From Brevibacterium renqingii (GTDB lineage: Bacteria > Actinomycetota > Actinomycetes > Actinomycetales > Brevibacteriaceae): DNA of 64,000 bases. Below are positions 1 to 64,000 of this stretch, in pieces. The notes below the pieces were generated by a model that was given only the letters and a program-made list of their open reading frames with translations, was not told the DNA's origin and did not search any database. The stretch's first letter is position 1, and the number at the start of each line of letters is the position of its first letter. Where the stretch lies: contig NZ_JADBHF010000008.1 in the NCBI RefSeq assembly GCF_017808105.1, forward strand, positions 1 through 64,000. Reading direction: 5' to 3'. Position numbers and translations under genes: made by a program.

Positions 1-209
1 AAGGGCTGGGGCGGCAGATCCCAGTGAAGACCAGCATCGACACGCCCTGCCCATACACACATTTTGGCCTATAACCCGGAAACGGCGGTCCGTCGGTTCT
101 CGGACACGGGGTCGGCGGCCGGCCCACGGCCCAGCGTGGGATACGGTGGTGTATGTCACCCGGGTCGCGGCGTCGCCGCGTGATCCGATCACCGTCGATG
201 GGAGTCCTC
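1..209. other. Window-start region without a supported gene
   Basis: I see no supported gene here. In frame 1 the sequence is open from the window edge to a TGA at 25-27, so the last codons of an upstream plus-strand gene are possible but cannot be shown. The remainder is presumably the leader and promoter region of the M20 peptidase. Confidence 0.4.
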
Positions 210-1517
210 GTGTTTGATTTCAGTGCCGCCGAGGCGGAGGTCACCGAACTGTGTCGCCAGCTCATCCGCATCGACACCCAGAACTGGGGCGGGAACCGGG
301 CGAATCCCGAGCTGCCGGCCGCCGAACTGATCTCCTCGTGGTTCTCCGAGGTGGACCTGCGCTCCGAGATCATCGAATCCTCCCCGGGCAGAGCCAGCCT
401 CGTGACCCGCGTCAAGGGTTCGGACCCGCAGGCTCCCGCACTCGTCGTGCACGGTCACACCGATGTGGTGCCGGCAGCGGCCGAGGACTGGAGCGTCGAC
501 CCCTTCGAAGGGGTGATCAAGGACGGACTGCTGTGGGGCCGCGGAGCCGTGGACATGAAGGACATGGACGCGATGATCATCGCAGCGGTGCGCGAGATGA
601 TGCGACAGGGTCTGCAGCCCAGACGGGACCTCGTCATCGCCTTCTTCGCGGATGAGGAGGCGGGCAGCAACTACGGCGCCCGCTACCTCGTGCGCAACCG
701 TCCCGAGCTCTTCGCCGGGGCCACCGAGGCGATCTCAGAGGTCGGAGGCTACTCCGTCGACATCCGCGGCCAGCGGGTCTACCTCATCCAGACGGCGGAG
801 AAGGGGCTGGCCTGGCTCAATCTCGTCGCCCACGGCACCGCCGGCCACGGCTCCCAGCGCAATGACGACAACCCGGTCACCAGGCTCGCCGCGGCGATCG
901 CGCGGATCGGCAGCCATCCCTGGCCGCAGGAGATCCCCCTGGCCACTCGGAAGCTGCTCGAAGGGGTCGCGGAACTCACCGGGATCGAGTTCCGCTCCGA
1001 GACGATTCCACAGCTGCTGGCCGAACTCGGCTCGGTCGAGAAGTTCGTCGCCCCGACCCTGCAGAACACTTCGAATCCCTCGTTCCTCGACGCCGGGTAC
1101 AAGCACAACGTCATTCCCGGCACCGCCACCGCCTTCGTCGACTGCCGGACGCTGCCGGGACAGCATGAGGATGTCATGCTCAAACTCAAAGAGCTCGCGG
1201 GCGAGGGCATCGACATCGAGGCCGAGGACGAGGGCGAGTCGCTCGAAGCGCCGTTCGACACTCCGCTGGTGGCGCAGATGAAAGCGAGCCTGCTCGCCGA
1301 CGACCCCACCGCCACGGTGCTGCCCTACACTCTCTCGGGAGGCACGGACAACAAATCCATGGCCGAGCTCGGCATCACCGGGTACGGCTTCGCACCCCTG
1401 CAGCTGACCGGCGACCTCGACTTCCCGGCCATGTTCCACGGTGTCGACGAGCGGGTGCCGATCTCCGCCCTCAAGTTCGGGACCCGCGTCCTCGGCGACT
1501 TCCTGCTGAAGGCATGA
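210..1517 (+). CDS. M20/M25/M40 family zinc peptidase
   Basis: Predicted cytoplasmic di-zinc hydrolase (peptidase, deacylase or carboxypeptidase type); the substrate cannot be told from sequence. From the GTG at 210 the protein has 435 residues. Metal-site motifs are HGHTDVVP at 81-88, RGAVDMKD at 111-118 and DEE at 148-150. The GTG is chosen because GGAG ends 5 nt before it and the family core (ELCRQLIRIDT) begins about ten residues later; ATG codons at 198 and 153 would add an Arg-rich extension. The 3' end overlaps the convergent permease gene by 47 bp. M20 peptidase next to DUF5703 is a common actinobacterial arrangement. Confidence 0.9.
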   Translation: MFDFSAAEAEVTELCRQLIRIDTQNWGGNRANPELPAAELISSWFSEVDLRSEIIESSPGRASLVTRVKGSDPQAPALVVHGHTDVVPAAAEDWSVDPFEGVIKDGLLWGRGAVDMKDMDAMIIAAVREMMRQGLQPRRDLVIAFFADEEAGSNYGARYLVRNRPELFAGATEAISEVGGYSVDIRGQRVYLIQTAEKGLAWLNLVAHGTAGHGSQRNDDNPVTRLAAAIARIGSHPWPQEIPLATRKLLEGVAELTGIEFRSETIPQLLAELGSVEKFVAPTLQNTSNPSFLDAGYKHNVIPGTATAFVDCRTLPGQHEDVMLKLKELAGEGIDIEAEDEGESLEAPFDTPLVAQMKASLLADDPTATVLPYTLSGGTDNKSMAELGITGYGFAPLQLTGDLDFPAMFHGVDERVPISALKFGTRVLGDFLLKA

Positions 1518-2445
1518 TCGTCACGACGATGCCGGCGAGCACTCCCGCTGCGCTGACGACCGTCGTGGCGCTGACCAGGGAGCCTTCGACGGGCGTGAGC
1601 AGATCGAGCAGAAGGGCACCCATGAGGTTGCCGAACAGCGAGAAGAGGCTGAGCAGGAGCACCCCGAGGCGGGCGACCGTGAGCGCGGTCAGCCCGATGA
1701 AGACGACGCCGAAGGCACCGCCGAGGAGGATCCACCACTGATCGGGCTGCGCCGGAAAGCCGCGCCAGGGGACCCCGGTGAGCAGGAGGACGGCGGAGAC
1801 GAGCGCCATCGCGGCGGTGCCGACGGCGAAGTTCACCGTCGTCGCCACGACCGCCGACTCCGTCGCGGATCTGATGCGGCCGTTGCAGGCCTGTTGGACC
1901 GCGGTGAGAGCCCCGGAGGCGAACGGCAGCAGCGGTGCCCACAGGGGCACTCCGAGGAGGAGACGCTCCCTGGCTCCGCAGGCGAGGGCGGCGAGGACGA
2001 TGACGACGCCGAGGATGCGCAGTGCGCTCGGCCGCTGCCGACCCCCGGGCGGCAGTTCGGTCGAATCGACGATGAGGCCGCCGGTGACCTGGCCCGAGAC
2101 GAATGCCATGGTGAACATCGCCACGCCCATGATCGGCACCGTCGAGGCCTGTGCGATGACGACGAGTCCGCCGCTGAGGCCTCCGAGCAGCAGCCACCAG
2201 GGCAGCGTGCCCTGTCGCACCAGCTCAGCGAGGTGGGCGGCCGCCGACCGGGCTCGGGGGGAGGCGGTCAGGGCAGCGCCGACGAGCACGAGCCCGACGA
2301 GGAACGAGATGAGCGCGGCGAAGACCGCATGCCCGAGGACCGGGCCGAGCAGACCGTTCGCGCGCCCCTGCAAGGACATGGCCGCCCCGGCGACGACGGT
2401 GACCAGACCGGCCCCGAGAACAGGAACGAGGGACGGGGACCTCAC
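1471..2445 (-). CDS. DMT-superfamily transporter, YdcZ/DUF606 type
   Basis: Integral membrane protein of 324 residues with about ten hydrophobic helices, resembling two tandem YdcZ (DUF606) five-helix repeats. Substrate unknown. It starts with GTG and lies 10 nt downstream of DUF5703 on the same strand, so the two are probably cotranscribed. Its last 16 codons overlap the end of the convergent M20 peptidase gene. The N-terminus is hydrophobic from residue 6 onward, which suits a first membrane helix. Confidence 0.8.
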   Translation of the reverse strand: MRSPSLVPVLGAGLVTVVAGAAMSLQGRANGLLGPVLGHAVFAALISFLVGLVLVGAALTASPRARSAAAHLAELVRQGTLPWWLLLGGLSGGLVVIAQASTVPIMGVAMFTMAFVSGQVTGGLIVDSTELPPGGRQRPSALRILGVVIVLAALACGARERLLLGVPLWAPLLPFASGALTAVQQACNGRIRSATESAVVATTVNFAVGTAAMALVSAVLLLTGVPWRGFPAQPDQWWILLGGAFGVVFIGLTALTVARLGVLLLSLFSLFGNLMGALLLDLLTPVEGSLVSATTVVSAAGVLAGIVVTIMPSAGSRRGRGSRT

Positions 2446-2455
2446 CGGTGTGCGA

Positions 2456-2659
2456 TCAGCTGCTCAGCGTCAGCGGCATGATCTTGCGGCGCAGCCACAC
2501 CGTGCGCACGCCGCCGACGGAGATCCGAGTCCGGGCGAGCTCCCATTTGCCGTATTCCGCCTCGTCGTTGAGCTCCTGCAGGCTGACAGAGCGAGGGACA
2601 TCCTTGGAGAACGAGACCTTGCGGAACTCGTAGGTCATACGTGGACGCTGACGTTTCAT
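2456..2659 (-). CDS. DUF5703 family small protein
   Basis: A 67-residue basic protein matching the short actinobacterial DUF5703 family: a YEFRKV start, a central AEYGKWELART segment and a VWLRRKI end. Function is unknown. The start ATG at 2659 has a TAGGGT hexamer 6 nt upstream on the minus strand, suggesting a leaderless transcript; a second ATG lies seven codons in. It heads a two-gene unit with the downstream permease and is divergent from the histidine phosphatase. Confidence 0.8.
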   Translation of the reverse strand: MKRQRPRMTYEFRKVSFSKDVPRSVSLQELNDEAEYGKWELARTRISVGGVRTVWLRRKIMPLTLSS

Positions 2660-2665
2660 AGACCC

Positions 2666-2671
2666 ACCCTA
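2666..2671 (-). promoter_or_regulatory. Putative -10 (TAGGGT) for leaderless DUF5703
   Basis: On the minus strand TAGGGT is followed by 6 nt and then the ATG at 2659, which places transcription start at or next to the start codon. Confidence 0.5.
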
Positions 2672-2683
2672 GACGATCTGGGC

Positions 2684-2689
2684 TAATGT
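2684..2689 (+). promoter_or_regulatory. Putative -10 (TAATGT) for leaderless histidine phosphatase
   Basis: TAATGT is followed by 7 nt and then the ATG at 2697. No convincing Shine-Dalgarno sequence precedes the start. Confidence 0.5.
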
Positions 2690-2696
2690 TGAGAGC

Positions 2697-3359
2697 ATGC
2701 CCGTCATCGTTCTTCTGCGGCACGGCCTCTCGAGTGCCAACTCCTCCGGAATACTGGCCGGACGTGCACCCGGTGTGTTCCTGACCGAGGAAGGGGTGAG
2801 CGCGCTCGAGGCGAATCTGCAGCTGCTGCCCAACCGCTCCTTCACCCGGCTGCTGCATTCTCCTCTGGAACGCTGTGTGCAGACCGCGGAGATCGCGCGG
2901 CAGGTCGCGGACTTCGGCTCGGTCGACGTCGACCGGGCCGTGATCGAACTCGACTACGGCGACTGGACAGGACGGTCCCTGCAGGACCTGGGGCAGGAGC
3001 CCCTGTGGGCCACCGTGATCGAACGAGCCTCGCAGGCCCGGTTCCCCGGAGGCGAGTCCATCGCCGAGGCGGCCGACCGATCCGTCGGACGCGTTCGAGG
3101 ACTCGTGGCCCAGATGCGCGAGGAAGAGCCGGAGGAGACCCGGCAGTGGGCGATGATCGTCTCCCACGGGGACATCATCAAGGCCGTCATCGCCGATGCA
3201 CTCGGCATGCCGCTCGATGACTTCCAGCGGCTGAGCGTCGCACCGGGATCGTTCACCGTGATCGACTACTCGGGCCCGCGACCGGTGCTCGCGGCGATGT
3301 CGGTCACAGCCGCGGGGCTCGCACAGTCGGCAGCCGTCGGAGGCGGCGGCCTGCGGTGA
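2697..3359 (+). CDS. Histidine phosphatase family protein (MSMEG_4193-like)
   Basis: Predicted cytoplasmic phosphatase of 220 residues in the phosphoglycerate-mutase-like superfamily. The phosphohistidine motif RHG is at residues 8-10, with the second catalytic His in SHGD around 157. An acidic residue in the ELDYGDW segment (about 84-90) is the likely proton donor. It resembles the MSMEG_4193 subfamily, whose actinobacterial members often lie next to uppP as here. Physiological substrate unknown. Likely leaderless, and 5 nt from the convergent uppP stop. Confidence 0.88.
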   Translation: MPVIVLLRHGLSSANSSGILAGRAPGVFLTEEGVSALEANLQLLPNRSFTRLLHSPLERCVQTAEIARQVADFGSVDVDRAVIELDYGDWTGRSLQDLGQEPLWATVIERASQARFPGGESIAEAADRSVGRVRGLVAQMREEEPEETRQWAMIVSHGDIIKAVIADALGMPLDDFQRLSVAPGSFTVIDYSGPRPVLAAMSVTAAGLAQSAAVGGGGLR

Positions 3360-3364
3360 ACCGA

Positions 3365-4201
3365 TCAGACCGCGGCGAGGACCCCGGTGCCGAGCAGGAT
3401 GTAGAGGGCGATGCCCAAGGCGACCCGGTACCAGACGAAGATCCCGAAGGACCTCGTCTTCACATAGCCGAGGAACCAATGGATGACGAAGAGCCCCAGG
3501 ACGAATGAGATGAGTGTGGCCAGGATCGTCGGCCCCCATCCCAGAACCATCTCGTCGTCGCGGCCGAGAGTCTGCGCGACACCGTAGAACCCGGAGCCGA
3601 GGACGGCCGGGATCGCGAGCAGGAACGAATAGCGGGCCGCCGACGGACGGTCGAATCCCATGAACCGGCCGGCCATGATCGTCCCGCCCGAGCGTGACAC
3701 GCCCGGGATGACCGCCAGCGCCTGTGCGAAGCCGAAGAGGATGCCCTGACCCCACTTCATGTCCTCGAGTGTGCGCTCCTTCTTCCCGGCCCAGTCGGCA
3801 ATGCCGATGATGAGGCCGAAGACGATGAGCATCGTCGCGGTGATCCACAGGCTGCGCAGCGCACCCTCGATGTAGTCCTGGAACAGCAGACCGATGACGA
3901 CGATGGGGATCGAACCGACGATGATCAGCCAGCCCAGCCGCACCTCGGGGTCCTTCCGGTCGTGCTTGCCGACCAGTGCCTTGCACCACTTCGAGATGAT
4001 CGTGACGATGTCACGCCAGAAGTAGACGACGACGGCCGCTTCGGTGCCGATCTGAATGATGGCGGTGAAGAAGGCACCGGGATCCGAGCCCGGGAGCATG
4101 AACTCGCCGACGATGCGCACATGCGCCGAGGACGAGATCGGCAGGAACTCGGTGAGCGCCTGCACGATTCCGAGCACAGCGGCGACCAGCCAGTCGTACA
4201 T
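3365..4201 (-). CDS. uppP: Undecaprenyl-diphosphatase UppP
   Basis: Membrane phosphatase that recycles undecaprenyl pyrophosphate to the monophosphate carrier used for peptidoglycan and wall polymers. The 278-residue protein has the family motifs TEFLPISSSAH near residues 17-27 and PGVSRSGGT in the second conserved loop, with multiple hydrophobic helices. The family's usual glycine in SSSGH is alanine here. The start ATG at 4201 follows AAGGAG by 4 nt, so the upstream in-frame extension is rejected. Divergent from the aldo/keto-reductase-like gene. Confidence 0.93.
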   Translation of the reverse strand: MYDWLVAAVLGIVQALTEFLPISSSAHVRIVGEFMLPGSDPGAFFTAIIQIGTEAAVVVYFWRDIVTIISKWCKALVGKHDRKDPEVRLGWLIIVGSIPIVVIGLLFQDYIEGALRSLWITATMLIVFGLIIGIADWAGKKERTLEDMKWGQGILFGFAQALAVIPGVSRSGGTIMAGRFMGFDRPSAARYSFLLAIPAVLGSGFYGVAQTLGRDDEMVLGWGPTILATLISFVLGLFVIHWFLGYVKTRSFGIFVWYRVALGIALYILLGTGVLAAV

Positions 4202-4261
4202 ACGACTCCTTGAGAATATGGGATGGGGTGGGAACGCAACCACGGTAGTCGCCGGATCGGG

Positions 4262-4267
4262 TAACCT
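4262..4267 (+). promoter_or_regulatory. Putative -10 (TAACCT) for leaderless AKR-like gene
   Basis: TAACCT lies 8 nt upstream of the ATG at 4276, in the gap between divergent uppP and this gene. Confidence 0.45.
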
Positions 4268-4275
4268 CAAGAAGC

Positions 4276-5175
4276 ATGAAGCACCAACGCCTCGGCACCA
4301 CCGGTCTGGAAGTCAGCGATGTGGGTCTCGGGACCTTCGAATGGGGGCACCGGGTGGACGCCCGGGCCGCCCAGCGTCTCGTCGACGACTACAACGGTGC
4401 AGGTGGGAACGTCATCGAGCTTCCCAGCTCCGGCCATTTCGCCGCTCAGGTGATCTCACAGCTGAGACTTCCCGAAGAAATGCTGGTGGTGGCCCGCACG
4501 GGCGTGTCCATGAGTGAGCCCGACCACATCGAGGTCGGCCTCGGGCGGTCGCGGATGCTCTCGCAGGTCGACTCCATGCTGCGGACGACGGGTCGCGAGC
4601 ACCTCGATGTGCTCGTCCTCGACGTCTTCGACGCCGAGGTCGACAGGGCCGAGACCGCCTCGGCGATCGACACCCTGCTCACCCTCGGAAAGATCCGCTA
4701 CGTCGGCGTCTCCCACCACACAGGCTGGCAGCTGGCGGAGATGCGCGGAGCAGGAGTGCCGATCTCCTGCGCCGTGGCCGAATACTCACTGCTCAATCGC
4801 GAGGCCGAGGACGAACTCATGCCCGCCGCGGACTACGCCGGCGTCGGCCTCATCGCGGGCGCGGGACTCGGGAGAGGCGTGCTCACCGACAAATACCGCA
4901 ACGCGACACCGCAGGACTCCCGTCTGACCGGCGAGCTGAGCGACTACGTGGGAGCCTACCTCGACGACCGGTCGAATCGGGTGCTCGCCGGAGTCCGCAA
5001 GGCCGCGACCGCACTGGGCGTGTCGACGACCGATATCGCGCTGGCCTTCAATCGGCATCGCGGGATCGCCTGCTCGCTGGTCTCGGCTCGCACTCCCGCT
5101 CAGCTCGCGGAGGTCACCGGCAGCGAGGTCGCGCTGGCCGATGAGATCGCCGAGGTGCTCGACCAGATCTCCTGA
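4276..5175 (+). CDS. Aldo/keto-reductase-fold protein lacking the catalytic tetrad
   Basis: A 299-residue TIM-barrel AKR homologue, recognisable from the opening RLGTTGLEVSDVGLGT, the central GKIRYVGVSHHTGWQL and the AEYSLLNREAE segment. The catalytic Asp-Tyr-Lys-His residues are not where expected: the usual FDTA..Y region reads NVIELPSSGHF (45-55), the usual ATKxG reads VVARTGV (71-77), and the usual HxxD strand end reads VLVLDVFD (112-119). NADPH-dependent reduction is therefore doubtful. Gene order next to uppP suggests a conserved but non-canonical role. The reading frame is intact. Confidence 0.8.
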   Translation: MKHQRLGTTGLEVSDVGLGTFEWGHRVDARAAQRLVDDYNGAGGNVIELPSSGHFAAQVISQLRLPEEMLVVARTGVSMSEPDHIEVGLGRSRMLSQVDSMLRTTGREHLDVLVLDVFDAEVDRAETASAIDTLLTLGKIRYVGVSHHTGWQLAEMRGAGVPISCAVAEYSLLNREAEDELMPAADYAGVGLIAGAGLGRGVLTDKYRNATPQDSRLTGELSDYVGAYLDDRSNRVLAGVRKAATALGVSTTDIALAFNRHRGIACSLVSARTPAQLAEVTGSEVALADEIAEVLDQIS

Positions 5176-5178
5176 GGC

Positions 5179-5436
5179 TCAGTCGTCCTCGTCATCGAGG
5201 CCGAAGTCGTCATCATCGTCCTTCGCGTCCTCGACGTCGTCGAAGAGTTCGAAGGGAGTCACCTCGTCGAAAGCGGTGTAGATCGCGTCTTCATAGATTT
5301 CGAACGCGTCGGCCAAAGCCATATAAGCGGCTTCGACTCGGGAGTCTTGGTCTCCGGTGCGGTGTGCGGATGCAGCGTAGTGCTCTCTCACTGCTTCGAG
5401 GAATGCGTCCAGGGCCTCACGAGGATCAGTGCTCAT
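5179..5436 (-). CDS. Conserved small acidic protein
   Basis: An 85-residue protein: a helical body (REALDAFLEAVREHYAA) and a conserved EDAIYTAFDEVTPFELFDD segment, then a very acidic Asp/Glu tail. It resembles a short actinobacterial family sometimes labelled 'primosomal protein' in databases, a label nothing here supports. Function unknown. TACATT 6 nt upstream of the ATG on the minus strand suggests leaderless expression. Convergent with the AKR-like gene, 3 nt apart. Confidence 0.75.
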   Translation of the reverse strand: MSTDPREALDAFLEAVREHYAASAHRTGDQDSRVEAAYMALADAFEIYEDAIYTAFDEVTPFELFDDVEDAKDDDDDFGLDDEDD

Positions 5437-5442
5437 GACTCA

Positions 5443-5448
5443 AATGTA
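5443..5448 (-). promoter_or_regulatory. Putative -10 (TACATT) for small acidic protein
   Basis: On the minus strand TACATT is followed by 6 nt and the ATG at 5436. Confidence 0.45.
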
Positions 5449-5481
5449 ACCCAGGCCGGAGTCACATGTAAGTGTTTGGAC

Positions 5482-5487
5482 TAGGCT
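5482..5487 (+). promoter_or_regulatory. Putative -10 (TAGGCT) for DUF3090 gene
   Basis: TAGGCT lies 6 nt upstream of the ATG at 5494. The intervening GAAGGA could also act as a ribosome-binding site if transcription starts further upstream. Confidence 0.45.
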
Positions 5488-5493
5488 GAAGGA

Positions 5494-6057
5494 ATGGCAG
5501 CTCTGTACGACCACCCCGCACCGGATCGTTTCGTCGTCGGCACCATCGGCCTGCCCGGAGATCGGACGTTCCTTCTGCAGGCCAAGTCCGGCAATTCGCT
5601 GACGACGGTGGTCGTGGAGAAGGAACAGGTGGAGATTCTGGCCGACCGGATCACCGAGCTGCTCGACATGGTCATGATCAAGGATCCTGCGGCGCGGGTG
5701 CCGCAGACGGCCCTGGACGAGCGCATCGACAATGCCGGGCTCAATGTGCCCATCGAACCGGAGTTCCGCGTCGGCACCATGAGCCTGGGCTGGGACACGG
5801 TCGAACACGAGCTCGTCATCGAATGCTTCGAACTCACCGAGGCCGACGCTCAGGCCGGCACTTCGGCCGACCCCGATGACGACGAGGTCGAACGTGAAGT
5901 CCTGCGCATCGTCCTCGACGCGGCCGGGGCGCGAGAATTCGCCCGCCGCGGCGAACAGGTCGTCGGAGCCGGACGCGGTGACTGCCCGTTCTGTTCGCTC
6001 CCGCTCGAGCCCGAGGGCCACCTGTGCCCCCGCGCCAACGGAATTCCGCGCGCCTGA
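5494..6057 (+). CDS. DUF3090 family protein
   Basis: A 187-residue protein of the actinobacterial DUF3090 family, recognised from the opening ALYDHPAPDRFVVGTIG and RTFLLQAKSG. The C-terminus carries a Cys/His cluster, CPFCSLPLEPEGHLCP, that looks like a zinc-ribbon knuckle, a frequent family feature. Biochemical role unknown. It is followed after 6 nt by the SCO1664 gene, and this pair next to mshC is a recurrent actinobacterial arrangement, so the two products may act together. Confidence 0.88.
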   Translation: MAALYDHPAPDRFVVGTIGLPGDRTFLLQAKSGNSLTTVVVEKEQVEILADRITELLDMVMIKDPAARVPQTALDERIDNAGLNVPIEPEFRVGTMSLGWDTVEHELVIECFELTEADAQAGTSADPDDDEVEREVLRIVLDAAGAREFARRGEQVVGAGRGDCPFCSLPLEPEGHLCPRANGIPRA

Positions 6058-6063
6058 ACCGAT

Positions 6064-6876
6064 ATGGACGATGCCTCTCTCCTCGACGCGCTGACAGCGG
6101 GGGACTGGACCGAGATGGGTTCGATCCCGCGGGCCAGCAACGACACCCGGCTGCTCGTGCTCGACCATTCGGGTCGGGCGCTCAAGGCGGTGTACAAACC
6201 CATCGCCGGGGAACGGCCTCTGCATGACTTCCCACCCGCCAGCCTGGCCCTGCGCGAGGTGGCGGCCTACCGCCTGAGTGCCGCCCTCGGCCTCAGCGTC
6301 GTCCCGCCGACGGTGCTGCGCGATGACCTGCCCGCGGGGCGCGGCTCCCTGCAGGCCTATGTCGAGGCCTCGGGAGATGAGGAAGCTGTGACATTGAGCA
6401 CGGTGAATGCGATCCCTGCCGATCACACTCCGATCTTCGCGCTGCGCACCGAGGACGGCCGCGATCTCGTGCTCTCCCACGCCGTTTCCGAAGGTCTGCG
6501 GGCGATCGCCTTCTTCGACCTGCTGGCCAACAACGCTGATCGCAAGGCCGGACACGTCATCACCGGCAGCTGCCTGCCGAGCACTGCGACCGAGGACATC
6601 GGCACCTTCGGCATCGACAACGGTTTGACCTTCCATACCCAGGAGAAGCTGCGCACCGTTCTCTGGGGATTCTCCGGCACCTCCTTCCAAGCGGAGGAGA
6701 TCGACGCCCTCGAGGAAGTCGCCCGGATGGACACGGCGCTGGAGTCGGCACTCGCCGATTGCCTGTCCGCGGCCGAACTGAGGGCCCTGGCCGACCGTGC
6801 TGAGACACTTCTCACCGGTGAGTTCTTCCCCGAGGCGCCGACGGATCGCACTGTCATCCCCTGGCCGCCCATCTGA
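6064..6876 (+). CDS. SCO1664 family protein (PI3/PI4-kinase-like fold)
   Basis: A 270-residue protein of the SCO1664 family, distantly related to PI3/PI4 kinases. Visible kinase-like motifs are a lysine in ALKAVYKPIAGE (nucleotide-binding strand), the catalytic-loop-like NNADRKAGHVI and the metal-binding-like FGIDNGLTFH. No substrate is known to me. It is 6 nt downstream of DUF3090, so translational coupling is likely. The reading frame is intact and the length is normal for the family. Confidence 0.82.
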   Translation: MDDASLLDALTAGDWTEMGSIPRASNDTRLLVLDHSGRALKAVYKPIAGERPLHDFPPASLALREVAAYRLSAALGLSVVPPTVLRDDLPAGRGSLQAYVEASGDEEAVTLSTVNAIPADHTPIFALRTEDGRDLVLSHAVSEGLRAIAFFDLLANNADRKAGHVITGSCLPSTATEDIGTFGIDNGLTFHTQEKLRTVLWGFSGTSFQAEEIDALEEVARMDTALESALADCLSAAELRALADRAETLLTGEFFPEAPTDRTVIPWPPI

Positions 6877-6970
6877 GGAGGACGGGCAGGCTGCCACACC
6901 ACGTCGAGCTCGCGCCGAGCCGCGCGCGCACCGGTCGGGGGACAGAAGTGCCCTCGGGCTGAGACTCGGT

Positions 6971-6976
6971 TAGGCT
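6971..6976 (+). promoter_or_regulatory. Putative -10 (TAGGCT) for leaderless mshC
   Basis: TAGGCT is followed by exactly 7 nt and the GTG at 6984; there is no Shine-Dalgarno sequence. Confidence 0.55.
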
Positions 6977-6983
6977 GGTTGCC

Positions 6984-8243
6984 GTGAAGTCATGGCCCGA
7001 ACCTCAACTGCCCCGTCTGACCAGCACCGGAAAGGTGCCCACGGTCTTCGACACGAGCACCCGCAGCCCGCGCCGGCTGCGCGGCAGCGAGCAGACCGCA
7101 CGCCTCTATGTCTGCGGAATCACCCCCTACGATGCGACGCATCTCGGACATGCTGCCACCTATGTGGCGTTCGACCTGCTCAATCGCATCTGGCGCGACG
7201 CCGGCCTCGAGGTCGTCTACGTCCAGAACACGACCGACGTCGATGATCCCCTCCTCGAACGTGCGAACGCGACGGGAGTCGACTGGCGGGAGCTCGCCGC
7301 CTCTCAGATCCAGCTCTACCGTGAGGACATGGAGGCCCTGCGGGTCATTCCGCCCCAGAGCTTCATCGGAGTCGTCGAGACAGTGCCCGAGATCGCGGCC
7401 GCCGTGGAGGACCTCGTCGCCGGGGGAGCGGCGTACACGCTCGACAACGGCGATGTCTACTATCGGGTGTCGACCCCGATCACCCCGCCCTTCGGCACCG
7501 TCAGCCACGACGACGCCGCGACCATGGCGGAACTCTCGGCCGAACGCGGCGGTGACCCGGACACGCCGGGCAAGGAGGACCCCATCGATCCGCTGCTGTG
7601 GAGCGCCGAACGTGAGGGCGAACCGTCCTGGGACGGAGGCTCCCTCGGACGCGGGCGCCCAGGCTGGCATGTCGAATGCACCGTCATCGTCGACAAGTAC
7701 GCGGGCCTGCCGGTGGATGTGCAGGGCGGCGGCAACGACCTCATCTTCCCGCACCACGAGATGAGCGCAGCGCATGCCGCGGCCTGGCGGGAGGTCCCGA
7801 TGGCGAAGACCTACATGCACACCGGCATGGTCGGTCTCGAAGGCGAGAAGATGAGCAAGTCCAAAGGCAACCTCGTCCTCGTCTCGGAGCTGCGCGAACG
7901 CGGGGTCGACCCCATGGTCATCCGCACCGTCATCCTGGCCAACCACTACCGCAGCGATTGGAGCTTCTCCGAAGACCAACTCGAGACGGCCACGGCCCGG
8001 CTCAGGGCCTGGGGACACGCAGCGCGCTGCGAATCCGAATGCAGGGAAGGGCTGCGCGGACACATCATCGGCCTTCTCCGGGAAGCTCTGGCCGACGATC
8101 TCGACAGCCCCCGGGCACTCGGCATCCTCGACGAATGGGCCGAGCACTACGCAGACTCCGAAGCAGGCGACGTCGATGACATCAGCGGTGACAGGATCGC
8201 CGACGCCGTCGATGCGCTGCTGGGCATCCGCCTGCTCGGCTGA
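6984..8243 (+). CDS. mshC: Cysteine:glucosaminyl-inositol ligase MshC
   Basis: Catalyses ATP-dependent ligation of L-cysteine to 1-D-myo-inosityl 2-amino-2-deoxy-alpha-D-glucopyranoside, the penultimate step of mycothiol synthesis. The 419-residue protein is a class-I synthetase relative of CysRS. It has a Cys-containing VCGITPYDATHLGHA segment (HIGH-like motif) and KMSKS at 289-293. Length matches MshC rather than full-length CysRS, since the tRNA-binding domain is reduced. The GTG start is probably leaderless. Its presence shows that the organism makes mycothiol. Confidence 0.95.
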   Translation: MKSWPEPQLPRLTSTGKVPTVFDTSTRSPRRLRGSEQTARLYVCGITPYDATHLGHAATYVAFDLLNRIWRDAGLEVVYVQNTTDVDDPLLERANATGVDWRELAASQIQLYREDMEALRVIPPQSFIGVVETVPEIAAAVEDLVAGGAAYTLDNGDVYYRVSTPITPPFGTVSHDDAATMAELSAERGGDPDTPGKEDPIDPLLWSAEREGEPSWDGGSLGRGRPGWHVECTVIVDKYAGLPVDVQGGGNDLIFPHHEMSAAHAAAWREVPMAKTYMHTGMVGLEGEKMSKSKGNLVLVSELRERGVDPMVIRTVILANHYRSDWSFSEDQLETATARLRAWGHAARCESECREGLRGHIIGLLREALADDLDSPRALGILDEWAEHYADSEAGDVDDISGDRIADAVDALLGIRLLG

Positions 8244-8264
8244 GGCCTCAGCCGAACCCCGGCG

Positions 8265-9095
8265 TCACTTCTCGCGGCCGCGTTTGCGCAGGTAGCGTTC
8301 GAACTCGGCCGCGATGGCGTCCCCGCTGGCTTCGGGCAGGTCGGCGGAGTCGTTGAGCTCCTCGAGACCCTTGACGAGATCCACCAGATGCGGATTGAGG
8401 GAGACGAGCTCGTCGGCGCCGAGCTCCCACGCGCGGCTCTCCTCCTCGAGCACATGGATGTCGATCTCGACCGAGGCATACCGTTCGACCGCCTTGACCA
8501 GCGCCAGCTCCGCCTTCGGCGAGGGAGATTCCGCGAGGTAGTCCGGCACTCCCACCCACAGGTTGATCGCTCGCAGACCTCGCCATCGGCAGGCGACGCC
8601 GAGGAGCCCGAGGATGCCGATCGGCCCCTCATAGGCATTGGCATCGATATCGAGTTCGGTCGCCAGGTCCGGGTCCTCGGTCGTGGCCACGACCGGCAGC
8701 GGACGAGTGTGCGGCACCTCGGCATGCAGTCCGCCGAGCAGGACCACGGAGTCCTCGGGGCCGACCTGAGCGAGGACGAGGGAGAGGAACTCCCTCCACT
8801 TCAGCCCCGGTTCGTGACCGTGGATGACGGTGATCGGGAGCTCACCGAAGCGGCCGCGGTGCACGGCGACCCCGGGCCAGGCGATCGAGGCCGTCCCATC
8901 CTCGTCGCGGACGATCTCCGGCTCGGAGAAGCGGAACTCGTAGAAGCCGTCGGTGTCGAGGATCTCACTGTCGGCCAGCTGCCAGACCTCGATCAGGTCC
9001 TTGACCAGCGAGCTCGCAGCTTCGGAGGCATCGGCATCCTGACCTTCGAAGGCGATGAACACGAGTGCCCCGGACCCGGATGGAAGAAAGCTCAT
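8265..9095 (-). CDS. PAC2 family protein
   Basis: A 276-residue member of the PAC2 family, homologous to eukaryotic proteasome assembly chaperone 2. Recognisable segments are VFIAFEGQDADASEA near the N-terminus, the central VVLLGGLHAEVPHTRP and GPIGILGLL. A helical C-terminal tail ends in basic residues. Whether actinobacterial members assist proteasome assembly is not established, but a 20S proteasome is encoded about 8 kb away. TAGTCT 6 nt upstream of the ATG suggests a leaderless mRNA; only 22 bp separate it from the divergent HAD gene. Confidence 0.88.
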   Translation of the reverse strand: MSFLPSGSGALVFIAFEGQDADASEAASSLVKDLIEVWQLADSEILDTDGFYEFRFSEPEIVRDEDGTASIAWPGVAVHRGRFGELPITVIHGHEPGLKWREFLSLVLAQVGPEDSVVLLGGLHAEVPHTRPLPVVATTEDPDLATELDIDANAYEGPIGILGLLGVACRWRGLRAINLWVGVPDYLAESPSPKAELALVKAVERYASVEIDIHVLEEESRAWELGADELVSLNPHLVDLVKGLEELNDSADLPEASGDAIAAEFERYLRKRGREK

Positions 9096-9101
9096 GATCC
9101 A

Positions 9102-9107
9102 AGACTA
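9102..9107 (-). promoter_or_regulatory. Putative -10 (TAGTCT) for leaderless PAC2 gene
   Basis: On the minus strand TAGTCT is followed by 6 nt and the ATG at 9095. It overlaps by a TA step the plus-strand -10 of the divergent HAD gene. Confidence 0.5.
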
Positions 9108-9111
9108 CGCT
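9106..9111 (+). promoter_or_regulatory. Putative -10 (TACGCT) for leaderless HAD gene
   Basis: TACGCT is followed by 6 nt and the ATG at 9118. Its first two bases, TA, are shared with the minus-strand hexamer of the PAC2 gene. Confidence 0.5.
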
Positions 9112-9117
9112 GGGTGT

Positions 9118-9777
9118 ATGACGAATCCAGCCGCAGTCCTGTGGGACATGGACGGAACCCTGGTCGACACCGAGCCGTACTGGATCAGGGCCGAGACCGA
9201 ACTGATGCACGCCCACGGGCTGCCCTGGTCCGAGGAGCAGGGACTCGAATTCGTCGGCAACGAGCTGCTCACCTCCGCGACGATGATGCAGGAGGCCGGT
9301 CTCAGCCTGCCGGCGCCTCTGATCGTCGAGACCCTCATGGATGCCGTCATCGCGCAGATCCGGACCTCCGTGCCGTTCCGTCCCGGAGCGCTCGAGCTGC
9401 TGGCCGAACTCAACGCGGAGCGGATCCCATGCGTGATGGTCACCATGTCCTACCGCCCGCTCGCCGAGGCGGTCATCGCCAGCTGTCCGCCCGACAGCTT
9501 CGTCGGACTCGTGGCCGGCGACGAGGTCTCGGCAGGCAAACCCGATGCCGAGCCCTACCTCCGGGGCGCCGCCCTGCTCGACCTCGATCCGGCGGACTGC
9601 GTGGCTCTCGAGGATTCGAAGCCGGGCCTGGCCAGCGCCGAGGCGGCCGGAACCATCGCCGTCGGAGTGCCCCACCTCGTCGATCTCGAGCCTCGCCCCG
9701 GCCGGATCCTCTGGCCGAGCCTGGTCGGCCACGGGGTGGAGGATATGCGCCGACTGGTCGGGGTCCGCTCGGCTTAG
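9118..9777 (+). CDS. HAD family hydrolase
   Basis: Predicted haloacid-dehalogenase-type phosphatase of 219 residues. Motif I is DMDGTLVD with nucleophile Asp10 and Asp12, motif II is the MVTMSYRP segment, motif III is the Lys in AGKPDAEPY, and motif IV is ALEDSKPG. A helical cap sits between motifs I and II, as in phosphoglucomutase/phosphatase-like members. Substrate unknown. ATG 9118 is chosen because motif I normally begins within ten residues of the start; an earlier in-frame ATG at 9055 would overlap the divergent gene. The stop overlaps the convergent nuclease gene by 4 nt. Confidence 0.88.
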   Translation: MTNPAAVLWDMDGTLVDTEPYWIRAETELMHAHGLPWSEEQGLEFVGNELLTSATMMQEAGLSLPAPLIVETLMDAVIAQIRTSVPFRPGALELLAELNAERIPCVMVTMSYRPLAEAVIASCPPDSFVGLVAGDEVSAGKPDAEPYLRGAALLDLDPADCVALEDSKPGLASAEAAGTIAVGVPHLVDLEPRPGRILWPSLVGHGVEDMRRLVGVRSA

Positions 9778-10583
9778 GCGCCGACGATCTTCGTGATCTC
9801 CGGGGTCGGCGGGGGAGTGTTCCCCCAGGCCGGGCACAGCGGTTTGAACGTGCACCAATTGCACAGCGGTGACTTCTTCGGACGCCACCGATCGGACTCG
9901 GCGGAGGCGACGATGTCCTTCCAGATGGCATCGATCTCGAATTCGGTCTGCTCGATGTCGCTCATCGTCGGGTGTGATTTCAGCACACTGCGCGAACCGA
10001 GGTACATCAGCTGCAGCGTGTGAACGAGCTCACCGGAGAGACGGTAGACGACGAGGGCGTAGAACCCCATCTGGAACTGTGCCTCGCGACCGTACTGCGG
10101 CTTGGGCTGTCTGCCCGTCTTGTAGTCGACCAGACGCTTCTCACCGCCCGGTGCGACGTCGACCCGATCGATGAAGCCGCGCAGCTCGAGACCGCTGTCG
10201 AGCGTTGTGCGCACGAACTTCTCCGTCTCGTCCGGTTCGAGGTGCTCCGGGTACTCGAGGACGAAATAGGAGTCGATGAGGCGGCGTGCCGATGTGAAGA
10301 ACGTCTCCCTCTCCGATTCGGCGGAGAAGATCTCGAGCACCGCGGGGTCCTTCTCGACGAGTTCGCTCCAGGCGGGCATGAGCAGCGACTGAGCCAGCTC
10401 CGACGTGCGTTCGGAAGACGGAACGGTGAAGAGCTTCTCGAGCACGGAATGGACCACGGTGCCGCGGAATGCCGCTTGGGACGGCGGCTCCGGCAGTCGA
10501 TCGATGCTGCGGAAACGGAACTTCAGAGGACATTGGATGAAGTCATTGGCCCGGGAGGGCGAAAGACTGGTGAGCTCGGCCAT
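9774..10583 (-). CDS. RecB-like PD-(D/E)XK nuclease with Fe-S cysteines
   Basis: A 269-residue single-domain nuclease of the RecB/Cas4 type. The catalytic core is GTVVHSVLE (His), FIDRVDV (Asp) and LVDYKTGR (Asp-x-Lys). One N-terminal cysteine (FIQCPLKF) and three C-terminal ones (CNWCTFKPLC) match the four-cysteine 4Fe-4S arrangement of AddB/Cas4-like nucleases. A DNA-repair role is inferred. Mycobacterial relatives also sit beside trmI and mpa. TACAGT 6 nt before the ATG suggests leaderless expression. Confidence 0.88.
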   Translation of the reverse strand: MAELTSLSPSRANDFIQCPLKFRFRSIDRLPEPPSQAAFRGTVVHSVLEKLFTVPSSERTSELAQSLLMPAWSELVEKDPAVLEIFSAESERETFFTSARRLIDSYFVLEYPEHLEPDETEKFVRTTLDSGLELRGFIDRVDVAPGGEKRLVDYKTGRQPKPQYGREAQFQMGFYALVVYRLSGELVHTLQLMYLGSRSVLKSHPTMSDIEQTEFEIDAIWKDIVASAESDRWRPKKSPLCNWCTFKPLCPAWGNTPPPTPEITKIVGA

Positions 10584-10589
10584 ACCACC

Positions 10590-10595
10590 ACTGTA
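10590..10595 (-). promoter_or_regulatory. Putative -10 (TACAGT) for leaderless RecB-like gene
   Basis: On the minus strand TACAGT is followed by 6 nt and the ATG at 10583. Confidence 0.45.
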
Positions 10596-10647
10596 ACGAC
10601 CTGGACTGACTCGCCGTGGCGACCAGCGGCGGCGGCCCCGACGCTGT

Positions 10648-10653
10648 TAGGCT
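10648..10653 (+). promoter_or_regulatory. Putative -10 (TAGGCT) for site-2 protease gene
   Basis: TAGGCT in the divergent gap, about 57 nt before the ATG at 10711. A GGAGG ribosome-binding site at 10696-10700 implies a leadered transcript. Confidence 0.4.
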
Positions 10654-10710
10654 GAGTAACCGACACTCAGTGGATCGATCACCACGACACCGACCGGAGG
10701 AATCCCTTCA

Positions 10711-11871
10711 ATGGCCGCGAAAAACCACCAGCCCGGTGCGTCCTCGGGCCTGCGCCTGGGCACCATCCTCGGTGCGCCGGTCATCCTGGCCTGGTCGTGG
10801 TTCCTCGCCGCCATCGTCATCACCATTCTGTTCACCCCATGGCTCAATCAGGTCCGTCCGGACCTGGGCATCGGAGCCTGGTTCGTGGCATTCGCCTATG
10901 CGGTGCTCCTCTTCGCCTCGGTGTTCCTCCACGAACTCGCCCACGGTGTGGCCGGGCAGTTCTACGGCCAGAAGGTCGCGGCCATCGAGCTCAACATCTG
11001 GGGCGGCTTCACGCGGTTCGAACCCCAGGTGGACAATCCCCGCGACAAGGCCGCGACCACGAGCTTCGTCATCTCCATCGTCGGTCCGATCGTCAACATC
11101 GTCCTCGCTCTGCTGGGATGGTGGTGCCTGAATGCGGCCACACCCACCTCGGTGCCGTGGCTGCTGCTCATCGCGGTCACCTTCGCCAATGTCGCACTCG
11201 GCGCGATCAACCTGCTGCCGGGCATCCCGCTCGATGGCGGCTGGGCGCTGCAGGCGATCATGTGGCGCATCACGGGCTCCCAGTACCTGGGCACGATCGT
11301 GGCCAGCTGGGTCGGACGCATCATCGCCATCGGCTTCATCGGGTGGTCGGTGATCACTCCGCTGCTGGCCGGTGAACGGCCGGAACCGCTGACCGTGGCG
11401 TGGATGTCGCTCATCGCGATCATGCTGTGGTTCTCCGCAGGCGATGCGGCCACGCACGCCAAACGCGCGAGGAAGATGGAGACCTACGATCTGTCCCAGG
11501 TCATCCAGCCGGCGATCGCCGCCACTTGGGACGCGGACCTCGCGGACACCCTCGACTATGCGAACACGCTCGGCCACGCGAAGGAACGCACCCTCATCGT
11601 CGTACTCGACCAGAGCGGGCTGCCCTACGGGCTCGTCGACCGCCACGCCGCCGCGGGCCGGCTCGCAGAGACCCTCGAAGCCGTGCCTGCGGGCGAAGTC
11701 GCCCGTCCCCTGGCCGGGTGGATCGGCGTGCCCAAGGACATCACCGCCCCGCACCTGCTCGAATCGCTCACGCACCGGCCCAAGGCGCAGTTCAGCCTGG
11801 TCATGGACGGCAACACGCTCATCGGCGTGATCGATCTGCAGGAGTTCTTCGACGAGCTTCTCGCAGCCTGA
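10711..11871 (+). CDS. Site-2 protease family (M50) membrane metalloprotease with CBS-like C-terminus
   Basis: A 386-residue intramembrane zinc protease. The HELAH motif is at residues 74-78 inside the second hydrophobic stretch. The second motif, NLLPGIPLDGG, supplies the metal-binding Asp. About six membrane segments are followed by a soluble region from about residue 260, with the ATWDADLADTLDYANTL and TLIVVLDQSGLPYGLVD pattern of paired CBS domains. This is the Rip3-like arrangement of actinobacteria; possible substrates are membrane-bound anti-sigma factors (inference). It lies 45 nt upstream of trmI. Confidence 0.88.
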   Translation: MAAKNHQPGASSGLRLGTILGAPVILAWSWFLAAIVITILFTPWLNQVRPDLGIGAWFVAFAYAVLLFASVFLHELAHGVAGQFYGQKVAAIELNIWGGFTRFEPQVDNPRDKAATTSFVISIVGPIVNIVLALLGWWCLNAATPTSVPWLLLIAVTFANVALGAINLLPGIPLDGGWALQAIMWRITGSQYLGTIVASWVGRIIAIGFIGWSVITPLLAGERPEPLTVAWMSLIAIMLWFSAGDAATHAKRARKMETYDLSQVIQPAIAATWDADLADTLDYANTLGHAKERTLIVVLDQSGLPYGLVDRHAAAGRLAETLEAVPAGEVARPLAGWIGVPKDITAPHLLESLTHRPKAQFSLVMDGNTLIGVIDLQEFFDELLAA

Positions 11872-11901
11872 GCCGGTTGTGTGAGGCAATCCTCATCAGC
11901 G

Positions 11902-11907
11902 TAGAGT
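11902..11907 (+). promoter_or_regulatory. Putative -10 (TAGAGT) for trmI-mpa
   Basis: TAGAGT lies 9 nt upstream of the trmI ATG at 11917, so a transcript from here would have almost no leader. It could drive trmI and mpa independently of the site-2 protease gene. Confidence 0.4.
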
Positions 11908-11916
11908 GGACTCATC

Positions 11917-13005
11917 ATGACTCAGGCACTCCATTCCCGCCCTCCGCGCGTCCTGACCCGGGGCGAAAAGGTCCAGCTCACCGATCCCAAAGGGCGCATG
12001 CACACGTTCGTGCTCGCCCCTGGCGAGCTCTTCCACACGCACAAGGGCCTGATCAGCCACGATGACATCATCGGACGCACAGAGGGGATCATCGTCTCGA
12101 ACTCCGGGGGAGTGGACTTCCAGGTCTTCCGACCTCGCTACGAGGATTTCGTGCTCTCGATGCCGCGTGGAGCCGCGGTCGTCTACCCGAAGGACTCGGG
12201 ACTCATCGTCACCCTCGGCGACATCCATCCCGGTGCCACCGTCGTCGAAGCAGGAGTCGGTTCGGGAGCCCTGTCGATGGCGCTGCTGCGTGCCGTCGGT
12301 CCCACCGGTTCCGTCCATTCCTTCGAGCTGCGCGAGGAGTTCGCCACCATCGCCGCGGGGAACATCGCGGACTTCTTCGACGGAGAGCCGGAGAACTGGT
12401 CGGTCACCGTCGGGGACCTCGCAGAGACGCTCCCGCAGACCTTCGCCCCGGGTTCCGTCGACCGGGTCGTCCTCGATATGCTCACTCCGTGGAACACCCT
12501 CGAGGCTGTGAGCCGGGCCCTGGCACCGGGCGGCATCGTCATCGCCTATGTCGCCACCGTCCCGCAGCTGTCCCGCTTCGTCGAAGCCGTCCGGGCCTCG
12601 CAGCGGTTCGCGGAACCCGAATCCATGGAGGCGATGGTCCGCGGATGGCATGCCGATGGACTCGCTGTCCGCCCCGACCACCGCATGATCGCCCACACCG
12701 GGTTCCTCATCATGGCCCGGCGGATGGCCGAGGGTGTCGCTCCGCTGGAGAAGAAGAAGCGCCCGCAGGGTGCCGCCGCAGCGCCCGAGGACGTCGAGGC
12801 CTGGACAGGCGGCGAGGTCACCGAGCACGCGATCGGGACGCGCACCGCTCACGGCAAGAAGCTGCGGCGGGTGGTGCGCGAAGCGGGGAAGCGGCTGCGC
12901 ACCGGGGACGACGGCAGCGGCGGCGCTGCCGCGGGCACGACCCGCGCCGCTGCTGACACAGACAGCCCGAACACGAACAGCACTGCGCCGAAGGAGGATC
13001 GATGA
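11917..13005 (+). CDS. trmI: tRNA (adenine(58)-N1)-methyltransferase TrmI
   Basis: SAM-dependent enzyme that makes m1A58 in the T-loop of tRNA. The 362-residue protein has the TrmI N-terminal beta domain, the SAM motif [16 protein letters not shown] near residue 110, and VLDMLTPWN, the usual substrate-pocket segment. The core ends near residue 280. A further stretch of about 80 residues is charged and low-complexity (Ala, Gly, Thr, Lys) and probably disordered, making the protein longer than typical members. The stop codon overlaps the mpa start (ATGA), indicating translational coupling. Confidence 0.93.
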
Positions 13006-14651
13006 CAGAGACCACGACCGAGGTGAAGCGTCTCCGCGAGGACACCGCGTCACTGCGCCAACAGCTCTACAGCGCAGGCAAGCGCAATGAGGCCCTGTCG
13101 AAGACCCTTCGCACGGCCCGCGAGGAACTGGGCCGGATCAAAGAGGAGGCTCGGCGTCTGACCGAGCCGCCGAACAACTGGGGCACCCTCGTCGCCGTCG
13201 ACGACAAGGGCGTGGCCGCCGACGTCATCGTCGGCGGTCGCCGCATGCGTGTGGCCATCGCCCCGGAGGTCGATCCCGCCGGGCTGCGGGCCGGTGCCGA
13301 TGTGCTCCTGTCCGAAGGCCTCGTCGTCATCGGCACCGGCGCCTTCCCGTCCGTGGGTTCGGTGGTCAACGTCCGCGAATTCGTCGACGACCGCCGCATC
13401 CTCGTCGGAGCCCCCGGTGATGACGAACAGGTCTTCGTCCTCGCAGCCGACCTCATCGACTCGGGCCTGCGCGTCGGCGATGCCGTCGTCGTCGACACCC
13501 GGACCCACTACGCTCTGCAGGTCGTCGAGAAGCCCGAGGTGTCCTCACTGCTGCTCGAAGAGGTCCCCGACATCACCTATTCGGACATCGGCGGTCTCGC
13601 CGACCAGATCGGTCAGATCAAGGACGCCGTCGAGCTGCCCTTCGAGCACCCGGAGCTCTACACCGAGCACGGTCTCAAACCGCCCAAGGGCATACTCCTC
13701 TACGGTCCTCCCGGCTGCGGGAAGACTCTCATCGCGAAGGCCGTGGCGAACTCGCTGGCCGACCGCACCAGCGAAGAGTCCCGGAAGACCTACTTCCTCA
13801 ACATCAAGGGCCCGGAGCTGCTCGACAAGTACGTCGGCGAGACCGAGCGCCAGCTGCGCCTCATCTTCGCCCGAGCTCGGGAGAAGGCCTCCGGCGGATT
13901 CCCCGTCGTCGTGTTCTTCGATGAGATGGAGTCGCTCTTCCGCACCCGCGGCACCGGCAAGTCCTCGGACGTGGAGACGACGATCGTGCCCCAGCTGCTG
14001 ACGGAGATCGACGGCGTCGAACAGCTCGACAACGTCATCGTCATCGGCGCCTCGAACCGTGAGGACCTCATCGACCCGGCGATCCTGCGCCCGGGCCGAC
14101 TGGACGTCAAGATCCGCATCGAACGCCCCGACGTCGAAGCCGCCCGCGACATCTTCGAGAAGTACCTCACCCCGGAGCTGCCGCTGCACAGAAGCGTGCT
14201 CGAAGGTCACCCGGACTCCGCCGAGGCGGTCGCCTCCCTCATCGAGTTCTGCGTCGAGCGGATGTACTCCGAAACAGCCGAGAACGAATTCGTCGAAGTC
14301 AGCTATGCGGACGGGTCACAGGAAGTGCTGCACTTCTCCGACTTCGCCTCCGGTGCCATGATCCACAACATCGTCGATCGGGCGAAGAAGTCCGCGATCA
14401 AGTCGCTGCTCGACACGGGTGAGCGCGGTCTGCGCGCCGAACACTTCGAGGGCGCCATCGCCGAAGAGTTCAGCGAGCACGAAGACCTGCCGAACACGAC
14501 GAACCCGGACGAATGGGCGCGGATCTCCGGACGCAAGGGCGAACGCGTCACCCACTTGCGGATGATGCACCTCGACACGACGAGGGGAGCCCCCGCGGTG
14601 CCGTATGAGACCGAGATCTCCGAGGTGCGCCCGAACTCCGACCTCGTCTGA
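13002..14651 (+). CDS. mpa: Proteasome-associated ATPase Mpa/ARC
   Basis: Hexameric AAA+ unfoldase that binds pupylated proteins through its N-terminal coiled coil and feeds them to the 20S proteasome. The 549 residues comprise the coiled coil (about 5-52), tandem OB domains (about 60-190) and the AAA module with Walker A GPPGCGKT at 235-242 and Walker B VFFDE at 304-308. Known proteasome-docking ARC/Mpa proteins end in a GQYL-like tail; this one ends VRPNSDLV, without the penultimate tyrosine, and no GQYL-like sequence lies in other frames nearby. Coupled to trmI by a 4-nt overlap. Confidence 0.95.
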
Positions 14652-14661
14652 GCCGTCCCGA

Positions 14662-14687
14662 CCGCCGACGACCGAGGTCGTCGGCGG
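14662..14687. terminator. Hairpin between convergent mpa and DUF3054 genes
   Basis: CCGCCGACGACC at 14662-14673 pairs with GGTCGTCGGCGG at 14676-14687, a nearly loop-less GC-rich hairpin just after the mpa stop. There is no U tract. Confidence 0.55.
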
Positions 14688-14721
14688 CCTGCGGCCGTCC
14701 GGAACCCGTGGAGGGCAGCGC

Positions 14722-15126
14722 TCAGCGGCTGCGTCCGCGGCGGCCCGAACCGCCGGCGACGGCGGAGGCGATGATGCGCCAGCCGACGAGAGTGATGAGA
14801 TTGAGCGTGGTGGCCACGATCATGAAGCTCACGGGCACAGTGCCCGGTTCTCCGCCGGCACCGGTGACACCGCGCAGCACGAGCCCGACGAGGACGGTGA
14901 CCGCCCACACCCCCGTGCCCGTGGCGAGCGGAGAGATCGGCCGGTCCCAGACGGCGGTCAGCAGCCAGGCGAGGACCAGTGAGGCGACGAACGGCCACGC
15001 TGTGGTCATCAGCCCCTGCGGATCGAAATTGTGAGAATGTGTGTAGTGACCGACGATCGTGAAGAGGACCACGAGGATGAGGTCGACGATCAGCGCGATC
15101 GGGAGATGAGATTTCTTCGTTGCCAC
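14722..15126 (-). CDS. DUF3054 family membrane protein
   Basis: A 134-residue protein with four hydrophobic segments separated by short loops, matching DUF3054: an opening ALIVDLILVVLFTIVGHYTH, a central WLLTAVWDRPISPLATG and an Arg-rich C-terminus. Function unknown. It sits on the opposite strand between mpa and dop, and its start is only 32 bp from the divergent dop start, so it interrupts an otherwise continuous proteasome locus. Confidence 0.82.
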   Translation of the reverse strand: MATKKSHLPIALIVDLILVVLFTIVGHYTHSHNFDPQGLMTTAWPFVASLVLAWLLTAVWDRPISPLATGTGVWAVTVLVGLVLRGVTGAGGEPGTVPVSFMIVATTLNLITLVGWRIIASAVAGGSGRRGRSR

Positions 15127-15158
15127 GTCCCCGAGTCTAGACCTTGGAGGAAGTTCAG

Positions 15159-16688
15159 ATGCTCAGAGTCCAGCGTGTCATGGGTTCGGAGACCGAGTTC
15201 GGTCTCAGCCAGCCGGGGAACCCGCGAGCGAATCCGATGCGTGACTCGGCGCGTGTCGTCGACGCCTACGCCGGTCCTCGCGGTCTGAGGTCCTCCCAGA
15301 ACTTCTGGGACTTCGCCACCGAGTCCCCGTTGGCGGACGCCCGCGGATTCTTCATGAACATCGCCGACGCCGACTCCTCGCAGCTGACCCACATCCCCCA
15401 GGACGACGTCGAGGCGCAGTACCTGGCGAATGTGGTCACGGAGAACGGTGCGCGCTACTACGTCGACCACGCCCACCCCGAATACTCCTCGCCGGAGGTG
15501 CTCACGCCCCGCGATGTCGTCACCTTCGACCGGGCCGGAGACCTTGTGGCCCTGGCTTCGGTGCGGGCACTGGAGATGTCCGGCGAACCGGTCAACCTGT
15601 ACAAGAACAACACCGACTCCAAGGGCTCGTCCTACGGAACCCATGAGAACTACCTCGTCGACCGCGGGGTGGACTTCGATGACATCGCCGCCGGACTCAT
15701 CCCGTTCTTCGTCAGCCGCCAGGTCCTCTGCGGATCCGGACGCGTGGGCATCGGACGCGAGGGTGAGCTCGCGGGCTACCAGATCTCGTCGCGCGCCGAC
15801 TTCTTCGAAGCCGAGGTGGGTCTGGAGACGACCCTGCGCCGCCCCATCGTCAACACCCGTGACGAACCGCATGCCGACCCGGCGAAGTACCGTCGCCTGC
15901 ACATCATCATCGGCGACGCCACCATGGCCGAGCCTGCGACCTTCGTGCGGTTCGGCTCCACCTCTCTGGTGCTCGGTCTCATCGAGGCCGGCCTGGCCCC
16001 GCGGATCGGACTCGCAGATGCGCTGGCCTCGCTGCAGACCGTCAGCCACGACCTCAGCCTCAGTGCGCAGCTGCCGCTGACCGACGGTTCGACGATGACC
16101 GCGCTCGAGATCCAAGAGACCTACTATGCCGCCTGCATCGCACACGCCGATCCTGAGGATGCTGACACCGCAGAGGTGCTCGCCGAGTGGAGGCGCTTCC
16201 TCGACGGACTGGCCGACGACCCCCGCAGTCTGGCCGACTCCATCGACTGGGTCGCTAAATGGGTGCTGCTGGAGCACTACCGTTCCCGGGAGGGCATCGA
16301 CTGGGATCACCCCAAGCTCGCGCTCATCGACGTCCAGTATCACGATGTGCGGCCCGAGAAGGGGCTGTTCCACAAGCTCGAACGTGCCGGACGGATCCGG
16401 CGGATGACCACCGACGCCGAAGTCGAGGCGGCCGTGACGGGCGCCCCCGACGGCACCCGTGCCTTCCTCCGTTCGGTGGCGGTCAACCAGCTCGGTGAGG
16501 ATCTCGTGGCCGCCAGCTGGGACTCCCTCGTGCTCAACGCCGGAGACTTCGGCATCGTCCGACTGCCGATGCGCGAACCGCTCAAGGGCACCCGGCAGCT
16601 GCTCGCCGAACGCGTCGCGGGAATCGAATCCGCCGAGGCCCTGTTGCAGGCACTCGGAGTGGATAGACTGACAGTGAAGAACGACTGA
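15159..16688 (+). CDS. dop: Pup deamidase/depupylase Dop
   Basis: Converts the C-terminal glutamine of Pup to glutamate and also removes Pup from substrates. The 509-residue protein belongs to the carboxylate-amine/glutamine-synthetase-like family. The opening RVMGSETEFGLSQPG holds the metal/ATP-binding glutamates and distinguishes it from PafA (RIFGIETEYG). The KNNTDSKGSSYGTHENY segment is the shared active-site region. ATG 15159 is preceded by GGAGG with 8-nt spacing; a further in-frame start at 15144 lies before the ribosome-binding site. Pup follows after 11 nt. Confidence 0.95.
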   Translation: MLRVQRVMGSETEFGLSQPGNPRANPMRDSARVVDAYAGPRGLRSSQNFWDFATESPLADARGFFMNIADADSSQLTHIPQDDVEAQYLANVVTENGARYYVDHAHPEYSSPEVLTPRDVVTFDRAGDLVALASVRALEMSGEPVNLYKNNTDSKGSSYGTHENYLVDRGVDFDDIAAGLIPFFVSRQVLCGSGRVGIGREGELAGYQISSRADFFEAEVGLETTLRRPIVNTRDEPHADPAKYRRLHIIIGDATMAEPATFVRFGSTSLVLGLIEAGLAPRIGLADALASLQTVSHDLSLSAQLPLTDGSTMTALEIQETYYAACIAHADPEDADTAEVLAEWRRFLDGLADDPRSLADSIDWVAKWVLLEHYRSREGIDWDHPKLALIDVQYHDVRPEKGLFHKLERAGRIRRMTTDAEVEAAVTGAPDGTRAFLRSVAVNQLGEDLVAASWDSLVLNAGDFGIVRLPMREPLKGTRQLLAERVAGIESAEALLQALGVDRLTVKND

Positions 16689-16699
16689 AGGGGTGTGAG

Positions 16700-16891
16700 A
16701 TGAGCTCGCAGGAACAGTTCCAAAGAGACAGAACGAGCGGTGGGGGAGACGCACCCGTCGATCCGCCGGAGGCCGTACAGGGGCAGATCAACACCCAGAA
16801 CGTCGACTCCATCCTCGATGAGATCGACGGCGTGCTGGAATCCAATGCGGAGGAGTTCGTCAAGAACTTCGTCCAGAAGGGCGGCCAATGA
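16700..16891 (+). CDS. pup: Prokaryotic ubiquitin-like protein Pup
   Basis: A 63-residue intrinsically disordered modifier that is attached to lysines of target proteins. It has the hallmark C-terminal half, VDSILDEIDGVLESNAEEF then VKNFVQKGGQ, which forms the Mpa-binding helix. It ends GGQ, so Dop must deamidate the terminal Gln before PafA can use it. It lies between dop and prcB, with the prcB start 1 nt after its stop. Confidence 0.97.
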   Translation: MSSQEQFQRDRTSGGGDAPVDPPEAVQGQINTQNVDSILDEIDGVLESNAEEFVKNFVQKGGQ

Positions 16892-16892
16892 G

Positions 16893-17693
16893 ATGTCAGG
16901 ATTCCCTCCTGCATTTCTGAGTTCGACGAGCAACTCGTTCGTCGAACTCGCCCGCTCCCTGGCACCCGAGGCCTTGCCGCAGACCGCGGGCCGGGACCTG
17001 GCCGAACAGGCTCCGGAGGGCACGACGATCATCTGCTTCCGCACCGCCGCCGGCATCCTCATGGCCGGTGACCGGAGGGCCACGATCGGCAACCTCATCG
17101 CCTCCCACTCGATGGAGAAGGTGAAGGCCGCCGATGACTTCTCGGTCATCGGCATCGCCGGTACCGCAGGCGTGGCGCTCGACCTCATCCGGCTCTTCCA
17201 GCTCGAGCTCGAGCACTACGAGAAGATCGAAGGGGCACGACTGTCGCTGCACGGCAAGGCCAACCGCCTGGCCTCGATGCTGCGCGGCAACCTCGGACTG
17301 GCCATGCAGGGTCTGAGCGTCGTGCCCCTGTTCGCCGGAGTCGACGACTCGACCCCGCACGGGCAGATCTTCAGCTTCGACGTCACCGGAGGCAAGTACG
17401 AGGAACACCGCTTCCATGCCATCGGCTCCGGATCCGGCTTCGCCCGCGGGGCACTGAAGAAGCTGTGGCGTGCCGAGCTCGACACCGCCGCGGCGATCAC
17501 CGTGGCCGTCGAGGCGCTCTTCGACGCCTCCGACGACGATTCGGCCACCGGGGGACCGGACTTCGTCAGGCAGATCGCGCCGACGATCTTCACCGTCGAT
17601 CTCGACTCCGGCGTCACCGAGATCGACTCGGCCACCGTACTGGAGACCGCCACCGAGGTGGTCGACCGCCGGACCCGGAGCGCGCGGTCATGA
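16893..17693 (+). CDS. prcB: 20S proteasome beta subunit PrcB
   Basis: Catalytic subunit of the 20S proteasome. The 266-residue precursor has a 43-residue propeptide ending APEG, then the N-terminal-nucleophile threonine (Thr44) of the TTIICFRT strand, followed by the AGDRRAT motif carrying the catalytic lysine-region residues. ATG 16893 lies 1 nt beyond the pup stop and 8 nt after AAGGGCGG. The propeptide should be removed autocatalytically during assembly, as known for this family. Confidence 0.95.
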   Translation: MSGFPPAFLSSTSNSFVELARSLAPEALPQTAGRDLAEQAPEGTTIICFRTAAGILMAGDRRATIGNLIASHSMEKVKAADDFSVIGIAGTAGVALDLIRLFQLELEHYEKIEGARLSLHGKANRLASMLRGNLGLAMQGLSVVPLFAGVDDSTPHGQIFSFDVTGGKYEEHRFHAIGSGSGFARGALKKLWRAELDTAAAITVAVEALFDASDDDSATGGPDFVRQIAPTIFTVDLDSGVTEIDSATVLETATEVVDRRTRSARS

Positions 17694-17724
17694 GCGCCGC
17701 CGGCATACCGCGAAAGGACCGGAC

Positions 17725-18414
17725 ATGAGTCAGGCGCCGTTCTATGTCTCGCCCGAGCAGCTGATGAAGGACCGGGCCGATTTCGCGCGCAAGGGCATTG
17801 CGCGCGGGCGCTCGGTCGTGGTCCTGCGCTTCGACGAGGGCATCCTGCTGTTGGCGGAGAATCCCTCACCGACGCTGCACAAGATCGCCGAGATCTACGA
17901 CCGGATCGGGTTCGCCGCCGTCGGCAAGTACAACGAATTCGAGACGCTGCGACAGGCGGGGGTCCGCTACGCGGATCTGCGCGGATACTCCTATCACCGC
18001 ACAGATGTCACCGCGCGGGGGCTGACGAACGCCTACGCGCAGACCCTGGCCGGGGTATTCACCACTGAGTCGAAGCCCTTCGAGGTCGAACTCGTCGTCG
18101 CCGAACTCGGCATCACCGCCGAATCCGACCAGCTCTACCGGCTCAGCTACGACGGTTCGGTCATCGACGAAGCCGAACACGTGGCCATCGGCGGTCAGGC
18201 CGATGCGATCACCGCATCACTGGCCGGCCTGCGCACCTCCGAACTCGGTCTCGCCGCCGTGTTCGACCACGGTGTGGCGGCGCTGGCCGCGGCCACACGT
18301 TCGACTCTGCCCACCGAGGACCTCGAAGCCGCCGTCCTCGACCGTACGACGAGCAGGCAGAGAACATTCCGCCGACTCGACGAAGCAGCGATGAGTGCGC
18401 TGCGGGAGGACTGA
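17725..18414 (+). CDS. prcA: 20S proteasome alpha subunit PrcA
   Basis: Structural gate-forming subunit of the 20S proteasome (outer rings). The 229-residue protein opens with FYVSPEQLMKDRADFARKGI, the typical actinobacterial N-terminal helix, followed by ENPSPTLHKIAEIYDRIGFA. No N-terminal catalytic Thr is present, as expected. AAAGGA is 6 nt upstream of the ATG. The stop codon is immediately followed by the pafA ATG, so the four genes pup-prcB-prcA-pafA are tightly coupled. Confidence 0.95.
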   Translation: MSQAPFYVSPEQLMKDRADFARKGIARGRSVVVLRFDEGILLLAENPSPTLHKIAEIYDRIGFAAVGKYNEFETLRQAGVRYADLRGYSYHRTDVTARGLTNAYAQTLAGVFTTESKPFEVELVVAELGITAESDQLYRLSYDGSVIDEAEHVAIGGQADAITASLAGLRTSELGLAAVFDHGVAALAAATRSTLPTEDLEAAVLDRTTSRQRTFRRLDEAAMSALRED

Positions 18415-19818
18415 ATGGCACGCATCTTCGGAATCGAAACCGAATACGGACTCGCTCACACCGCCGCAGACGGCGGGCGGCACATCGGACCGGAGGAGAT
18501 CGCCCGCTACCTGTTCCGGCCCGTCGTCGACTGGGGACGCTCGTCGAACGTGTTCCTGCCCAACGGCTCCCGGCTCTACCTCGACGTCGGCTCCCATCCC
18601 GAATACGCGACTGCCGAATGCGATGACCTCGGTGATCTGCTCGCTCAGGATCGCGCGGGCGAAGCGCTCATGACCGATCTGCTCGAGAAGGCGCAGACCG
18701 CCCTCGACGCCGAAGGGATCGGCGGTCGGGTGCACATGGTCAAGAACAACACCGATGCGGCCGGGAACTCCTACGGTTCGCACGAGAACTTCCTCATCCG
18801 CCGCACTCTCGACTTCAACCGTCTGACAACGGTGCTCCTGCCCTTCCTCGTCAGCCGCCAGCTGCTCGTCGGAGCGGGAGCCATCATCCCACGCCGTTCG
18901 TCCTTCGCCCCCGACGAGGAGGCGGACCGAACGGAGATGATGTTCGGCCTCTCCGCCCGCTCGGATGTGATGTGGGAGGGGCTGTCCTCTGCCACGACCC
19001 GCTCGCGCCCGATCATCAACGCCCGCGACGAACCCCACGCGGATGCGGAGAAATACCGGCGTCTGCACGTCATCGTCGGTGATTCGTCGATGTCGACGGC
19101 CACCTCGGCGCTCAAGGTCGGGTCGGCGGTGCTCATGCTCGACCTCATCGAGCAGGGGGCGCGGATCCCGGAGAACGGACTGCGCCACCCGGTGCGCGAC
19201 ATCCGACTCGTCGCCCGTGATCTCACCGGCCGCGTCGTGCTCGAACGCACCGACGGCTCGACCACCACCCCGCTGCGGCTGCTGGCCGACTATCGGGACC
19301 GAGCGCAGCGCCTCGTGGAGACCGGCGATCACAGCCTCGGCGACGAAGAGCTCGCCCGCTACGTCATCGACCTGTGGACGAGGATGCTCACCGCCGTGGA
19401 GTCCCAGGACTTCTCCGCAGTCGAGACCGAGATCGACTGGGTTCTGAAACGCACCCTCATCGAGAGATCCATGACGCGGGGCGGCGAGAGGATCACTGAT
19501 CCGCGCCTGCACCGCCTCGACATCGCCTACCACGACATCACTCCGGCCACCGGCCTGTTCCCGAAGCTCGAAGCGGCCGGAATGGCCAAGAACCTCGTGC
19601 CCGCCGAGGCGGTGGAGAGAGCCAAGGACCTGCCTCCGGCGAGCACACGCGCAGCCATCCGCGGTGAGTTCATCCGCGCCGCGCATGACGCGCGCCGCGA
19701 CTACACCGTCGACTGGGTCCATCTGCGGCTCAACGACGAATCAGGTCGTGCCGTGGCGCTCAAGGACCCGTTCGCCACCTCGCACCCGCAGGCGGAGACT
19801 CTCATCGCGGGCCTGTAA
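18415..19818 (+). CDS. pafA: Pup-protein ligase PafA
   Basis: ATP-dependent ligase that joins the gamma-carboxylate of deamidated Pup to substrate lysines. The 467-residue protein opens RIFGIETEYGLAHT, whose glutamates bind magnesium/ATP, and contains the KNNTDAAGNSYGSHENF active-site segment shared with Dop. It starts on the base after the prcA stop, with GGAGGA inside the end of prcA. In mycobacteria pafA lies apart from pup; here it directly follows prcA. Confidence 0.96.
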   Translation: MARIFGIETEYGLAHTAADGGRHIGPEEIARYLFRPVVDWGRSSNVFLPNGSRLYLDVGSHPEYATAECDDLGDLLAQDRAGEALMTDLLEKAQTALDAEGIGGRVHMVKNNTDAAGNSYGSHENFLIRRTLDFNRLTTVLLPFLVSRQLLVGAGAIIPRRSSFAPDEEADRTEMMFGLSARSDVMWEGLSSATTRSRPIINARDEPHADAEKYRRLHVIVGDSSMSTATSALKVGSAVLMLDLIEQGARIPENGLRHPVRDIRLVARDLTGRVVLERTDGSTTTPLRLLADYRDRAQRLVETGDHSLGDEELARYVIDLWTRMLTAVESQDFSAVETEIDWVLKRTLIERSMTRGGERITDPRLHRLDIAYHDITPATGLFPKLEAAGMAKNLVPAEAVERAKDLPPASTRAAIRGEFIRAAHDARRDYTVDWVHLRLNDESGRAVALKDPFATSHPQAETLIAGL

Positions 19819-19886
19819 GATCACCCTGTGATGCGGTCGGCCCGAGAAGCAGTACGGGTGCGGCCATTCGTGACGAAAGGAAACCA

Positions 19887-20843
19887 GTGCGCACCACAGT
19901 GCTCAGCGCCATCACGGCGGGTCTGCTGCTGCTGTCCGCCTGCGGTCAGGGCGATCAGTCGCAGGACTCGACCACGCCTCCGCCGTCGGTGGCCGCCCAG
20001 GATGCGAAGTCGACCAGCCTCGACGACGTCACCGTCGACGGCAAGATCGGGAAGAAGCCCGAGGTCAGCTTCGACGCCCCACTGGTGATCGACGAGACCG
20101 AGAAGAAGGTGCTCAAAGAGGGCGAGGGCGACAAGATCTCCGAGGGCGAGCAGGTCACGGCGCAGATGACCCTCGTCTCCGGAACCAGCGGAGAGGTCGT
20201 CGAATCGAGCTACGACTCCGATTCACCGGCCGGATTCCCGATGGACAAGGCCCAGATCTCCGGCGACCTCTACGATGCGCTCATCGACGTCAAGGTCGGC
20301 TCCCGCGTGATGATGTCGCTCAACGGCAGCGCCCAGCAGGGTGAGGCATCGCAGACGCTGGTCTACGTCATCGACGTGGAGAAGACGACGAAACCGCTGA
20401 AACGGGCCGAGGGAGAGAAGACCGACCAGTCGGACAGCCCCGTGACCGTGAAATGGGCCGATGACGGCGCACCGTCGATCTCGAAGCCCGAGGGCAAGAA
20501 GCCCGAGGAGCTCGAGACCTATACCACCATTGAGGGCGAAGGACCCGAGGTCAAGAAGGGCCAGAGCGTCGCGGTGAAGTACTCCGGCTGGCTCTGGGAC
20601 GACACGTCGAAGACCTTCGATTCGAACTGGAAGGAGGGCGGTCAGCCCTTCGCCGTCGACCCAGTCGGAGAGGCGCAGGTCATCGACGGCTGGAACGAAG
20701 GTCTGATCGGACACAAGGTCGGCAGCCAGATCGTGCTCATCGTCCCACCCGACAAAGGCTACGGAAAGCAGGGCAGCGAACCCTCGATCCCTGGCGATGC
20801 GACGCTCATCTTCGTCATCGACATCCTTTCGGCACAGGGCTGA
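19887..20843 (+). CDS. FKBP-type peptidyl-prolyl isomerase lipoprotein
   Basis: A 318-residue exported lipoprotein. The signal peptide ends in the lipobox LLSAC with lipidated Cys19. A Ser/Thr/Pro-rich linker follows. Residues about 75-170 look like a degenerate FKBP domain (EGEQVTAQMTLVSGTSGEVV). The second, about 215-318, is complete: VAVKYSGWLWDDTSKTFDSNW, VIDGWNEGLIGHKVGS and PPDKGYGKQG. It probably assists folding of extracytoplasmic proteins. GTG start with AAAGGA upstream. It is followed by a cytoplasmic FKBP. Confidence 0.9.
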   Translation: MRTTVLSAITAGLLLLSACGQGDQSQDSTTPPPSVAAQDAKSTSLDDVTVDGKIGKKPEVSFDAPLVIDETEKKVLKEGEGDKISEGEQVTAQMTLVSGTSGEVVESSYDSDSPAGFPMDKAQISGDLYDALIDVKVGSRVMMSLNGSAQQGEASQTLVYVIDVEKTTKPLKRAEGEKTDQSDSPVTVKWADDGAPSISKPEGKKPEELETYTTIEGEGPEVKKGQSVAVKYSGWLWDDTSKTFDSNWKEGGQPFAVDPVGEAQVIDGWNEGLIGHKVGSQIVLIVPPDKGYGKQGSEPSIPGDATLIFVIDILSAQG

Positions 20844-20913
20844 TCCATCCCCGACGGCCGGCAGCTCATTCGGCCTCGGACACCACCGACCCACGAACAC
20901 CACAGGAGGAACC

Positions 20914-21288
20914 ATGAACAAGCAGAAACCGGAAGTCGACTTCCCCGGCGGCGCAGCACCCACCGAACTCGTCATCGTCGATGACGTCATCGGCACCGGC
21001 GCCGAGGCCGGTCCCGGCGACACCGTGAGCGTGCACTACGTCGGAGTCGCCCATTCCACGGGAGAGGAATTCGACGCCTCGTACAACCGCGGCACACCGC
21101 TCGAATTCCGACTCGGTTCGGGAATGGTCATCTCCGGCTGGGACCAGGGGATCCAGGGCATGCGGGTCGGCGGACGTCGCACCCTGCAGATCCCGCCGCA
21201 TCTGGCCTACGGCGACCAGGGAGCCGGCGGAGTGATCCGGCCCGGAGAGAGCCTGATCTTCGTCTGCGATCTCGAGAACGTGCGCTGA
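20914..21288 (+). CDS. Cytoplasmic FKBP-type peptidyl-prolyl cis-trans isomerase
   Basis: A 124-residue single-domain FKBP without a signal peptide. Conserved active-site segments are VSVHYVGVAHSTGEEFDASY, GSGMVISGWDQGIQGM and RTLQIPPHLAYGDQGAGG. It catalyses isomerisation of X-Pro bonds. ATG 20914 follows a strong AGGAGGA (20904-20910). Probably cotranscribed with the FKBP lipoprotein 70 nt upstream; a strong hairpin lies after its stop. Confidence 0.92.
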   Translation: MNKQKPEVDFPGGAAPTELVIVDDVIGTGAEAGPGDTVSVHYVGVAHSTGEEFDASYNRGTPLEFRLGSGMVISGWDQGIQGMRVGGRRTLQIPPHLAYGDQGAGGVIRPGESLIFVCDLENVR

Positions 21289-21322
21289 GCGGAAACCACC
21301 CGATGATGCGCTGAGACAAGAC

Positions 21323-21360
21323 CACCGGTGGCCGGGCTCGACAGAGTCCGGCCACCGGTG
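21323..21360. terminator. Strong bidirectional hairpin terminator
   Basis: CACCGGTGGCCGG at 21323-21335 pairs perfectly with CCGGCCACCGGTG at 21348-21360. The inner bases extend the stem to about 17 bp (with one G-U pair) around a GACA tetraloop. It sits between the convergent FKBP and DUF3866 genes; no U tract. Confidence 0.75.
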
Positions 21361-21415
21361 CATTCACGGGCGAACACAGGAGGGGAGAACACGGCAGCGC
21401 GCGGCACACGCCCGT

Positions 21416-22540
21416 TCAGAGTTCGGCGGCGCAGCGACCCGCCGCGGCTGCGGCGAGGAAGGAGGCGGCATCAGCCGGCAGCTTCCGGCCCATCGTCGAC
21501 AAGCCCACGGGCGAGTCCTGCAGAGCCTCCCACAGACCGGTGAGGTCGACATCGACGAGCGAGTGAATGGTCAGGGCCTGCAGCTGTTCGGCCACGGTGT
21601 CGTCGACGATGCTCGGATCGGGATCCATCTCCGAGCGCTCCGCCGCGCTCAGAGTGGAGAAATCGGGAACCGGAACGGTCATCCCCGGCCGCGCGACCTC
21701 GGTCAGGGGAGTCAGCGAATGATGGGAGATGCCGAAATGGCGCCCGCGCGCATCGGCGTTCGACATCCGCAGCAGGCCGACGGGCCGGCCGCCGAGCAGG
21801 GCGGCGGCGTTGAGGTGCTCACCGGTGACCAGTCCCGAATACCCGTACTTCGTGCCGGTGCCCAGATTGCCCGGCCCCTGGGCGACGACGGCGATATCGG
21901 CCCCCATGACATGACGAGCGGCGAGCAGCCCGGTGTGAATGGTCACGGCTTCGAGGTCTGCGCCCCAGGACTGCCCCGTGCTGATCGAACCGGTCAGCCA
22001 CCCGGCCTCCTTCAGCCCGGCCACGGCTCGGGAGAACGCGGCGGGCAGGGCAGCACCGTCGCTGAGGACATAGGCGACGGACAGGGACTCATCGACCGCG
22101 CGGATGCCGGCGATGGCGGCGGGCAGCGCCGAATGGAGGTCTGCGACGATCACCGGCATCCCCTCGAGGTCGTCGGCCTCGGCGAGCGTGGCATGGTGCT
22201 CGGATTCCTGATCGTCGACACCGAGCACCATCGTCTGCAGCGGCGAATAGCGGTCCTTGACCAGGTGGCCGGGCCCCGGGGACGGATCGGCCGGCAGCGC
22301 CTCGGGCAGGGCCACGATGAGCCCGAAGCCGCCGGTGCCCAGCCGCTTGGCCAGAGCAGAGACATTGACGATGACCGCATCTCCCACCCGAGGATGTCCG
22401 ACGGCGTCTGTGTAGGCGATCGCGCGGATGGATCGCACATCGGTGCCCGGCAGCGGTCGGTCCAGGTCGACCTCGGTCTCTGTGTATCCTGGCCGGGTGG
22501 AGCGAATCGCGGCTGCGATTCCTTTGCGCCAATGAATCAT
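21416..22540 (-). CDS. DUF3866 family protein
   Basis: A 374-residue protein of the actinobacterial DUF3866 family. It starts MIHWRKG and contains the Gly-rich segments AQGPGNLGTGTKYGYSG and GISHHSLTPLTEV. The central part has a Rossmann-like alternation of strands and helices, but no catalytic motif I can assign. It recurs between the proteasome genes and pafBC in actinobacteria, yet its function is unknown. TAGTCT 7 nt upstream suggests leaderless expression, divergent from pafB. Confidence 0.82.
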   Translation of the reverse strand: MIHWRKGIAAAIRSTRPGYTETEVDLDRPLPGTDVRSIRAIAYTDAVGHPRVGDAVIVNVSALAKRLGTGGFGLIVALPEALPADPSPGPGHLVKDRYSPLQTMVLGVDDQESEHHATLAEADDLEGMPVIVADLHSALPAAIAGIRAVDESLSVAYVLSDGAALPAAFSRAVAGLKEAGWLTGSISTGQSWGADLEAVTIHTGLLAARHVMGADIAVVAQGPGNLGTGTKYGYSGLVTGEHLNAAALLGGRPVGLLRMSNADARGRHFGISHHSLTPLTEVARPGMTVPVPDFSTLSAAERSEMDPDPSIVDDTVAEQLQALTIHSLVDVDLTGLWEALQDSPVGLSTMGRKLPADAASFLAAAAAGRCAAEL

Positions 22541-22547
22541 GGTCCCA

Positions 22548-22553
22548 AGACTA
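22548..22553 (-). promoter_or_regulatory. Putative -10 (TAGTCT) for leaderless DUF3866 gene
   Basis: On the minus strand TAGTCT is followed by 7 nt and the ATG at 22540. Confidence 0.5.
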
Positions 22554-22568
22554 TCGCCCGGCCTAAGT

Positions 22569-22574
22569 TACGGT
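22569..22574 (+). promoter_or_regulatory. Putative -10 (TACGGT) for leaderless pafB
   Basis: TACGGT is followed by 6 nt and the GTG at 22581. It faces the DUF3866 promoter across a 40-bp gap. Confidence 0.5.
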
Positions 22575-22580
22575 GGAATC

Positions 22581-23603
22581 GTGAACACACCCCGTCCCAG
22601 CAGACAGAGACAGCAGACCGAACGTCTGCTGAACCTGCTGATCGCTCTGCGCGCCTCCCGCGGTTGGGTCTCGCGCACGACGCTGATGAACGCCATCGAC
22701 GGCTACAGCGGCCTCGACGAGGTCGCCTTCGACCGCAAGTTCTCCCGTGACAAGGACCTGCTGCGGCACATGGGGATCACCATCGCCACTCGTGCCGGAC
22801 ATGATGCCTATGGCGACGCGGGGGAGACCGGATATCGGATCTCCGCCGCCGATTACGCCATGGACCTGGTCGATCTGACCGCGGCCGAGGTCGCCGCCGT
22901 GACCGTGGCGGCGGCCTTCTGGTCCGAGACCGACCTCGGCGCCTCGAGCGCCCAGGCGCTCACGAAGCTGCGGGCCCTGGGTATCGACCTCGACGAGGAC
23001 GGTGCCGGACAGGGACCGATCGATCCGGGGACGGCGGCGAGGAGACTCGCCAGTGCAAACTTCGCCTCTGCGCTGCATCACATCAACGCACGCGAGGCCG
23101 TCGGGTTCACGTATCACAAGCCCGGGCAGAGCGCGCGGAAGGTGCGTCTCGAACCCTACGCGCTGCTCAGCCGCGGCGACCGCGTCTACCTCTTCGGATT
23201 CGACCTCGACCGCCAGGCGCAGCGCACCTTCCGCCTCTCCCGAGTCGAGGGCGGAATCGCCAAACTCGGCGGTCGCGAGCCCGGGGACTATTCGATCCCC
23301 GAGGACTTCTCCCCGCACCTGGCGCTGCAGTCGAGCTCGGAGATGGCCGTGGTCGCCGAGGCGAAGCTGTCGATCGCCGCTCATCGCGCCGATCCGCTGA
23401 GACGCCGGCAGGTGCGCACCGAGGACGGTGCCGTCATCATCGAATTCAGTGATGCCCATGCGCTGGCGGCCGAGATCATCGGCTTCGGCGATGCCGTCGA
23501 GGCTCTCGCGCCGCCCGAACTCGTCCGTGCCGTCGACGAGCGGCGCGAGACGATCCGGGACTCTCTCAGACGCTTGGGAGGTGCCAGTGTCCTCAGCGCG
23601 TGA
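22581..23603 (+). CDS. pafB: WYL-domain transcriptional regulator PafB
   Basis: PafB and PafC form the heterodimeric, LexA-independent activator of the mycobacterial DNA-damage response. The 340-residue protein has an N-terminal winged helix (about 8-95), a helical linker and a WYL domain around residues 165-240 (RLEPYALLSRGDRVYLFGFD), then a C-terminal WCX extension. GTG 22581 is chosen over an ATG at 22539 because of the -10 hexamer and homologous N-termini (NTPRPSRQRQQTERLLNLL). It overlaps pafC by 17 nt. Confidence 0.92.
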   Translation: MNTPRPSRQRQQTERLLNLLIALRASRGWVSRTTLMNAIDGYSGLDEVAFDRKFSRDKDLLRHMGITIATRAGHDAYGDAGETGYRISAADYAMDLVDLTAAEVAAVTVAAAFWSETDLGASSAQALTKLRALGIDLDEDGAGQGPIDPGTAARRLASANFASALHHINAREAVGFTYHKPGQSARKVRLEPYALLSRGDRVYLFGFDLDRQAQRTFRLSRVEGGIAKLGGREPGDYSIPEDFSPHLALQSSSEMAVVAEAKLSIAAHRADPLRRRQVRTEDGAVIIEFSDAHALAAEIIGFGDAVEALAPPELVRAVDERRETIRDSLRRLGGASVLSA

Positions 23604-24474
23604 GCGGCTGACCAGGCTGCTCAGCCTCGTGCCCTATCTCGATGCCCATCCCGGTGCGGACCTGGAGGAGACCGCCGCCTATTTCGGCATCGACTCCGAC
23701 ACCCTCATCGACGACCTCCAGCTGCTCTTCGTCACCGGCCGTCCCGGGCATATGCCCGATGACCTCATCGACGCCTCATGGGAAGGCGGGCAGATCTTCA
23801 TCTCCAACGCGGAGGAGGTCTCCGTTCCGGTGCGCCTGAGCGCCGAAGAGGCGGGCGTCCTCGTCCTCGCCCTCGAGCTGCTCTCGTCCCTGCCCGGACT
23901 CGATTCCGCCGCGGTGGCCACCGCGGCGGAGAAGCTGCGGCGAGCGGCAGGGGAGAACCTGCGCACCTCGGTCGACGTCAGTCCCATCGACACCGACGAG
24001 GAGCTCCTGGCAGTGCTCAAGGAGGCGATCGACGAGGAGGCGGCACTGACGATCGACTACTATGTCGGATCGCGGGACGAACTCACCCGACGCACGATAG
24101 CGCCGACCCGCCTGGTTCCCGGCTCCGACTGGTACGTCGATGCCTGGTGCTATTCGGCCGGGGCGCCGCGCCGCTTCGCCCTCGGCAGCATCCGCTCCTG
24201 GGAGCGGGCCTGTCATCCGCCCCTGTCGGTGAACGAGACGACGACGGACTCCCACGAGGTCACCCTCGGACTGTCCGCCCGCGGAGCATGGCTGGCCGAT
24301 GAACTCGATGTGACGAAACGTGAATACTTCGACAGCGGGGAGACGAACGTGCGCATCCGTCTCATCGTCCACTCCGTCGATTGGCTGAGCCGATTCCTGC
24401 TCTGCCATGCCGACGTGATCACGGAGATCGACGACACCGAGGCGGTGGCGGCGGCACTGCGCCGTCTCGGCTGA
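23587..24474 (+). CDS. pafC: WYL-domain transcriptional regulator PafC
   Basis: Partner of PafB. The 295-residue protein begins with GTG 23587, 5 nt after GGGAGG and inside the end of pafB. The N-terminal winged helix (RLTRLLSLVPYLDAHPGADL) is followed by a WYL domain (TIDYYVGSRDELTRRTIAPTRL and WYVDAWCYSAGAPRRFALGSI) and a C-terminal WCX domain. A 10-bp inverted repeat, CGGCTGAGCC at 24468-24477 and GGCTCAGCCG at 24504-24513, straddles its stop codon and could form a weak attenuating hairpin before tatA. Confidence 0.92.
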   Translation: MSSARERLTRLLSLVPYLDAHPGADLEETAAYFGIDSDTLIDDLQLLFVTGRPGHMPDDLIDASWEGGQIFISNAEEVSVPVRLSAEEAGVLVLALELLSSLPGLDSAAVATAAEKLRRAAGENLRTSVDVSPIDTDEELLAVLKEAIDEEAALTIDYYVGSRDELTRRTIAPTRLVPGSDWYVDAWCYSAGAPRRFALGSIRSWERACHPPLSVNETTTDSHEVTLGLSARGAWLADELDVTKREYFDSGETNVRIRLIVHSVDWLSRFLLCHADVITEIDDTEAVAAALRRLG

Positions 24475-24520
24475 GCCGATGAAGCCTGCGGATGAGGATG
24501 AAAGGCTCAGCCGCACAGCG

Positions 24521-24526
24521 TAGAAT
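24521..24526 (+). promoter_or_regulatory. Putative -10 (TAGAAT) for tatA-tatC-helY
   Basis: TAGAAT lies 33 nt upstream of the tatA ATG, followed by an AAGGAG ribosome-binding site at 24548-24553. Confidence 0.4.
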
Positions 24527-24559
24527 CGTTCGCAGCCGCAACAATCCAAGGAGCTCCCA

Positions 24560-24841
24560 ATGAAACCAAGTTTCGTGCAGATCGCGATCGTGATCCTCAT
24601 CATCGTGATCATCTTCGGCGCGCCCAAACTGCCGCAGCTGGCCCGAAGCCTGGGACAGTCGATGAAGATCTTCAAGTCCGAGGTCAAGGACCTGCGGGAC
24701 GAGGACGATACCGACAAGACCACTGAGCCGGGAGCGCTGAACAGGAATTCCTCGACCGACTCGTCCTCAGCCGCCGACGGCACCACCGGCACCGAGCAGT
24801 CGCGACGAGAGAAGCAGGACCCGCAGTCACACGAGAAGTGA
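24560..24841 (+). CDS. tatA: Twin-arginine translocase subunit TatA
   Basis: Pore-forming component of the Tat pathway for folded proteins. The 93-residue protein has an N-terminal membrane helix (about 5-21), the FGAPKLPQLARSLGQS hinge and amphipathic helix, and a polar, probably disordered C-terminus. AAGGAG precedes the ATG by 6 nt. Its stop overlaps the tatC GTG start (GTGA). The tatA-tatC-helY order following pafBC is the same as in mycobacteria. Confidence 0.95.
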   Translation: MKPSFVQIAIVILIIVIIFGAPKLPQLARSLGQSMKIFKSEVKDLRDEDDTDKTTEPGALNRNSSTDSSSAADGTTGTEQSRREKQDPQSHEK

Positions 24842-25680
24842 AAGAGAACAGTCAGCGGAAGCCCTCTCGCTCACGGAAGAGCAATCCTGAGAAGAAGATG
24901 CCCGTCGTCGGGCATCTCGTCGAGTTGCGCAACCGCGTCATCATCGCTGCGATCGCCATCGCACTGGGCGCAGTCGCGGGCTGGTTCCTCTATGATCCCG
25001 TCCTCGACATCCTGCAGGAGCCGATCCGGACCATCCGCGCGGACGGGGGCCGGATGGCGGAGATCAACTTCGCCGGAGTCGCCTCACCCTTCGATCTGAA
25101 GATCAAGCTCTCCTTCTTCATCGGCCTCTTCATCTCCTGCCCCATCTGGCTCTACGAGATCTGGGCCTTCATCGTGCCCGGGCTCAAACGGAAGGAGAAG
25201 CTGTACTCCCTCGGATTCCTCGGTGCGGCGATCCCTCTCTTCCTGGGCGGCTCGACGATGGCGTTCTTCGCTCTGCCCAATGCCGTCAAGGCGCTGACCT
25301 CCTTCACACCCGAGGGCGGAACGAACATCATCCCCGCTCAGGACTACCTGAGCTTCGTGATGATCATCATCGTCGTCTTCGGCCTCGCATTCGTCCTCCC
25401 CGTCCTCATGGTGGGGCTGAACATGCTGGGCATCCTCTCGGCCGAGAGGATCCAGAAGTCCTGGCGCATCATCGTCATGCTCGTGTTCCTGTTCGCTGCG
25501 ATCGCCACCCCGACACCCGATGCCATGTCTATGTTCTTCCTGGTCATTCCCATGATGACGCTGTTCTGCCTGGCCTGGGCGGTCTGCGTGCTCAACGACC
25601 GACGACGCAGGAAGCGCCTCATCGCACAGGGCCTGTGGGTCGACCCGAACGAATTCACCGACGAAGAGAAGAATGACTGA
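24838..25680 (+). CDS. tatC: Twin-arginine translocase subunit TatC
   Basis: Signal-peptide receptor and core of the Tat translocase. The 280-residue protein has six membrane helices. The family signature HLVELRNRV near residues 22-30 carries the conserved Glu that binds the twin-arginine motif. GTG start overlapping tatA; its last 8 nt overlap the start of helY. The short charged N- and C-terminal tails are cytoplasmic. Confidence 0.96.
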   Translation: MKENSQRKPSRSRKSNPEKKMPVVGHLVELRNRVIIAAIAIALGAVAGWFLYDPVLDILQEPIRTIRADGGRMAEINFAGVASPFDLKIKLSFFIGLFISCPIWLYEIWAFIVPGLKRKEKLYSLGFLGAAIPLFLGGSTMAFFALPNAVKALTSFTPEGGTNIIPAQDYLSFVMIIIVVFGLAFVLPVLMVGLNMLGILSAERIQKSWRIIVMLVFLFAAIATPTPDAMSMFFLVIPMMTLFCLAWAVCVLNDRRRRKRLIAQGLWVDPNEFTDEEKND

Positions 25681-28393
25681 TTCCACGCACCACACTGACC
25701 GAACGCCTGCGGAGGACACGCTGAGCCCCGCCGAGGCGTATGCCGATTTCCGGGCGCGCGCCGATTTCGCGCGCACGCCGCTGGGCCGCTTCATGGCTCG
25801 AACCGAGTTCGAGCTCGACGATTTCCAGGTCGAGGCGTGCAGCCATCTGCAGGAAGGCGAGGACGTCCTCGTCACGGCGCCCACCGGCTCCGGGAAGACC
25901 CTGATCGCCGAATTCGCTGTGGAACTGGCCCGTGTCGAAGGCAAACGCGTCTTCTACACGACGCCGATCAAGGCACTGAGCAACCAGAAGTTCAACGACC
26001 TCTCCGAGGTCCACGGCGCCGAGAACGTCGGTCTCCTCACCGGCGACACCTCGATCCGCCGAGACGCGCCGATCATCGTGATGACCACCGAAGTGCTGCG
26101 CAATATGCTCTACAACGACATGGCGGGTCTGACCGATCTCGGATTCGTCGTCCTCGACGAAGTCCACTACCTGGCCGACCGCTTCCGCGGCCCGGTGTGG
26201 GAAGAGGTCATCATCCATCTGCCCGACCGCGTCCAGATGGTCTCGCTGTCGGCCACGGTGTCCAATGTCGAGGAGTTCGGGGCCTGGTTGCGAGAGGTGA
26301 GAGGACCGACGACGATCGTGTCCACGAGCCATCGTCCCGTGCCGCTGGTCAACCACGTGCTCGTCGGGCATCGGATGTTCGACCTGTTCACTCACTCGGA
26401 TTCCGATCGCATCGACCCTGCGCTCAACCACGCGACACGGACCCACGGGGGTCCGCGGTCGAAGCGTGCCCGAGCCACGCGTGCCCGGTTCCGCCGCCCC
26501 AGCCGCACGCAGGTGGTGTCCTCCCTCGCCGAGGCGGCCATGCTGCCGGCGATCATGTTCATCTTCTCCCGCAATGGATGCGACGAGGCCGTCGAGCAGT
26601 ACCTGAGCACCGGCGTCGACCTCAACTCGCGGGAGGAGAAGACGATCATCAACGCCGCGCTGGAGTCGCTGCGCGAGGAGCTCGCCGAAGAGGATCTGGG
26701 CATCCTCGGCTTCCACACCTTCCGGGAGGGGCTGCTGCTCGGAGTGGCCGCGCACCATGCCGGTATGATCCCGCAGTTCAAGCAGCTCGTCGAAGACCTG
26801 TTCTCGCAGGGCATCATCAAGGTCGTCTTCGCCACCGAGACGCTGGCCCTGGGCATCAATATGCCTGCCCGGACCGTCGTGCTCGAAAAGCTCGTGAAGT
26901 TCAACGGCGAAGCCCATGTGACGATCACTCCGGGCGAGTACACCCAGCTGACCGGCCGAGCCGGGCGCCGTGGCATCGACCGGATCGGGCATTCGGTGGT
27001 CGTCTGGCACCCCACCGTCGAGGTCAGCGAGCTCGCGGCCCTGGCCTCGAACCGGTCCTATGCCCTCAACTCGGCCTTCGGGCCCACCTACAATATGACG
27101 GCGAATCTGCTCTCCCGGATGAGTTCTGCCGAAGCAGCGAAGGTCCTCGAGACCTCTTTCGCGCAGTTCCAGGCCGACAAGGCGGTCGTCGGATTGGCGC
27201 GCAAGGTGCGCAAGAACGAAGCGACGATCGAAGCCTACGAGAAGTCCATGCACTGCGAGCTCGGCGACTTCGCCGAATACGCCCGACTGCGCCGTGCGAT
27301 CTCGGAGACTCAGAAGCAGGAGACGAGAACACGTTCGCGCAACCGCCAACGCGATATCGTCGAATCGCTCACTGCGCTGAAGATCGGCGATGTCGTGACC
27401 ATGCCCGCCAAACGCGTCGGGGGCCGGGCCGTCATCATCTCCCCGATGAGCAATCGCGACGGCACCTCGAGGCTGCCGACAGTGCTCACCGAACAGGGCA
27501 AGGTGTGGCATCTGCGTCCGCACGAAGTCACCGAACCAGTCGCCGCGCAGGGCCGGATCCGAGTGCCGAAGAAATTCAATCACCGCCAGGCCGGCGACCG
27601 GCGGCAGCTGCTGTCCATCCTCGAACAGGCCGTCGACGACGGCCGGGTCGATCCCGATGCGCAGTGGGAATCGGCGCGCGACGGGCAGGGGGTGAGCACG
27701 ACCGTCTCGGAACTGCAGGCGCAGATGCGCGCCCACCCCTGTCACGACTGCCCCGATAGGGAGATGCATGCGCGGTGGGCCAACCGGGCCGACAAGCTCA
27801 TCAGGGAGAACGATTCGCTCATCGCCCGCATCGAAGGACGCACGACCTCGATCGCGCTGGTGTTCGAGCGGGTCCAGGACGTGCTGCGGGGGCTCGGCTT
27901 CGAACCGGAGCATTCGACGATGCTGCGCCGCATCTACGGCGAGCGGGATCTGCTCGTGGCGCTGACGATCCGCGCGGGGCTCTGGGACCGGCTCAATGAG
28001 CCCGAACTCGCGGCCTTCGCCTCGAACTTCGTCTTCCAATCCCGCAGAGACACCCTGCATGCGCATCGGGCGCCCAGTGCCGACCTCAAGGCCGTCTGCG
28101 ATGAGTCCGAGAACATCTGGCGGCGCCTCTTCCATCTGGAGGAGCAGCACGCGCTGGCGACCACGGAGGAACCGGACCGGGGGCTCATCACTCCGATGTA
28201 CCGGTGGACCGAGGGCAAGACGCTGTCCGAATCTCTGCGCGGCAGCGATATCGCCGCCGGTGACTTCGTCCGCTGGGCCAAGCAGAGCCTCGACCTGCTC
28301 GGTCAGATCGCCGAGGTCGCCGAGGAGGACACTGCGGTGCGGATCCGCCGCACCGTCAACGCGATCCGACGCGGGGTCGTCGCCGATTCCTGA
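25673..28393 (+). CDS. helY: Mtr4/Ski2-like DExH RNA helicase HelY
   Basis: A 906-residue DExH-box helicase related to Ski2/Mtr4, likely involved in RNA turnover or remodelling. Walker A APTGSGKT is at 69-76, DEVH at 162-165, and the motif VI-like QLTGRAGRRGID lies near residue 425. A winged-helix/beta-barrel arch insertion and a helical bundle make up the C-terminal half. It starts inside tatC with an 8-nt overlap. Actinobacterial homologues are adjacent to tatC; the precise RNA targets are unknown. Convergent with secA2, 26 nt apart. Confidence 0.93.
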   Translation: MTDSTHHTDRTPAEDTLSPAEAYADFRARADFARTPLGRFMARTEFELDDFQVEACSHLQEGEDVLVTAPTGSGKTLIAEFAVELARVEGKRVFYTTPIKALSNQKFNDLSEVHGAENVGLLTGDTSIRRDAPIIVMTTEVLRNMLYNDMAGLTDLGFVVLDEVHYLADRFRGPVWEEVIIHLPDRVQMVSLSATVSNVEEFGAWLREVRGPTTIVSTSHRPVPLVNHVLVGHRMFDLFTHSDSDRIDPALNHATRTHGGPRSKRARATRARFRRPSRTQVVSSLAEAAMLPAIMFIFSRNGCDEAVEQYLSTGVDLNSREEKTIINAALESLREELAEEDLGILGFHTFREGLLLGVAAHHAGMIPQFKQLVEDLFSQGIIKVVFATETLALGINMPARTVVLEKLVKFNGEAHVTITPGEYTQLTGRAGRRGIDRIGHSVVVWHPTVEVSELAALASNRSYALNSAFGPTYNMTANLLSRMSSAEAAKVLETSFAQFQADKAVVGLARKVRKNEATIEAYEKSMHCELGDFAEYARLRRAISETQKQETRTRSRNRQRDIVESLTALKIGDVVTMPAKRVGGRAVIISPMSNRDGTSRLPTVLTEQGKVWHLRPHEVTEPVAAQGRIRVPKKFNHRQAGDRRQLLSILEQAVDDGRVDPDAQWESARDGQGVSTTVSELQAQMRAHPCHDCPDREMHARWANRADKLIRENDSLIARIEGRTTSIALVFERVQDVLRGLGFEPEHSTMLRRIYGERDLLVALTIRAGLWDRLNEPELAAFASNFVFQSRRDTLHAHRAPSADLKAVCDESENIWRRLFHLEEQHALATTEEPDRGLITPMYRWTEGKTLSESLRGSDIAAGDFVRWAKQSLDLLGQIAEVAEEDTAVRIRRTVNAIRRGVVADS

Positions 28394-28419
28394 TCACGGG
28401 GCGGCGACCCCTGCCGTCC

Positions 28420-30681
28420 TCAGCGCTTGACCTTCTTGACGATGTTCTCGATGTCCGAGCCGAAGGCGTTCTCCGTGGTCAGATAGGTCCACGTCGACGA
28501 CGGTCGCTTGAGACCGTGCGAGTCGAGGTCGATGCCCTCGGCGGTGATCTCGGCCTCTGCGATCGTGGCCGCCGAATCGGCGATGACATCGGACCAGAAC
28601 GAGGAGAAGACGCGGATGGATTCCGCATTGAAGGCCTCATGCGGCTTCTCCCTGGCGAAGGTGCGCAGGTGGATTCCTTCGCGCAGATCGTTGAGGAACG
28701 CGAGGTGGTCGACCCAGCGGGCATCGAGGTGGAAGAGCATGACCTCGCGCAGGACGCTGTCGAGGATCTCCTCCGACTGCTGCTCGACGATCTCGTCGGC
28801 CCGCTCGCCGATCTCGGCCCGCAGCTGGGCCACCGGCTCTTCGTCCTTGCGGATCTCGGCGCGGCGTTCGAGGACGAGATCGCGCTGCTTGGCCATGAGC
28901 TCGTTGAAGCGCCAGGTGTCACGGTGCAGAGCGGTGTTCTGGCCCTCGGCGATCCGCTGGGCGTGTTCGACGAGCCCGCGGGCTCGTTTGGATTCGATCA
29001 GCCCGGTCTCGTCGCCTTCGGTGACGAAGCGCTGGATCTCCGGCACACGAGTGAGCAGCTCGTCCTCGAGGCTGGTGAAGAACACCGAAGTGCCCGGATC
29101 GCCCTGACGACCGGCGCGACCGCGCAGCTGATCGTCGAGGCGCGACGAAGGGTAGCGACCTGCGCCGATGACGAGCAGGCCGCCGGCCTCGGCCACCTCC
29201 TCGTTCGCCAGGCGGATGTCGGTGCCGCGCCCGGCCATCTGGGTCGACACCGTCACCGCACCGGGGGCACCGGCACCGGCGATGATCTCGGCCTCTCGCG
29301 AATCGTCCTTAGCATTGAGCACCGCGACCTCGATTCCGCGTTCGCCCAATCGCCGAGCCAGGGACTCGCTCTCGGCCACCGAGGAGGTGCCGATGAGCAC
29401 GGGGCGGTCGCGTCCATGGTTCTCCGCGACCTCCTCGACGATCGCGCGTTCCTTCGACTCCTGGTAGGTGAAGAGGCGGTCGGGCTCGTCGATGCGGATG
29501 ACCGGCAGGTGGGTGTCGATGGGAACGATCTCGAGCGAGTAGAATTCCCGCAGATCGTCACCGACGGCCAGTGCGGTGCCGGTCATCCCGCATACGGTCT
29601 CATAGCCGTGGATGAGCTCCTCGACGGTCATCTGGTCGAGGATCTCCCCGCTGTCGGTGGTGCCGAGGCTCTCCTTCGCCTCGACGGCGGCCTGCAGTCC
29701 GTCGGGCCACCTCTGCAGTTCGGCGACACGACCGCGGGAGGAGGAGATGAGTTTGATGCGTCCGTCGACGACGAGGTAGTCGACATCGCGTTTGACCAGC
29801 GCTCGCGCGTAGAGGGCGAGATTGACGGCAGCCAGGGTCTCTGAGTCCTCACCGAAGAGCTCGACTCCGAGTTCGGTTTCCACGCGGTCTACTCCGGCGT
29901 CGGTCAGCGACACCGCATGTCGGTCGGTGCTGATCTCGAAGTCGGTCTCCGGCGTGAGGTCGGCGACGAGCGCCGCGATGGTCTCGTCAGCGTCCTCGAC
30001 GCGGGCCGAGCCGGCCAGCACCAGGGGCACCCGAGCCTCGTCGATGAGCACGGAATCAGCCTCGTCGACGATGACGACATCGCGCTCGGGCACTCGCTGA
30101 TCCGCATCGTCGGTGATGAATCGGTCGCGCAGCACATCGAACCCGACCTCCGTGACGGAGGCGTAGAGGACTTCGGCTCGATAGGCCTCACGACGCTCGG
30201 CATCGCCCTGCGTCCCGGAGATCGCCGCAGACCGCACTCCGAGGAGGTCGAACAGCGGCTTCATCCATGTGCGGTCGCGGACAGCGAGGTAGTCGTTGAC
30301 GCTGACGACATGGACCCGGCGTCCCTGCAGGGCATAGCCGGCAGCGGCCAGTGCCCCGACGAGGGTCTTGCCCTCGCCGGTGGCCATCTGCACGACGCTG
30401 CCCTGCAGGAGTCCGACGAGCCCGCGCATCTGGGTGTCGTAGGCGCGTTCGTCGAGAGCGCGTTCTCCGGCTTCGCGGGCAAGAGCGCAGAACCGGGTCA
30501 GCGTCTTCTGCTGCGAGCCGGAGGCGAAGACCTCTCCAGCAGCTTCGGTGAGCTCTTCGTCGCTGAGCTCGGCGAATTCGCGTCCGGCTGCGGCGAGGTC
30601 ATCGGTCGCTCGCTCGAACCAGCCCGTTGTCTTCTCCGCATGGGAGCCGGGGCGGTTGAGCAGGCGAGAAAAGAATCCCAT
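28420..30681 (-). CDS. secA2: Accessory Sec translocase ATPase SecA2
   Basis: Second SecA paralogue, which exports a limited set of substrates through SecYEG in actinobacteria. The 753-residue protein has Walker A MATGEGKT at about 99-106, DEADSVLIDEA in the first nucleotide-binding fold and GRAGRQGDPGTSVFF in the second. It is shorter than housekeeping SecA (about 900 residues) and lacks the Cys-rich C-terminal zinc tail, ending IVKKVKR. That size and ending fit SecA2. GAAGGA precedes the ATG. Confidence 0.92.
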   Translation of the reverse strand: MGFFSRLLNRPGSHAEKTTGWFERATDDLAAAGREFAELSDEELTEAAGEVFASGSQQKTLTRFCALAREAGERALDERAYDTQMRGLVGLLQGSVVQMATGEGKTLVGALAAAGYALQGRRVHVVSVNDYLAVRDRTWMKPLFDLLGVRSAAISGTQGDAERREAYRAEVLYASVTEVGFDVLRDRFITDDADQRVPERDVVIVDEADSVLIDEARVPLVLAGSARVEDADETIAALVADLTPETDFEISTDRHAVSLTDAGVDRVETELGVELFGEDSETLAAVNLALYARALVKRDVDYLVVDGRIKLISSSRGRVAELQRWPDGLQAAVEAKESLGTTDSGEILDQMTVEELIHGYETVCGMTGTALAVGDDLREFYSLEIVPIDTHLPVIRIDEPDRLFTYQESKERAIVEEVAENHGRDRPVLIGTSSVAESESLARRLGERGIEVAVLNAKDDSREAEIIAGAGAPGAVTVSTQMAGRGTDIRLANEEVAEAGGLLVIGAGRYPSSRLDDQLRGRAGRQGDPGTSVFFTSLEDELLTRVPEIQRFVTEGDETGLIESKRARGLVEHAQRIAEGQNTALHRDTWRFNELMAKQRDLVLERRAEIRKDEEPVAQLRAEIGERADEIVEQQSEEILDSVLREVMLFHLDARWVDHLAFLNDLREGIHLRTFAREKPHEAFNAESIRVFSSFWSDVIADSAATIAEAEITAEGIDLDSHGLKRPSSTWTYLTTENAFGSDIENIVKKVKR

Positions 30682-30723
30682 TGTCGTCCTTCGTCGTGTG
30701 ATAGTCGGTGTCGAGTCTAACGT

Positions 30724-32466
30724 TCAGGCCATCGGCCACGAACCGTCGACGACGGCCTCGGCGTTGCTCTTCTTCCGCAGCCAGGCCTGCAGTCCGGCGG
30801 CCTGGGAGCGCTTCCAGTCGGCTTGTGCGGCCATGATCTCGGCATTGCTGAGCACCGCGATTTCAGTGGACTTTTCGGCCAATGCACGGGAAATGTCCAG
30901 CGCGGCCAGCGCGTCGGCGGCGGCATCGTGAGCGTCGAGCAGATCGACCCGGTAGATCTTCGCGGTCTCGATCAGAGTTCGCTTGCCCTTGCGGTAAGGG
31001 TCGATCTGCTTGTCAAGGACGAAGGTGTCGACGATCGTGGGGATGATCGCGGCGAAGTCGATGTCCGGACGGTGCCGGGCCACTTCGGCGGCCATGACGC
31101 TGAGGTCGTAGACGACATTGTGGCCGACGACGACGGCCCCTTCGTCCCTGAGCGCGGAGAACACCTCGCACAGTTCGGTCACCGTCTGCTGCGCAGGAGC
31201 CCCGTTGGCCTGTGCGAACTCAGTGGTGATGCCGTGCACGGCCCGCGCGGACTCGGGGATCTCGATTCCGGGATCGGACAGCCAGGTGCGCACCTCGGCT
31301 GCGGAGTCGACGAAGGCGGCGGTGACGATGCGAGCGGTCGCCGGATCGACCCCTGTGGTCTCGAGATCGAAGCCGACGAGTCGTGACTGCACCCAGGGCA
31401 GCGCTGCGCCGACCGGCTCCTCGGCCATCGTCGGTGCCGGTGCCGGTGCCGTCGGGGGAGCGTCGAGGCAGGGCACTGTCGCTGCTGGAGCGGAGGTGTG
31501 CGCAACTGCGTCCTGAGTCTCGACAACGATCACGGACGCGGACGTTGCGACGCTGGAGACGGTTTCGAGAGCCGAGGCGAGATTATCCGCGGAGCGGCGG
31601 ATGTTCTGTCCCTCCGCCGCCTGCGCGAGAGCGACGCGGTCGAAGGCGTTCGGCACGGATTCGAGGTCGATTCCGTGGTCGACGTCGGTCAGGCAGCGCA
31701 TGACCTCGAGCGTCTTGTACAGGATGTCCTCGACCTCGATGATGGTGGCCGCGCGTTTGGGGCTCAGACCGCCGGTCTTCACTCCTGCTTTGGCGGCTGT
31801 GATGATCGAGTCGAGCGAACCGAAGTTCTCCAGCAGGGTCGCCGCCGTCTTCTCCCCGATACCGGGGGCGCCGGGCAGTCCGTCGGAGGGGTCTCCGCGC
31901 AGGGCGGCGAGCTCCCGGTAGCGCCTGCCGTCCGGCACTCCGTACGCGGCGGGCAGATCGGCCTGCGTCACCGCCTCCCATTCTCCTCCCTTGCGCGGTC
32001 GGAGCACGCTCACCTCGGTGTTCGAGTCCAGCAGCGCCAGCAGGTCCCGGTCCGGGGAGACGATGACGACGGGGGAGCGCGACTCGGCGGCCATCGTCGC
32101 GATGACATCATCGGCCTCGGTGCCCTCCACCTCGGCGATGGGGATGCCCGCTGCGGTGAGCGCCCGGTTCAGAATCGGCAGCTGTGCCGCGAGTTCGGGC
32201 GGGATCTCCGTGCCGGCTTCCTCATCCTTGACCCGCGCCGCCTTGTATTCGGGCATGATCGCGGTGCGGAAGGCGGGGCGCCAATCCGCGTCCATCGTCG
32301 CCACCACTCGGTCGGTCTCGAAGCGGCGGATCATCTGTGCGACGGTGTCGAGCACGCCTCTGACGGCGTTGACCGGCTGACCGTCGTCGTTGACGATCGA
32401 ATCCGGCACCGAGTAGAAGGCGCGATAGTACAGTGCGGGCGTATCGAGCAGAACCAAGGGCTTCAC
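30724..32466 (-). CDS. Fused 5' nuclease (FEN-like) and DEDDh 3'-5' exonuclease
   Basis: A 580-residue fusion. Residues 1 to about 300 are a Pol I-type 5' nuclease: metal-binding Asp8, EADD (117-120), SPDRD (137-141) and the helix-3-turn-helix GLPGAPGIGEKTAATLL (196-212). An Ala/Pro-rich linker (about 305-358) leads to a DnaQ-like DEDDh domain with DLE at 367-369, Asp454 and His513/Asp517. The polymerase domain is absent. Mycobacterial Rv2090 is the stand-alone 5' nuclease. Met347 in the linker has no ribosome-binding site, and the frame is continuous. Probably acts in DNA repair or Okazaki-fragment processing (inference). Confidence 0.9.
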   Translation of the reverse strand: MKPLVLLDTPALYYRAFYSVPDSIVNDDGQPVNAVRGVLDTVAQMIRRFETDRVVATMDADWRPAFRTAIMPEYKAARVKDEEAGTEIPPELAAQLPILNRALTAAGIPIAEVEGTEADDVIATMAAESRSPVVIVSPDRDLLALLDSNTEVSVLRPRKGGEWEAVTQADLPAAYGVPDGRRYRELAALRGDPSDGLPGAPGIGEKTAATLLENFGSLDSIITAAKAGVKTGGLSPKRAATIIEVEDILYKTLEVMRCLTDVDHGIDLESVPNAFDRVALAQAAEGQNIRRSADNLASALETVSSVATSASVIVVETQDAVAHTSAPAATVPCLDAPPTAPAPAPTMAEEPVGAALPWVQSRLVGFDLETTGVDPATARIVTAAFVDSAAEVRTWLSDPGIEIPESARAVHGITTEFAQANGAPAQQTVTELCEVFSALRDEGAVVVGHNVVYDLSVMAAEVARHRPDIDFAAIIPTIVDTFVLDKQIDPYRKGKRTLIETAKIYRVDLLDAHDAAADALAALDISRALAEKSTEIAVLSNAEIMAAQADWKRSQAAGLQAWLRKKSNAEAVVDGSWPMA

Positions 32467-32474
32467 ATCGGATG

Positions 32475-32480
32475 ACGATA
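32475..32480 (-). promoter_or_regulatory. Putative -10 (TATCGT) for fused nuclease gene
   Basis: On the minus strand TATCGT is followed by 8 nt and the GTG at 32466. Confidence 0.45.
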
Positions 32481-32524
32481 CCCGACGGTCCTGACACAGG
32501 TGTAGCAGCGGGCGGCGGACGGTG

Positions 32525-32530
32525 TAGCCT
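32525..32530 (+). promoter_or_regulatory. Putative -10 (TAGCCT) for leaderless amidohydrolase-like gene
   Basis: TAGCCT is followed by exactly 7 nt and the GTG at 32538. Confidence 0.5.
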
Positions 32531-32537
32531 GTCGGCT

Positions 32538-33476
32538 GTGACTATGTACTTTGGCGGAGATGTGTACAGCAGCGTCGATCCCTTCGCGACGGCGCTCGGG
32601 TGCGAGGACGGCGCGATCTCGTTCATCGGTTCCGACGAGGCCGCGAAGGCCCTCGACCCGAAAGCGGTCGACCTGGCCGATGATTTCCTCACCCCGGGGT
32701 TCGTCCACGCGGGCCTGGTCCTCGACGGATCGGCTCCGACGGCGAGCGAACTGCATGAACAGGGCTTCACCCACGTGCATGCCCTCGGCAGCGCCGAGGC
32801 GATCGCCGAATTCTCCGCCGAGGCTCCGCAGGGTCTGTCGATCATCGACTACCCGACCCTGAATGCGGAGAGCGCGGATGCCGAGGCGGTGCGGGCGTCG
32901 ACGGATGCGGCGGATCTGCTGTCGCGGCAGAGCCTTCCGGCACTCAGTCTCTTCGTCCGCGTGGAGTCGAACGACCGCCTCGAACAGGTGCTCGAGCGTC
33001 TGGGGAACGAAGCCGCTCATGCCCAGCGCCACGGTTTTCGGCTGCTGCTCGACTTCGCTGTGGCCGCGGCGCAGGTCGAGGCGCTCGGCCGCTCCGGAGT
33101 GGCGATCACGCTCGATCCTGCGCGACCGCAGCCGCTGTCTCAGCTCTTGGCCGCGGGAGCCCAGGTCTCGCTCAGCCATTCGCAGTCCTCGCCCTGGGCC
33201 AGTGTGCGCGACGCCGTCGTCGGCGAGAACGGCATCGGCGCTCGAGCAGGATTCAATGCCGCGACTCGCTTCGCTCATCGAGCGGCGGGCAATCCCGAGG
33301 GCGGTGTGCTCGCTCCGGGCGCGGCGGCTGACATCGTCCGCTGGAAGGTCGAGCGTCTGGTCGTCCAGGTCGCCGATCCGCGCGTCGCCGCGTGGAGCAC
33401 CGATCCGCGCTCGGGGACGCCGGGCCTGCCGGAGCTGGCACCGGAAGTGCCGCTTCCCACTCGCGTCGAGCTCTGA
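32538..33476 (+). CDS. Amidohydrolase-like protein without metal-binding HxH
   Basis: A 312-residue protein with the outline of an amidohydrolase: a beta strand ending LTPGFVHAGL (51-60), where active enzymes have PGFVDxHxH, and the C-terminal AATRFAHRAAGNPEGGVLAPGAAADIVRW, which matches the usual G.l..G..ADlvv strand. The HxH metal ligands are missing and no clear replacement is visible, so hydrolase activity is unlikely. GTG 32538 is favoured by the -10 hexamer; an ATG two codons later is possible. Divergent from the fused nuclease. Confidence 0.7.
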   Translation: MTMYFGGDVYSSVDPFATALGCEDGAISFIGSDEAAKALDPKAVDLADDFLTPGFVHAGLVLDGSAPTASELHEQGFTHVHALGSAEAIAEFSAEAPQGLSIIDYPTLNAESADAEAVRASTDAADLLSRQSLPALSLFVRVESNDRLEQVLERLGNEAAHAQRHGFRLLLDFAVAAAQVEALGRSGVAITLDPARPQPLSQLLAAGAQVSLSHSQSSPWASVRDAVVGENGIGARAGFNAATRFAHRAAGNPEGGVLAPGAAADIVRWKVERLVVQVADPRVAAWSTDPRSGTPGLPELAPEVPLPTRVEL

Positions 33477-33752
33477 GATCTCCGCGGCCGCAGACGTGTC
33501 CAGCCGACACGCCCAGAGGCGGAGACTTTTCTTCCGGAGATCTGCGCTCCTGACCAGCGGATTCAGGCATCGTCCCTGGTCACAGCGATTTTGCAAAGTC
33601 ACGACCGGCCGCTAGATTCGAGTTGAACATCCCACAGCACGCGGGATGGGGTCGGCACTCCCGTCATTAGATAACTCACCGCGGCAGCGGCGTGGTCCGA
33701 AGGCGGGGGTGTCGACTCATTGTCCGGGGTGTGAACGCGTATCGTGGGGTCC
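33477..33752. other. Intergenic region before ppm1
   Basis: About 276 bp with no supported gene. It contains the ppm1 -10 hexamer at its right end. TTGTCC at 33720-33725 is a possible -35 element, but the spacing to the -10 is short. No tRNA or convincing hairpin was seen. Confidence 0.4.
33740..33745 (+). promoter_or_regulatory. Putative -10 (TATCGT) for leaderless ppm1
   Basis: TATCGT is followed by 7 nt and the GTG at 33753, which decides that start over the GTG at 33744. Confidence 0.5.
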
Positions 33753-34508
33753 GTGCCTTCCAAGACTCTCATCGTGATCCCGACCTACAATGAACGCCTC
33801 GCCCTGCCGGTGACCCTCTCCAGTCTGTTCGAACAGCAGCCGGAGGTCGACGTCCTCGTGGTCGACGATGGCTCACCCGACGGCACGGGGGAGTGGGCGG
33901 AGGAACGGGCCGGGTCCGATCCGCGCATCCATGTTCTCCATCGGAGTGAGAAGTCCGGCCTCGGCATGGCCTATATCGCCGGATTCGAATGGGCGCTCGC
34001 GCGCGATTACGACATCATCTGCGAATTCGACGCCGATGGTTCGCACCGCCCCCTCGACCTCGGTCAGCTGCTCGACGTCGCTCGCTCTGGTCGGGCCGAC
34101 CTCGTCATCGGATCCAGATGGGTGCCCGGGGGCGCGATCGTCGACTGGCCGAGATCCCGGTACTTCCTCTCTCGTGGTGCCAATGTCTACGTCAATGCGG
34201 TCATGGGTCTCGGCGTCAGGGACGCGACCGCTGGTTTCCGCGCCTATACACGCCCGGTGCTCGAGACGCTCGACCTCTCGGGCGTGCAGTCGCAGGGCTA
34301 CTGCTTCCAGATCGACATGGCCTATCGCACGGTCGAGGCCGGGTTCTGCATCGCCGAGGTGCCCGTCGTCTTCGTCGAACGCGAGCTCGGCGAGTCGAAG
34401 ATGAGCGGATCGATCATCACCGAGGCCTTCACGAAGGTCGCCGGTTGGGGTCTGACTCGTCGCCGCAATCAGCTGCGTCGTCTGCTCCGCCGGTCGAAGA
34501 CGGGCTGA
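33753..34508 (+). CDS. ppm1: Polyprenol monophosphomannose synthase
   Basis: GT2-family glycosyltransferase that transfers mannose from GDP-mannose to polyprenyl phosphate, the donor for lipoglycan and glycoprotein mannosylation. The 251-residue protein has IPTYNER at the start, the nucleotide-binding VVDDGSPDGT, the metal-binding EFDADGSHRP and the C-terminal RELGESKMSGSII. It corresponds to the catalytic domain only; there is no membrane acyltransferase domain as in mycobacterial Ppm1 fusions. GTG 33753 is placed by the -10 hexamer. Convergent with rbpA, as in mycobacteria. Confidence 0.92.
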   Translation: MPSKTLIVIPTYNERLALPVTLSSLFEQQPEVDVLVVDDGSPDGTGEWAEERAGSDPRIHVLHRSEKSGLGMAYIAGFEWALARDYDIICEFDADGSHRPLDLGQLLDVARSGRADLVIGSRWVPGGAIVDWPRSRYFLSRGANVYVNAVMGLGVRDATAGFRAYTRPVLETLDLSGVQSQGYCFQIDMAYRTVEAGFCIAEVPVVFVERELGESKMSGSIITEAFTKVAGWGLTRRRNQLRRLLRRSKTG

Positions 34509-34568
34509 GGGCGCTCCGAGCGACTCTCCCCGCCGCTCGGAGGCCCCGGGCACGTCGCTGAGACGACC

Positions 34569-34602
34569 GAGGGGGTGCAGGTCCGATGACCTGCACCCCC
34601 TC
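34569..34602. terminator. Bidirectional terminator hairpin between ppm1 and rbpA
   Basis: A perfect 15-bp stem, GAGGGGGTGCAGGTC at 34569-34583 and its complement at 34588-34602, with a CGAT loop. It separates two convergent genes. Confidence 0.8.
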
Positions 34603-34625
34603 TCGGCTGTTCGCCCGACACGGGC

Positions 34626-34967
34626 TCAGCCCTGTGCGGGAACCTCTCCGCGTCGGATCGCGAGACGCTCGTCGAGGAGCACCTGGAGTTCGTCGAAGGA
34701 CCGACGCTCAAGGAGCATGTCCCAGTGGGATCGCACGTGCTTCACAGGTTCGCCGTCGGGCTCGTTCATGCCGACGCGCACGCCGATGCCGTGGAGTCCG
34801 GAGTCCCAGGTCGAAGGGACCTCGGCTTCGATGGAGAAGGGCACCTTGAACCGCGTTCCGTCCTCGCATTCGAATTCGACCATCTGACGCGGTGCCGGCT
34901 CGACGCCCTCTTCGCTTTCGAGGCTGCGTGAGCCCAACTGTGTTCCGCGGAGACTGCGTTCGCTCAT
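34626..34967 (-). CDS. rbpA: RNA polymerase-binding protein RbpA
   Basis: Actinobacterial transcription factor that binds RNA polymerase and group 1/2 sigma factors and stabilises the open complex. The 113-residue protein has the typical start MSERSLRGTQLGSRSLESE, a core domain (VEFECEDGTRFKVPF) and the sigma-interaction domain (RSHWDMLLERRSFDELQVLLDE). ATG 34967 follows GGAAGG by 8 nt. A TTACATT sequence further upstream may be its -10. Essential in several actinobacteria. Confidence 0.96.
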   Translation of the reverse strand: MSERSLRGTQLGSRSLESEEGVEPAPRQMVEFECEDGTRFKVPFSIEAEVPSTWDSGLHGIGVRVGMNEPDGEPVKHVRSHWDMLLERRSFDELQVLLDERLAIRRGEVPAQG

Positions 34968-35029
34968 ATCTAAGACCTTCCGACTCGACTGCACACCTTG
35001 GACGCAATGTAACAGTCTACCGCTTCCTC

Positions 35030-35803
35030 CTATTCCCCGGAACGCCGCGTGCGGGCGAGCACCTCGAGGCCCATTTCGACCCGGTCGGTGACGATGCCGT
35101 CGACACCGAGCTCGAGCAGGGACCGCATCGACTCGGCCTCGTTGACCGTCCACACGTGCACGAGCAGGCCCGAACGATGCGCGCGATCGACGAAGTCGGC
35201 CGTGACGACGGGAAGCCCCTTGAACCGCTCAGGAACCTGCAGGGCATCGACCTCCGGCGCCAGCGGTGCCGCGCCGTGTGCGGGGAGCCCAGGGAGCCGC
35301 CCGAGCGCGAACAGCGCCGTCTCGGCCCTGCCGGTGGAGGTGCGCACTCCCGGCAGGGCCGCGCGCAGCCTGCGCAGGGTCGCCGAGTCGAACGACGCCA
35401 GGCGGATGCGATCGGCGGCATCGTGATTGTGGACGAACCGGATCATCGGTCCGATGCTGTGCGCAGCCTTGACATCGATGTTCCACTCGACCCCGGGAAG
35501 CTCCCCGAGCAGGGTCTCGAGACGCGGGAGGCGCCCTCCTGCGATGAGTTCGACATCGTCGAGCTCGGCGGCGGTGAGTTCGACGATGCTGTCGGCGCGT
35601 CCGGCGATGCGCTGCAGATCGGAATCGTGTGCGGCGAAGAGAACACCGTCGGCGGAGACGTGGACGTCTGTCTCCATCCAGTGGACGCCCATTGCGGCAG
35701 CAGCGCGGAAGGCGTCGAGCGTGTTCTCGCTCATGTCCGGCCACAGGCCGCCACGGTGCGCGATGATCTCTGGGTCTGCGGTGACCTCCGGCTGGGAATT
35801 CAT
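35030..35803 (-). CDS. Glycerophosphodiester phosphodiesterase
   Basis: Hydrolyses glycerophosphodiesters to an alcohol and glycerol 3-phosphate. The 257-residue TIM-barrel protein has the catalytic HRGGLWPDMSENT (general acid His and Arg), METDVHVSADG (metal-binding Glu/Asp) and AAHDSDLQR (second His). No signal peptide, so cytoplasmic. TAGGAT 6 nt upstream suggests leaderless expression. It lies between rbpA and a divergent small protein. Confidence 0.92.
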   Translation of the reverse strand: MNSQPEVTADPEIIAHRGGLWPDMSENTLDAFRAAAAMGVHWMETDVHVSADGVLFAAHDSDLQRIAGRADSIVELTAAELDDVELIAGGRLPRLETLLGELPGVEWNIDVKAAHSIGPMIRFVHNHDAADRIRLASFDSATLRRLRAALPGVRTSTGRAETALFALGRLPGLPAHGAAPLAPEVDALQVPERFKGLPVVTADFVDRAHRSGLLVHVWTVNEAESMRSLLELGVDGIVTDRVEMGLEVLARTRRSGE

Positions 35804-35809
35804 TCTCCG

Positions 35810-35815
35810 ATCCTA
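35810..35815 (-). promoter_or_regulatory. Putative -10 (TAGGAT) for glycerophosphodiesterase gene
   Basis: On the minus strand TAGGAT is followed by 6 nt and the ATG at 35803. GGAGA just before the ATG could also serve as a ribosome-binding site. Confidence 0.4.
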
Positions 35816-35859
35816 TCCGGGGTGTTGATTTCGACCCGGGCGTCGTCAAGGATGGTCAC

Positions 35860-36183
35860 ATGAGCTCACATCGCGAACCCATCGAACCCGACGACGTCAT
35901 CGACTCGACCTCGAAGACACCGACCGAGCGCGTCCGCTGGGCGGCAGGTCGTGCCTACGGCGCAGCCAGCAGCGGAGTGAAGAATATGCGTGAGGCGACT
36001 TCGTCCTCCCGCCTCATCGAGTCCGCGGAGAACACGATGCATCGGGCGCTGGGCAGCGTCTCTCACGCAATCGACGATGCAGTGCGCAGCGGCAAGGTCG
36101 AACGAGCCTTCGACAGAGCGCAGGCGACCGTGACCTCGGGCGCCGAAGGGGTGCGCAAGCTGGTCTCCCGCAGGTCCCGCTGA
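35860..36183 (+). CDS. Small hydrophilic protein, function unknown
   Basis: A 107-residue protein, polar and largely helical, without membrane segments or cysteines. The N-terminus is acidic (EPIEPDDVID). Later segments (RLIESAENTMHRALGSVSHAI, RAFDRAQATVTSGAEG) have heptad-like spacing, suggesting amphipathic helices, and the C-terminus is basic. I do not recognise the family. AAGGA lies upstream of the ATG, and a hairpin follows the gene. Confidence 0.65.
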   Translation: MSSHREPIEPDDVIDSTSKTPTERVRWAAGRAYGAASSGVKNMREATSSSRLIESAENTMHRALGSVSHAIDDAVRSGKVERAFDRAQATVTSGAEGVRKLVSRRSR

Positions 36184-36247
36184 TCTCCCCGCACCCTCGC
36201 TCCTCGCCCTGAGCGGCTCGGCTCGGAGGCGGAAGCCGTTTCTCGCT

Positions 36248-36272
36248 GTGGCACACCGAACCGGTGTGCCAC
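36248..36272 (+). terminator. Terminator hairpin after small hydrophilic protein gene
   Basis: GTGGCACACCG at 36248-36258 pairs with CGGTGTGCCAC at 36262-36272 around an AAC loop, followed by a moderately T-rich stretch. Confidence 0.65.
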
Positions 36273-36282
36273 ATTGCATTTG

Positions 36283-36329
36283 TAACAGTTCCTTAATTAG
36301 ACTGTGCTCAGGTAACGATCCGATAACTT
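36283..36329 (+). promoter_or_regulatory. TAAC direct repeats upstream of rlpA-like gene (MtrA-like site)
   Basis: TAACAG at 36283, TAACGA at 36313 and TAACTT at 36324. The last two are exactly 11 nt apart, in the same orientation. The arrangement resembles GTAAC direct repeats bound by the response regulator MtrA and recurs before the rpf gene. Confidence 0.45.
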
Positions 36330-36422
36330 GGAGTCTTTCCTCGCGAGCAGTGCTGCGACGAGGGCTTCCCCCGCATCTCCGAGTTGACGAGACATTCTGT
36401 GACGACGACGAGGAACACAACT

Positions 36423-37232
36423 GTGGGCAGACACTCAGCACCGAGCACCAAACGGAGCGGTTCGATCTTCTCGGCTCTGACCGCGAAGAAGAGATCCGGT
36501 CGGCATTCTCCCGACCGCAGCGCGAACACGGCCGGGGGAGTGCTGGCCGCCGTACGCACACGACCGGTGCTCTCAGCATTCATCGTGCCCACCGCCGCCA
36601 CTGCCGCCGTCGTCGCCTCGAGCCTGGCCATGGCTCCCGAGGACGCCGCCCCGGGCGGAGAAGTCATCGCCGAAGCGCCCGCCGTGGCGACCGCCGAGCC
36701 GACCAAGGCCACCGACGACTTCCTGGCCAAGGCGAAGAAGCAGGCCAAGGAGAAGCCCGGCGAGATCACCATCGAGACGAAGGTCGAGACCCCGAACCCC
36801 GAGCCCGAGAAGCCGAAGCAGAGCGAATCCGAGCAGCCGGCCGAGACGGGCGGGTCCGCCGGCGGCGGTGAGTCCGCGAAGGGCGGATCCGCCTCCGACG
36901 ACAACGATCAGCCCTCGAAGTCCGGGGAATCGGCCGGCGAGTCCGGCAGCTGCCCGATGTCCTACTACGGAGGCGGCGACGGATTCGACGGCAGGCAGAC
37001 CGCCAACGGAGAGGTCTTCGACACGAACAAACTCACCGCGGCGCACAAGTCTCTGCCCTTCGGCTCGAAGGTCAAGATCACGAACACCGCGAACGGCAAG
37101 TCCGTGACCGTGCGAGTCAATGATCGCGGCCCGTACCACGGCAATCGCTGCTTCGACCTGTCCAAGGCCGCCATGGAAGCCGTCGGCGGAGTCGGCGCCG
37201 GTCAGATCAACGGCAAGTACGAGGTGCAGTGA
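36423..37232 (+). CDS. RlpA-like septal/cell-wall protein (double-psi beta-barrel)
   Basis: A 269-residue exported protein. A long, basic N-region with GRHSAP/GRHSPD repeats precedes a hydrophobic segment at about 50-75. A Pro/Lys/Glu-rich linker follows, then a C-terminal double-psi beta-barrel: [32 protein letters not shown] and [17 protein letters not shown], with the conserved Asp. Lytic transglycosylase or glycan-binding activity is inferred from RlpA. GTG 36423 follows GAGGAA by 7 nt; an upstream TTG at 36384 has no ribosome-binding site. Confidence 0.85.
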
Positions 37233-37271
37233 TCCGCGCCGACGGCCTCTGATGCCTCAGTGACTGCCCAC

Positions 37272-37305
37272 CACGCGGTCCGTGCGATTCTGCACGGACC
37301 GCGTG
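37272..37305 (+). terminator. Terminator hairpin after rlpA-like gene
   Basis: A 14-bp perfect stem, CACGCGGTCCGTGC at 37272-37285 and its complement at 37292-37305, with a six-base loop. Confidence 0.7.
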
Positions 37306-37516
37306 TGCGCATCTGCGGAATCCATGATTCGGGCCGGGGCAAGAATTTTTCCGACCGCCGAGGTCCGCAGGCGAGGTCGACGCTTGGGCCCAGACGTGCG
37401 TGTTCGTCAGCGGCCGAGAGCCGATGCGGATTCCGCACCCCCGGGTTCTCGCCTTGGCAGAAACGCATGGGCTGGCTAGTCTGAACCCATCCAAACAACT
37501 GTCGGAGGAGATCGCT

Positions 37517-38869
37517 ATGTCGGAAGAAGCCTGTGATGTCGTCATCGTCGGAGCGGGCCCGACCGGCCTGAGCGCCGCCCGGCGACTGCGCAGGGAGGGA
37601 CGCAGCGTCATCGTCCTCGAAGCCCGCGACCGCGTCGGAGGCCGTACCTGGACCGATCATATCGACGGACAGATGTACGAGCTCGGCGGCCAATGGATCT
37701 CGCCCGACCAGACCGCACTGCTCGAACTCGTCGCAGAACTCGGCAAAGAGACCTACCCGAGGTACCGCGACGGCGACAGCGTCTACATCGCCCCCGATGG
37801 GACCCGCACCGTCTACAGCGGCGACATGTTCCCCGTGGCGGAGTCGACCCGGGCCGAGATGGAGCGGCTCATCGCCGTGCTCGACGAGCTCGCGGCCAGG
37901 ATCGGACCGAAGACACCCTGGGACGCTCCCGACGCGGCCGAACTCGACTCCATCTCCTTCCACCACTGGCTGCGAGAGCAGTCGGACGACGAACTCGCCT
38001 GTGAGAACATCGGACTGTTCATCGCAGGCGGCATGCTGACGAAGCCGGCCACCGCCTTCTCCGCCCTCCAAGCGGTGCTGATGGCCGCCTCGGCGGGGTC
38101 CTTCACGCACCTCGTCGACGACCACTTCATCCTCGACCGTCGCGTCGTCGGCGGCATGCAGTCGGTGTCCGTGCAGATGGCCGCCGAGCTCGGCGAGGAC
38201 ACCGTGCGTCTGGGACAGCCGGTGCGCAGGATCGACTGGACCGCCGACGCGGTGACGGCTTCCACGGATGAACTCACCATTCGCGCCGACCGGGCGATCA
38301 TCGCAGTCCCGCCGAACCTCTACTCGCGCATCACCTTCGACCCACCGCTGCCACGACTGCAGCAGGTCTTCCACCAGCATCAGTCGATGGGCCTGGTCAT
38401 CAAGGTCCACGCCACCTACGACACCCCGTTCTGGCGCGAGCAGGGCCTGTCCGGCACGGGATTCGGTGCCGGACGCCTCGTCCAGGAGGTCTACGACAAC
38501 ACGAACCACGAGGAGGAGCAGGGCACGCTGGTCGGCTTCATCTCCGATGTCCGCGCCGACGCCATGTGGGCACTCGACGAGGAGACGAGGCGAGAGCAGA
38601 TTCTCCGCTCCCTCGCCGAGTTCCTCGGCCCACAGGCCCTCGAGCCCCGGGTGTTCTACCTCTCGGACTTCGGTGCCGAGGAATGGACCCGCGGTGCGTA
38701 TGCGACGAGTTATGATCTCGGCGGGCTCCATCGGTGGGGCCGGTATCAGAACGATCCGGTCGGCCCGCTGCACTTCGCCAGCTCCGACATCGCGGCCGAA
38801 GGCTATCAGCATGTCGACGGAGCGGTGCGGATCGGAACCGCCACCGCCGAGCGGATCCTCGAGGACTGA
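37517..38869 (+). CDS. Flavin monoamine oxidase family protein
   Basis: A 450-residue FAD-dependent amine oxidase. The dinucleotide-binding VVIVGAGPTGLSAARRL and EARDRVGGRTW lie at the N-terminus, GGQWISPDQ is the substrate-side segment, and the C-terminal GYQHVDGAVRIGTATAER contacts flavin. No signal peptide. Substrate could be putrescine, tyramine or another primary amine; sequence does not decide. ATG 37517 follows GGAGGAG. It precedes an APC permease and an AraC-type regulator, suggesting an amine uptake and catabolism cassette. Confidence 0.9.
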   Translation: MSEEACDVVIVGAGPTGLSAARRLRREGRSVIVLEARDRVGGRTWTDHIDGQMYELGGQWISPDQTALLELVAELGKETYPRYRDGDSVYIAPDGTRTVYSGDMFPVAESTRAEMERLIAVLDELAARIGPKTPWDAPDAAELDSISFHHWLREQSDDELACENIGLFIAGGMLTKPATAFSALQAVLMAASAGSFTHLVDDHFILDRRVVGGMQSVSVQMAAELGEDTVRLGQPVRRIDWTADAVTASTDELTIRADRAIIAVPPNLYSRITFDPPLPRLQQVFHQHQSMGLVIKVHATYDTPFWREQGLSGTGFGAGRLVQEVYDNTNHEEEQGTLVGFISDVRADAMWALDEETRREQILRSLAEFLGPQALEPRVFYLSDFGAEEWTRGAYATSYDLGGLHRWGRYQNDPVGPLHFASSDIAAEGYQHVDGAVRIGTATAERILED

Positions 38870-38927
38870 CCCAGCCGTCACAGACATTGCGCCCGACCGC
38901 CCGAACCGAGCCTGAAACGACCGAGCC

Positions 38928-40451
38928 ATGAGCAGCACATCGACGTCACCGTCGCCCACCTCGGGCGGACTGAGTTCGAAGGGACTCTCCGCCGGCAAGA
39001 TCGGGGCCATCGGGGGAGCCGTCATCGGCATCTCCTGCATCGCTCCGGCCTACACCCTGACGTCCGGACTGGGGCCGACGATCTCCGAAGTCGGAGTCCA
39101 CACCCCGGCGGTCCTGCTCATCGGCTTCGTGCCCATGCTCCTCGTCGTCTTCGGCTACCGAGAGCTGAACACGGCGATGCCGGACTCCGGCACCACCTTC
39201 ACCTGGGCGACTCGGGCCTTCGGACCATGGCTCGGCTGGATGGGCGGCTGGGGGCTCGTCGCGGCCACCGTCCTCGTGCTCTCGAACCTCGCGGCCGTGG
39301 CGGTGGACTTCCTCTTCCTCCTCCTGTCCCAGGTGTTCTCCGATCCGCAGATCGCCGAACTCACTCGTGTCCTGTGGATCAACATCCCCGTCACCGTGCT
39401 CCTCACGGCCGCCGCGGCCTGGGTGTCCTATCGCGGGGTCGAGGCCACGGAGAAGCTGCAGGTGTGGCTCGTCGCCTTCCAGGTCCTCGCTCTGGGCTGG
39501 TTCGTCATCGCCGCGCTCGTCCATGTCGCCGGCGGCACGGCCTTCGACGCGACGCCGGTCTCACTCGACTGGTTCAACCCGCTGTCCGCCGGTGACTTCT
39601 CAACTGTCGCCGCCGCGGTGTCGCTGTCGATCTTCCTGTTCTGGGGCTGGGACACGGTGATCACGATGAACGAGGAGGCGAAGGACCCGGAGAAGACACC
39701 GGGCAGGGCCGCGCTGCTCACGATCCTCGCGATCGTCATCATCTACATCGCCTGCACCGTCGCGGTCATCTCCTTCGCGGGAGTCGGCAGCGAAGGCCTG
39801 GGCGCAGGCAATCCTGACAACCAGGAATCGATCTTCGCCTCCCTCGCCGGTCCTGTGATGGGCCCGTTCGCGATGCTCGTCTCGATCGCCGTCCTCTCGA
39901 GTTCCCTGTCGTCTCTGCAGGCGACGATGGTCTCGCCTTCGCGCACGATCCTCGCGATGGGCCACTACGGTGCCCTGCCGGAGAAGTACGGACGCATCTC
40001 ACGGCGGTACAAGTCACCCTCGGTTGCCACGATCACCTCGGCCGGGGCGGCGATCATCTTCTACGTCGTCATGCGGCTGCTGTCGGAGAACGCCCTGTGG
40101 GACACGATCACCGCCCTGGGGCTCATGGTCTGCTTCTACTACGGCATCACCGGCCTGGCCTGCATCTGGTACTTCCGCCGCACGCTGTTCACCTCGGCGC
40201 ACACACTGTTCTTCCGGTTCCTGTTCCCCCTCATCGGGGGAGTGACCCTGCTCATCATCTTCTTCACGACCGCGATCGATTCGCTCGACCCCGACTACGG
40301 TTCGGGCTCCTCCGTCTTCGGCATCGGTCTCGTCTTCGTGCTCGGCATCGGGGTCCTCCTCCTCGGTGTGGTCATCATGATCGTCCAATCGATCCGCCAC
40401 CCGGCCTTCTTCCGGGGACAGACCCTGCGCCAGGGCGTCGACGCGGGATGA
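38928..40451 (+). CDS. APC family amino acid/amine permease
   Basis: A 507-residue integral membrane protein with about twelve hydrophobic helices and the APC-superfamily signature GAVIGISCIAPAYTLT in the first helix. The NEEAKDPEKTPGRA loop is typical of this family. Substrate is likely an amine or amino acid, inferred from the amine oxidase 58 nt upstream. Its stop overlaps the start of the AraC-type regulator (ATGA), so the two are translationally coupled. Confidence 0.9.
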   Translation: MSSTSTSPSPTSGGLSSKGLSAGKIGAIGGAVIGISCIAPAYTLTSGLGPTISEVGVHTPAVLLIGFVPMLLVVFGYRELNTAMPDSGTTFTWATRAFGPWLGWMGGWGLVAATVLVLSNLAAVAVDFLFLLLSQVFSDPQIAELTRVLWINIPVTVLLTAAAAWVSYRGVEATEKLQVWLVAFQVLALGWFVIAALVHVAGGTAFDATPVSLDWFNPLSAGDFSTVAAAVSLSIFLFWGWDTVITMNEEAKDPEKTPGRAALLTILAIVIIYIACTVAVISFAGVGSEGLGAGNPDNQESIFASLAGPVMGPFAMLVSIAVLSSSLSSLQATMVSPSRTILAMGHYGALPEKYGRISRRYKSPSVATITSAGAAIIFYVVMRLLSENALWDTITALGLMVCFYYGITGLACIWYFRRTLFTSAHTLFFRFLFPLIGGVTLLIIFFTTAIDSLDPDYGSGSSVFGIGLVFVLGIGVLLLGVVIMIVQSIRHPAFFRGQTLRQGVDAG

Positions 40452-40855
40452 GAGAGCAGCTGGTCGCTCTGCGGCGGGTCCGCGACCGCATCGACCGGGA
40501 GTTCGACCGGCCTCTGAGCGTCGAGGCCCTCGCGGCGGGCGAGCACATGTCCGCCGGTCACCTGAGTCGGCAGTTCAAAGCCGCATTCGGGGAGTCCCCG
40601 TACTCCTATCTGATGACGCGCAGGATCGAACGCGCCATGGCGCTCATCCGCCGCGGAGACCTCACGATCACGGAGATCTGCTTCACCGTCGGCTTCTCCT
40701 CTCTGGGCACCTTCAGCACCCGCTTCAGCGAGCTCGTCGGCGTCTCGCCCCGCCAGTACCGCGACGGCGTCATCGCCGGCGAGCACCGGCTGCCGACGAT
40801 CGTGGTGAAGAATGCGCTGAGACCGGTCAGGAATCGAGAAGCCCCGCCGTCGTGA
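40448..40855 (+). CDS. AraC family transcriptional regulator (DNA-binding domain only)
   Basis: A 135-residue protein consisting almost entirely of the two AraC helix-turn-helix motifs: LSVEALAAGEHMSAGHLSRQF and LTITEICFTVGFSSLGTFSTR, then FSELVGVSPRQYR. There is no separate effector domain, so it may respond to a partner or act constitutively. Cotranscribed with the permease by a 4-nt overlap; likely regulates the amine oxidase/permease genes (inference). Confidence 0.88.
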   Translation: MREQLVALRRVRDRIDREFDRPLSVEALAAGEHMSAGHLSRQFKAAFGESPYSYLMTRRIERAMALIRRGDLTITEICFTVGFSSLGTFSTRFSELVGVSPRQYRDGVIAGEHRLPTIVVKNALRPVRNREAPPS

Positions 40856-40861
40856 GCGGTC

Positions 40862-40867
40862 TACGAT
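40862..40867 (+). promoter_or_regulatory. Putative -10 (TACGAT) for leaderless VOC gene
   Basis: TACGAT is followed by 7 nt and the ATG at 40875, indicating a promoter separate from the upstream AraC gene. Confidence 0.5.
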
Positions 40868-40874
40868 TGCTCAC

Positions 40875-41281
40875 ATGGATATCTCGATCAGCGCCAGCTT
40901 CCTGCCCCATGTCGATGCCGAAGAATCCCTCGCCTTCTACCGGGACGTGCTCGGCTTCGAGCTTCGGCTCGATGTCGGTTCCGGCCGGATGCGCTGGCTG
41001 ACGGTCGGTCCCGTCGACCAGCCCGGCACGTCGATCGTGCTCACCCCCGCCGTCACCGATCCGACCATCAGCTCCGCCGAGCGCGAGGTCATCGAATCCC
41101 TCATGGCCAAAGGCAGCTTTGCCGCGATCGTGCTGGCGAGCACGGACGTCGACGCGGCCTTCGCCGAGGTCGAGGCCAAAGGCGCCGATATCGTCCAGGA
41201 GCCGATGGACCAGCCCTATGGGTTGCGCGACTGCGCCCTGCGCGATCCTGCAGGGAACATGATCCGCATCCAGCAGAAGGG

Positions 41282-41285
<4 letters not shown>
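40875..41285 (+). CDS. VOC family (glyoxalase-like) protein
   Basis: A 136-residue vicinal-oxygen-chelate protein: SFLPHVDAEESLAFYRDVLGFE at the start, then two betaalphabetabetabeta units and the C-terminal QPYGLRDCALRDPAGNMIRI. Such small VOC proteins include resistance proteins, dioxygenases and isomerases; nothing here decides which. The stop overlaps the next gene's GTG start. Being joined to a UvrA-like ATPase, a role in antibiotic or toxin tolerance is possible but unproven. Confidence 0.88.
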
Positions 41286-43666
<2,381 letters not shown>

Positions 43667-43764
43667 CGCGGGGGAGCTGTCCCTCTCAGGCTCTGCTGAG
43701 GCTCTGCGGAGACGATTCGGATGCCATAATCGCTCTTTCGGGTTCACTCGGCGAGACGAATTCG

Positions 43765-43802
43765 TTACGGTGTATAACGGCTCGGTAACGGCCGGGTTAC
43801 AG
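43765..43802 (+). promoter_or_regulatory. Four TAACGG-type direct repeats upstream of rpf (MtrA-like site)
   Basis: TTACGG 43765, TAACGG 43775, TAACGG 43786 and TTACAG 43797 all run in the same orientation with 10, 11 and 11 nt spacing, about one helical turn. They end 34 nt before the rpf GTG. Similar to GTAAC direct repeats reported for MtrA in actinobacteria; the upstream copies before the rlpA-like gene support a shared regulator. Confidence 0.5.
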
Positions 43803-43836
43803 AACCGAAATGCAGTCGTACTTTGGAGATGACACA

Positions 43837-44307
43837 GTGAACCTCTACAGCACAAGCCTTCGCAAGGTCGGCCTGCTCGTCGGTGCCGGCGCGATCGCCG
43901 CCGCCGGAATGACCGGCCTGAGCGCAGGCCAGCCGGCCCAGGCATCCGAGGGCGGCGTCTGGGACAAGGTCGCCGAATGCGAGTCCGGCGGCGATTGGGA
44001 CATCAACACCGGCAACGGCTACTACGGCGGCCTGCAGTTCTCCAAGCAGACCTGGAACGCCTTCGGCGGAAGCGGCACGGCCGACCAGCACAGCAAGAAG
44101 GAGCAGATCCGCATCGCTCAGAAGGTCCTCAAGGAGCAGGGCCCGGGTGCCTGGCCGACCTGCGGCAAGAAGGCCGGCCTGACGAAGTCCAACGGAGCCG
44201 CCGATGACGGCGGCGGCAAGAAGGACGACGGCGGCTCAAAGGACGACGGTGGCAAGAAGGACGACGGGAAGGTCGGCCTCGGCGGAAACGTCACCGTCAG
44301 CGGCTGA
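43837..44307 (+). CDS. Resuscitation-promoting-factor-type transglycosylase
   Basis: A 156-residue secreted muralytic protein. The signal peptide (about 1-36, AQPAQAS-like cleavage region) is followed by the Rpf domain: [20 protein letters not shown] and [17 protein letters not shown], with the catalytic Glu in ECESGG. Two conserved cysteines (in ECESGG and WPTCGKK) should form a disulfide. The C-terminus is a low-complexity Lys/Asp/Gly tail that may bind the wall. GTG 43837 follows GGAG by 8 nt. Cleaves peptidoglycan to restart growth (family knowledge). Confidence 0.9.
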
Positions 44308-44344
44308 TGATCTGCCGGTCCGATTGACTCGGATGCACGACGCA

Positions 44345-44380
44345 ATGGCCGCGAACGACGCGCATGTCGTTCGCGGCCAT
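44345..44380 (+). terminator. Terminator hairpin after rpf
   Basis: A perfect 15-bp stem, ATGGCCGCGAACGAC at 44345-44359 and its complement at 44366-44380, with loop GCGCAT. Confidence 0.75.
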
Positions 44381-44466
44381 CGTCGTCTCTGCGATGAGAT
44401 GCTGGTGCACGACGAGAACTGGCAAGTTGCAGCGAACCGAGTGTCTGCGAGTGTGCGGCCCCTCCA

Positions 44467-44508
44467 GTATATCGCCGATAATATACATTATGTTAAGTAG
44501 ATATCGGT
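44467..44508. promoter_or_regulatory. AT-rich nested inverted repeats upstream of DUF1801 gene
   Basis: GTATAT at 44467-44472 is inverted at ATATAC 44481-44486; TATCG-C-CGATA at 44470-44480 is a perfect palindrome; CCGATA (44475) is inverted at TATCGG (44503). The region is strikingly AT-rich compared with its surroundings. It looks like a promoter with overlapping operators, but no regulator gene is adjacent. Confidence 0.4.
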
Positions 44509-44556
44509 GGACCCCTTCCCGACTGCCGATGAACACCGACACCGACAGGAATCGAT

Positions 44557-45006
44557 ATGGCGCACAGACAGCCCGCGATGCGGCCGACCGGCGAACCCGT
44601 GGCCGATGTGCTCGACCGCGCCCGCGGCCCCAGGCGCCCGGAGGCCGATGAGCTCTGCGCACTCCTCGCCGAGGTCTCCGGCCAGGAGCCTGTCGTCTGG
44701 GCCTCACGGATCATCGGCTTCGGCGAGGTCGAATACCGGTACGAGTCCGGACACGGCGGAACGATGCCCCTGCTCGCCTTCTCCCCCACGGCGACGCGCC
44801 ACACCATCTATCTGACGAGCGACTTCGCGCAGCGATGGCCCGATCTCGTCGACCTGCTCGGCGAGCACCGCCGCGGGACCGCCTGCCTCTATCTCACACG
44901 CCTGAGCAGAGTCGACCGCGATGTCCTCAGGCAGCTGCTCGAGAGGACGCTCGCTCACACGCGGGACGAATGGTCGAATCAGCGCGCGACGGGCGACAGC
45001 GCATAG
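44557..45006 (+). CDS. DUF1801 domain-containing protein
   Basis: A 149-residue protein of the YdhG/DUF1801 fold (SCP-like alpha/beta). Typical segments are VSGQEPVVWASRIIGFGEVEY in the first half and FSPTATRHTIYLTSDFAQRW, then CLYLTRLSRVDRDVLRQLL. Function of the family is unsettled. The upstream region has conspicuous inverted repeats. A hotdog-fold gene follows after 56 nt. Confidence 0.82.
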   Translation: MAHRQPAMRPTGEPVADVLDRARGPRRPEADELCALLAEVSGQEPVVWASRIIGFGEVEYRYESGHGGTMPLLAFSPTATRHTIYLTSDFAQRWPDLVDLLGEHRRGTACLYLTRLSRVDRDVLRQLLERTLAHTRDEWSNQRATGDSA

Positions 45007-45062
45007 TCGGTCAGCGGGACTGCTAGGGTCTACCGATAGGTAACTCCGGAAAGGATCCTCCC

Positions 45063-45572
45063 ATGACCGCAGACACCACGACCGCAGCAGAGACCGACGG
45101 CGCACCGGCGATCTACAGACTCTGGCAGAAGCTGAGCAGGCAGCCGCTGGGCAGATGGCTCTTCACTCAGGGCGTCTGCTTCAAGGCGCCGTACTTCCGC
45201 ACCGTCCATCCCCGCATCCGCGAACTCCGCCCGGGTCTGTGCCGCGTCAGCGCCCCCAACCGCCGCGGGGTGCACAACCACATCGGCACCTTTCATGCCA
45301 TCGCCTCGTGCAATATGGCGGAGATCGCCGCGGGCGTCATGACCGAGGCGACGGTTCCGACCACGCACCGCTGGATTCCGACCGGAATGACCGTCGACTA
45401 CAACGCCAAGGCCACCACGGCAGTCACCGCGATCGCGCGGCTCGATCAGCTCCCTGAGTTCGGCGACGAGAAGTTCGACCTCGTCGTGCCCGTCGACGTC
45501 CTCGACGCTGCCGGCAATGCGTTCGTCACCGCCGCGATCACCATGCGCATCTCCAAGAAGAAGGATCGATAA
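45063..45572 (+). CDS. Hotdog-fold DUF4442 protein (acyl-CoA thioesterase-like)
   Basis: A 169-residue protein matching DUF4442: a helical N-terminus (LWQKLSRQPLGRWLFTQG), the central hotdog segment RGVHNHIGTFHAIASCNMAE and TVDYNAKATT near the C-terminal sheet. It may act on acyl-CoA, but the catalytic residues differ among hotdog families and are not assigned. AAAGGA lies before the ATG. A TAGGGT hexamer at 45024 may be its promoter. Confidence 0.8.
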   Translation: MTADTTTAAETDGAPAIYRLWQKLSRQPLGRWLFTQGVCFKAPYFRTVHPRIRELRPGLCRVSAPNRRGVHNHIGTFHAIASCNMAEIAAGVMTEATVPTTHRWIPTGMTVDYNAKATTAVTAIARLDQLPEFGDEKFDLVVPVDVLDAAGNAFVTAAITMRISKKKDR

Positions 45573-45739
45573 CCGGCGCTCCCGCCGCCGGCTCCGCACG
45601 GAGCACTCCCCCGCCGACCATCCGCTGCGCAGTCCGGTCGATTCTGCTCATGACCATCATCGGCATCTTCGTTCTCGGCAATTGGGAACTATCGCCTCAA
45701 GTCTGTGATCTGGGCCTCACTCGCGATACGTTACTGGAA

Positions 45740-45765
45740 CACGTGATGGAGTACACGAGGTCGTG
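45740..45765. promoter_or_regulatory. Palindromes at the transporter-operon promoter
   Basis: CACGTG at 45740-45745 is palindromic, and CACGA-GG-TCGTG at 45754-45765 is an inverted repeat. They lie just downstream of a TACGTT sequence at 45727 that could be a -10, an arrangement suited to a repressor operator for the downstream operon. Confidence 0.35.
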
Positions 45766-45812
45766 GACTCATCGCGCGGCGATTCCGACGACAGCGAAGT
45801 GAGGAGCCTGCC

Positions 45813-46559
45813 ATGGCTGCAGCCAGCGGATCGGCCGACTACATCGGCCTCGCGAATGCACCGATTCTGTGGATCCTGGCGATGGCGGTGATGGGCGTCG
45901 TGGTCGTCCAGTCGCTCATCTACATGTCCGCAGTGAAGAAGAACGCCGAATCGGCCGGGATGAGCCAGCAGGAGGTCCGCTCGGCCTTCCGCGCCGGCGG
46001 AGTCGCCGCGATCGGCCCGTCCCTGTCCGTGGTGCTCGTCGCCATCGCACTCCTGCCCCTGTTCGGCACTCCCCCGGTCATCGTCCGGGTCGGTCTCATC
46101 GGCTCGGCCGCCACCGAAGTGGCCTCCGCCTCGCTCGCCGCCGGCACCATGGGCGCCAATCTCGGCGACGAGACCTTCACCCGCGGCGTCTTCATCGTCG
46201 CCCTCATGGCCATGAGCCTCTCCGGCGCAGGCTGGATGATCTCCACGCTCATCCTCACCCCGATCTTCAAGCGCAGCTCCAACCGGCTCGAGAAGGTCAA
46301 TCCCGCGCTCATGTCGATCATCCCAGGTGCCGCACTCCTCGCGGCGTTCGCAGCACTGACCTTCCGCGAGATCCCGAAGTCACCCACCCATGTCATCGCC
46401 GTTGTGGTCTCGGCCATCGTGATGAGCATCTGCCTGCTCCTGGCACACACATTCAGACAGCACTGGCTGAAGGAATGGGGCCTGGGCATCTCCCTGCTCA
46501 TCGGCCTCGTCGCGGCCTACTTCGCCCACTACGCCGGTCTCGGCCTTCCCGACGCCTGA
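45813..46559 (+). CDS. DUF5058 family membrane protein (transporter subunit 1)
   Basis: A 248-residue membrane protein with about six hydrophobic segments, matching DUF5058: an opening segment with YIGLANAPILWILAMAVMG, then MSQQEVRSAFRAGGVAAIGPS and AATEVASASLAAGTMG. GAGGAG is 6 nt upstream of the ATG. It is followed 10 nt later by a second membrane protein and then by M20D amidohydrolase and amidase genes, so a role in uptake of an amide-containing substrate is inferred. I know of no characterised member. Confidence 0.82.
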   Translation: MAAASGSADYIGLANAPILWILAMAVMGVVVVQSLIYMSAVKKNAESAGMSQQEVRSAFRAGGVAAIGPSLSVVLVAIALLPLFGTPPVIVRVGLIGSAATEVASASLAAGTMGANLGDETFTRGVFIVALMAMSLSGAGWMISTLILTPIFKRSSNRLEKVNPALMSIIPGAALLAAFAALTFREIPKSPTHVIAVVVSAIVMSICLLLAHTFRQHWLKEWGLGISLLIGLVAAYFAHYAGLGLPDA

Positions 46560-46569
46560 GGAGACAGCC

Positions 46570-47298
46570 ATGTCATCGATCATCACATCGCCCTCCCATG
46601 CGGCCTTCGAACGCACCACGACGAGGTGGGGCTCGATCACGCTGTTCATCGGATTCCTCATCGCCACCTCGGTGCCGTTCTATCTGCTCTTCGTCGCCGA
46701 TGCGAACATCGACTTCGGTCAGATCCTCAAGGGATTCCTCGCAGTCTTCGCCGTCTACGGTGTGTTCTACATCGTCGAACCGCTCACCTACTTCCCGATT
46801 CTGGGGCCGGCCGGAATGTACCAGGCATTCATGATCGGCAACGTCTCGAACAAACTGCTGCCGTCGGCCATCGTCGCCCAGGATGCGATCGGAGCGAAGC
46901 CGGGCACCCGCAAGGGCGAATATGCGGCGACCATGGCCATCTGCGGCGCCGCCATCATCCACGTGGCCTCGATGGTCGTCTTCGTCGGGCTGCTGGGCAC
47001 CTGGCTGGTCTCGCTCATCCCCGAGCCCGTCACTCTCGTGGCCAAGCTCTACATCCTCCCGGCCATCCTCGGCGGCGTCACCGTCCAGCTCATCGCCTCC
47101 CTCAGACAGGTCAAGTCGACGATCATCGCGCTCGGCCTCGCGGCGCTGGTCATCCTCGTGCTCATCCCGCTGGTGCCGGTGCTCGCTCCCGGCGACGTCG
47201 CCATCGTCGTCTTCCTCACCATCCTCATCACGTGGTTCACCCGCAACAAGGCCGTCACCGACAAGAAGGACGGCGGCGAGACCGTGGGAATCAACTGA
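46570..47298 (+). CDS. Membrane protein partner of DUF5058
   Basis: A 242-residue protein with about six membrane helices. Conserved-looking segments are YFPILGPAGMYQAFMIGNVSN, the charged GAKPGTRKGEYAATMAICGA loop and LYILPAILGGVTVQLIAS. No recognised catalytic or ATP-binding motif. AGGAG is 6 nt upstream. It always appears here in tandem with DUF5058, so the two probably form one heteromeric permease (inference). The C-terminal tail is charged and cytoplasmic. Confidence 0.78.
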   Translation: MSSIITSPSHAAFERTTTRWGSITLFIGFLIATSVPFYLLFVADANIDFGQILKGFLAVFAVYGVFYIVEPLTYFPILGPAGMYQAFMIGNVSNKLLPSAIVAQDAIGAKPGTRKGEYAATMAICGAAIIHVASMVVFVGLLGTWLVSLIPEPVTLVAKLYILPAILGGVTVQLIASLRQVKSTIIALGLAALVILVLIPLVPVLAPGDVAIVVFLTILITWFTRNKAVTDKKDGGETVGIN

Positions 47299-47393
47299 TC
47301 CATCCACACCGCGAACACTCCGACCGAAACCGCACCGGCCTGCGAGGATGACAGCAGACCGCAACACAACAGCCCCGAGGGAAAGGACCCCCG

Positions 47394-48626
47394 ATGTCTC
47401 TCCGACCCGCACTGCGCGAGGCGATCACCGGCGATCTCGATCAGGTCGTCGCCGATTACACGCACTTCCACCGCACTCCCGAACTGTCGATGCAGGAGAC
47501 GAACACAGCTGCGGAGATCCGCCGGCGCCTCGAAGCACTCGGCCTCGAACCCCATTCGTTCGGCGGCACCGGAGTCGTCGCGGTCATCGAGAACGGCGAT
47601 GGCCCCGTCGTCGGCTATCGGGCCGACATCGACGGGCTGCCCATCGATGAGGCGACAGGACTCGACTACGCCTCCCGCGCCGAAGGCACCCTTCCCGACG
47701 GTACGACGACGAAGGTCATGCACGGCTGCGGACACGACACCCACATCACCGTCGGCCTCTATCTGGCCAAATACCTCGCCGAGCACAGGGACCTGTGGTC
47801 GGGCACGGCGGTCATGATCTTCCAGCCTGGTGAGGAGACCGGACAGGGAGCGCGCGCCATGCTCGACGACGGGCTCTGGGACCAGATCACCAGGCCCGAG
47901 GTGGTCTACGGTCAGCATGTGTGGCCGGGGCGGGCCGGCCATATCTATGTGACGAAGGGGACTGCGATGGCCATGTCCGACTGCCTCAGGGTCACCGTCA
48001 GGGGAAAGCAGGCACACGGTTCCCAGCCGGAGAACTCCGTCGACCCGATCGTCCTCGGCGCCTATATGATCACTCGTCTGCAATCCGTGGTCTCCCGTGA
48101 GATCTCCGGTCGCGATATGGCCGTCGTCACGGTCGGCACCTTCCACGGAGGACTCAAGGAGAACATCATCCCGGAGTCCGCGGAGTTCACGCTCAACATC
48201 CGCACCTTCACCGAGGAGGTCCGCGAGGTCGTCCTCGACCGCGTCCGCCGCATCATCCTCGCCGAGGCGACGGCCTCGGGTGCGCCCGAACCGGCGATCG
48301 AGGAGATGTACCGATTCCCCCGCTGCTACAACGATCCCGATGAGACCGAGAGCTTCGTCGCCGCGGCACGAGCTGAGGTCGGTGAGGACAATCTCCGCTT
48401 CCAGCAGCCGGCAACCGGCAGCGAGGACTTCGGGGCCTTCGGCGATGAGATCGGTGTGCCCTATGTCTACTGGTTCTTCGGCGCCTATACACCGGAGAAG
48501 TTCGACGGCGCCGAACCTCCTGCGGGCAACCACTCCCCCGAGTTCGCTCCCGATGACGTCGAGACCACTCTGGCGACGGGCATCCGCACCGGCTTGTCCG
48601 CGATGCTGAGCAAGCTCGGGAAGTGA
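47394..48626 (+). CDS. M20D family amidohydrolase
   Basis: A 410-residue metal-dependent amidohydrolase of the HipO/AbgB/ILL group, which hydrolyses N-acyl or amide conjugates of amino acids. The metal-site motif GCGHDTHI has Cys112 and His114; FQPGEETGQGARAM carries the catalytic glutamates; YGQHVWPG and ATGSEDFGAF supply further ligands. AAAGGA is 6 nt before the ATG. Lying between the DUF5058 transporter pair and an amidase, it may hydrolyse the imported compound. Confidence 0.9.
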   Translation: MSLRPALREAITGDLDQVVADYTHFHRTPELSMQETNTAAEIRRRLEALGLEPHSFGGTGVVAVIENGDGPVVGYRADIDGLPIDEATGLDYASRAEGTLPDGTTTKVMHGCGHDTHITVGLYLAKYLAEHRDLWSGTAVMIFQPGEETGQGARAMLDDGLWDQITRPEVVYGQHVWPGRAGHIYVTKGTAMAMSDCLRVTVRGKQAHGSQPENSVDPIVLGAYMITRLQSVVSREISGRDMAVVTVGTFHGGLKENIIPESAEFTLNIRTFTEEVREVVLDRVRRIILAEATASGAPEPAIEEMYRFPRCYNDPDETESFVAAARAEVGEDNLRFQQPATGSEDFGAFGDEIGVPYVYWFFGAYTPEKFDGAEPPAGNHSPEFAPDDVETTLATGIRTGLSAMLSKLGK

Positions 48627-48630
48627 CAGG

Positions 48631-50064
48631 ATGAGTGAGGAACTGCTCTGGTGCTCGACTCGGGAGCTCGCGGCCCGGATCGCTGCCAAGGAGATCTCCG
48701 CCCGCGAGGCGCTGCAGGCCCACCTCGATCGCATCGATGCGGTCAACCCCGTGCTCAACGCCGTCGTCACCCGTGACGACGAGGCCGCTTTCGTCCGCGC
48801 CGAGGCGGCAGACGCGGCATCGGCCCGCGGGGAGAGCTTCGGTCCCCTGCACGGTGTGCCGATGACGCACAAGGACACGCACGACACAGCCGGGATGCGC
48901 ACGACCTGGGGATCACCCCTCATGGCAGATCGCGTGCCCGAGACCGACTCGCTCATCATCGCCCGTCTCAAGCAGGCCGGGATCACGACGACGGGCAAGA
49001 CGAATGTGCCCGAATTCGCCGCGGGCTCGCATACCTTCAACGAGGTGTTCGGCACGACTGTGAACCCCTTCGATCCGACGAAGTCGGCCTCGGGATCCTC
49101 CGGCGGGGTCGGCGCCGCGCTGGCGGCGGGCATCCAGGCCTCCGGGGACGGTTCGGACATGGGTGGTTCGCTGCGCTCCCCCGCCTCCTTCAACAATGTC
49201 GTCGGATTCCGGCCCAGCAACGGTCGCATCCCGCACACGCCGCCGGCGGATCCCTACGCCTGGCTCGCGCAGAGCGGGTTCATGGCTCGCACCGTCTCCG
49301 ATGTCGCACTGCTGATGAGCGTCGCCTCGGGGCCGGAACCCTCGGCACCCGCCTCGCTGCCCGAACCGGGAAGCGTGTTCGACCTCCCGGAGTTCGGTCT
49401 CGAAAAGCAGGTCTCCCCTGATCTGAGCGGGGTCAGGATCGGGTTCAGTCCCGACCTCAACGGTCTGCTTCCGATCGAGGACGAGGTGGCGAGCATCGTC
49501 GGCAGCACCGCTGAGGTCTTCTCCGGACTCGGCGCTCGCGTCGACGGCGCGATTCCGGATCTCAGCGATGCCGACGAGGTCTTCGGCGTCCGCCGCGCAC
49601 TCGATTTCGTGGGGTCCTGGGGCGGCCTCTACGAGGCTCACCCCGACCGGATCAAGGACTCGGTAGTGTGGAACATCCGCATGGGGCTGGGGCTCACCGG
49701 CGCCGAGGTCGCCTCGGCCGAGGCGGCGCGGGCGCGCCTGCATTCGGAGGTCGACCGATTCTTCGCAGACCACGACGCGCTCGTGCTCACGACCTGTCAG
49801 GTACTGCCCTTCGACGCGGGGATCGAATACCCCACGGAGATCAACGGGGTGCGGCTGGAGAACTATCTCGACTGGATGCGCGCCCTGTGCCTGATCTCTG
49901 CCACCGGGTGTCCGGCGATCTCGGTCCCGGCGGGCTTCTCCGACTCCGGTCTTCCGGTCGGTTTGCAGATCGTTTCCCGACCGGGTGCCGACGTCGAGCT
50001 GCTGCGCATCGCCCATGCCTTCGAGTCCGCCACCGGGCACCATGGTCGGCACCCGCGCCTCTGA
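48631..50064 (+). CDS. Amidase (amidase-signature family)
   Basis: A 477-residue hydrolase with the Ser-Ser-Lys triad: Lys81 in PMTHKDTHD, the cis-Ser in GSSGG (155-159) and the nucleophile Ser180 in GSDMGGSLR. No signal peptide. Starts 4 nt after the M20D stop, so cotranscribed. With the transporter pair and M20D enzyme it suggests two consecutive C-N bond hydrolyses of one imported substrate, which cannot be named from sequence. Confidence 0.9.
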   Translation: MSEELLWCSTRELAARIAAKEISAREALQAHLDRIDAVNPVLNAVVTRDDEAAFVRAEAADAASARGESFGPLHGVPMTHKDTHDTAGMRTTWGSPLMADRVPETDSLIIARLKQAGITTTGKTNVPEFAAGSHTFNEVFGTTVNPFDPTKSASGSSGGVGAALAAGIQASGDGSDMGGSLRSPASFNNVVGFRPSNGRIPHTPPADPYAWLAQSGFMARTVSDVALLMSVASGPEPSAPASLPEPGSVFDLPEFGLEKQVSPDLSGVRIGFSPDLNGLLPIEDEVASIVGSTAEVFSGLGARVDGAIPDLSDADEVFGVRRALDFVGSWGGLYEAHPDRIKDSVVWNIRMGLGLTGAEVASAEAARARLHSEVDRFFADHDALVLTTCQVLPFDAGIEYPTEINGVRLENYLDWMRALCLISATGCPAISVPAGFSDSGLPVGLQIVSRPGADVELLRIAHAFESATGHHGRHPRL

Positions 50065-50074
50065 GGACGGAAGA

Positions 50075-50093
50075 GCAGGTTTGGCAAACCTGC
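50075..50093. promoter_or_regulatory. IdeR/DtxR-like iron box upstream of ferritin
   Basis: GCAGGTTTGGCAAACCTGC is a perfect dyad around a central G and matches the core of the DtxR/IdeR consensus (TTAGGTTAGGCTAACCTAA) at 13 of 19 positions. It lies about 107 nt upstream of the ferritin ATG, a position known for IdeR activation of mycobacterial ferritin. Confidence 0.6.
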
Positions 50094-50096
50094 GCG

Positions 50097-50111
50097 GAGT
50101 TTGCCGAGCCT
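50097..50111. promoter_or_regulatory. Second, degenerate iron box
   Basis: GAGTTTGCCGAGCCT matches the 15-base iron-box core at 9 of 15 positions and starts exactly 20 nt after the first core, i.e. about two helical turns. Tandem boxes are characteristic of IdeR-activated ferritin promoters. Confidence 0.45.
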
Positions 50112-50199
50112 TTCCACACTGGAATCGTTCTAGAAAAGGTGCCACGATATTGTCTAAGCAGGCGGAATGGATCCGTCTCGAAACGCAAAGGAGTAACAG

Positions 50200-50715
50200 A
50201 TGCACCTGAGCCCCGCCATGCAGAAGGTCCTCAACGAGCAGGTCACCCTCGAACTCGAGGCCTCGCTGGTCTACCTGCAGCTGTCGATTCAGCTCGACGA
50301 TCTCGACCTGCCCGGAATGACGCGTTGGATGCGCGCGCAGTCCGAGGAGGAGCAGGTACACGCCGCGAAGTTCACACAGCACTGCCTCGATCGCGATTTC
50401 GCCCCGCAGATCGGCGATATCGCCGCACCGAAGGTCTCCGGTTCGCAGCCGATCGACTTCTTCAAGGCCGCACTGGCTCATGAGGAGAAGGTCTCCGAAT
50501 CCATCCGCAACCTCTACCGCACCGCGCAGTCCGAGGCCGACCTCGATGTTCTGCCGCTGCTGCACTGGTTCATCGACGAGCAGGTCGAGGAGGAGTCGAG
50601 CATCTCCGAGATCATCGGCCGCCTCGAGCGCGTCGGCGACGACGGCTCCGGCGTGCTGCGCATCGATGCCGAACTCGGTTCGCGTCATCCCGATATCAGC
50701 GCCGACAGCGAGTGA
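50200..50715 (+). CDS. ftn: Ferritin
   Basis: A 171-residue four-helix ferritin that oxidises and stores iron. Ferroxidase-type residues are visible in QVTLELEASLVYLQL (helix A Glu), SEEEQVHAAKF (helix B Glu and His), and LAHEEKVSESI and EQVEEESSI (helices C and D). No haem-ligating Met context typical of bacterioferritin was recognised, so the non-haem ferritin assignment is preferred. AAAGGAG is 6 nt before the ATG, and iron boxes lie upstream. Confidence 0.92.
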   Translation: MHLSPAMQKVLNEQVTLELEASLVYLQLSIQLDDLDLPGMTRWMRAQSEEEQVHAAKFTQHCLDRDFAPQIGDIAAPKVSGSQPIDFFKAALAHEEKVSESIRNLYRTAQSEADLDVLPLLHWFIDEQVEEESSISEIIGRLERVGDDGSGVLRIDAELGSRHPDISADSE

Positions 50716-50781
50716 TCCCAGCTCCTCTCATCTGAGTCGCGCGCACATCGAATGCGTGCGGCAGCCTGACGGCGTGTGAAG

Positions 50782-50812
50782 CAGCGGCCGGTCCCAAGGG
50801 GGCCGGCCGCTG
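50782..50812. terminator. Bidirectional hairpin between ferritin and AEC genes
   Basis: CAGCGGCCGG at 50782-50791 pairs with CCGGCCGCTG at 50803-50812, with further inner pairing. Separates convergent genes. Confidence 0.7.
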
Positions 50813-50851
50813 TGCGTCTCATGCCGCCTGCCTGCCGGGGCCCGGGCGGGC

Positions 50852-51784
50852 TCAGCCGAGGACGGCCTGGGAGATGAGCAGCACGGGCGGCAGCGTGAGG
50901 AGCATGGCCACGGTCTGTCCCGCGATGAGGGCGGCCATGAGCTTCGCGTCGCCGCCGAGCTGCCGAGCCATGACATAGCCGGAGCTCGCCGTCGCGATCG
51001 ACTGGAAGATCATGCCGACCAGAGCCGGCACGGCTGGGACGTCGAAGGCCAGCAGGGTCAGCAGCGTCAGACCGGGCAGCACGAGCAGTCTGGTCACGGT
51101 CGAGACGATCATCGCGCGCGCCTGCTCGCCGAAGGAGAACGGGCGCAGCCCCGCCCCGACGCAGAGGAGGCCGATCGGCAGCGAAGCCGCCGCCAGAGGA
51201 TCGAGGACAGTGGCGGCAGGCGACGGCAGACCCAGCCCAGTGACATTGGCCGCTCCCCCGGCAGCGCAGCCGAGGACCAGCGGATTCGTGATGATCGCTC
51301 GGAACAGGGCGATGAGCGAGCTCGGGCCGGTGCGCAGGAATTCGAAGCCGAGGCTCGAGACGACGTTGACCGTGGGCACGAGGATCGCGGCCACGATCGC
51401 GGCCACGGCCGAACCCTCGGAGCCGAACAGACCTGCGGCCAGGGACAGACCGATATACGTGTTGAACCGGATGCCGCCCTGGAGCACCGAGGTGAAGCCG
51501 GGCAGATCGCCGGCGATGACCCGGCGAGCCAGGACGATGACGACGGACACGATCACCGTGGGGATGATCAGCGCCGCTGCCAAGCGCACAAGCGGAACGT
51601 GGGCCACGTCCACCTCGGCGACGGAGGTGAAGAGGAGGACGGGCAGCAGGCAGTAGTACGCGAGCTTCTCCGCACCGGACCAGAATTCCTCACTGCCGAA
51701 GCCCGGCAGCCGCCTGAGCACGAAGCCGAAGGCGATGAGCACCGTGACGGGGAGGAGGGCGAGAAGCACCGGTGACAGACTCAC
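50852..51784 (-). CDS. AEC family (auxin efflux carrier-like) transporter
   Basis: A 310-residue membrane protein with about ten hydrophobic helices, matching the AEC family. Conserved segments are RFNTYIGLSLAAGLFG in the first repeat and the final PALVGMIFQSIATASSGYVMA. Family members export organic acids or related anions; the substrate is unknown here. The start lies close to the divergent hsp20 regulatory region but has no obvious link to it. Confidence 0.87.
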   Translation of the reverse strand: MSLSPVLLALLPVTVLIAFGFVLRRLPGFGSEEFWSGAEKLAYYCLLPVLLFTSVAEVDVAHVPLVRLAAALIIPTVIVSVVIVLARRVIAGDLPGFTSVLQGGIRFNTYIGLSLAAGLFGSEGSAVAAIVAAILVPTVNVVSSLGFEFLRTGPSSLIALFRAIITNPLVLGCAAGGAANVTGLGLPSPAATVLDPLAAASLPIGLLCVGAGLRPFSFGEQARAMIVSTVTRLLVLPGLTLLTLLAFDVPAVPALVGMIFQSIATASSGYVMARQLGGDAKLMAALIAGQTVAMLLTLPPVLLISQAVLG

Positions 51785-51822
51785 AGAACTGAGAGTTTCA
51801 TGAGTTCGGAATCATTTCAAAG

Positions 51823-51841
51823 TTGAGTGTGTTTGACTCAA
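51823..51841. promoter_or_regulatory. HspR HAIR operator upstream of hsp20
   Basis: TTGAGTGTGTTTGACTCAA contains the HspR-associated inverted repeat TTGAGT-N7-ACTCAA, matching the core of the consensus CTTGAGT-N7-ACTCAAG perfectly. It ends 26 nt before the hsp20 ATG. Confidence 0.75.
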
Positions 51842-51867
51842 TATAGGAACCGAGCGAAAGGAAGCAC

Positions 51868-52332
51868 ATGGCTACACGATTCGACCCCATCCGTGATCTC
51901 GATCGATTCTTCTCCGAGGTCACTCGCACACCGAATTCGACGACCCTGCCCATGGACCTCTACCGCGACGGCGAGGTCTTCATCGCACGCATCGACATGC
52001 CCGGCGTCGACCCGAGCAGCATCGATGTCGATGTCGAGGACCGCACCCTCACCGTGCGTGCGCGGCGTGAATCCGAGGTCGCGGACAAGGACGTGAAGTG
52101 GCTGACCAGGGAGCGCACGAACGGCACCTACGCCCGCCAGCTGACCCTCGGCAATCGGGTTGCTCTGGACAGGATCCGTGCCGACTACAGCGATGGCGTC
52201 CTGACTCTGACGATCCCCGTCGCAGAGGAGGCGCGTCCTCGCAAGATCACTGTGTCCCACACCTCGTCCGACCGCAGCGCAGACGTCGTCGAGTCGACAT
52301 CGACAGATGAGGCCCGGGGCGCCGAAGGCTGA
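51868..52332 (+). CDS. Hsp20/alpha-crystallin family small heat-shock protein
   Basis: A 154-residue ATP-independent holdase chaperone. The alpha-crystallin domain (about 30-125) includes MDLYRDGEVFIARIDMPGVD at its start and the LTLTIPVAEEARPRKI end with the I-x-I-like segment. N-terminal region short (RFDPIRDLDRFFSEV). AAAGGA is 5 nt before the ATG. The HAIR operator upstream predicts repression by HspR and induction by heat. Confidence 0.93.
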   Translation: MATRFDPIRDLDRFFSEVTRTPNSTTLPMDLYRDGEVFIARIDMPGVDPSSIDVDVEDRTLTVRARRESEVADKDVKWLTRERTNGTYARQLTLGNRVALDRIRADYSDGVLTLTIPVAEEARPRKITVSHTSSDRSADVVESTSTDEARGAEG

Positions 52333-52357
52333 CCCGGCCTCACAACGCACGACTGCA

Positions 52358-52388
52358 CAGGGCCGCACCCATATCGGGTGCGGCCCTG
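52358..52388. terminator. Bidirectional hairpin between hsp20 and methyltransferase
   Basis: CAGGGCCGCACCC at 52358-52370 pairs with its complement at 52376-52388, with loop ATATC. Confidence 0.75.
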
Positions 52389-52439
52389 CGTGTGTGGTTG
52401 GCTTCAGGCACCTGCACCCGGTGTGGAAGGAGGGAATGC

Positions 52440-53159
52440 TCAGGTGCGTTCGAGCAGATACGCCAGACACATGTACGGCAGCTCGATCGCACCGGTGACC
52501 GGGTGCTCGTCACGGAAGTACTCCCGCAGATTCGTCTCGACTCGCGCCCGGGTCGTCTCGTTCGACCGCAGCCAGTACGAGCGCGTGCGGGCGAGGTCGA
52601 CGATCCCGTCGACGCCGATCGGAGTGGTGAACTCGACGAGGCTGCGGTCCGTCAGCCGCAGCCCCTCTCCCGGCTGCGGCCGGTACTGGGGGCGGTAGAC
52701 GTCTCCGGCGTGCATGATCCTGCTCAGCCGCAGCACCCAGTCGATGCGCACGTCGAGTTGGTTGATGAGGATGAGCAGTCTGCCGCCGGGCCGGAGGATG
52801 CGGCAGATCTCGGTCGCAGCGGCCTCCTCGTCGAACCAGTGCCAGGCCTGGGCGACGGTGACGAGATCGAAATCGGCCGAGGCCAGACCGGTGTCCTCGG
52901 CGGTCCCGATCCGACTCGGCGCCGGGTTGCGCTCGAGCGCTGCGGGATCGGGATCGACGGCGACGACATCGCAGCCGCGTCCGATCAGTGTGCGACTGAG
53001 GATTCCGGTTCCCGCTCCGAGATCGCACACCCGCAGTCCCTGCCAGTCCGGGCCCGTCAGGTCGAGTGCGGCCGTGGGATACCCCGGCCGGACCTCGTCG
53101 TAGACAGCGGCTTGGGCGCCGAAGCCACGCCCGTGGGACGCCTGTGCGCGCGGTCTCAT
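52440..53159 (-). CDS. Class I SAM-dependent methyltransferase
   Basis: A 239-residue Rossmann-fold methyltransferase of the UbiE/COQ5-like class. Motif I is VCDLGAGTGILSRTLIGRG with VVAVDPD after it; later motifs are LVTVAQAWHWFDEE and ICRILRPGGRLLIL. Substrate unknown. ATG 53159 is preceded by an AGGA-rich stretch and begins the family-typical segment ASHGRGFGAQAAVYD. A GTG at 53219 is in frame but would add a charged extension. Confidence 0.85.
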   Translation of the reverse strand: MRPRAQASHGRGFGAQAAVYDEVRPGYPTAALDLTGPDWQGLRVCDLGAGTGILSRTLIGRGCDVVAVDPDPAALERNPAPSRIGTAEDTGLASADFDLVTVAQAWHWFDEEAAATEICRILRPGGRLLILINQLDVRIDWVLRLSRIMHAGDVYRPQYRPQPGEGLRLTDRSLVEFTTPIGVDGIVDLARTRSYWLRSNETTRARVETNLREYFRDEHPVTGAIELPYMCLAYLLERT

Positions 53160-53291
53160 CTCGTTCCTGTCCTCCACTTCCCCAGCTGCCCCGCCCGCCG
53201 GCGGACGATCAGGCACCACTCTAGCGTCGGCGGTGTCCGGTGAGTCGATAGGATGGGACCAACGGCCCGACCCCAGCTCGAAGGAGCCAGC

Positions 53292-54551
53292 ATGTCCTCA
53301 CCGTCCGATCTTCAAGCACGCCTGGATGAGGCGTCCGCCGCTTACGAGGAGTTCGCCTCGCGCGGTCTCAAGCTCGACATCACCCGCGGCAAGCCCTCGC
53401 CGGAGCAGCTCGACCTCTCCGCCGAACTGCTCACCGCCGTCTCAGGCGATGACGTGTACACACCCAGCGGGGTCGACACCCGCAACTACGGGGGGATCGA
53501 AGGAATCATCGAACTGAGGGAGATCTTCGCTCCGCTGCTCAAGGTCCCGACCGCTCAGCTGCTGGCCGGCGGAAACGCCTCGCTGACGTTCATGGCCCAG
53601 GCGCTGACCTTCGCGCTCCTGCACGGCACCGCGGTCGACGACCGCCCCTGGGGCCGAGGTCCGCACAAGCTCCTGTGTCCGGTGCCCGGCTACGATCGGC
53701 ACTTCACCCTGGCCGAGTCGCTCGGCTTCGAACTGCTGAGCACCCCCATGGACGAGCAGGGCCCGAACGTCGCCGAGGCGCAGCGCCTGGCCGAGGACCC
53801 CGCTGTGAAGGGCATGTGGCTGGTGCCGATGTATTCGAACCCGACGGGCATCACCATCACCGCCGAGCGCGCACGAGAGTTGGCGGCGATGCCCGCGGCC
53901 TCAGCAGACTTCACCCTGCTGTGGGACAACGCCTATGCGCTGCACCATCTGCGCGAAGACCATCCGGACAACCTCGACATCCTCTCGCTGTGCGCCGAAG
54001 CCGGTCACCCCGAACGGGCGTGGATCTTCGCCTCCACCTCGAAGGTCACTCATGCCGGTGCCGGCGTCTCCTTCTTCGGGGCAGGCCCGGCGACGGTCGA
54101 CTGGATGATCTCGAACCTCGGCAAGATCGCGATCGGACCGGACAAGATCAACCAGCTGCGTCACCAGCGCTTCTTCTCCGACGCTGCCGGAGTCGAGGCG
54201 CATATGCGCAAGCATGCCGAGATCATCGCACCGAAGTTCGACGCGGTGCTGCGCGCACTGGAGGACGGTCTCGGACACGACGGCCTCGCGCGGTGGACAC
54301 GTCCCGAGGGCGGTTACTTCATCACCCTGACGACCATGGAAGGCATCGCCGACCGTGTCGTCAAGCTCGCCGCCGAGGCCGGCGTGAAGCTCACCCCGGC
54401 CGGGGCGACACACCCCTACGGTCTGGACCCGAGCAACACCGTCATCCGCATCGCCCCGACGATGCCGAGCCTCGACGAGGTGGAACTGGCGGCTCAGGGC
54501 CTCGTCGCCTGCGTCAGGCTCGCCAGCTTCGAGAAGCTCATGGCCGGCTGA
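53292..54551 (+). CDS. Aspartate aminotransferase, Rv3722c-type
   Basis: PLP-dependent class I/II aminotransferase of 419 residues in the subfamily that includes mycobacterial Rv3722c, the main aspartate aminotransferase there. The PLP lysine is in FASTSKVTHAGAG, the cofactor Asn in MYSNPTGITI and the substrate Arg in the C-terminal region. It opens with DLQARLDEASAAYEEF and YEEFASRGLKLDITRGKPS. ATG 53292 follows AAGGAG by 5 nt; upstream in-frame starts lack a ribosome-binding site. Confidence 0.88.
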   Translation: MSSPSDLQARLDEASAAYEEFASRGLKLDITRGKPSPEQLDLSAELLTAVSGDDVYTPSGVDTRNYGGIEGIIELREIFAPLLKVPTAQLLAGGNASLTFMAQALTFALLHGTAVDDRPWGRGPHKLLCPVPGYDRHFTLAESLGFELLSTPMDEQGPNVAEAQRLAEDPAVKGMWLVPMYSNPTGITITAERARELAAMPAASADFTLLWDNAYALHHLREDHPDNLDILSLCAEAGHPERAWIFASTSKVTHAGAGVSFFGAGPATVDWMISNLGKIAIGPDKINQLRHQRFFSDAAGVEAHMRKHAEIIAPKFDAVLRALEDGLGHDGLARWTRPEGGYFITLTTMEGIADRVVKLAAEAGVKLTPAGATHPYGLDPSNTVIRIAPTMPSLDEVELAAQGLVACVRLASFEKLMAG

Positions 54552-54564
54552 CGGACACCGACGG

Positions 54565-54612
54565 AAAAGGGGGCCGCCGGCGAACTCAACGGTTCGCAGG
54601 CGGCCCCCTTTT
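54565..54612. terminator. Long bidirectional terminator hairpin
   Basis: AAAAGGGGGCCGCC at 54565-54578 pairs with GGCGGCCCCCTTTT at 54599-54612; inside, GCGAAC pairs with GTTCGC. The flanking A and T runs give it a U tract in both directions, as in intrinsic terminators. Confidence 0.85.
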
Positions 54613-54673
54613 CGACCGCTGACGGGCTCGTGTGCCCGCAGCTCAGTGACGGTGGCTTCGGTCCTGCCCGAAG

Positions 54674-55528
54674 TCAGTAGTCGTAGAAGCCGCGGCCCGA
54701 TTTCACGCCGAGCAGACCGGCGTCGACCATGCGCGAGAGGAGAACGGGCGGTTTGGTCGCCAGATCACCGGTCTCGTCGTACATGCTCTGGGCCGCATAG
54801 AGGCAGGTGTCGAGCCCGACGAGGTCGGCGAGTCTGATCGGACCCATCGGATGCGCGCAGCCTCCCACCATTCCCGCGTCGATGTCCTCCTTCGTGGCGA
54901 AGCCGGACTCGAGCATTCTGATGGCGCTGCACAGGTACGGGATGAGCAGGGCGTTGACGATGAAGCCGGGCCGGTCCTGGGCCTGGATCGGATTCTTGCC
55001 GAGCACATCGGCGACGAACGAGGTCACAGTGTCCCGGACCTCGTCAGCGGTGAGCACGGAGGACACGATCTCGACGAGCGGCTGCACGGGAGCCGGGTTG
55101 AAGAAGTGGACTCCGAGCACCCGCTCGGGCCGGGAGGTCGACTGCGCGAACCGAACGATCGGCATCGACGAGGTGTTCGAGGCGAGGATCGCCTCGGGGT
55201 CGGTGACGACCTCATCGAGTTCGGCGAAGATCGACTTCTTGATCTCCTCGTTCTCGCTGGCGGCTTCGATGACGAGCTGGCGGTCGGCCAGATCGGCGAT
55301 GTCTGTGGTGAACCGCAGGTTCGCCAGTGCGGCTTCGCGGGCGGATTCGTCGAGCTTGCCCTTCTCGACGGCCCGCCCCAGCGACTTCTCGATCCGGGCC
55401 TTCCCGGCGGCGGAGGCCTCCTCGTTGATCTCGCGGACGATCACCTCGAGTCCGGATTTCGCCAGCACCTCGGCGATTCCGGCTCCCATGAGTCCGCTGC
55501 CGATGACGGCGGTGCGTTGAATGCTCAT
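54674..55528 (-). CDS. 3-hydroxyacyl-CoA (3-hydroxybutyryl-CoA) dehydrogenase
   Basis: NAD(P)-dependent dehydrogenase of 284 residues acting on 3-hydroxyacyl-CoA. The dinucleotide-binding VIGSGLMGAGIAEVLAKSG is at the N-terminus, the catalytic His is in HFFNPAPVQPLVEI, and the C-terminal half holds the dimerising helices (IRMLESGFATKEDIDAGM). Whether it acts on hydroxybutyryl-CoA specifically is not certain. ATG 55528 follows AAGGAG by 6 nt; the in-frame ATG at 55543 precedes that site. Confidence 0.9.
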   Translation of the reverse strand: MSIQRTAVIGSGLMGAGIAEVLAKSGLEVIVREINEEASAAGKARIEKSLGRAVEKGKLDESAREAALANLRFTTDIADLADRQLVIEAASENEEIKKSIFAELDEVVTDPEAILASNTSSMPIVRFAQSTSRPERVLGVHFFNPAPVQPLVEIVSSVLTADEVRDTVTSFVADVLGKNPIQAQDRPGFIVNALLIPYLCSAIRMLESGFATKEDIDAGMVGGCAHPMGPIRLADLVGLDTCLYAAQSMYDETGDLATKPPVLLSRMVDAGLLGVKSGRGFYDY

Positions 55529-55563
55529 AAGCTTCTCCTTCATTGGTCTGGATGAGTCGGTGT

Positions 55564-56067
55564 TCAGGCCATGCGGGCGAGGAACCAGTCGCTCGACCGG
55601 ATGGCCTTCATCGCTTCACGGCGACGCTCCTTCGGCAGGGTCTGGACATAGACCTGCCCGTCGAGGTGGGCCACCTCGTGCTGGAGCATCTGGGCGAAGA
55701 CCTCGGTGCCCTCGATCTCGATCGGTTCATTCTTCGCATCCACTCCGCGCACTCGGGCGAACTCGTAGCGCGGAGTGGGGAAGAACAGTCCGGGGACGGA
55801 CAGGCAGCCCTCTTCGATGTCACGCAGCCGCCCGCCGACTTCGATCTCGGGGTTGATGACATAGCCGGTGCGGCCATCGAGGTCGTAGCCGAAGGCCCGC
55901 AGCCCGACCCCGATCTGCGGGGCGGCCACCGCAGCGCGGCCTTCCGGCCGGGAGCTGTCGACGAGGTCGGCGGCCAGAGCCTCGACGGAGTCATCGAACA
56001 CCGTCACCGGATCGCAGACGCTGCGCAGCACGGGGTCGCCCCAGAGGCGGATCTCTCTCTCAGGCAT
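55564..56067 (-). CDS. def: Peptide deformylase
   Basis: Metal-dependent enzyme that removes the N-formyl group from nascent proteins. The 167-residue protein has the three motifs: GVGLRAFG in place of GxGLAAxQ, EGCLSVPG (metal Cys) and QHEVAHLDG (HExxH). The first motif departs from the consensus, with LR for LA and no Gln. Its ATG overlaps the pyc stop (ATGCCTGA), so it is translated from the same mRNA. Confidence 0.9.
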   Translation of the reverse strand: MPEREIRLWGDPVLRSVCDPVTVFDDSVEALAADLVDSSRPEGRAAVAAPQIGVGLRAFGYDLDGRTGYVINPEIEVGGRLRDIEEGCLSVPGLFFPTPRYEFARVRGVDAKNEPIEIEGTEVFAQMLQHEVAHLDGQVYVQTLPKERRREAMKAIRSSDWFLARMA

Positions 56068-59000
56068 CGACGACTGCGACGAGATCGCCGCCCTCGAGCT
56101 GCTGAACGTCGGCAATAGCCACCCGCGAGACCGTTCCCGCAGTCTGCGTGGTGATCGTCGCTTCCATCTTCATGGCCTCGATCGTTGCGATCGTGTCCCC
56201 CGCCGCGACCTGATCGCCCTCGTGGACCTGCATCGTGACGACTCCGGCGAACGGGCTGCCGACATGGCCGGCGTTGTTCGGATCGGCCTTCTCGGCGGTC
56301 TTGACTTCGCTTTCGACAGAGCGGTCGCGCACCTGCAGGGGACGCAGCTGTCCGTTGAGGGTGAACATGACCGAGCGCATTCCGCGCTCGTCGGTGCCGC
56401 CGACTGCCTGGACACCGATGAGCAGGTTCTTGCCCTTGGAGATCTCGACCGCGTGCTCTTCGCCCGCGGTGAGGCCGTAGAGGTACTCGGAGGTCTCGAC
56501 CACGGACAGATCGCCGTAGTTCTCCCGCATCTGTTCGAACTCCTTGGTCGGTCCGGGGAACAGGAGCTGGTTGAGCTTATCCTTGCGTTCCCGGCCCGAC
56601 TCCTCGAGAGCGGCGGCATCATCGGCTTCGAGGTGCTCGACCAGCGGCTTGTGAGCGCGACCGGCCAGCGCCTTCGTCCGGAAGGGCTCCGGCCATCCGC
56701 CCGGAGGGTCACCGAGGTCGCCGCTGAGGAATCCGATCACCGAGTCCGGGATATCGAACTTCTCGGGGTTCTCCGCGAACTCCTCCGGAGAGACTCCTGC
56801 ACCGACGAGGTGGAGAGCGAGATCGCCGACGACCTTCGACGACGGAGTGACCTTGACCAGATGCCCGAGGATCGAGTCGGCGGCCGCGTACATCTTCTCG
56901 ATGTCCTCGAACCTCTCCCCCAGGCCCAGCGCCACTGCCTGCTGACGCAAGTTCGACAGCTGTCCACCCGGGATCTCGTGCCGGTAGACCCGTCCCGTGG
57001 GTCCGGCCAGCCCGGACTCGAAGGGGGCGTAGACCTTGCGTACGGATTCCCAGTACGGTTCGAGGTCGCTGACGGCGTCGAGGCTGATGCCCGTATCCCG
57101 GTCGGTGTTCTCGAAGGCCGCGACGAGGGCGGAGAGGCTGGGCTGGCTGGTGGTGCCGGCCATGGCAGCCGAGGCCGCATCGACGGCGTCGGCACCGGCA
57201 CCTGCGGCTGCGTACAGCGTCGCGAGCTGTCCGCCGGCGGTGTCGTGGGTGTGCACGTGGACGGGCAGGTCGAAGTTCTCCCGCAGGGCGGTCACGAGCT
57301 TCGCCGTCGCGGCGGGACGCAGCAGCCCGGCCATGTCCTTGATGGCGAGCACATGGGCGCCGGCGGAGACGATCTGCTCGGCGAGCCGCAGGTAGTAGTC
57401 GAGGGTGTAGAGCTCCTCACGCGGATCGAGGATGTCCGAGGTGTAGCACAGGGCCACCTCGGCGAGGGCGGAATCCGTTCCACGCACGGCTTCGATGGCC
57501 GGACGCATCTGCTCGACGTCGTTGAGGGCGTCGAAGATGCGGAAGATGTCGATGCCGGTGCGTGCGGCCTCGTCGACGAAGGCGTCGGTGACCTCGGTCG
57601 GGTACGGGGTGTATCCGACGGTGTTGCGTCCGCGCAGCAGCATCTGCAGGTTGATGTTGGGCACCGCCGACCGCAGTGCCTCGAGGCGTTCCCAGGGATC
57701 CTCGCCGAGGAAGCGCAGGGCCACGTCATAGGTGGCTCCGCCCCACGCCTCGATGCTCAGCAGCTCTGGTGTCATCCGGGACACGTGACCGGCCACGGCC
57801 AGCAGGTCGCGGGTGCGCACGCGGGTGGCCAAGAGTGACTGGTGGGCATCACGGAAAGTCGTATCGGTCACGGCCAGCGCGGTCTGCTCGCGCAGCGACC
57901 GGGCGAACCCCTCAGGACCGAGGTCGAGGAGCCGGTCACGGCTGCCCGAGGCCGGAGCGGCGGAGAGGTCGATGTCCGGGAGCTTGTCCGTCGGTCGGAT
58001 GCGCAGGCCCGGTTCGCCGTGGGGACGGTTGACCGTGACATCGGCGAGGTAGTCGAGCAGCTTCGATCCGCGATCGGCGCTGACGCGGGCGTCGAGCAGA
58101 TGCGGGCGCTCCTCGATGAATGCCGTCGACAGATCGCCGGCGATGAAGGAGGGGTCGTCGAGGACGGCCTGGAGGAAGCCGATGTTCGACGAGACGCCGC
58201 GGATCCGGAATTCGGCGAGTGCGCGCTTCGCCCGGCCCACAGCCTGCGCGAAGTCACGTCCCCGGCAGGAGAGTTTGACGAGCATCGAGTCGAAGTGCGG
58301 GCTGACCGCGGCGCCGGCGTGGACGGTGCCGCCGTCGAGACGGACTCCGGCACCGCCCGCGGAGCGGTAGGCGGTGATGGTGCCGGTATCGGGTCGAAAC
58401 GAGTTCGCCGGGTCCTCTGTGGTGATGCGGCACTGCAGAGCCGCACCCTTGATGCGCATGTCCTCCTGGCGCAGCCCGATCTCCTCGAGCGTCTCGCCCG
58501 AGGCGATGCGCATCTGCGAGGCGACGAGATCGATGTCGGTGATCTCCTCGGTCACGGTGTGCTCGACCTGGATGCGCGGGTTCATCTCGATGAAGACATG
58601 CTTGCCGGCCCTGGGGCCTTCGGTCTCGAGGAGGAACTCCACGGTTCCGGCGTTCTGGTAACCCAGCGCCTTCGCGAACTTCAGGGCGTCCGTGTGCAGT
58701 GCCTCGGCGATCGCCGGATCGAGATCCGGTGCCGGGGCGATCTCGACGACCTTCTGGTGGCGACGCTGCACGGAGCAGTCGCGTTCGAACAGGTGGATGG
58801 CGTTCGAGTCGTTGTCGGCCAGGACCTGGACCTCGATGTGACGAGGACGCTGCACAGCCTGTTCGATGAACACCGTCGGGTCGCCGAAGGCGCCCTCCGC
58901 CTCACGCATGGCGGCCTTGAGCGCGTCCTCGAGATCCGAGGCCTGCGCGACGCGCCGCATCCCGCGCCCGCCGCCGCCGGCGACGGCCTTGACGAAGAGC

Positions 59001-59461
59001 GGATACTCCATCGACTCAGCATCGGCGAGCAGCTGTGCGATATCGGCCGAGGGCCGGGTGGAGTCGAGGACCGGGATGCCGGCATTGCGGGCCGCGGCCA
59101 GTGCCTGGACCTTGTTGCCGGCGAGTTCGAGCACGTCGGCCTTCGGGCCGACGAAGGTGATCCCCGCTTCAGCGCAGGCGCGGGCCAGATCCGGGTTCTC
59201 GGACAGGAAGCCGTAACCGGGGTAGATCGCATCTGCGCCGCTCTCCTTCGCGACGCGCAGCATCTCCTCGACGCTGAGGTAGGCACGGACGGGGTGCCCC
59301 TCCTCGCCGATCATATAGGCCTCATCGGCCTTCATGCGGTGCTCGGAGTTGCGGTCTTCGTAAGGGAAGACCGCAACGGTGGAGGCTCCGAGCTCATAAG
59401 CGGCACGGAACGCGCGAACGGCGATCTCTCCGCGATTGGCCACAAGAACTTTGGAGAACAT
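56060..59461 (-). CDS. pyc: Pyruvate carboxylase
   Basis: Anaplerotic biotin enzyme of 1133 residues converting pyruvate, bicarbonate and ATP to oxaloacetate. Domains in order: biotin carboxylase (about 1-450, with VKAVAGGGGRGMRRV and EMNPRIQVEHTVTEE), carboxyltransferase (about 520-820, with FRDAHQSLLATRVRTRDLL), tetramerisation region and a C-terminal biotinyl domain with EAMKMEATITT. Full-length and in frame. A TTACAG stretch upstream is a possible promoter, but no leaderless hexamer fits the ATG. Downstream def is coupled. Confidence 0.96.
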   Translation of the reverse strand: MFSKVLVANRGEIAVRAFRAAYELGASTVAVFPYEDRNSEHRMKADEAYMIGEEGHPVRAYLSVEEMLRVAKESGADAIYPGYGFLSENPDLARACAEAGITFVGPKADVLELAGNKVQALAAARNAGIPVLDSTRPSADIAQLLADAESMEYPLFVKAVAGGGGRGMRRVAQASDLEDALKAAMREAEGAFGDPTVFIEQAVQRPRHIEVQVLADNDSNAIHLFERDCSVQRRHQKVVEIAPAPDLDPAIAEALHTDALKFAKALGYQNAGTVEFLLETEGPRAGKHVFIEMNPRIQVEHTVTEEITDIDLVASQMRIASGETLEEIGLRQEDMRIKGAALQCRITTEDPANSFRPDTGTITAYRSAGGAGVRLDGGTVHAGAAVSPHFDSMLVKLSCRGRDFAQAVGRAKRALAEFRIRGVSSNIGFLQAVLDDPSFIAGDLSTAFIEERPHLLDARVSADRGSKLLDYLADVTVNRPHGEPGLRIRPTDKLPDIDLSAAPASGSRDRLLDLGPEGFARSLREQTALAVTDTTFRDAHQSLLATRVRTRDLLAVAGHVSRMTPELLSIEAWGGATYDVALRFLGEDPWERLEALRSAVPNINLQMLLRGRNTVGYTPYPTEVTDAFVDEAARTGIDIFRIFDALNDVEQMRPAIEAVRGTDSALAEVALCYTSDILDPREELYTLDYYLRLAEQIVSAGAHVLAIKDMAGLLRPAATAKLVTALRENFDLPVHVHTHDTAGGQLATLYAAAGAGADAVDAASAAMAGTTSQPSLSALVAAFENTDRDTGISLDAVSDLEPYWESVRKVYAPFESGLAGPTGRVYRHEIPGGQLSNLRQQAVALGLGERFEDIEKMYAAADSILGHLVKVTPSSKVVGDLALHLVGAGVSPEEFAENPEKFDIPDSVIGFLSGDLGDPPGGWPEPFRTKALAGRAHKPLVEHLEADDAAALEESGRERKDKLNQLLFPGPTKEFEQMRENYGDLSVVETSEYLYGLTAGEEHAVEISKGKNLLIGVQAVGGTDERGMRSVMFTLNGQLRPLQVRDRSVESEVKTAEKADPNNAGHVGSPFAGVVTMQVHEGDQVAAGDTIATIEAMKMEATITTQTAGTVSRVAIADVQQLEGGDLVAVVDA

Positions 59462-59626
59462 AGGTGTCTCTCACTTCTGTAACGGCCGCACTGGGGCGAC
59501 TGGTCGACAAGCTGTCGGGAACATACTCTACTCAGTGACCTGCGCCACCTCTGCGACCGGGGGTCCACTCACTATTGAGACATGGGTCTCGGCGTGGTCG
59601 GGACGGCCTCGCCGGGCCCGATACGT

Positions 59627-59632
59627 TACCGT
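59627..59632 (+). promoter_or_regulatory. Putative -10 (TACCGT) for leaderless parA-like gene
   Basis: TACCGT is followed by 6 nt and the GTG at 59639. The AGGAGG in between touches the start codon, too close for use as a ribosome-binding site. Confidence 0.45.
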
Positions 59633-59638
59633 AGGAGG

Positions 59639-60481
59639 GTGCTTGTCCTAAGTATCAGCAGCCTCAAAGGCGGAGTCGGTAAGACGTCCGTGACGCTCGG
59701 TCTGGCCTCGGCGGCCTACAACAGGGGAATTCCGACCCTGGTCGTCGACATGGACCCACAGGCGGACTCGTCGACCGGCCTCGATGTGCCGACCTCGACG
59801 CGGGTCGACATCGCCGATGTTCTCGCTGCTCCGAAGTCCCAGAAGATCCTGTCCGAGGCGATCATCCCGTCCGGGTGGGTCGGCGACAGACTCGGCCATC
59901 TCGACGTGATCTCCGGTTCGCCTCGTGCTGCGGAGTTCGACCGCCCCTCGCTGTCCGAGCGCTACCTGCGCCGACTCGAGGACGCCCTGAGCCGAATCGC
60001 AAAGGGGTATCGCCTCGTCCTCATCGACTGCCCCCCGAGCCTCAATGGGCTCACTCGCACGGCCTGGTCGGCGAGCAACAGAGTCGCTGTGGTCACCGAA
60101 CCGAGCCTCTTCTCCGTGGCCGCGGCCGATCGAGCCCTCCGCGCCGCCGATGAGCTCAGGCAGCGCGGGGCCAGCGACCTGCAGCCGCTGGGTCTGGTCG
60201 TCAACCGAGTCCGCGCGGGATCGACGGAGCATGACTATCGCATCCAGGAGATGCGCGAGATGTTCGGCCCGCTCGTGCTCAACCCGCCTTTGGCCGAGCG
60301 TGCAGTGATGCAGCAGGCCCAGGGCTCGGCTCGTCCGATCCACTCCTGGCCGGGCAAACCGGCAGAGGAGGTGGCAGGGTCATTCGATTCGCTCCTCGAA
60401 CGGGCGCTGCGTTCGGAGAACATCCGCAGCCGGCGCGGTGGGGATGCGAAGTCGAACCAGGCGAAGCCTGAGAAGAAGTAG
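59639..60481 (+). CDS. ParA family ATPase
   Basis: A 280-residue deviant-Walker ATPase. The P-loop SLKGGVGKTS is at residues 9-18, DMDPQAD is the A' region, and LVLIDCPPSLNG carries the Walker B Asp. No parB gene follows, so it is a stand-alone ParA, possibly for positioning protein cargo rather than chromosome segregation. The C-terminus has a basic tail. GTG 59639 fits both the -10 hexamer and family N-termini. Convergent with the MerR gene. Confidence 0.88.
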   Translation: MLVLSISSLKGGVGKTSVTLGLASAAYNRGIPTLVVDMDPQADSSTGLDVPTSTRVDIADVLAAPKSQKILSEAIIPSGWVGDRLGHLDVISGSPRAAEFDRPSLSERYLRRLEDALSRIAKGYRLVLIDCPPSLNGLTRTAWSASNRVAVVTEPSLFSVAAADRALRAADELRQRGASDLQPLGLVVNRVRAGSTEHDYRIQEMREMFGPLVLNPPLAERAVMQQAQGSARPIHSWPGKPAEEVAGSFDSLLERALRSENIRSRRGGDAKSNQAKPEKK

Positions 60482-60506
60482 CCTCTCCCCCAGCACAGTT
60501 ATGCGA

Positions 60507-60537
60507 CTGCCGCCCTGACCCTCGGTTCGGGCGGCAG
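60507..60537. terminator. Hairpin after parA-like gene
   Basis: CTGCCGCCC at 60507-60515 pairs with GGGCGGCAG at 60529-60537. Confidence 0.6.
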
Positions 60538-60640
60538 CTTGATGTTCAGGCGGCGGAACCCGAGCGCGAATCCCGGTGGGTCCGCGGGAATCGTGGTCAT
60601 CGGGAGCCATCCGGAATCCGGCGCCCGCAGTCAACAGCGA

Positions 60641-60669
60641 AGGCGGCCCGTCCAGTGGACGGACCGCCT
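60641..60669. terminator. Hairpin after MerR gene
   Basis: AGGCGG-C-CCGTCC at 60641-60653 pairs with GGACGG-A-CCGCCT at 60657-60669 with one mismatch pair, downstream of the minus-strand MerR stop. Confidence 0.6.
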
Positions 60670-60702
60670 CGGCGATTCAGATTGTGGAGAGCCGCGCTGG
60701 AA

Positions 60703-61284
60703 TCAGCCGCTCTTGCGGGCGCGACGGGCGGCGAGCTCGTCCATCGCTTCGATGGCCGCACCGTCTTCCGGCAGCCGTTCGCTCGGAAGTTCGGACAGGG
60801 TGCCTTCGACCTCGTTCCAGACGCGGCCGACGGCGATGCCGAATACACCCTGGCCCCCCTGGAGGAGGTCGACGACCTCGTCCGGCGATGTGCACTCGAA
60901 GACGCTGGCCCCATCGGACATGAGGGTGATCTGGGAGAGATCCTCGACGCCCCGGGAGCGCAGGTGCTCGACCGCGGTGCGAATCGACTGCAGCCCGACA
61001 CCGGTGTCGAGGAGCCGCTTGACGATCTTGAGGACGAGGATGTCGCGGAAGCTGTAGAGACGCTGGCTGCCGGAACCGGTCGCGTTCCTGATCGACGGGG
61101 TCACCAGGTCGGTGCGCGCCCAGTAATCGAGACGACGATAGCTGATGCCGACGACCTTGCACACGGTGGGACCGCGGTAGCCGGCCTCTTCGTCGAGAAC
61201 GGGCAGATCATCATCGAACAGCAGCCCTTGGGCCGCTGCCGGCATCGACGTCATGTCGACGCTTTCGTGACTTGAGCGGTTCAC
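60703..61284 (-). CDS. MerR family regulator, Rv1830 (ResR/McdR) type
   Basis: A 193-residue regulator. The winged helix (about 35-105) reads YRGPTVCKVVGISYRRLDYW, DLVTPSIRNATGSGSQRLYS and FRDILVLKIVKRLLDTGVGL. The rest, with DGASVFECTSPDEVVDLLQGG, is nearly identical in outline to mycobacterial Rv1830, linked to cell-division control and antibiotic resilience. No metal-binding Cys pair, so not a metal sensor. GTG start follows GGAGG. Palindromic GGTAACG/CGTTACC lies further upstream. Confidence 0.9.
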   Translation of the reverse strand: MNRSSHESVDMTSMPAAAQGLLFDDDLPVLDEEAGYRGPTVCKVVGISYRRLDYWARTDLVTPSIRNATGSGSQRLYSFRDILVLKIVKRLLDTGVGLQSIRTAVEHLRSRGVEDLSQITLMSDGASVFECTSPDEVVDLLQGGQGVFGIAVGRVWNEVEGTLSELPSERLPEDGAAIEAMDELAARRARKSG

Positions 61285-61511
61285 ACCGACTCCTCCTTAA
61301 AGTCCCTGGGGGAAGCGAAGGTCGCTTGGAAGGACCGAGAACACAGTCATTCTAGCCCTCTTCCCAGCGAACCTACAGTGGGATTCAACAACTCCAAGCT
61401 ATTCTGCCGGTCCGGTCAGGACAAACACCTGAAGGTAACGATTTCTGCGTGTCGCCGTTACCGCAGTATTCGAACATGTCATGCAGCCGTCGTGAGGCCG
61501 TGGCGAGAGGC
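61285..61511. other. Intergenic region between MerR gene and acyltransferase
   Basis: About 227 bp without a supported gene. It contains GGTAACG at 61434-61440 inverted at CGTTACC 61456-61462, separated by 15 nt; these half-sites resemble those before rpf but are inverted, not direct. It also holds the promoter region of the MerR gene. Confidence 0.4.
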
Positions 61512-62318
61512 TCACTCGGCCGGTGCCGCCGGCCCGTCGTCCTCTCTGCCCGACGTCGTCGCGGCTCCGGTGCCCTTCGACTTCCTCGTCGAATCCCGGG
61601 CGGCGTCCCCGACGCTGTCCGCTTTCTTCGGCTTCGCACTGGTCAGCAGCTTGGTCTTGACCGTCGAGGCATAGGTGTCGACGTACTCCTGCCCGGACAG
61701 CCGCATGATCTCGTACATGATCTCATCGGTGACAGATCGCAGCAGGAAGCGGTCGGTGGGCAGGCCGGCGTACTTCGAGAAGTCCATCGGAGAACCGAAG
61801 ACGACGCCGACTCGGCGCAGCTTGGGCACCAGCCGGCCGGCGGGCTGGAGTTTGTCGGTGCCGATGATGGCCACGGGGATGACCGGCGCCTCGGACTCGA
61901 GGACCAGCCGTGCGATTCCCGTCCGGCCCCGATAGAGTTTGCCGTCGGGCGATCGGGTGCCCTCGGGGTAGATGCCCAGGCAATTGCCCTCGCCGAGCAC
62001 TTTCAGCCCCGATTCGAGCGAGGCCCGCGAGCCCGATCCGCCGCCTCGGTCCATGGGCAGCTGGTTGTTGAGTTTGAAGAACCAGCGGGTGACCGCGCCC
62101 TTGATCCCACGGCCGGTGAAATAGTCCTTCTTCGCGAGGTAGACCACCGGGCGGGGCGCGAGCAGCGGGACGAAGATCGAGTCCATGAAGTGATTGTGGT
62201 TTCCCGCGATGATCGCCGGGCCCTCCGACGGAAGGTTGTCCAGGCCGCGCACCCAGGGACGGAACAGGATCCGCAGGATGGGTCCGGCGAGGACTCGCTT
62301 GAGAAACCAGTAGAACAC
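61512..62318 (-). CDS. Lysophospholipid acyltransferase (1-acylglycerol-3-phosphate type)
   Basis: A 268-residue PlsC-family acyltransferase with a hydrophobic N-terminus. The acyltransferase motifs are GNHNHFMDSIF (H-x4-D) and IYPEGTRS, and YRGRTGIARLVLE lies between. The C-terminal tail of about 40 residues is charged and low-complexity. GTG 62318 has GGAAGG 6 nt upstream; the GTG at 62324 is directly adjacent to it. The open frame continues far upstream but without family similarity, so it is rejected. Confidence 0.9.
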   Translation of the reverse strand: MFYWFLKRVLAGPILRILFRPWVRGLDNLPSEGPAIIAGNHNHFMDSIFVPLLAPRPVVYLAKKDYFTGRGIKGAVTRWFFKLNNQLPMDRGGGSGSRASLESGLKVLGEGNCLGIYPEGTRSPDGKLYRGRTGIARLVLESEAPVIPVAIIGTDKLQPAGRLVPKLRRVGVVFGSPMDFSKYAGLPTDRFLLRSVTDEIMYEIMRLSGQEYVDTYASTVKTKLLTSAKPKKADSVGDAARDSTRKSKGTGAATTSGREDDGPAAPAE

Positions 62319-62423
62319 GCGCACCCTTCCATGTACGACTCCTTGTCGTCCTCGGCAATCATATATCGACACGAAGCATGAACGGCCACGCCAGGGACAA
62401 GTCATTCGTGCCATCCTGGGGGC

Positions 62424-63215
62424 ATGGAGATCGATTTCACCCTGCGGTCGGATCCGACGGCCGCCTTCCGCAGCCTCGACGCCCGCTCCTCGACTGCGGT
62501 CCTCTTCCTGCACGGGATCACCGGGTCCCCCGTCGTCTGGGTGCCCATCGCGCGGGCGGTCGCGGCCGAAGGAGTCGATGTCAGTGTGCCGCTGCTGCCC
62601 GGGCACGGCACCACCTGGCAGGAGATGGTCCCGACCGGTTGGGCGGATTGGCTCGGTGAGGCGCGTACGGAGCTGGGTCGACTGCAGACCGATCACGACC
62701 GGGTCGTCGTCGCGGGTCTGTCGATGGGCGGGGCCTTGGCCCTGGCCCTGGGCGCGACCGCGGCCGCGCCCGATGAGCTCGTCGTGGTCAATCCTGCGCT
62801 CCACATCGACTCGCCCTTCGCCCCGCTTCTGCCCGTGCTCCGCAGAGTGGTGCGGACGATTCCGTCGATCGGAGGCGACATCGCTCATCCGGATCGCGAC
62901 GAATACGCCTACCCGCGGACGCCGCTCGCACCGCTGGCTTCCTTCCACCAGGCGCTGCGGATCCTGCGTCAGGATCTGTGGAAGGTCGAGTGCCCGGTCA
63001 CCGCGATGGTCTCCGGGGAGGACAATGTGGTCGGGCCGCGGACGCTGCGCAGTCTGCGCTCGAATCTGCCGCACCCGCCGCACATCGTCGCTCTGCGTCG
63101 GTCGCGCCACGTGGCCACTCTCGACTTCGACGCGCCTCTGATCGCCGAGGCGGTTCTGTCCACCGCACGAGCCGGTGCCGGCGGTGCCTCCCGAGTCGCC
63201 GGGGACGGGGAATAG
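62424..63215 (+). CDS. Alpha/beta hydrolase (esterase/lipase-like)
   Basis: A 263-residue alpha/beta-hydrolase similar to monoglyceride lipases/carboxylesterases. Oxyanion segment VLFLHGITGSPV, nucleophile elbow GLSMGG (Ser at about 95), acid in SGEDNVVG and catalytic His in RRSRHVATLD. No signal peptide. CATCCT 6 nt before the ATG is a possible leaderless -10. Divergent from the acyltransferase, so possibly related to lipid turnover (inference). Confidence 0.9.
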   Translation: MEIDFTLRSDPTAAFRSLDARSSTAVLFLHGITGSPVVWVPIARAVAAEGVDVSVPLLPGHGTTWQEMVPTGWADWLGEARTELGRLQTDHDRVVVAGLSMGGALALALGATAAAPDELVVVNPALHIDSPFAPLLPVLRRVVRTIPSIGGDIAHPDRDEYAYPRTPLAPLASFHQALRILRQDLWKVECPVTAMVSGEDNVVGPRTLRSLRSNLPHPPHIVALRRSRHVATLDFDAPLIAEAVLSTARAGAGGASRVAGDGE

Positions 63216-63243
63216 CCTCGGGGCGAGAATTGCTGTGACGGAT

Positions 63244-63696
63244 ATGAACGACGAAGAGCCCCCTGCGACTCCCGGTGACGAAGACGGTGAGGACTGGCGG
63301 CAGGACGTGCCCGATTCCGAACGGATCGGCAAGGACCGTTCTCGCATCAGCGACGAGGAATGGGAGGCCCTCGTCGAGCAGATCGCCGAACCCTCGGCGG
63401 TGATGGGCGAGATGCCCGTCGAGGATGTCCGTGAGGCGCTCGATGACTCCGAGCACTGGCACCCAGGTCCCGCCGAACCGATCGGATGGCGTACGGCCTC
63501 GCCCACACTCGTGCTCTCATGGGCGGCCGCCCTCGGCGCGGTCCTGCTCCTGCTCTTCGGCATCATCTTCTTCCGGCCGCTGCCCGGCTGGTATCTGCTC
63601 ATCGGTCTCGCCGTTGGGGTCGGCGGAGCGGTGGGCCTGTTCTTCCATCTGCCTCAGCACCGTTCCTCCGACGACGGCGACGGGTCCTCCGTGTGA
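63244..63696 (+). CDS. Membrane protein with acidic N-terminus
   Basis: A 150-residue protein. The first 85 residues are strongly acidic (DEDGEDWRQDVPDSERIG, then RISDEEWEALVEQIA). Two membrane helices follow, around LSWAAALGAVLLLLFGIIFF and YLLIGLAVGVGGAVGLFF, with a short acidic C-terminus. Family not recognised with confidence; it may be a DUF-type actinobacterial membrane protein. The ATG is chosen, but a GTG three codons earlier (63235) is equally possible. Starts 28 nt after the hydrolase stop. Confidence 0.65.
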   Translation: MNDEEPPATPGDEDGEDWRQDVPDSERIGKDRSRISDEEWEALVEQIAEPSAVMGEMPVEDVREALDDSEHWHPGPAEPIGWRTASPTLVLSWAAALGAVLLLLFGIIFFRPLPGWYLLIGLAVGVGGAVGLFFHLPQHRSSDDGDGSSV

Positions 63697-63745
63697 TCGA
63701 GGTGCCCGCCCATCCATGTCACCGCCGGGTGACACACTTGGGTTC

Positions 63746-64000
63746 ATGACCGCCCCATTCGACCGCGCTCCCAGCGTCCTGCAGAACACGCAGCTGTCCT
63801 TCGACAGCCTCGGCACTCCCCTGTCGGAGGTCACCTTCGTCGTCGTCGACCTCGAGACCACGGGCACCCGCGCCGGTCAGTCGGAGATCACGGAGATCGG
63901 CGCGGTCAAGACGCGCGGCGGGGAGGTCGTGGGGGAATTCCAATCCCTGGTCAAACCCGAACAGTCCGTCATCAGCCCCTTCGTCGCGCGCCTGACCGGG
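63746..64000 (+). CDS. DEDDh exonuclease, N-terminal part (runs off window)
   Basis: Partial gene; 85 codons are present, in frame to the last base. The exonuclease I motif VVVDLETTG is at residues 32-40 with Asp35 and Glu37, followed by SEITEIGAV. This is a DnaQ-like 3'-5' exonuclease; related actinobacterial proteins (for example mycobacterial Rv2191) also carry a UvrC-like GIY-YIG domain further on, which cannot be checked here. CACACT 7 nt before the ATG is a possible -10. Confidence 0.85.
   Translation, partial: MTAPFDRAPSVLQNTQLSFDSLGTPLSEVTFVVVDLETTGTRAGQSEITEIGAVKTRGGEVVGEFQSLVKPEQSVISPFVARLTG

Follow-up and report, generated by a model that had tools for sequence, protein, structure and literature searches.

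Among the closest described systems is the flap endonuclease FenA of Mycobacterium smegmatis (PDB 6C33-6C36; a relative of Rv2090), a stand-alone enzyme present as a 319-aa chain in the PDB entry and carrying no exonuclease. In Bacillus subtilis, a solo flap endonuclease (FEN) has been proposed as the main primer-removal nuclease, and cells lacking FEN alone display no detectable phenotype, according to the available excerpt of PMC10191290. Likewise, deletion of fenA in M. smegmatis leaves NucS-type mismatch repair unaffected, as far as the accessible text of PMC11551767 goes. A second relevant family is PRK07942, an actinobacterial DnaQ family whose relative Rv3711 in M. tuberculosis is described, in the accessible portion of PMC4731781, as a Mg-dependent 3'-5' exonuclease with a preference for single-stranded DNA and mispaired ends. 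The extract of PMC5636811 attributes mycobacterial proofreading to the PHP domain of DnaE1 and regards DnaQ as dispensable. DnaQ-type exonucleases joined to other enzymes are represented by PRK07883 (DEDDh plus a UvrC-like part) and by DinG (DEDDh plus helicase), and DNA polymerase I (PolA) places a 5' nuclease ahead of a 3'-5' exonuclease.

Many actinobacteria carry both FenA and DnaQ, with cellular jobs that are unclear. Here we analyze a gene of Brevibacterium renqingii in which a FenA-type FEN and a PRK07942 exonuclease are naturally fused, an identification that we consider practically certain. The exonuclease is C-terminal in this fusion, unlike in PRK07883 and DinG, where it is N-terminal and its partner is not a flap endonuclease. 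The gene was found in a window of 64,000 nucleotides (NCBI RefSeq assembly GCF_017808105.1, contig NZ_JADBHF010000008.1, positions 1 to 64,000). Our results reveal a real, genus-wide and constrained fusion of known domains in a combination that is new as far as we have found; a FenA-DnaQ fusion was not found described in the literature within our scope, outside of which lie most subscription journals, so that its absence there is unproven. Taken as a whole, the explanation of the locus as a fusion whose two domains jointly trim DNA ends appears to us somewhat better than evenly balanced.

Materials and methods

Relatives were sought in a family search of 60 genomes (57 Brevibacterium and one from each of three other genera), in order samples of 297 and 149 genomes, in class and phylum samples of 108 and 149 genomes (both at E<=1e-36), and among named loci, phages, plasmids and viral contigs. 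Gene spacing outside the family was compared in the 29 genomes common to the matches listed for the 297-genome order sample and to the list of the 149-genome order sample.

Protein-level counts refer to 36 Brevibacterium proteins drawn from 37 genus genomes, with G024 excluded because its gene is split by contig ends and stretches L022, L028 and L029 excluded as partial or superseded by longer ones. Set A1 holds 14 of the 36 proteins, and the 20 further Brevibacterium genomes of the family search lie outside all of these counts. A first pair of trees used 96 of 127 FEN loci and 34 of 63 DnaQ loci. The trees that include the sister genera combine fused, sister and outgroup rows: 20, 3 and 17 for FEN, with G462 in addition, and 20, 3 and 18 for DnaQ. 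Start codons of the sister-genus genes are our own assignment.

Results

A single open frame of 580 codons runs from a GTG at 32466 to 30724 on the minus strand, bearing out the original prediction of one uninterrupted frame joining two nucleases; a plus-strand reading of 30724-32466 that begins at 30724 runs into an in-frame stop. The features of the locus are as follows:

32475..32480, minus strand: TATCGT, resembling a -10 box, 8 nt ahead of the GTG; putative leaderless-type promoter
30724..32466, minus strand: fenA-dnaQ fusion gene (580 codons and a stop codon; GTG at 32466)
31552..32466, minus strand: FenA-type 5' flap endonuclease / 5' exonuclease domain, residues 1-305 (PF02739, PF01367)
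31396..31551, minus strand: flexible Ala/Pro/Ser/Thr-rich linker, residues 306-357, no shared motif, low pLDDT
30727..31395, minus strand: DEDDh 3'-5' exonuclease of the actinobacterial DnaQ family PRK07942, residues 358-580 (NF005927)
28420..30681, minus strand: secA2, mycobacterial type (TIGR04221, 925.9 bits), 42 bases downstream of the fusion on the same strand

Pfam places 5_3_exonuc_N at residues 4-171 (2.3e-39), 5_3_exonuc at 182-271 (5.6e-16) and RNase_T at 364-525 (6.5e-11) of the protein. The best exonuclease family is NCBIfam PRK07942 (NF005927, 'DNA polymerase III subunit epsilon'), which matches residues 358-579 with 239.7 bits (cut-off 186) over model positions 4-226 of 232, so that the C-terminal domain covers almost the entire model. 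Together with the residues described below, these matches support two complete nuclease domains of opposite polarity, and the predicted lack of a polymerase domain holds as well, since PF00476 is absent from the protein. The fusion thus shares 5_3_exonuc_N and 5_3_exonuc (SAM fold) with stand-alone FenA, but not its single-domain architecture. The PDB entry closest in sequence is 6C33, the M. smegmatis flap endonuclease (E=1e-52); Foldseek pairs the FEN domain with 6c36/6c33 (TM 0.84 by target length) and the exonuclease domain with 2ido, the epsilon subunit of Escherichia coli Pol III (TM 0.82 by target length, 2.3 Å).

An AlphaFold2 model of the fusion, built from 14 sequences, shows two confident domains (mean pLDDT 87.7), with pLDDT below 50 at residues 308-336 and 338-353. 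It predicts no fixed orientation of the domains, and because the pTM is 0.55 we claim no domain arrangement. In the 36 Brevibacterium proteins the segment bounded by the columns of residues 296 and 358 spans 18-72 aa, has a composition biased toward Ala, Pro, Ser, Thr and Gly, is unconserved, and yielded no shared motif when one was sought; about 180 aa separate the FEN- and exonuclease-matched parts in G467, a Brevibacterium genome beyond these 36. The low pLDDT and unconserved sequence support the Ala/Pro-rich linker expected at about residues 305-358, which is probably flexible.

Both active sites had been predicted to be intact. The FEN residues D8, K75, E117, D119, D120, D139, D141, D192 and D195, and the DEDDh residues D367, E369, D454, H513 and D518, are identical in all 36 Brevibacterium proteins; their catalytic and metal-binding roles are those that we assume from family knowledge. 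The prediction stands in this respect and errs in having named Asp517, for the DEDDh aspartate is D518 and residue 517 is Ala in 34 of the 36 proteins and Glu in the other two. Like PRK07942 DnaQ, the fusion retains an intact DEDDh set, but by eye it has no conserved counterpart of the active-site Arg155 of Rv3711 that the accessible text of PMC4731781 describes. Across 12 chosen pairs, dN/dS ranges over 0.060-0.134 in the FEN domain, 0.038-0.256 in the exonuclease domain and 0.314-1.226 in the linker. In these pairs both domains are, judging from their sequences, under strong purifying selection and the linker is not.

The motif TAnnnT lies 6-8 nt ahead of the GTG start in 36/36 Brevibacterium genes, a count that does not represent 36 independent cases because the genomes are related; in shuffled upstream sequence it occurs in 3.6%. 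A Shine-Dalgarno-like 4-mer is found at -16 to -4 in just 2/36 of these genes. The -10-like box and GTG (window positions 32467-32480, minus strand) suggest a leaderless message throughout the genus. Within the 25 codons before W358, a start codon with a Shine-Dalgarno-like core was found in 0/36 proteins, in keeping with the predicted lack of an internal start for the exonuclease part.

A gene labelled nagA-like, which yielded no NCBIfam match, lies divergently upstream, secA2 lies downstream and a helY-like helicase beyond it, an arrangement common to Brevibacterium and sister-genus loci; the neighbor names nagA, helY and ppm are our own assumed assignments. Wherever the stretch reached far enough, secA2 sits behind the fusion or the gene pair in the Brevibacterium and sister-genus loci, and it is a conserved neighbor rather than part of the enzyme. 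Among 60 stand-alone fenA loci of other actinobacteria, secA2 was found near none (0/60), and within the fetched flank the helY-like gene is convergent in 24, in another orientation in 3 and lacking in 33. Searching the genome of the window with PF00929 gives three matches: the fusion, a 209-aa frame, presumably oligoribonuclease-like, and a second DEDDh exonuclease of the window, at 63839-64000, which runs past the window end (G000:C49:63839-64312, L153). This last is a member of the known PRK07883 family (716 bits) and is followed by a UvrC-like part.

Both domains share one frame in 55 of the 57 Brevibacterium genomes, 43 of them by one full-length row and 12 by two rows with equal open-frame length, 10 of which were also read directly; in G024 the gene is split at contig ends, and its FEN piece continues to query residue 366. 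The fusion is retained down to 48% identity. The single frame in 55/57 genomes and the dN/dS values rule out a sequencing artefact, such as an error hiding a stop or frameshift in the linker, which had been named as a way for the prediction to fail.

Beyond the genus, the class and phylum samples (108 and 149 genomes, E<=1e-36) each contain one full-length match, the window's own genome, and in neither, on complete lists of places, do the two parts lie side by side. Among the matches listed for the order sample of 297 genomes, no row from another genus covers both domains as an open frame; G148 and G312 extend beyond the linker columns only by reading across two to four stops. The 149-genome order sample has an exonuclease match in 90 genomes (11 Brevibacterium, all in fusion-length frames, and 79 others) and none at E<=1e-20 in the other 59. 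In the 29 genomes compared outside the family, fenA and dnaQ were within 5 kb in 0/29; the parts lie on different contigs in 14 and on the same contig, at least about 75 kb apart, in 15. PRK07942 DnaQ is therefore apart from fenA in all genomes compared outside Brevibacteriaceae, whereas it is fused in Brevibacterium.

Among the 80 named loci kept from the matches listed, six are full-length fusions, all from Brevibacterium; the other 74 (by frame length 54 FenA-like and 20 PolA-type) have a FEN match and no exonuclease match in the frames of at least 60 aa of their stretch. Matches occurred in 372 phage records and 344 plasmid records, in none of which does one place cover at least 80% of the query; two E. 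coli rows of the plasmid set, on chromosome-sized records, reach 79% at 27% identity. Viral contigs matched the search pattern in 234 stretches, of which 156 encode a relative, and the best 80 of these 156 match the exonuclease part only, with no fusion. The search for other proteins with the same domain order, proposed as a check of the original prediction, thus finds it across Brevibacterium and, among the matches listed, nowhere outside the genus, whether in the samples of order, class and phylum or in those of phages and plasmids.

In all three sister-genus genomes (3/3), fenA and dnaQ are two adjacent genes in different frames at the same locus, both nuclease active sites being intact in each pair. 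The fenA stop and dnaQ start overlap by 1 or 4 bases, as TGATG in G474 (L277) and as ATGA in G475 (L278) and G476 (L279). The FEN tree shows two of the sister genera diverging earliest, followed by G475 (99/97) and then Brevibacterium (100/99); the exonuclease tree contains one fused clade (97/97), with a weaker placing of the sisters (84/67).

One Brevibacterium genome, G462 (L276, reverse strand around 4408), has kept the FEN part and lacks the linker and exonuclease: its frame ends just past the FEN domain, mid-contig, and is followed by secA2, and a DnaQ match elsewhere in the assembly was not found at E<=0.01. The FEN tree places it within the fused clade next to G003, with support (91/94) that falls short of the star mark, and 0% of 200 bootstrap trees have a branch that sets the fused rows apart while leaving G462 outside. 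Because of this position and these bootstrap trees, the missing exonuclease would most simply be a later loss, although the starred branches alone do not force this reading. The exonuclease is thus dispensable in at least one lineage.

From these comparisons, we infer an order of events running from overlapping pair to fusion to one loss. An ancestor within Brevibacteriaceae would have carried dnaQ directly behind fenA and ahead of secA2, with overlapping stop and start codons. Toward Brevibacterium, the stop and the frame shift would have been lost and a flexible linker formed.

Discussion

We propose that, at Okazaki junctions, nicks and repair gaps, the FEN domain would cut 5' flaps and the ends of RNA primers, and that the exonuclease tethered to it would strip unpaired or mispaired 3' ends at those same sites, leaving a clean nick for ligase and for PolA, whose own 3'-5' domain is unrecognizable. 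The tether would provide a fixed 1:1 ratio and high local concentration, and would need no fixed domain orientation. One enzyme trimming both ends, as originally suggested, is plausible from the sequence; for the more specific mechanism, in which both domains act together at nicks, flaps and gaps, we would put the chances a little short of even. In weighing it we counted in favor the invariant sites, the purifying selection, the single frame in 55/57 genomes, the overlap-to-fusion series set against genes that lie apart outside the family, a PolA without a PF01612 match, and the properties reported for solo FEN of B. subtilis and for Rv3711. We counted in favor, too, that nine PHP proofreading positions of DnaE1 in the window's genome look intact by eye, so that the main proofreading of replication need not fall to the fused exonuclease. 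Against it we counted the loss in G462, the unconserved linker, the exonuclease match missing in 59/149 genomes, the uneven loss of the PolA 3'-5' domain, the lack of effect of fenA deletion in the NucS assay of M. smegmatis, the dispensability of mycobacterial DnaQ and the absence of a phenotype in B. subtilis lacking FEN alone.

Several of these points also fit an alternative that we regard as quite possible, though not the likelier case, in which the fusion does no more than couple expression: a single leaderless message would yield, at 1:1, two enzymes that work independently and do not cooperate on DNA. A linker of 18-72 aa with no shared motif, a model with no fixed domain orientation (pTM 0.55) and a lineage, G462, that dropped the exonuclease speak for it, and the overlapping genes of the sister genera are probably already coupled. 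It accounts less well for a single family having brought the genes together and then fused them when the 29 genomes compared outside it keep them apart, and for the retention of the fusion in 55/57 genomes at identities as low as 48%.

Eukaryotic FEN1 works with PCNA, and an analogous association would make the DnaQ part an accessory proofreader of Pol III that binds the sliding clamp and brings the flap endonuclease along to the replisome. The available part of PMC4731781 reports that Rv3711 (epsilon) binds the beta2 clamp tightly and does not bind alpha directly. A motif scan finds a QxxLF-type motif in the linker of 2/36 proteins only, and the intact look of the DnaE1 PHP positions speaks against this reading as well; we judge clamp recruitment unlikely. 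Far less probable still is the processing of NucS-made breaks in non-canonical mismatch repair, with each of the two domains serving one strand end. PF01939 (NucS) gave a match in 10/10 genomes tested, the window's own included; against the idea, three of the ten come from outside the genus. The accessible text of PMC11551767 describes limited 5'-3' resection after NucS cuts in M. smegmatis, with 3'-5' processing minor in the assay and fenA deletion without effect, while its authors allow for a stand-in nuclease.

The remaining alternative, that the fusion is a decayed DNA polymerase I minus its polymerase, can be set aside almost completely: it would explain the order of 5' nuclease then 3'-5' exonuclease and the matches below cut-off to the NCBIfam PolA models TIGR00593 (over residues 4-309) and NF004397 (over 3-492, reaching into the exonuclease part), but is contradicted by the FEN tree, by a DEDDh rather than DEDDy exonuclease, by a full-length PolA in the same genome and by the separate fenA and dnaQ genes of the sister genera. 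We accordingly reject the original description of the protein as DNA polymerase I with its polymerase replaced. In the FEN tree of 96 rows, 58 stand-alone FenA and 16 fusions are separated from 22 PolA by a branch supported at 100/100. The exonuclease is of DEDDh/DnaQ type (RNase_T / PRK07942), with no match to the DEDDy domain PF01612, and PolA is encoded on another contig, its FEN and polymerase domains scoring high. The likeness to PolA is thus one of domain order, while the fusion differs in lacking a polymerase, in its exonuclease type, in its origin and in existing alongside PolA.

For the PolA of the window's genome, PF01612 (3'-5' exonuclease) gives no match at 0.001, and the PolA of G003 has a partial one just above cut-off (25.6 vs 23.6 bits). 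PolA of the window's genome seems to lack 3'-5' activity, which the fusion would most likely supply; the domain is unrecognizable there and not equally lost throughout. One version of joint end-trimming that we consider somewhat unlikely is a two-headed nick processor, a single enzyme that would hold a nick or gap, remove the 5' flap as well as an unpaired 3' end, and so restore in a separate protein the pair of nucleases missing from PolA since the decay of its 3'-5' site in Actinobacteria. If true, it would reveal a hidden FenA-DnaQ partnership where actinobacteria keep the genes apart.

In the PolA 5' nuclease, the motif GExxDN (as GEKADN) carries Glu in place of an Asp that we take to be metal-binding in 19/19 Brevibacterium genomes read (L148 and others) and in 13/13 readable genomes of other families of the order, 8/21 being unread by the pattern; named PolA rows with Asp are biased because the fetching patterns included AA[LM]RGDPSD. 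A role of the fusion as backup for a weakened PolA 5' nuclease was considered and rejected, since the Glu recurs in the readable PolA of the order's other families, also where a genome has no FenA match.

On its own the fusion is modestly surprising, and the overlapping-to-fused series and a testable FenA-DnaQ partnership add to its interest. The idea that both enzymes work at the same 3'/5' junction, suggested by a family whose genes pass from overlap to fusion, can be addressed on a single protein, which lends itself to testing coordinated trimming of both nick ends, and the ordered series of separate, overlapping, fused and exonuclease-lost states offers material for studying how gene fusions arise. 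As a minor observation, the window's genome contains a second, distant A-family polymerase match (G000:C11:59708-60610; L195, L285; PF00476, 65 bits) in a 601-aa frame, which is perhaps of the actinobacterial PolA2/APEX type.
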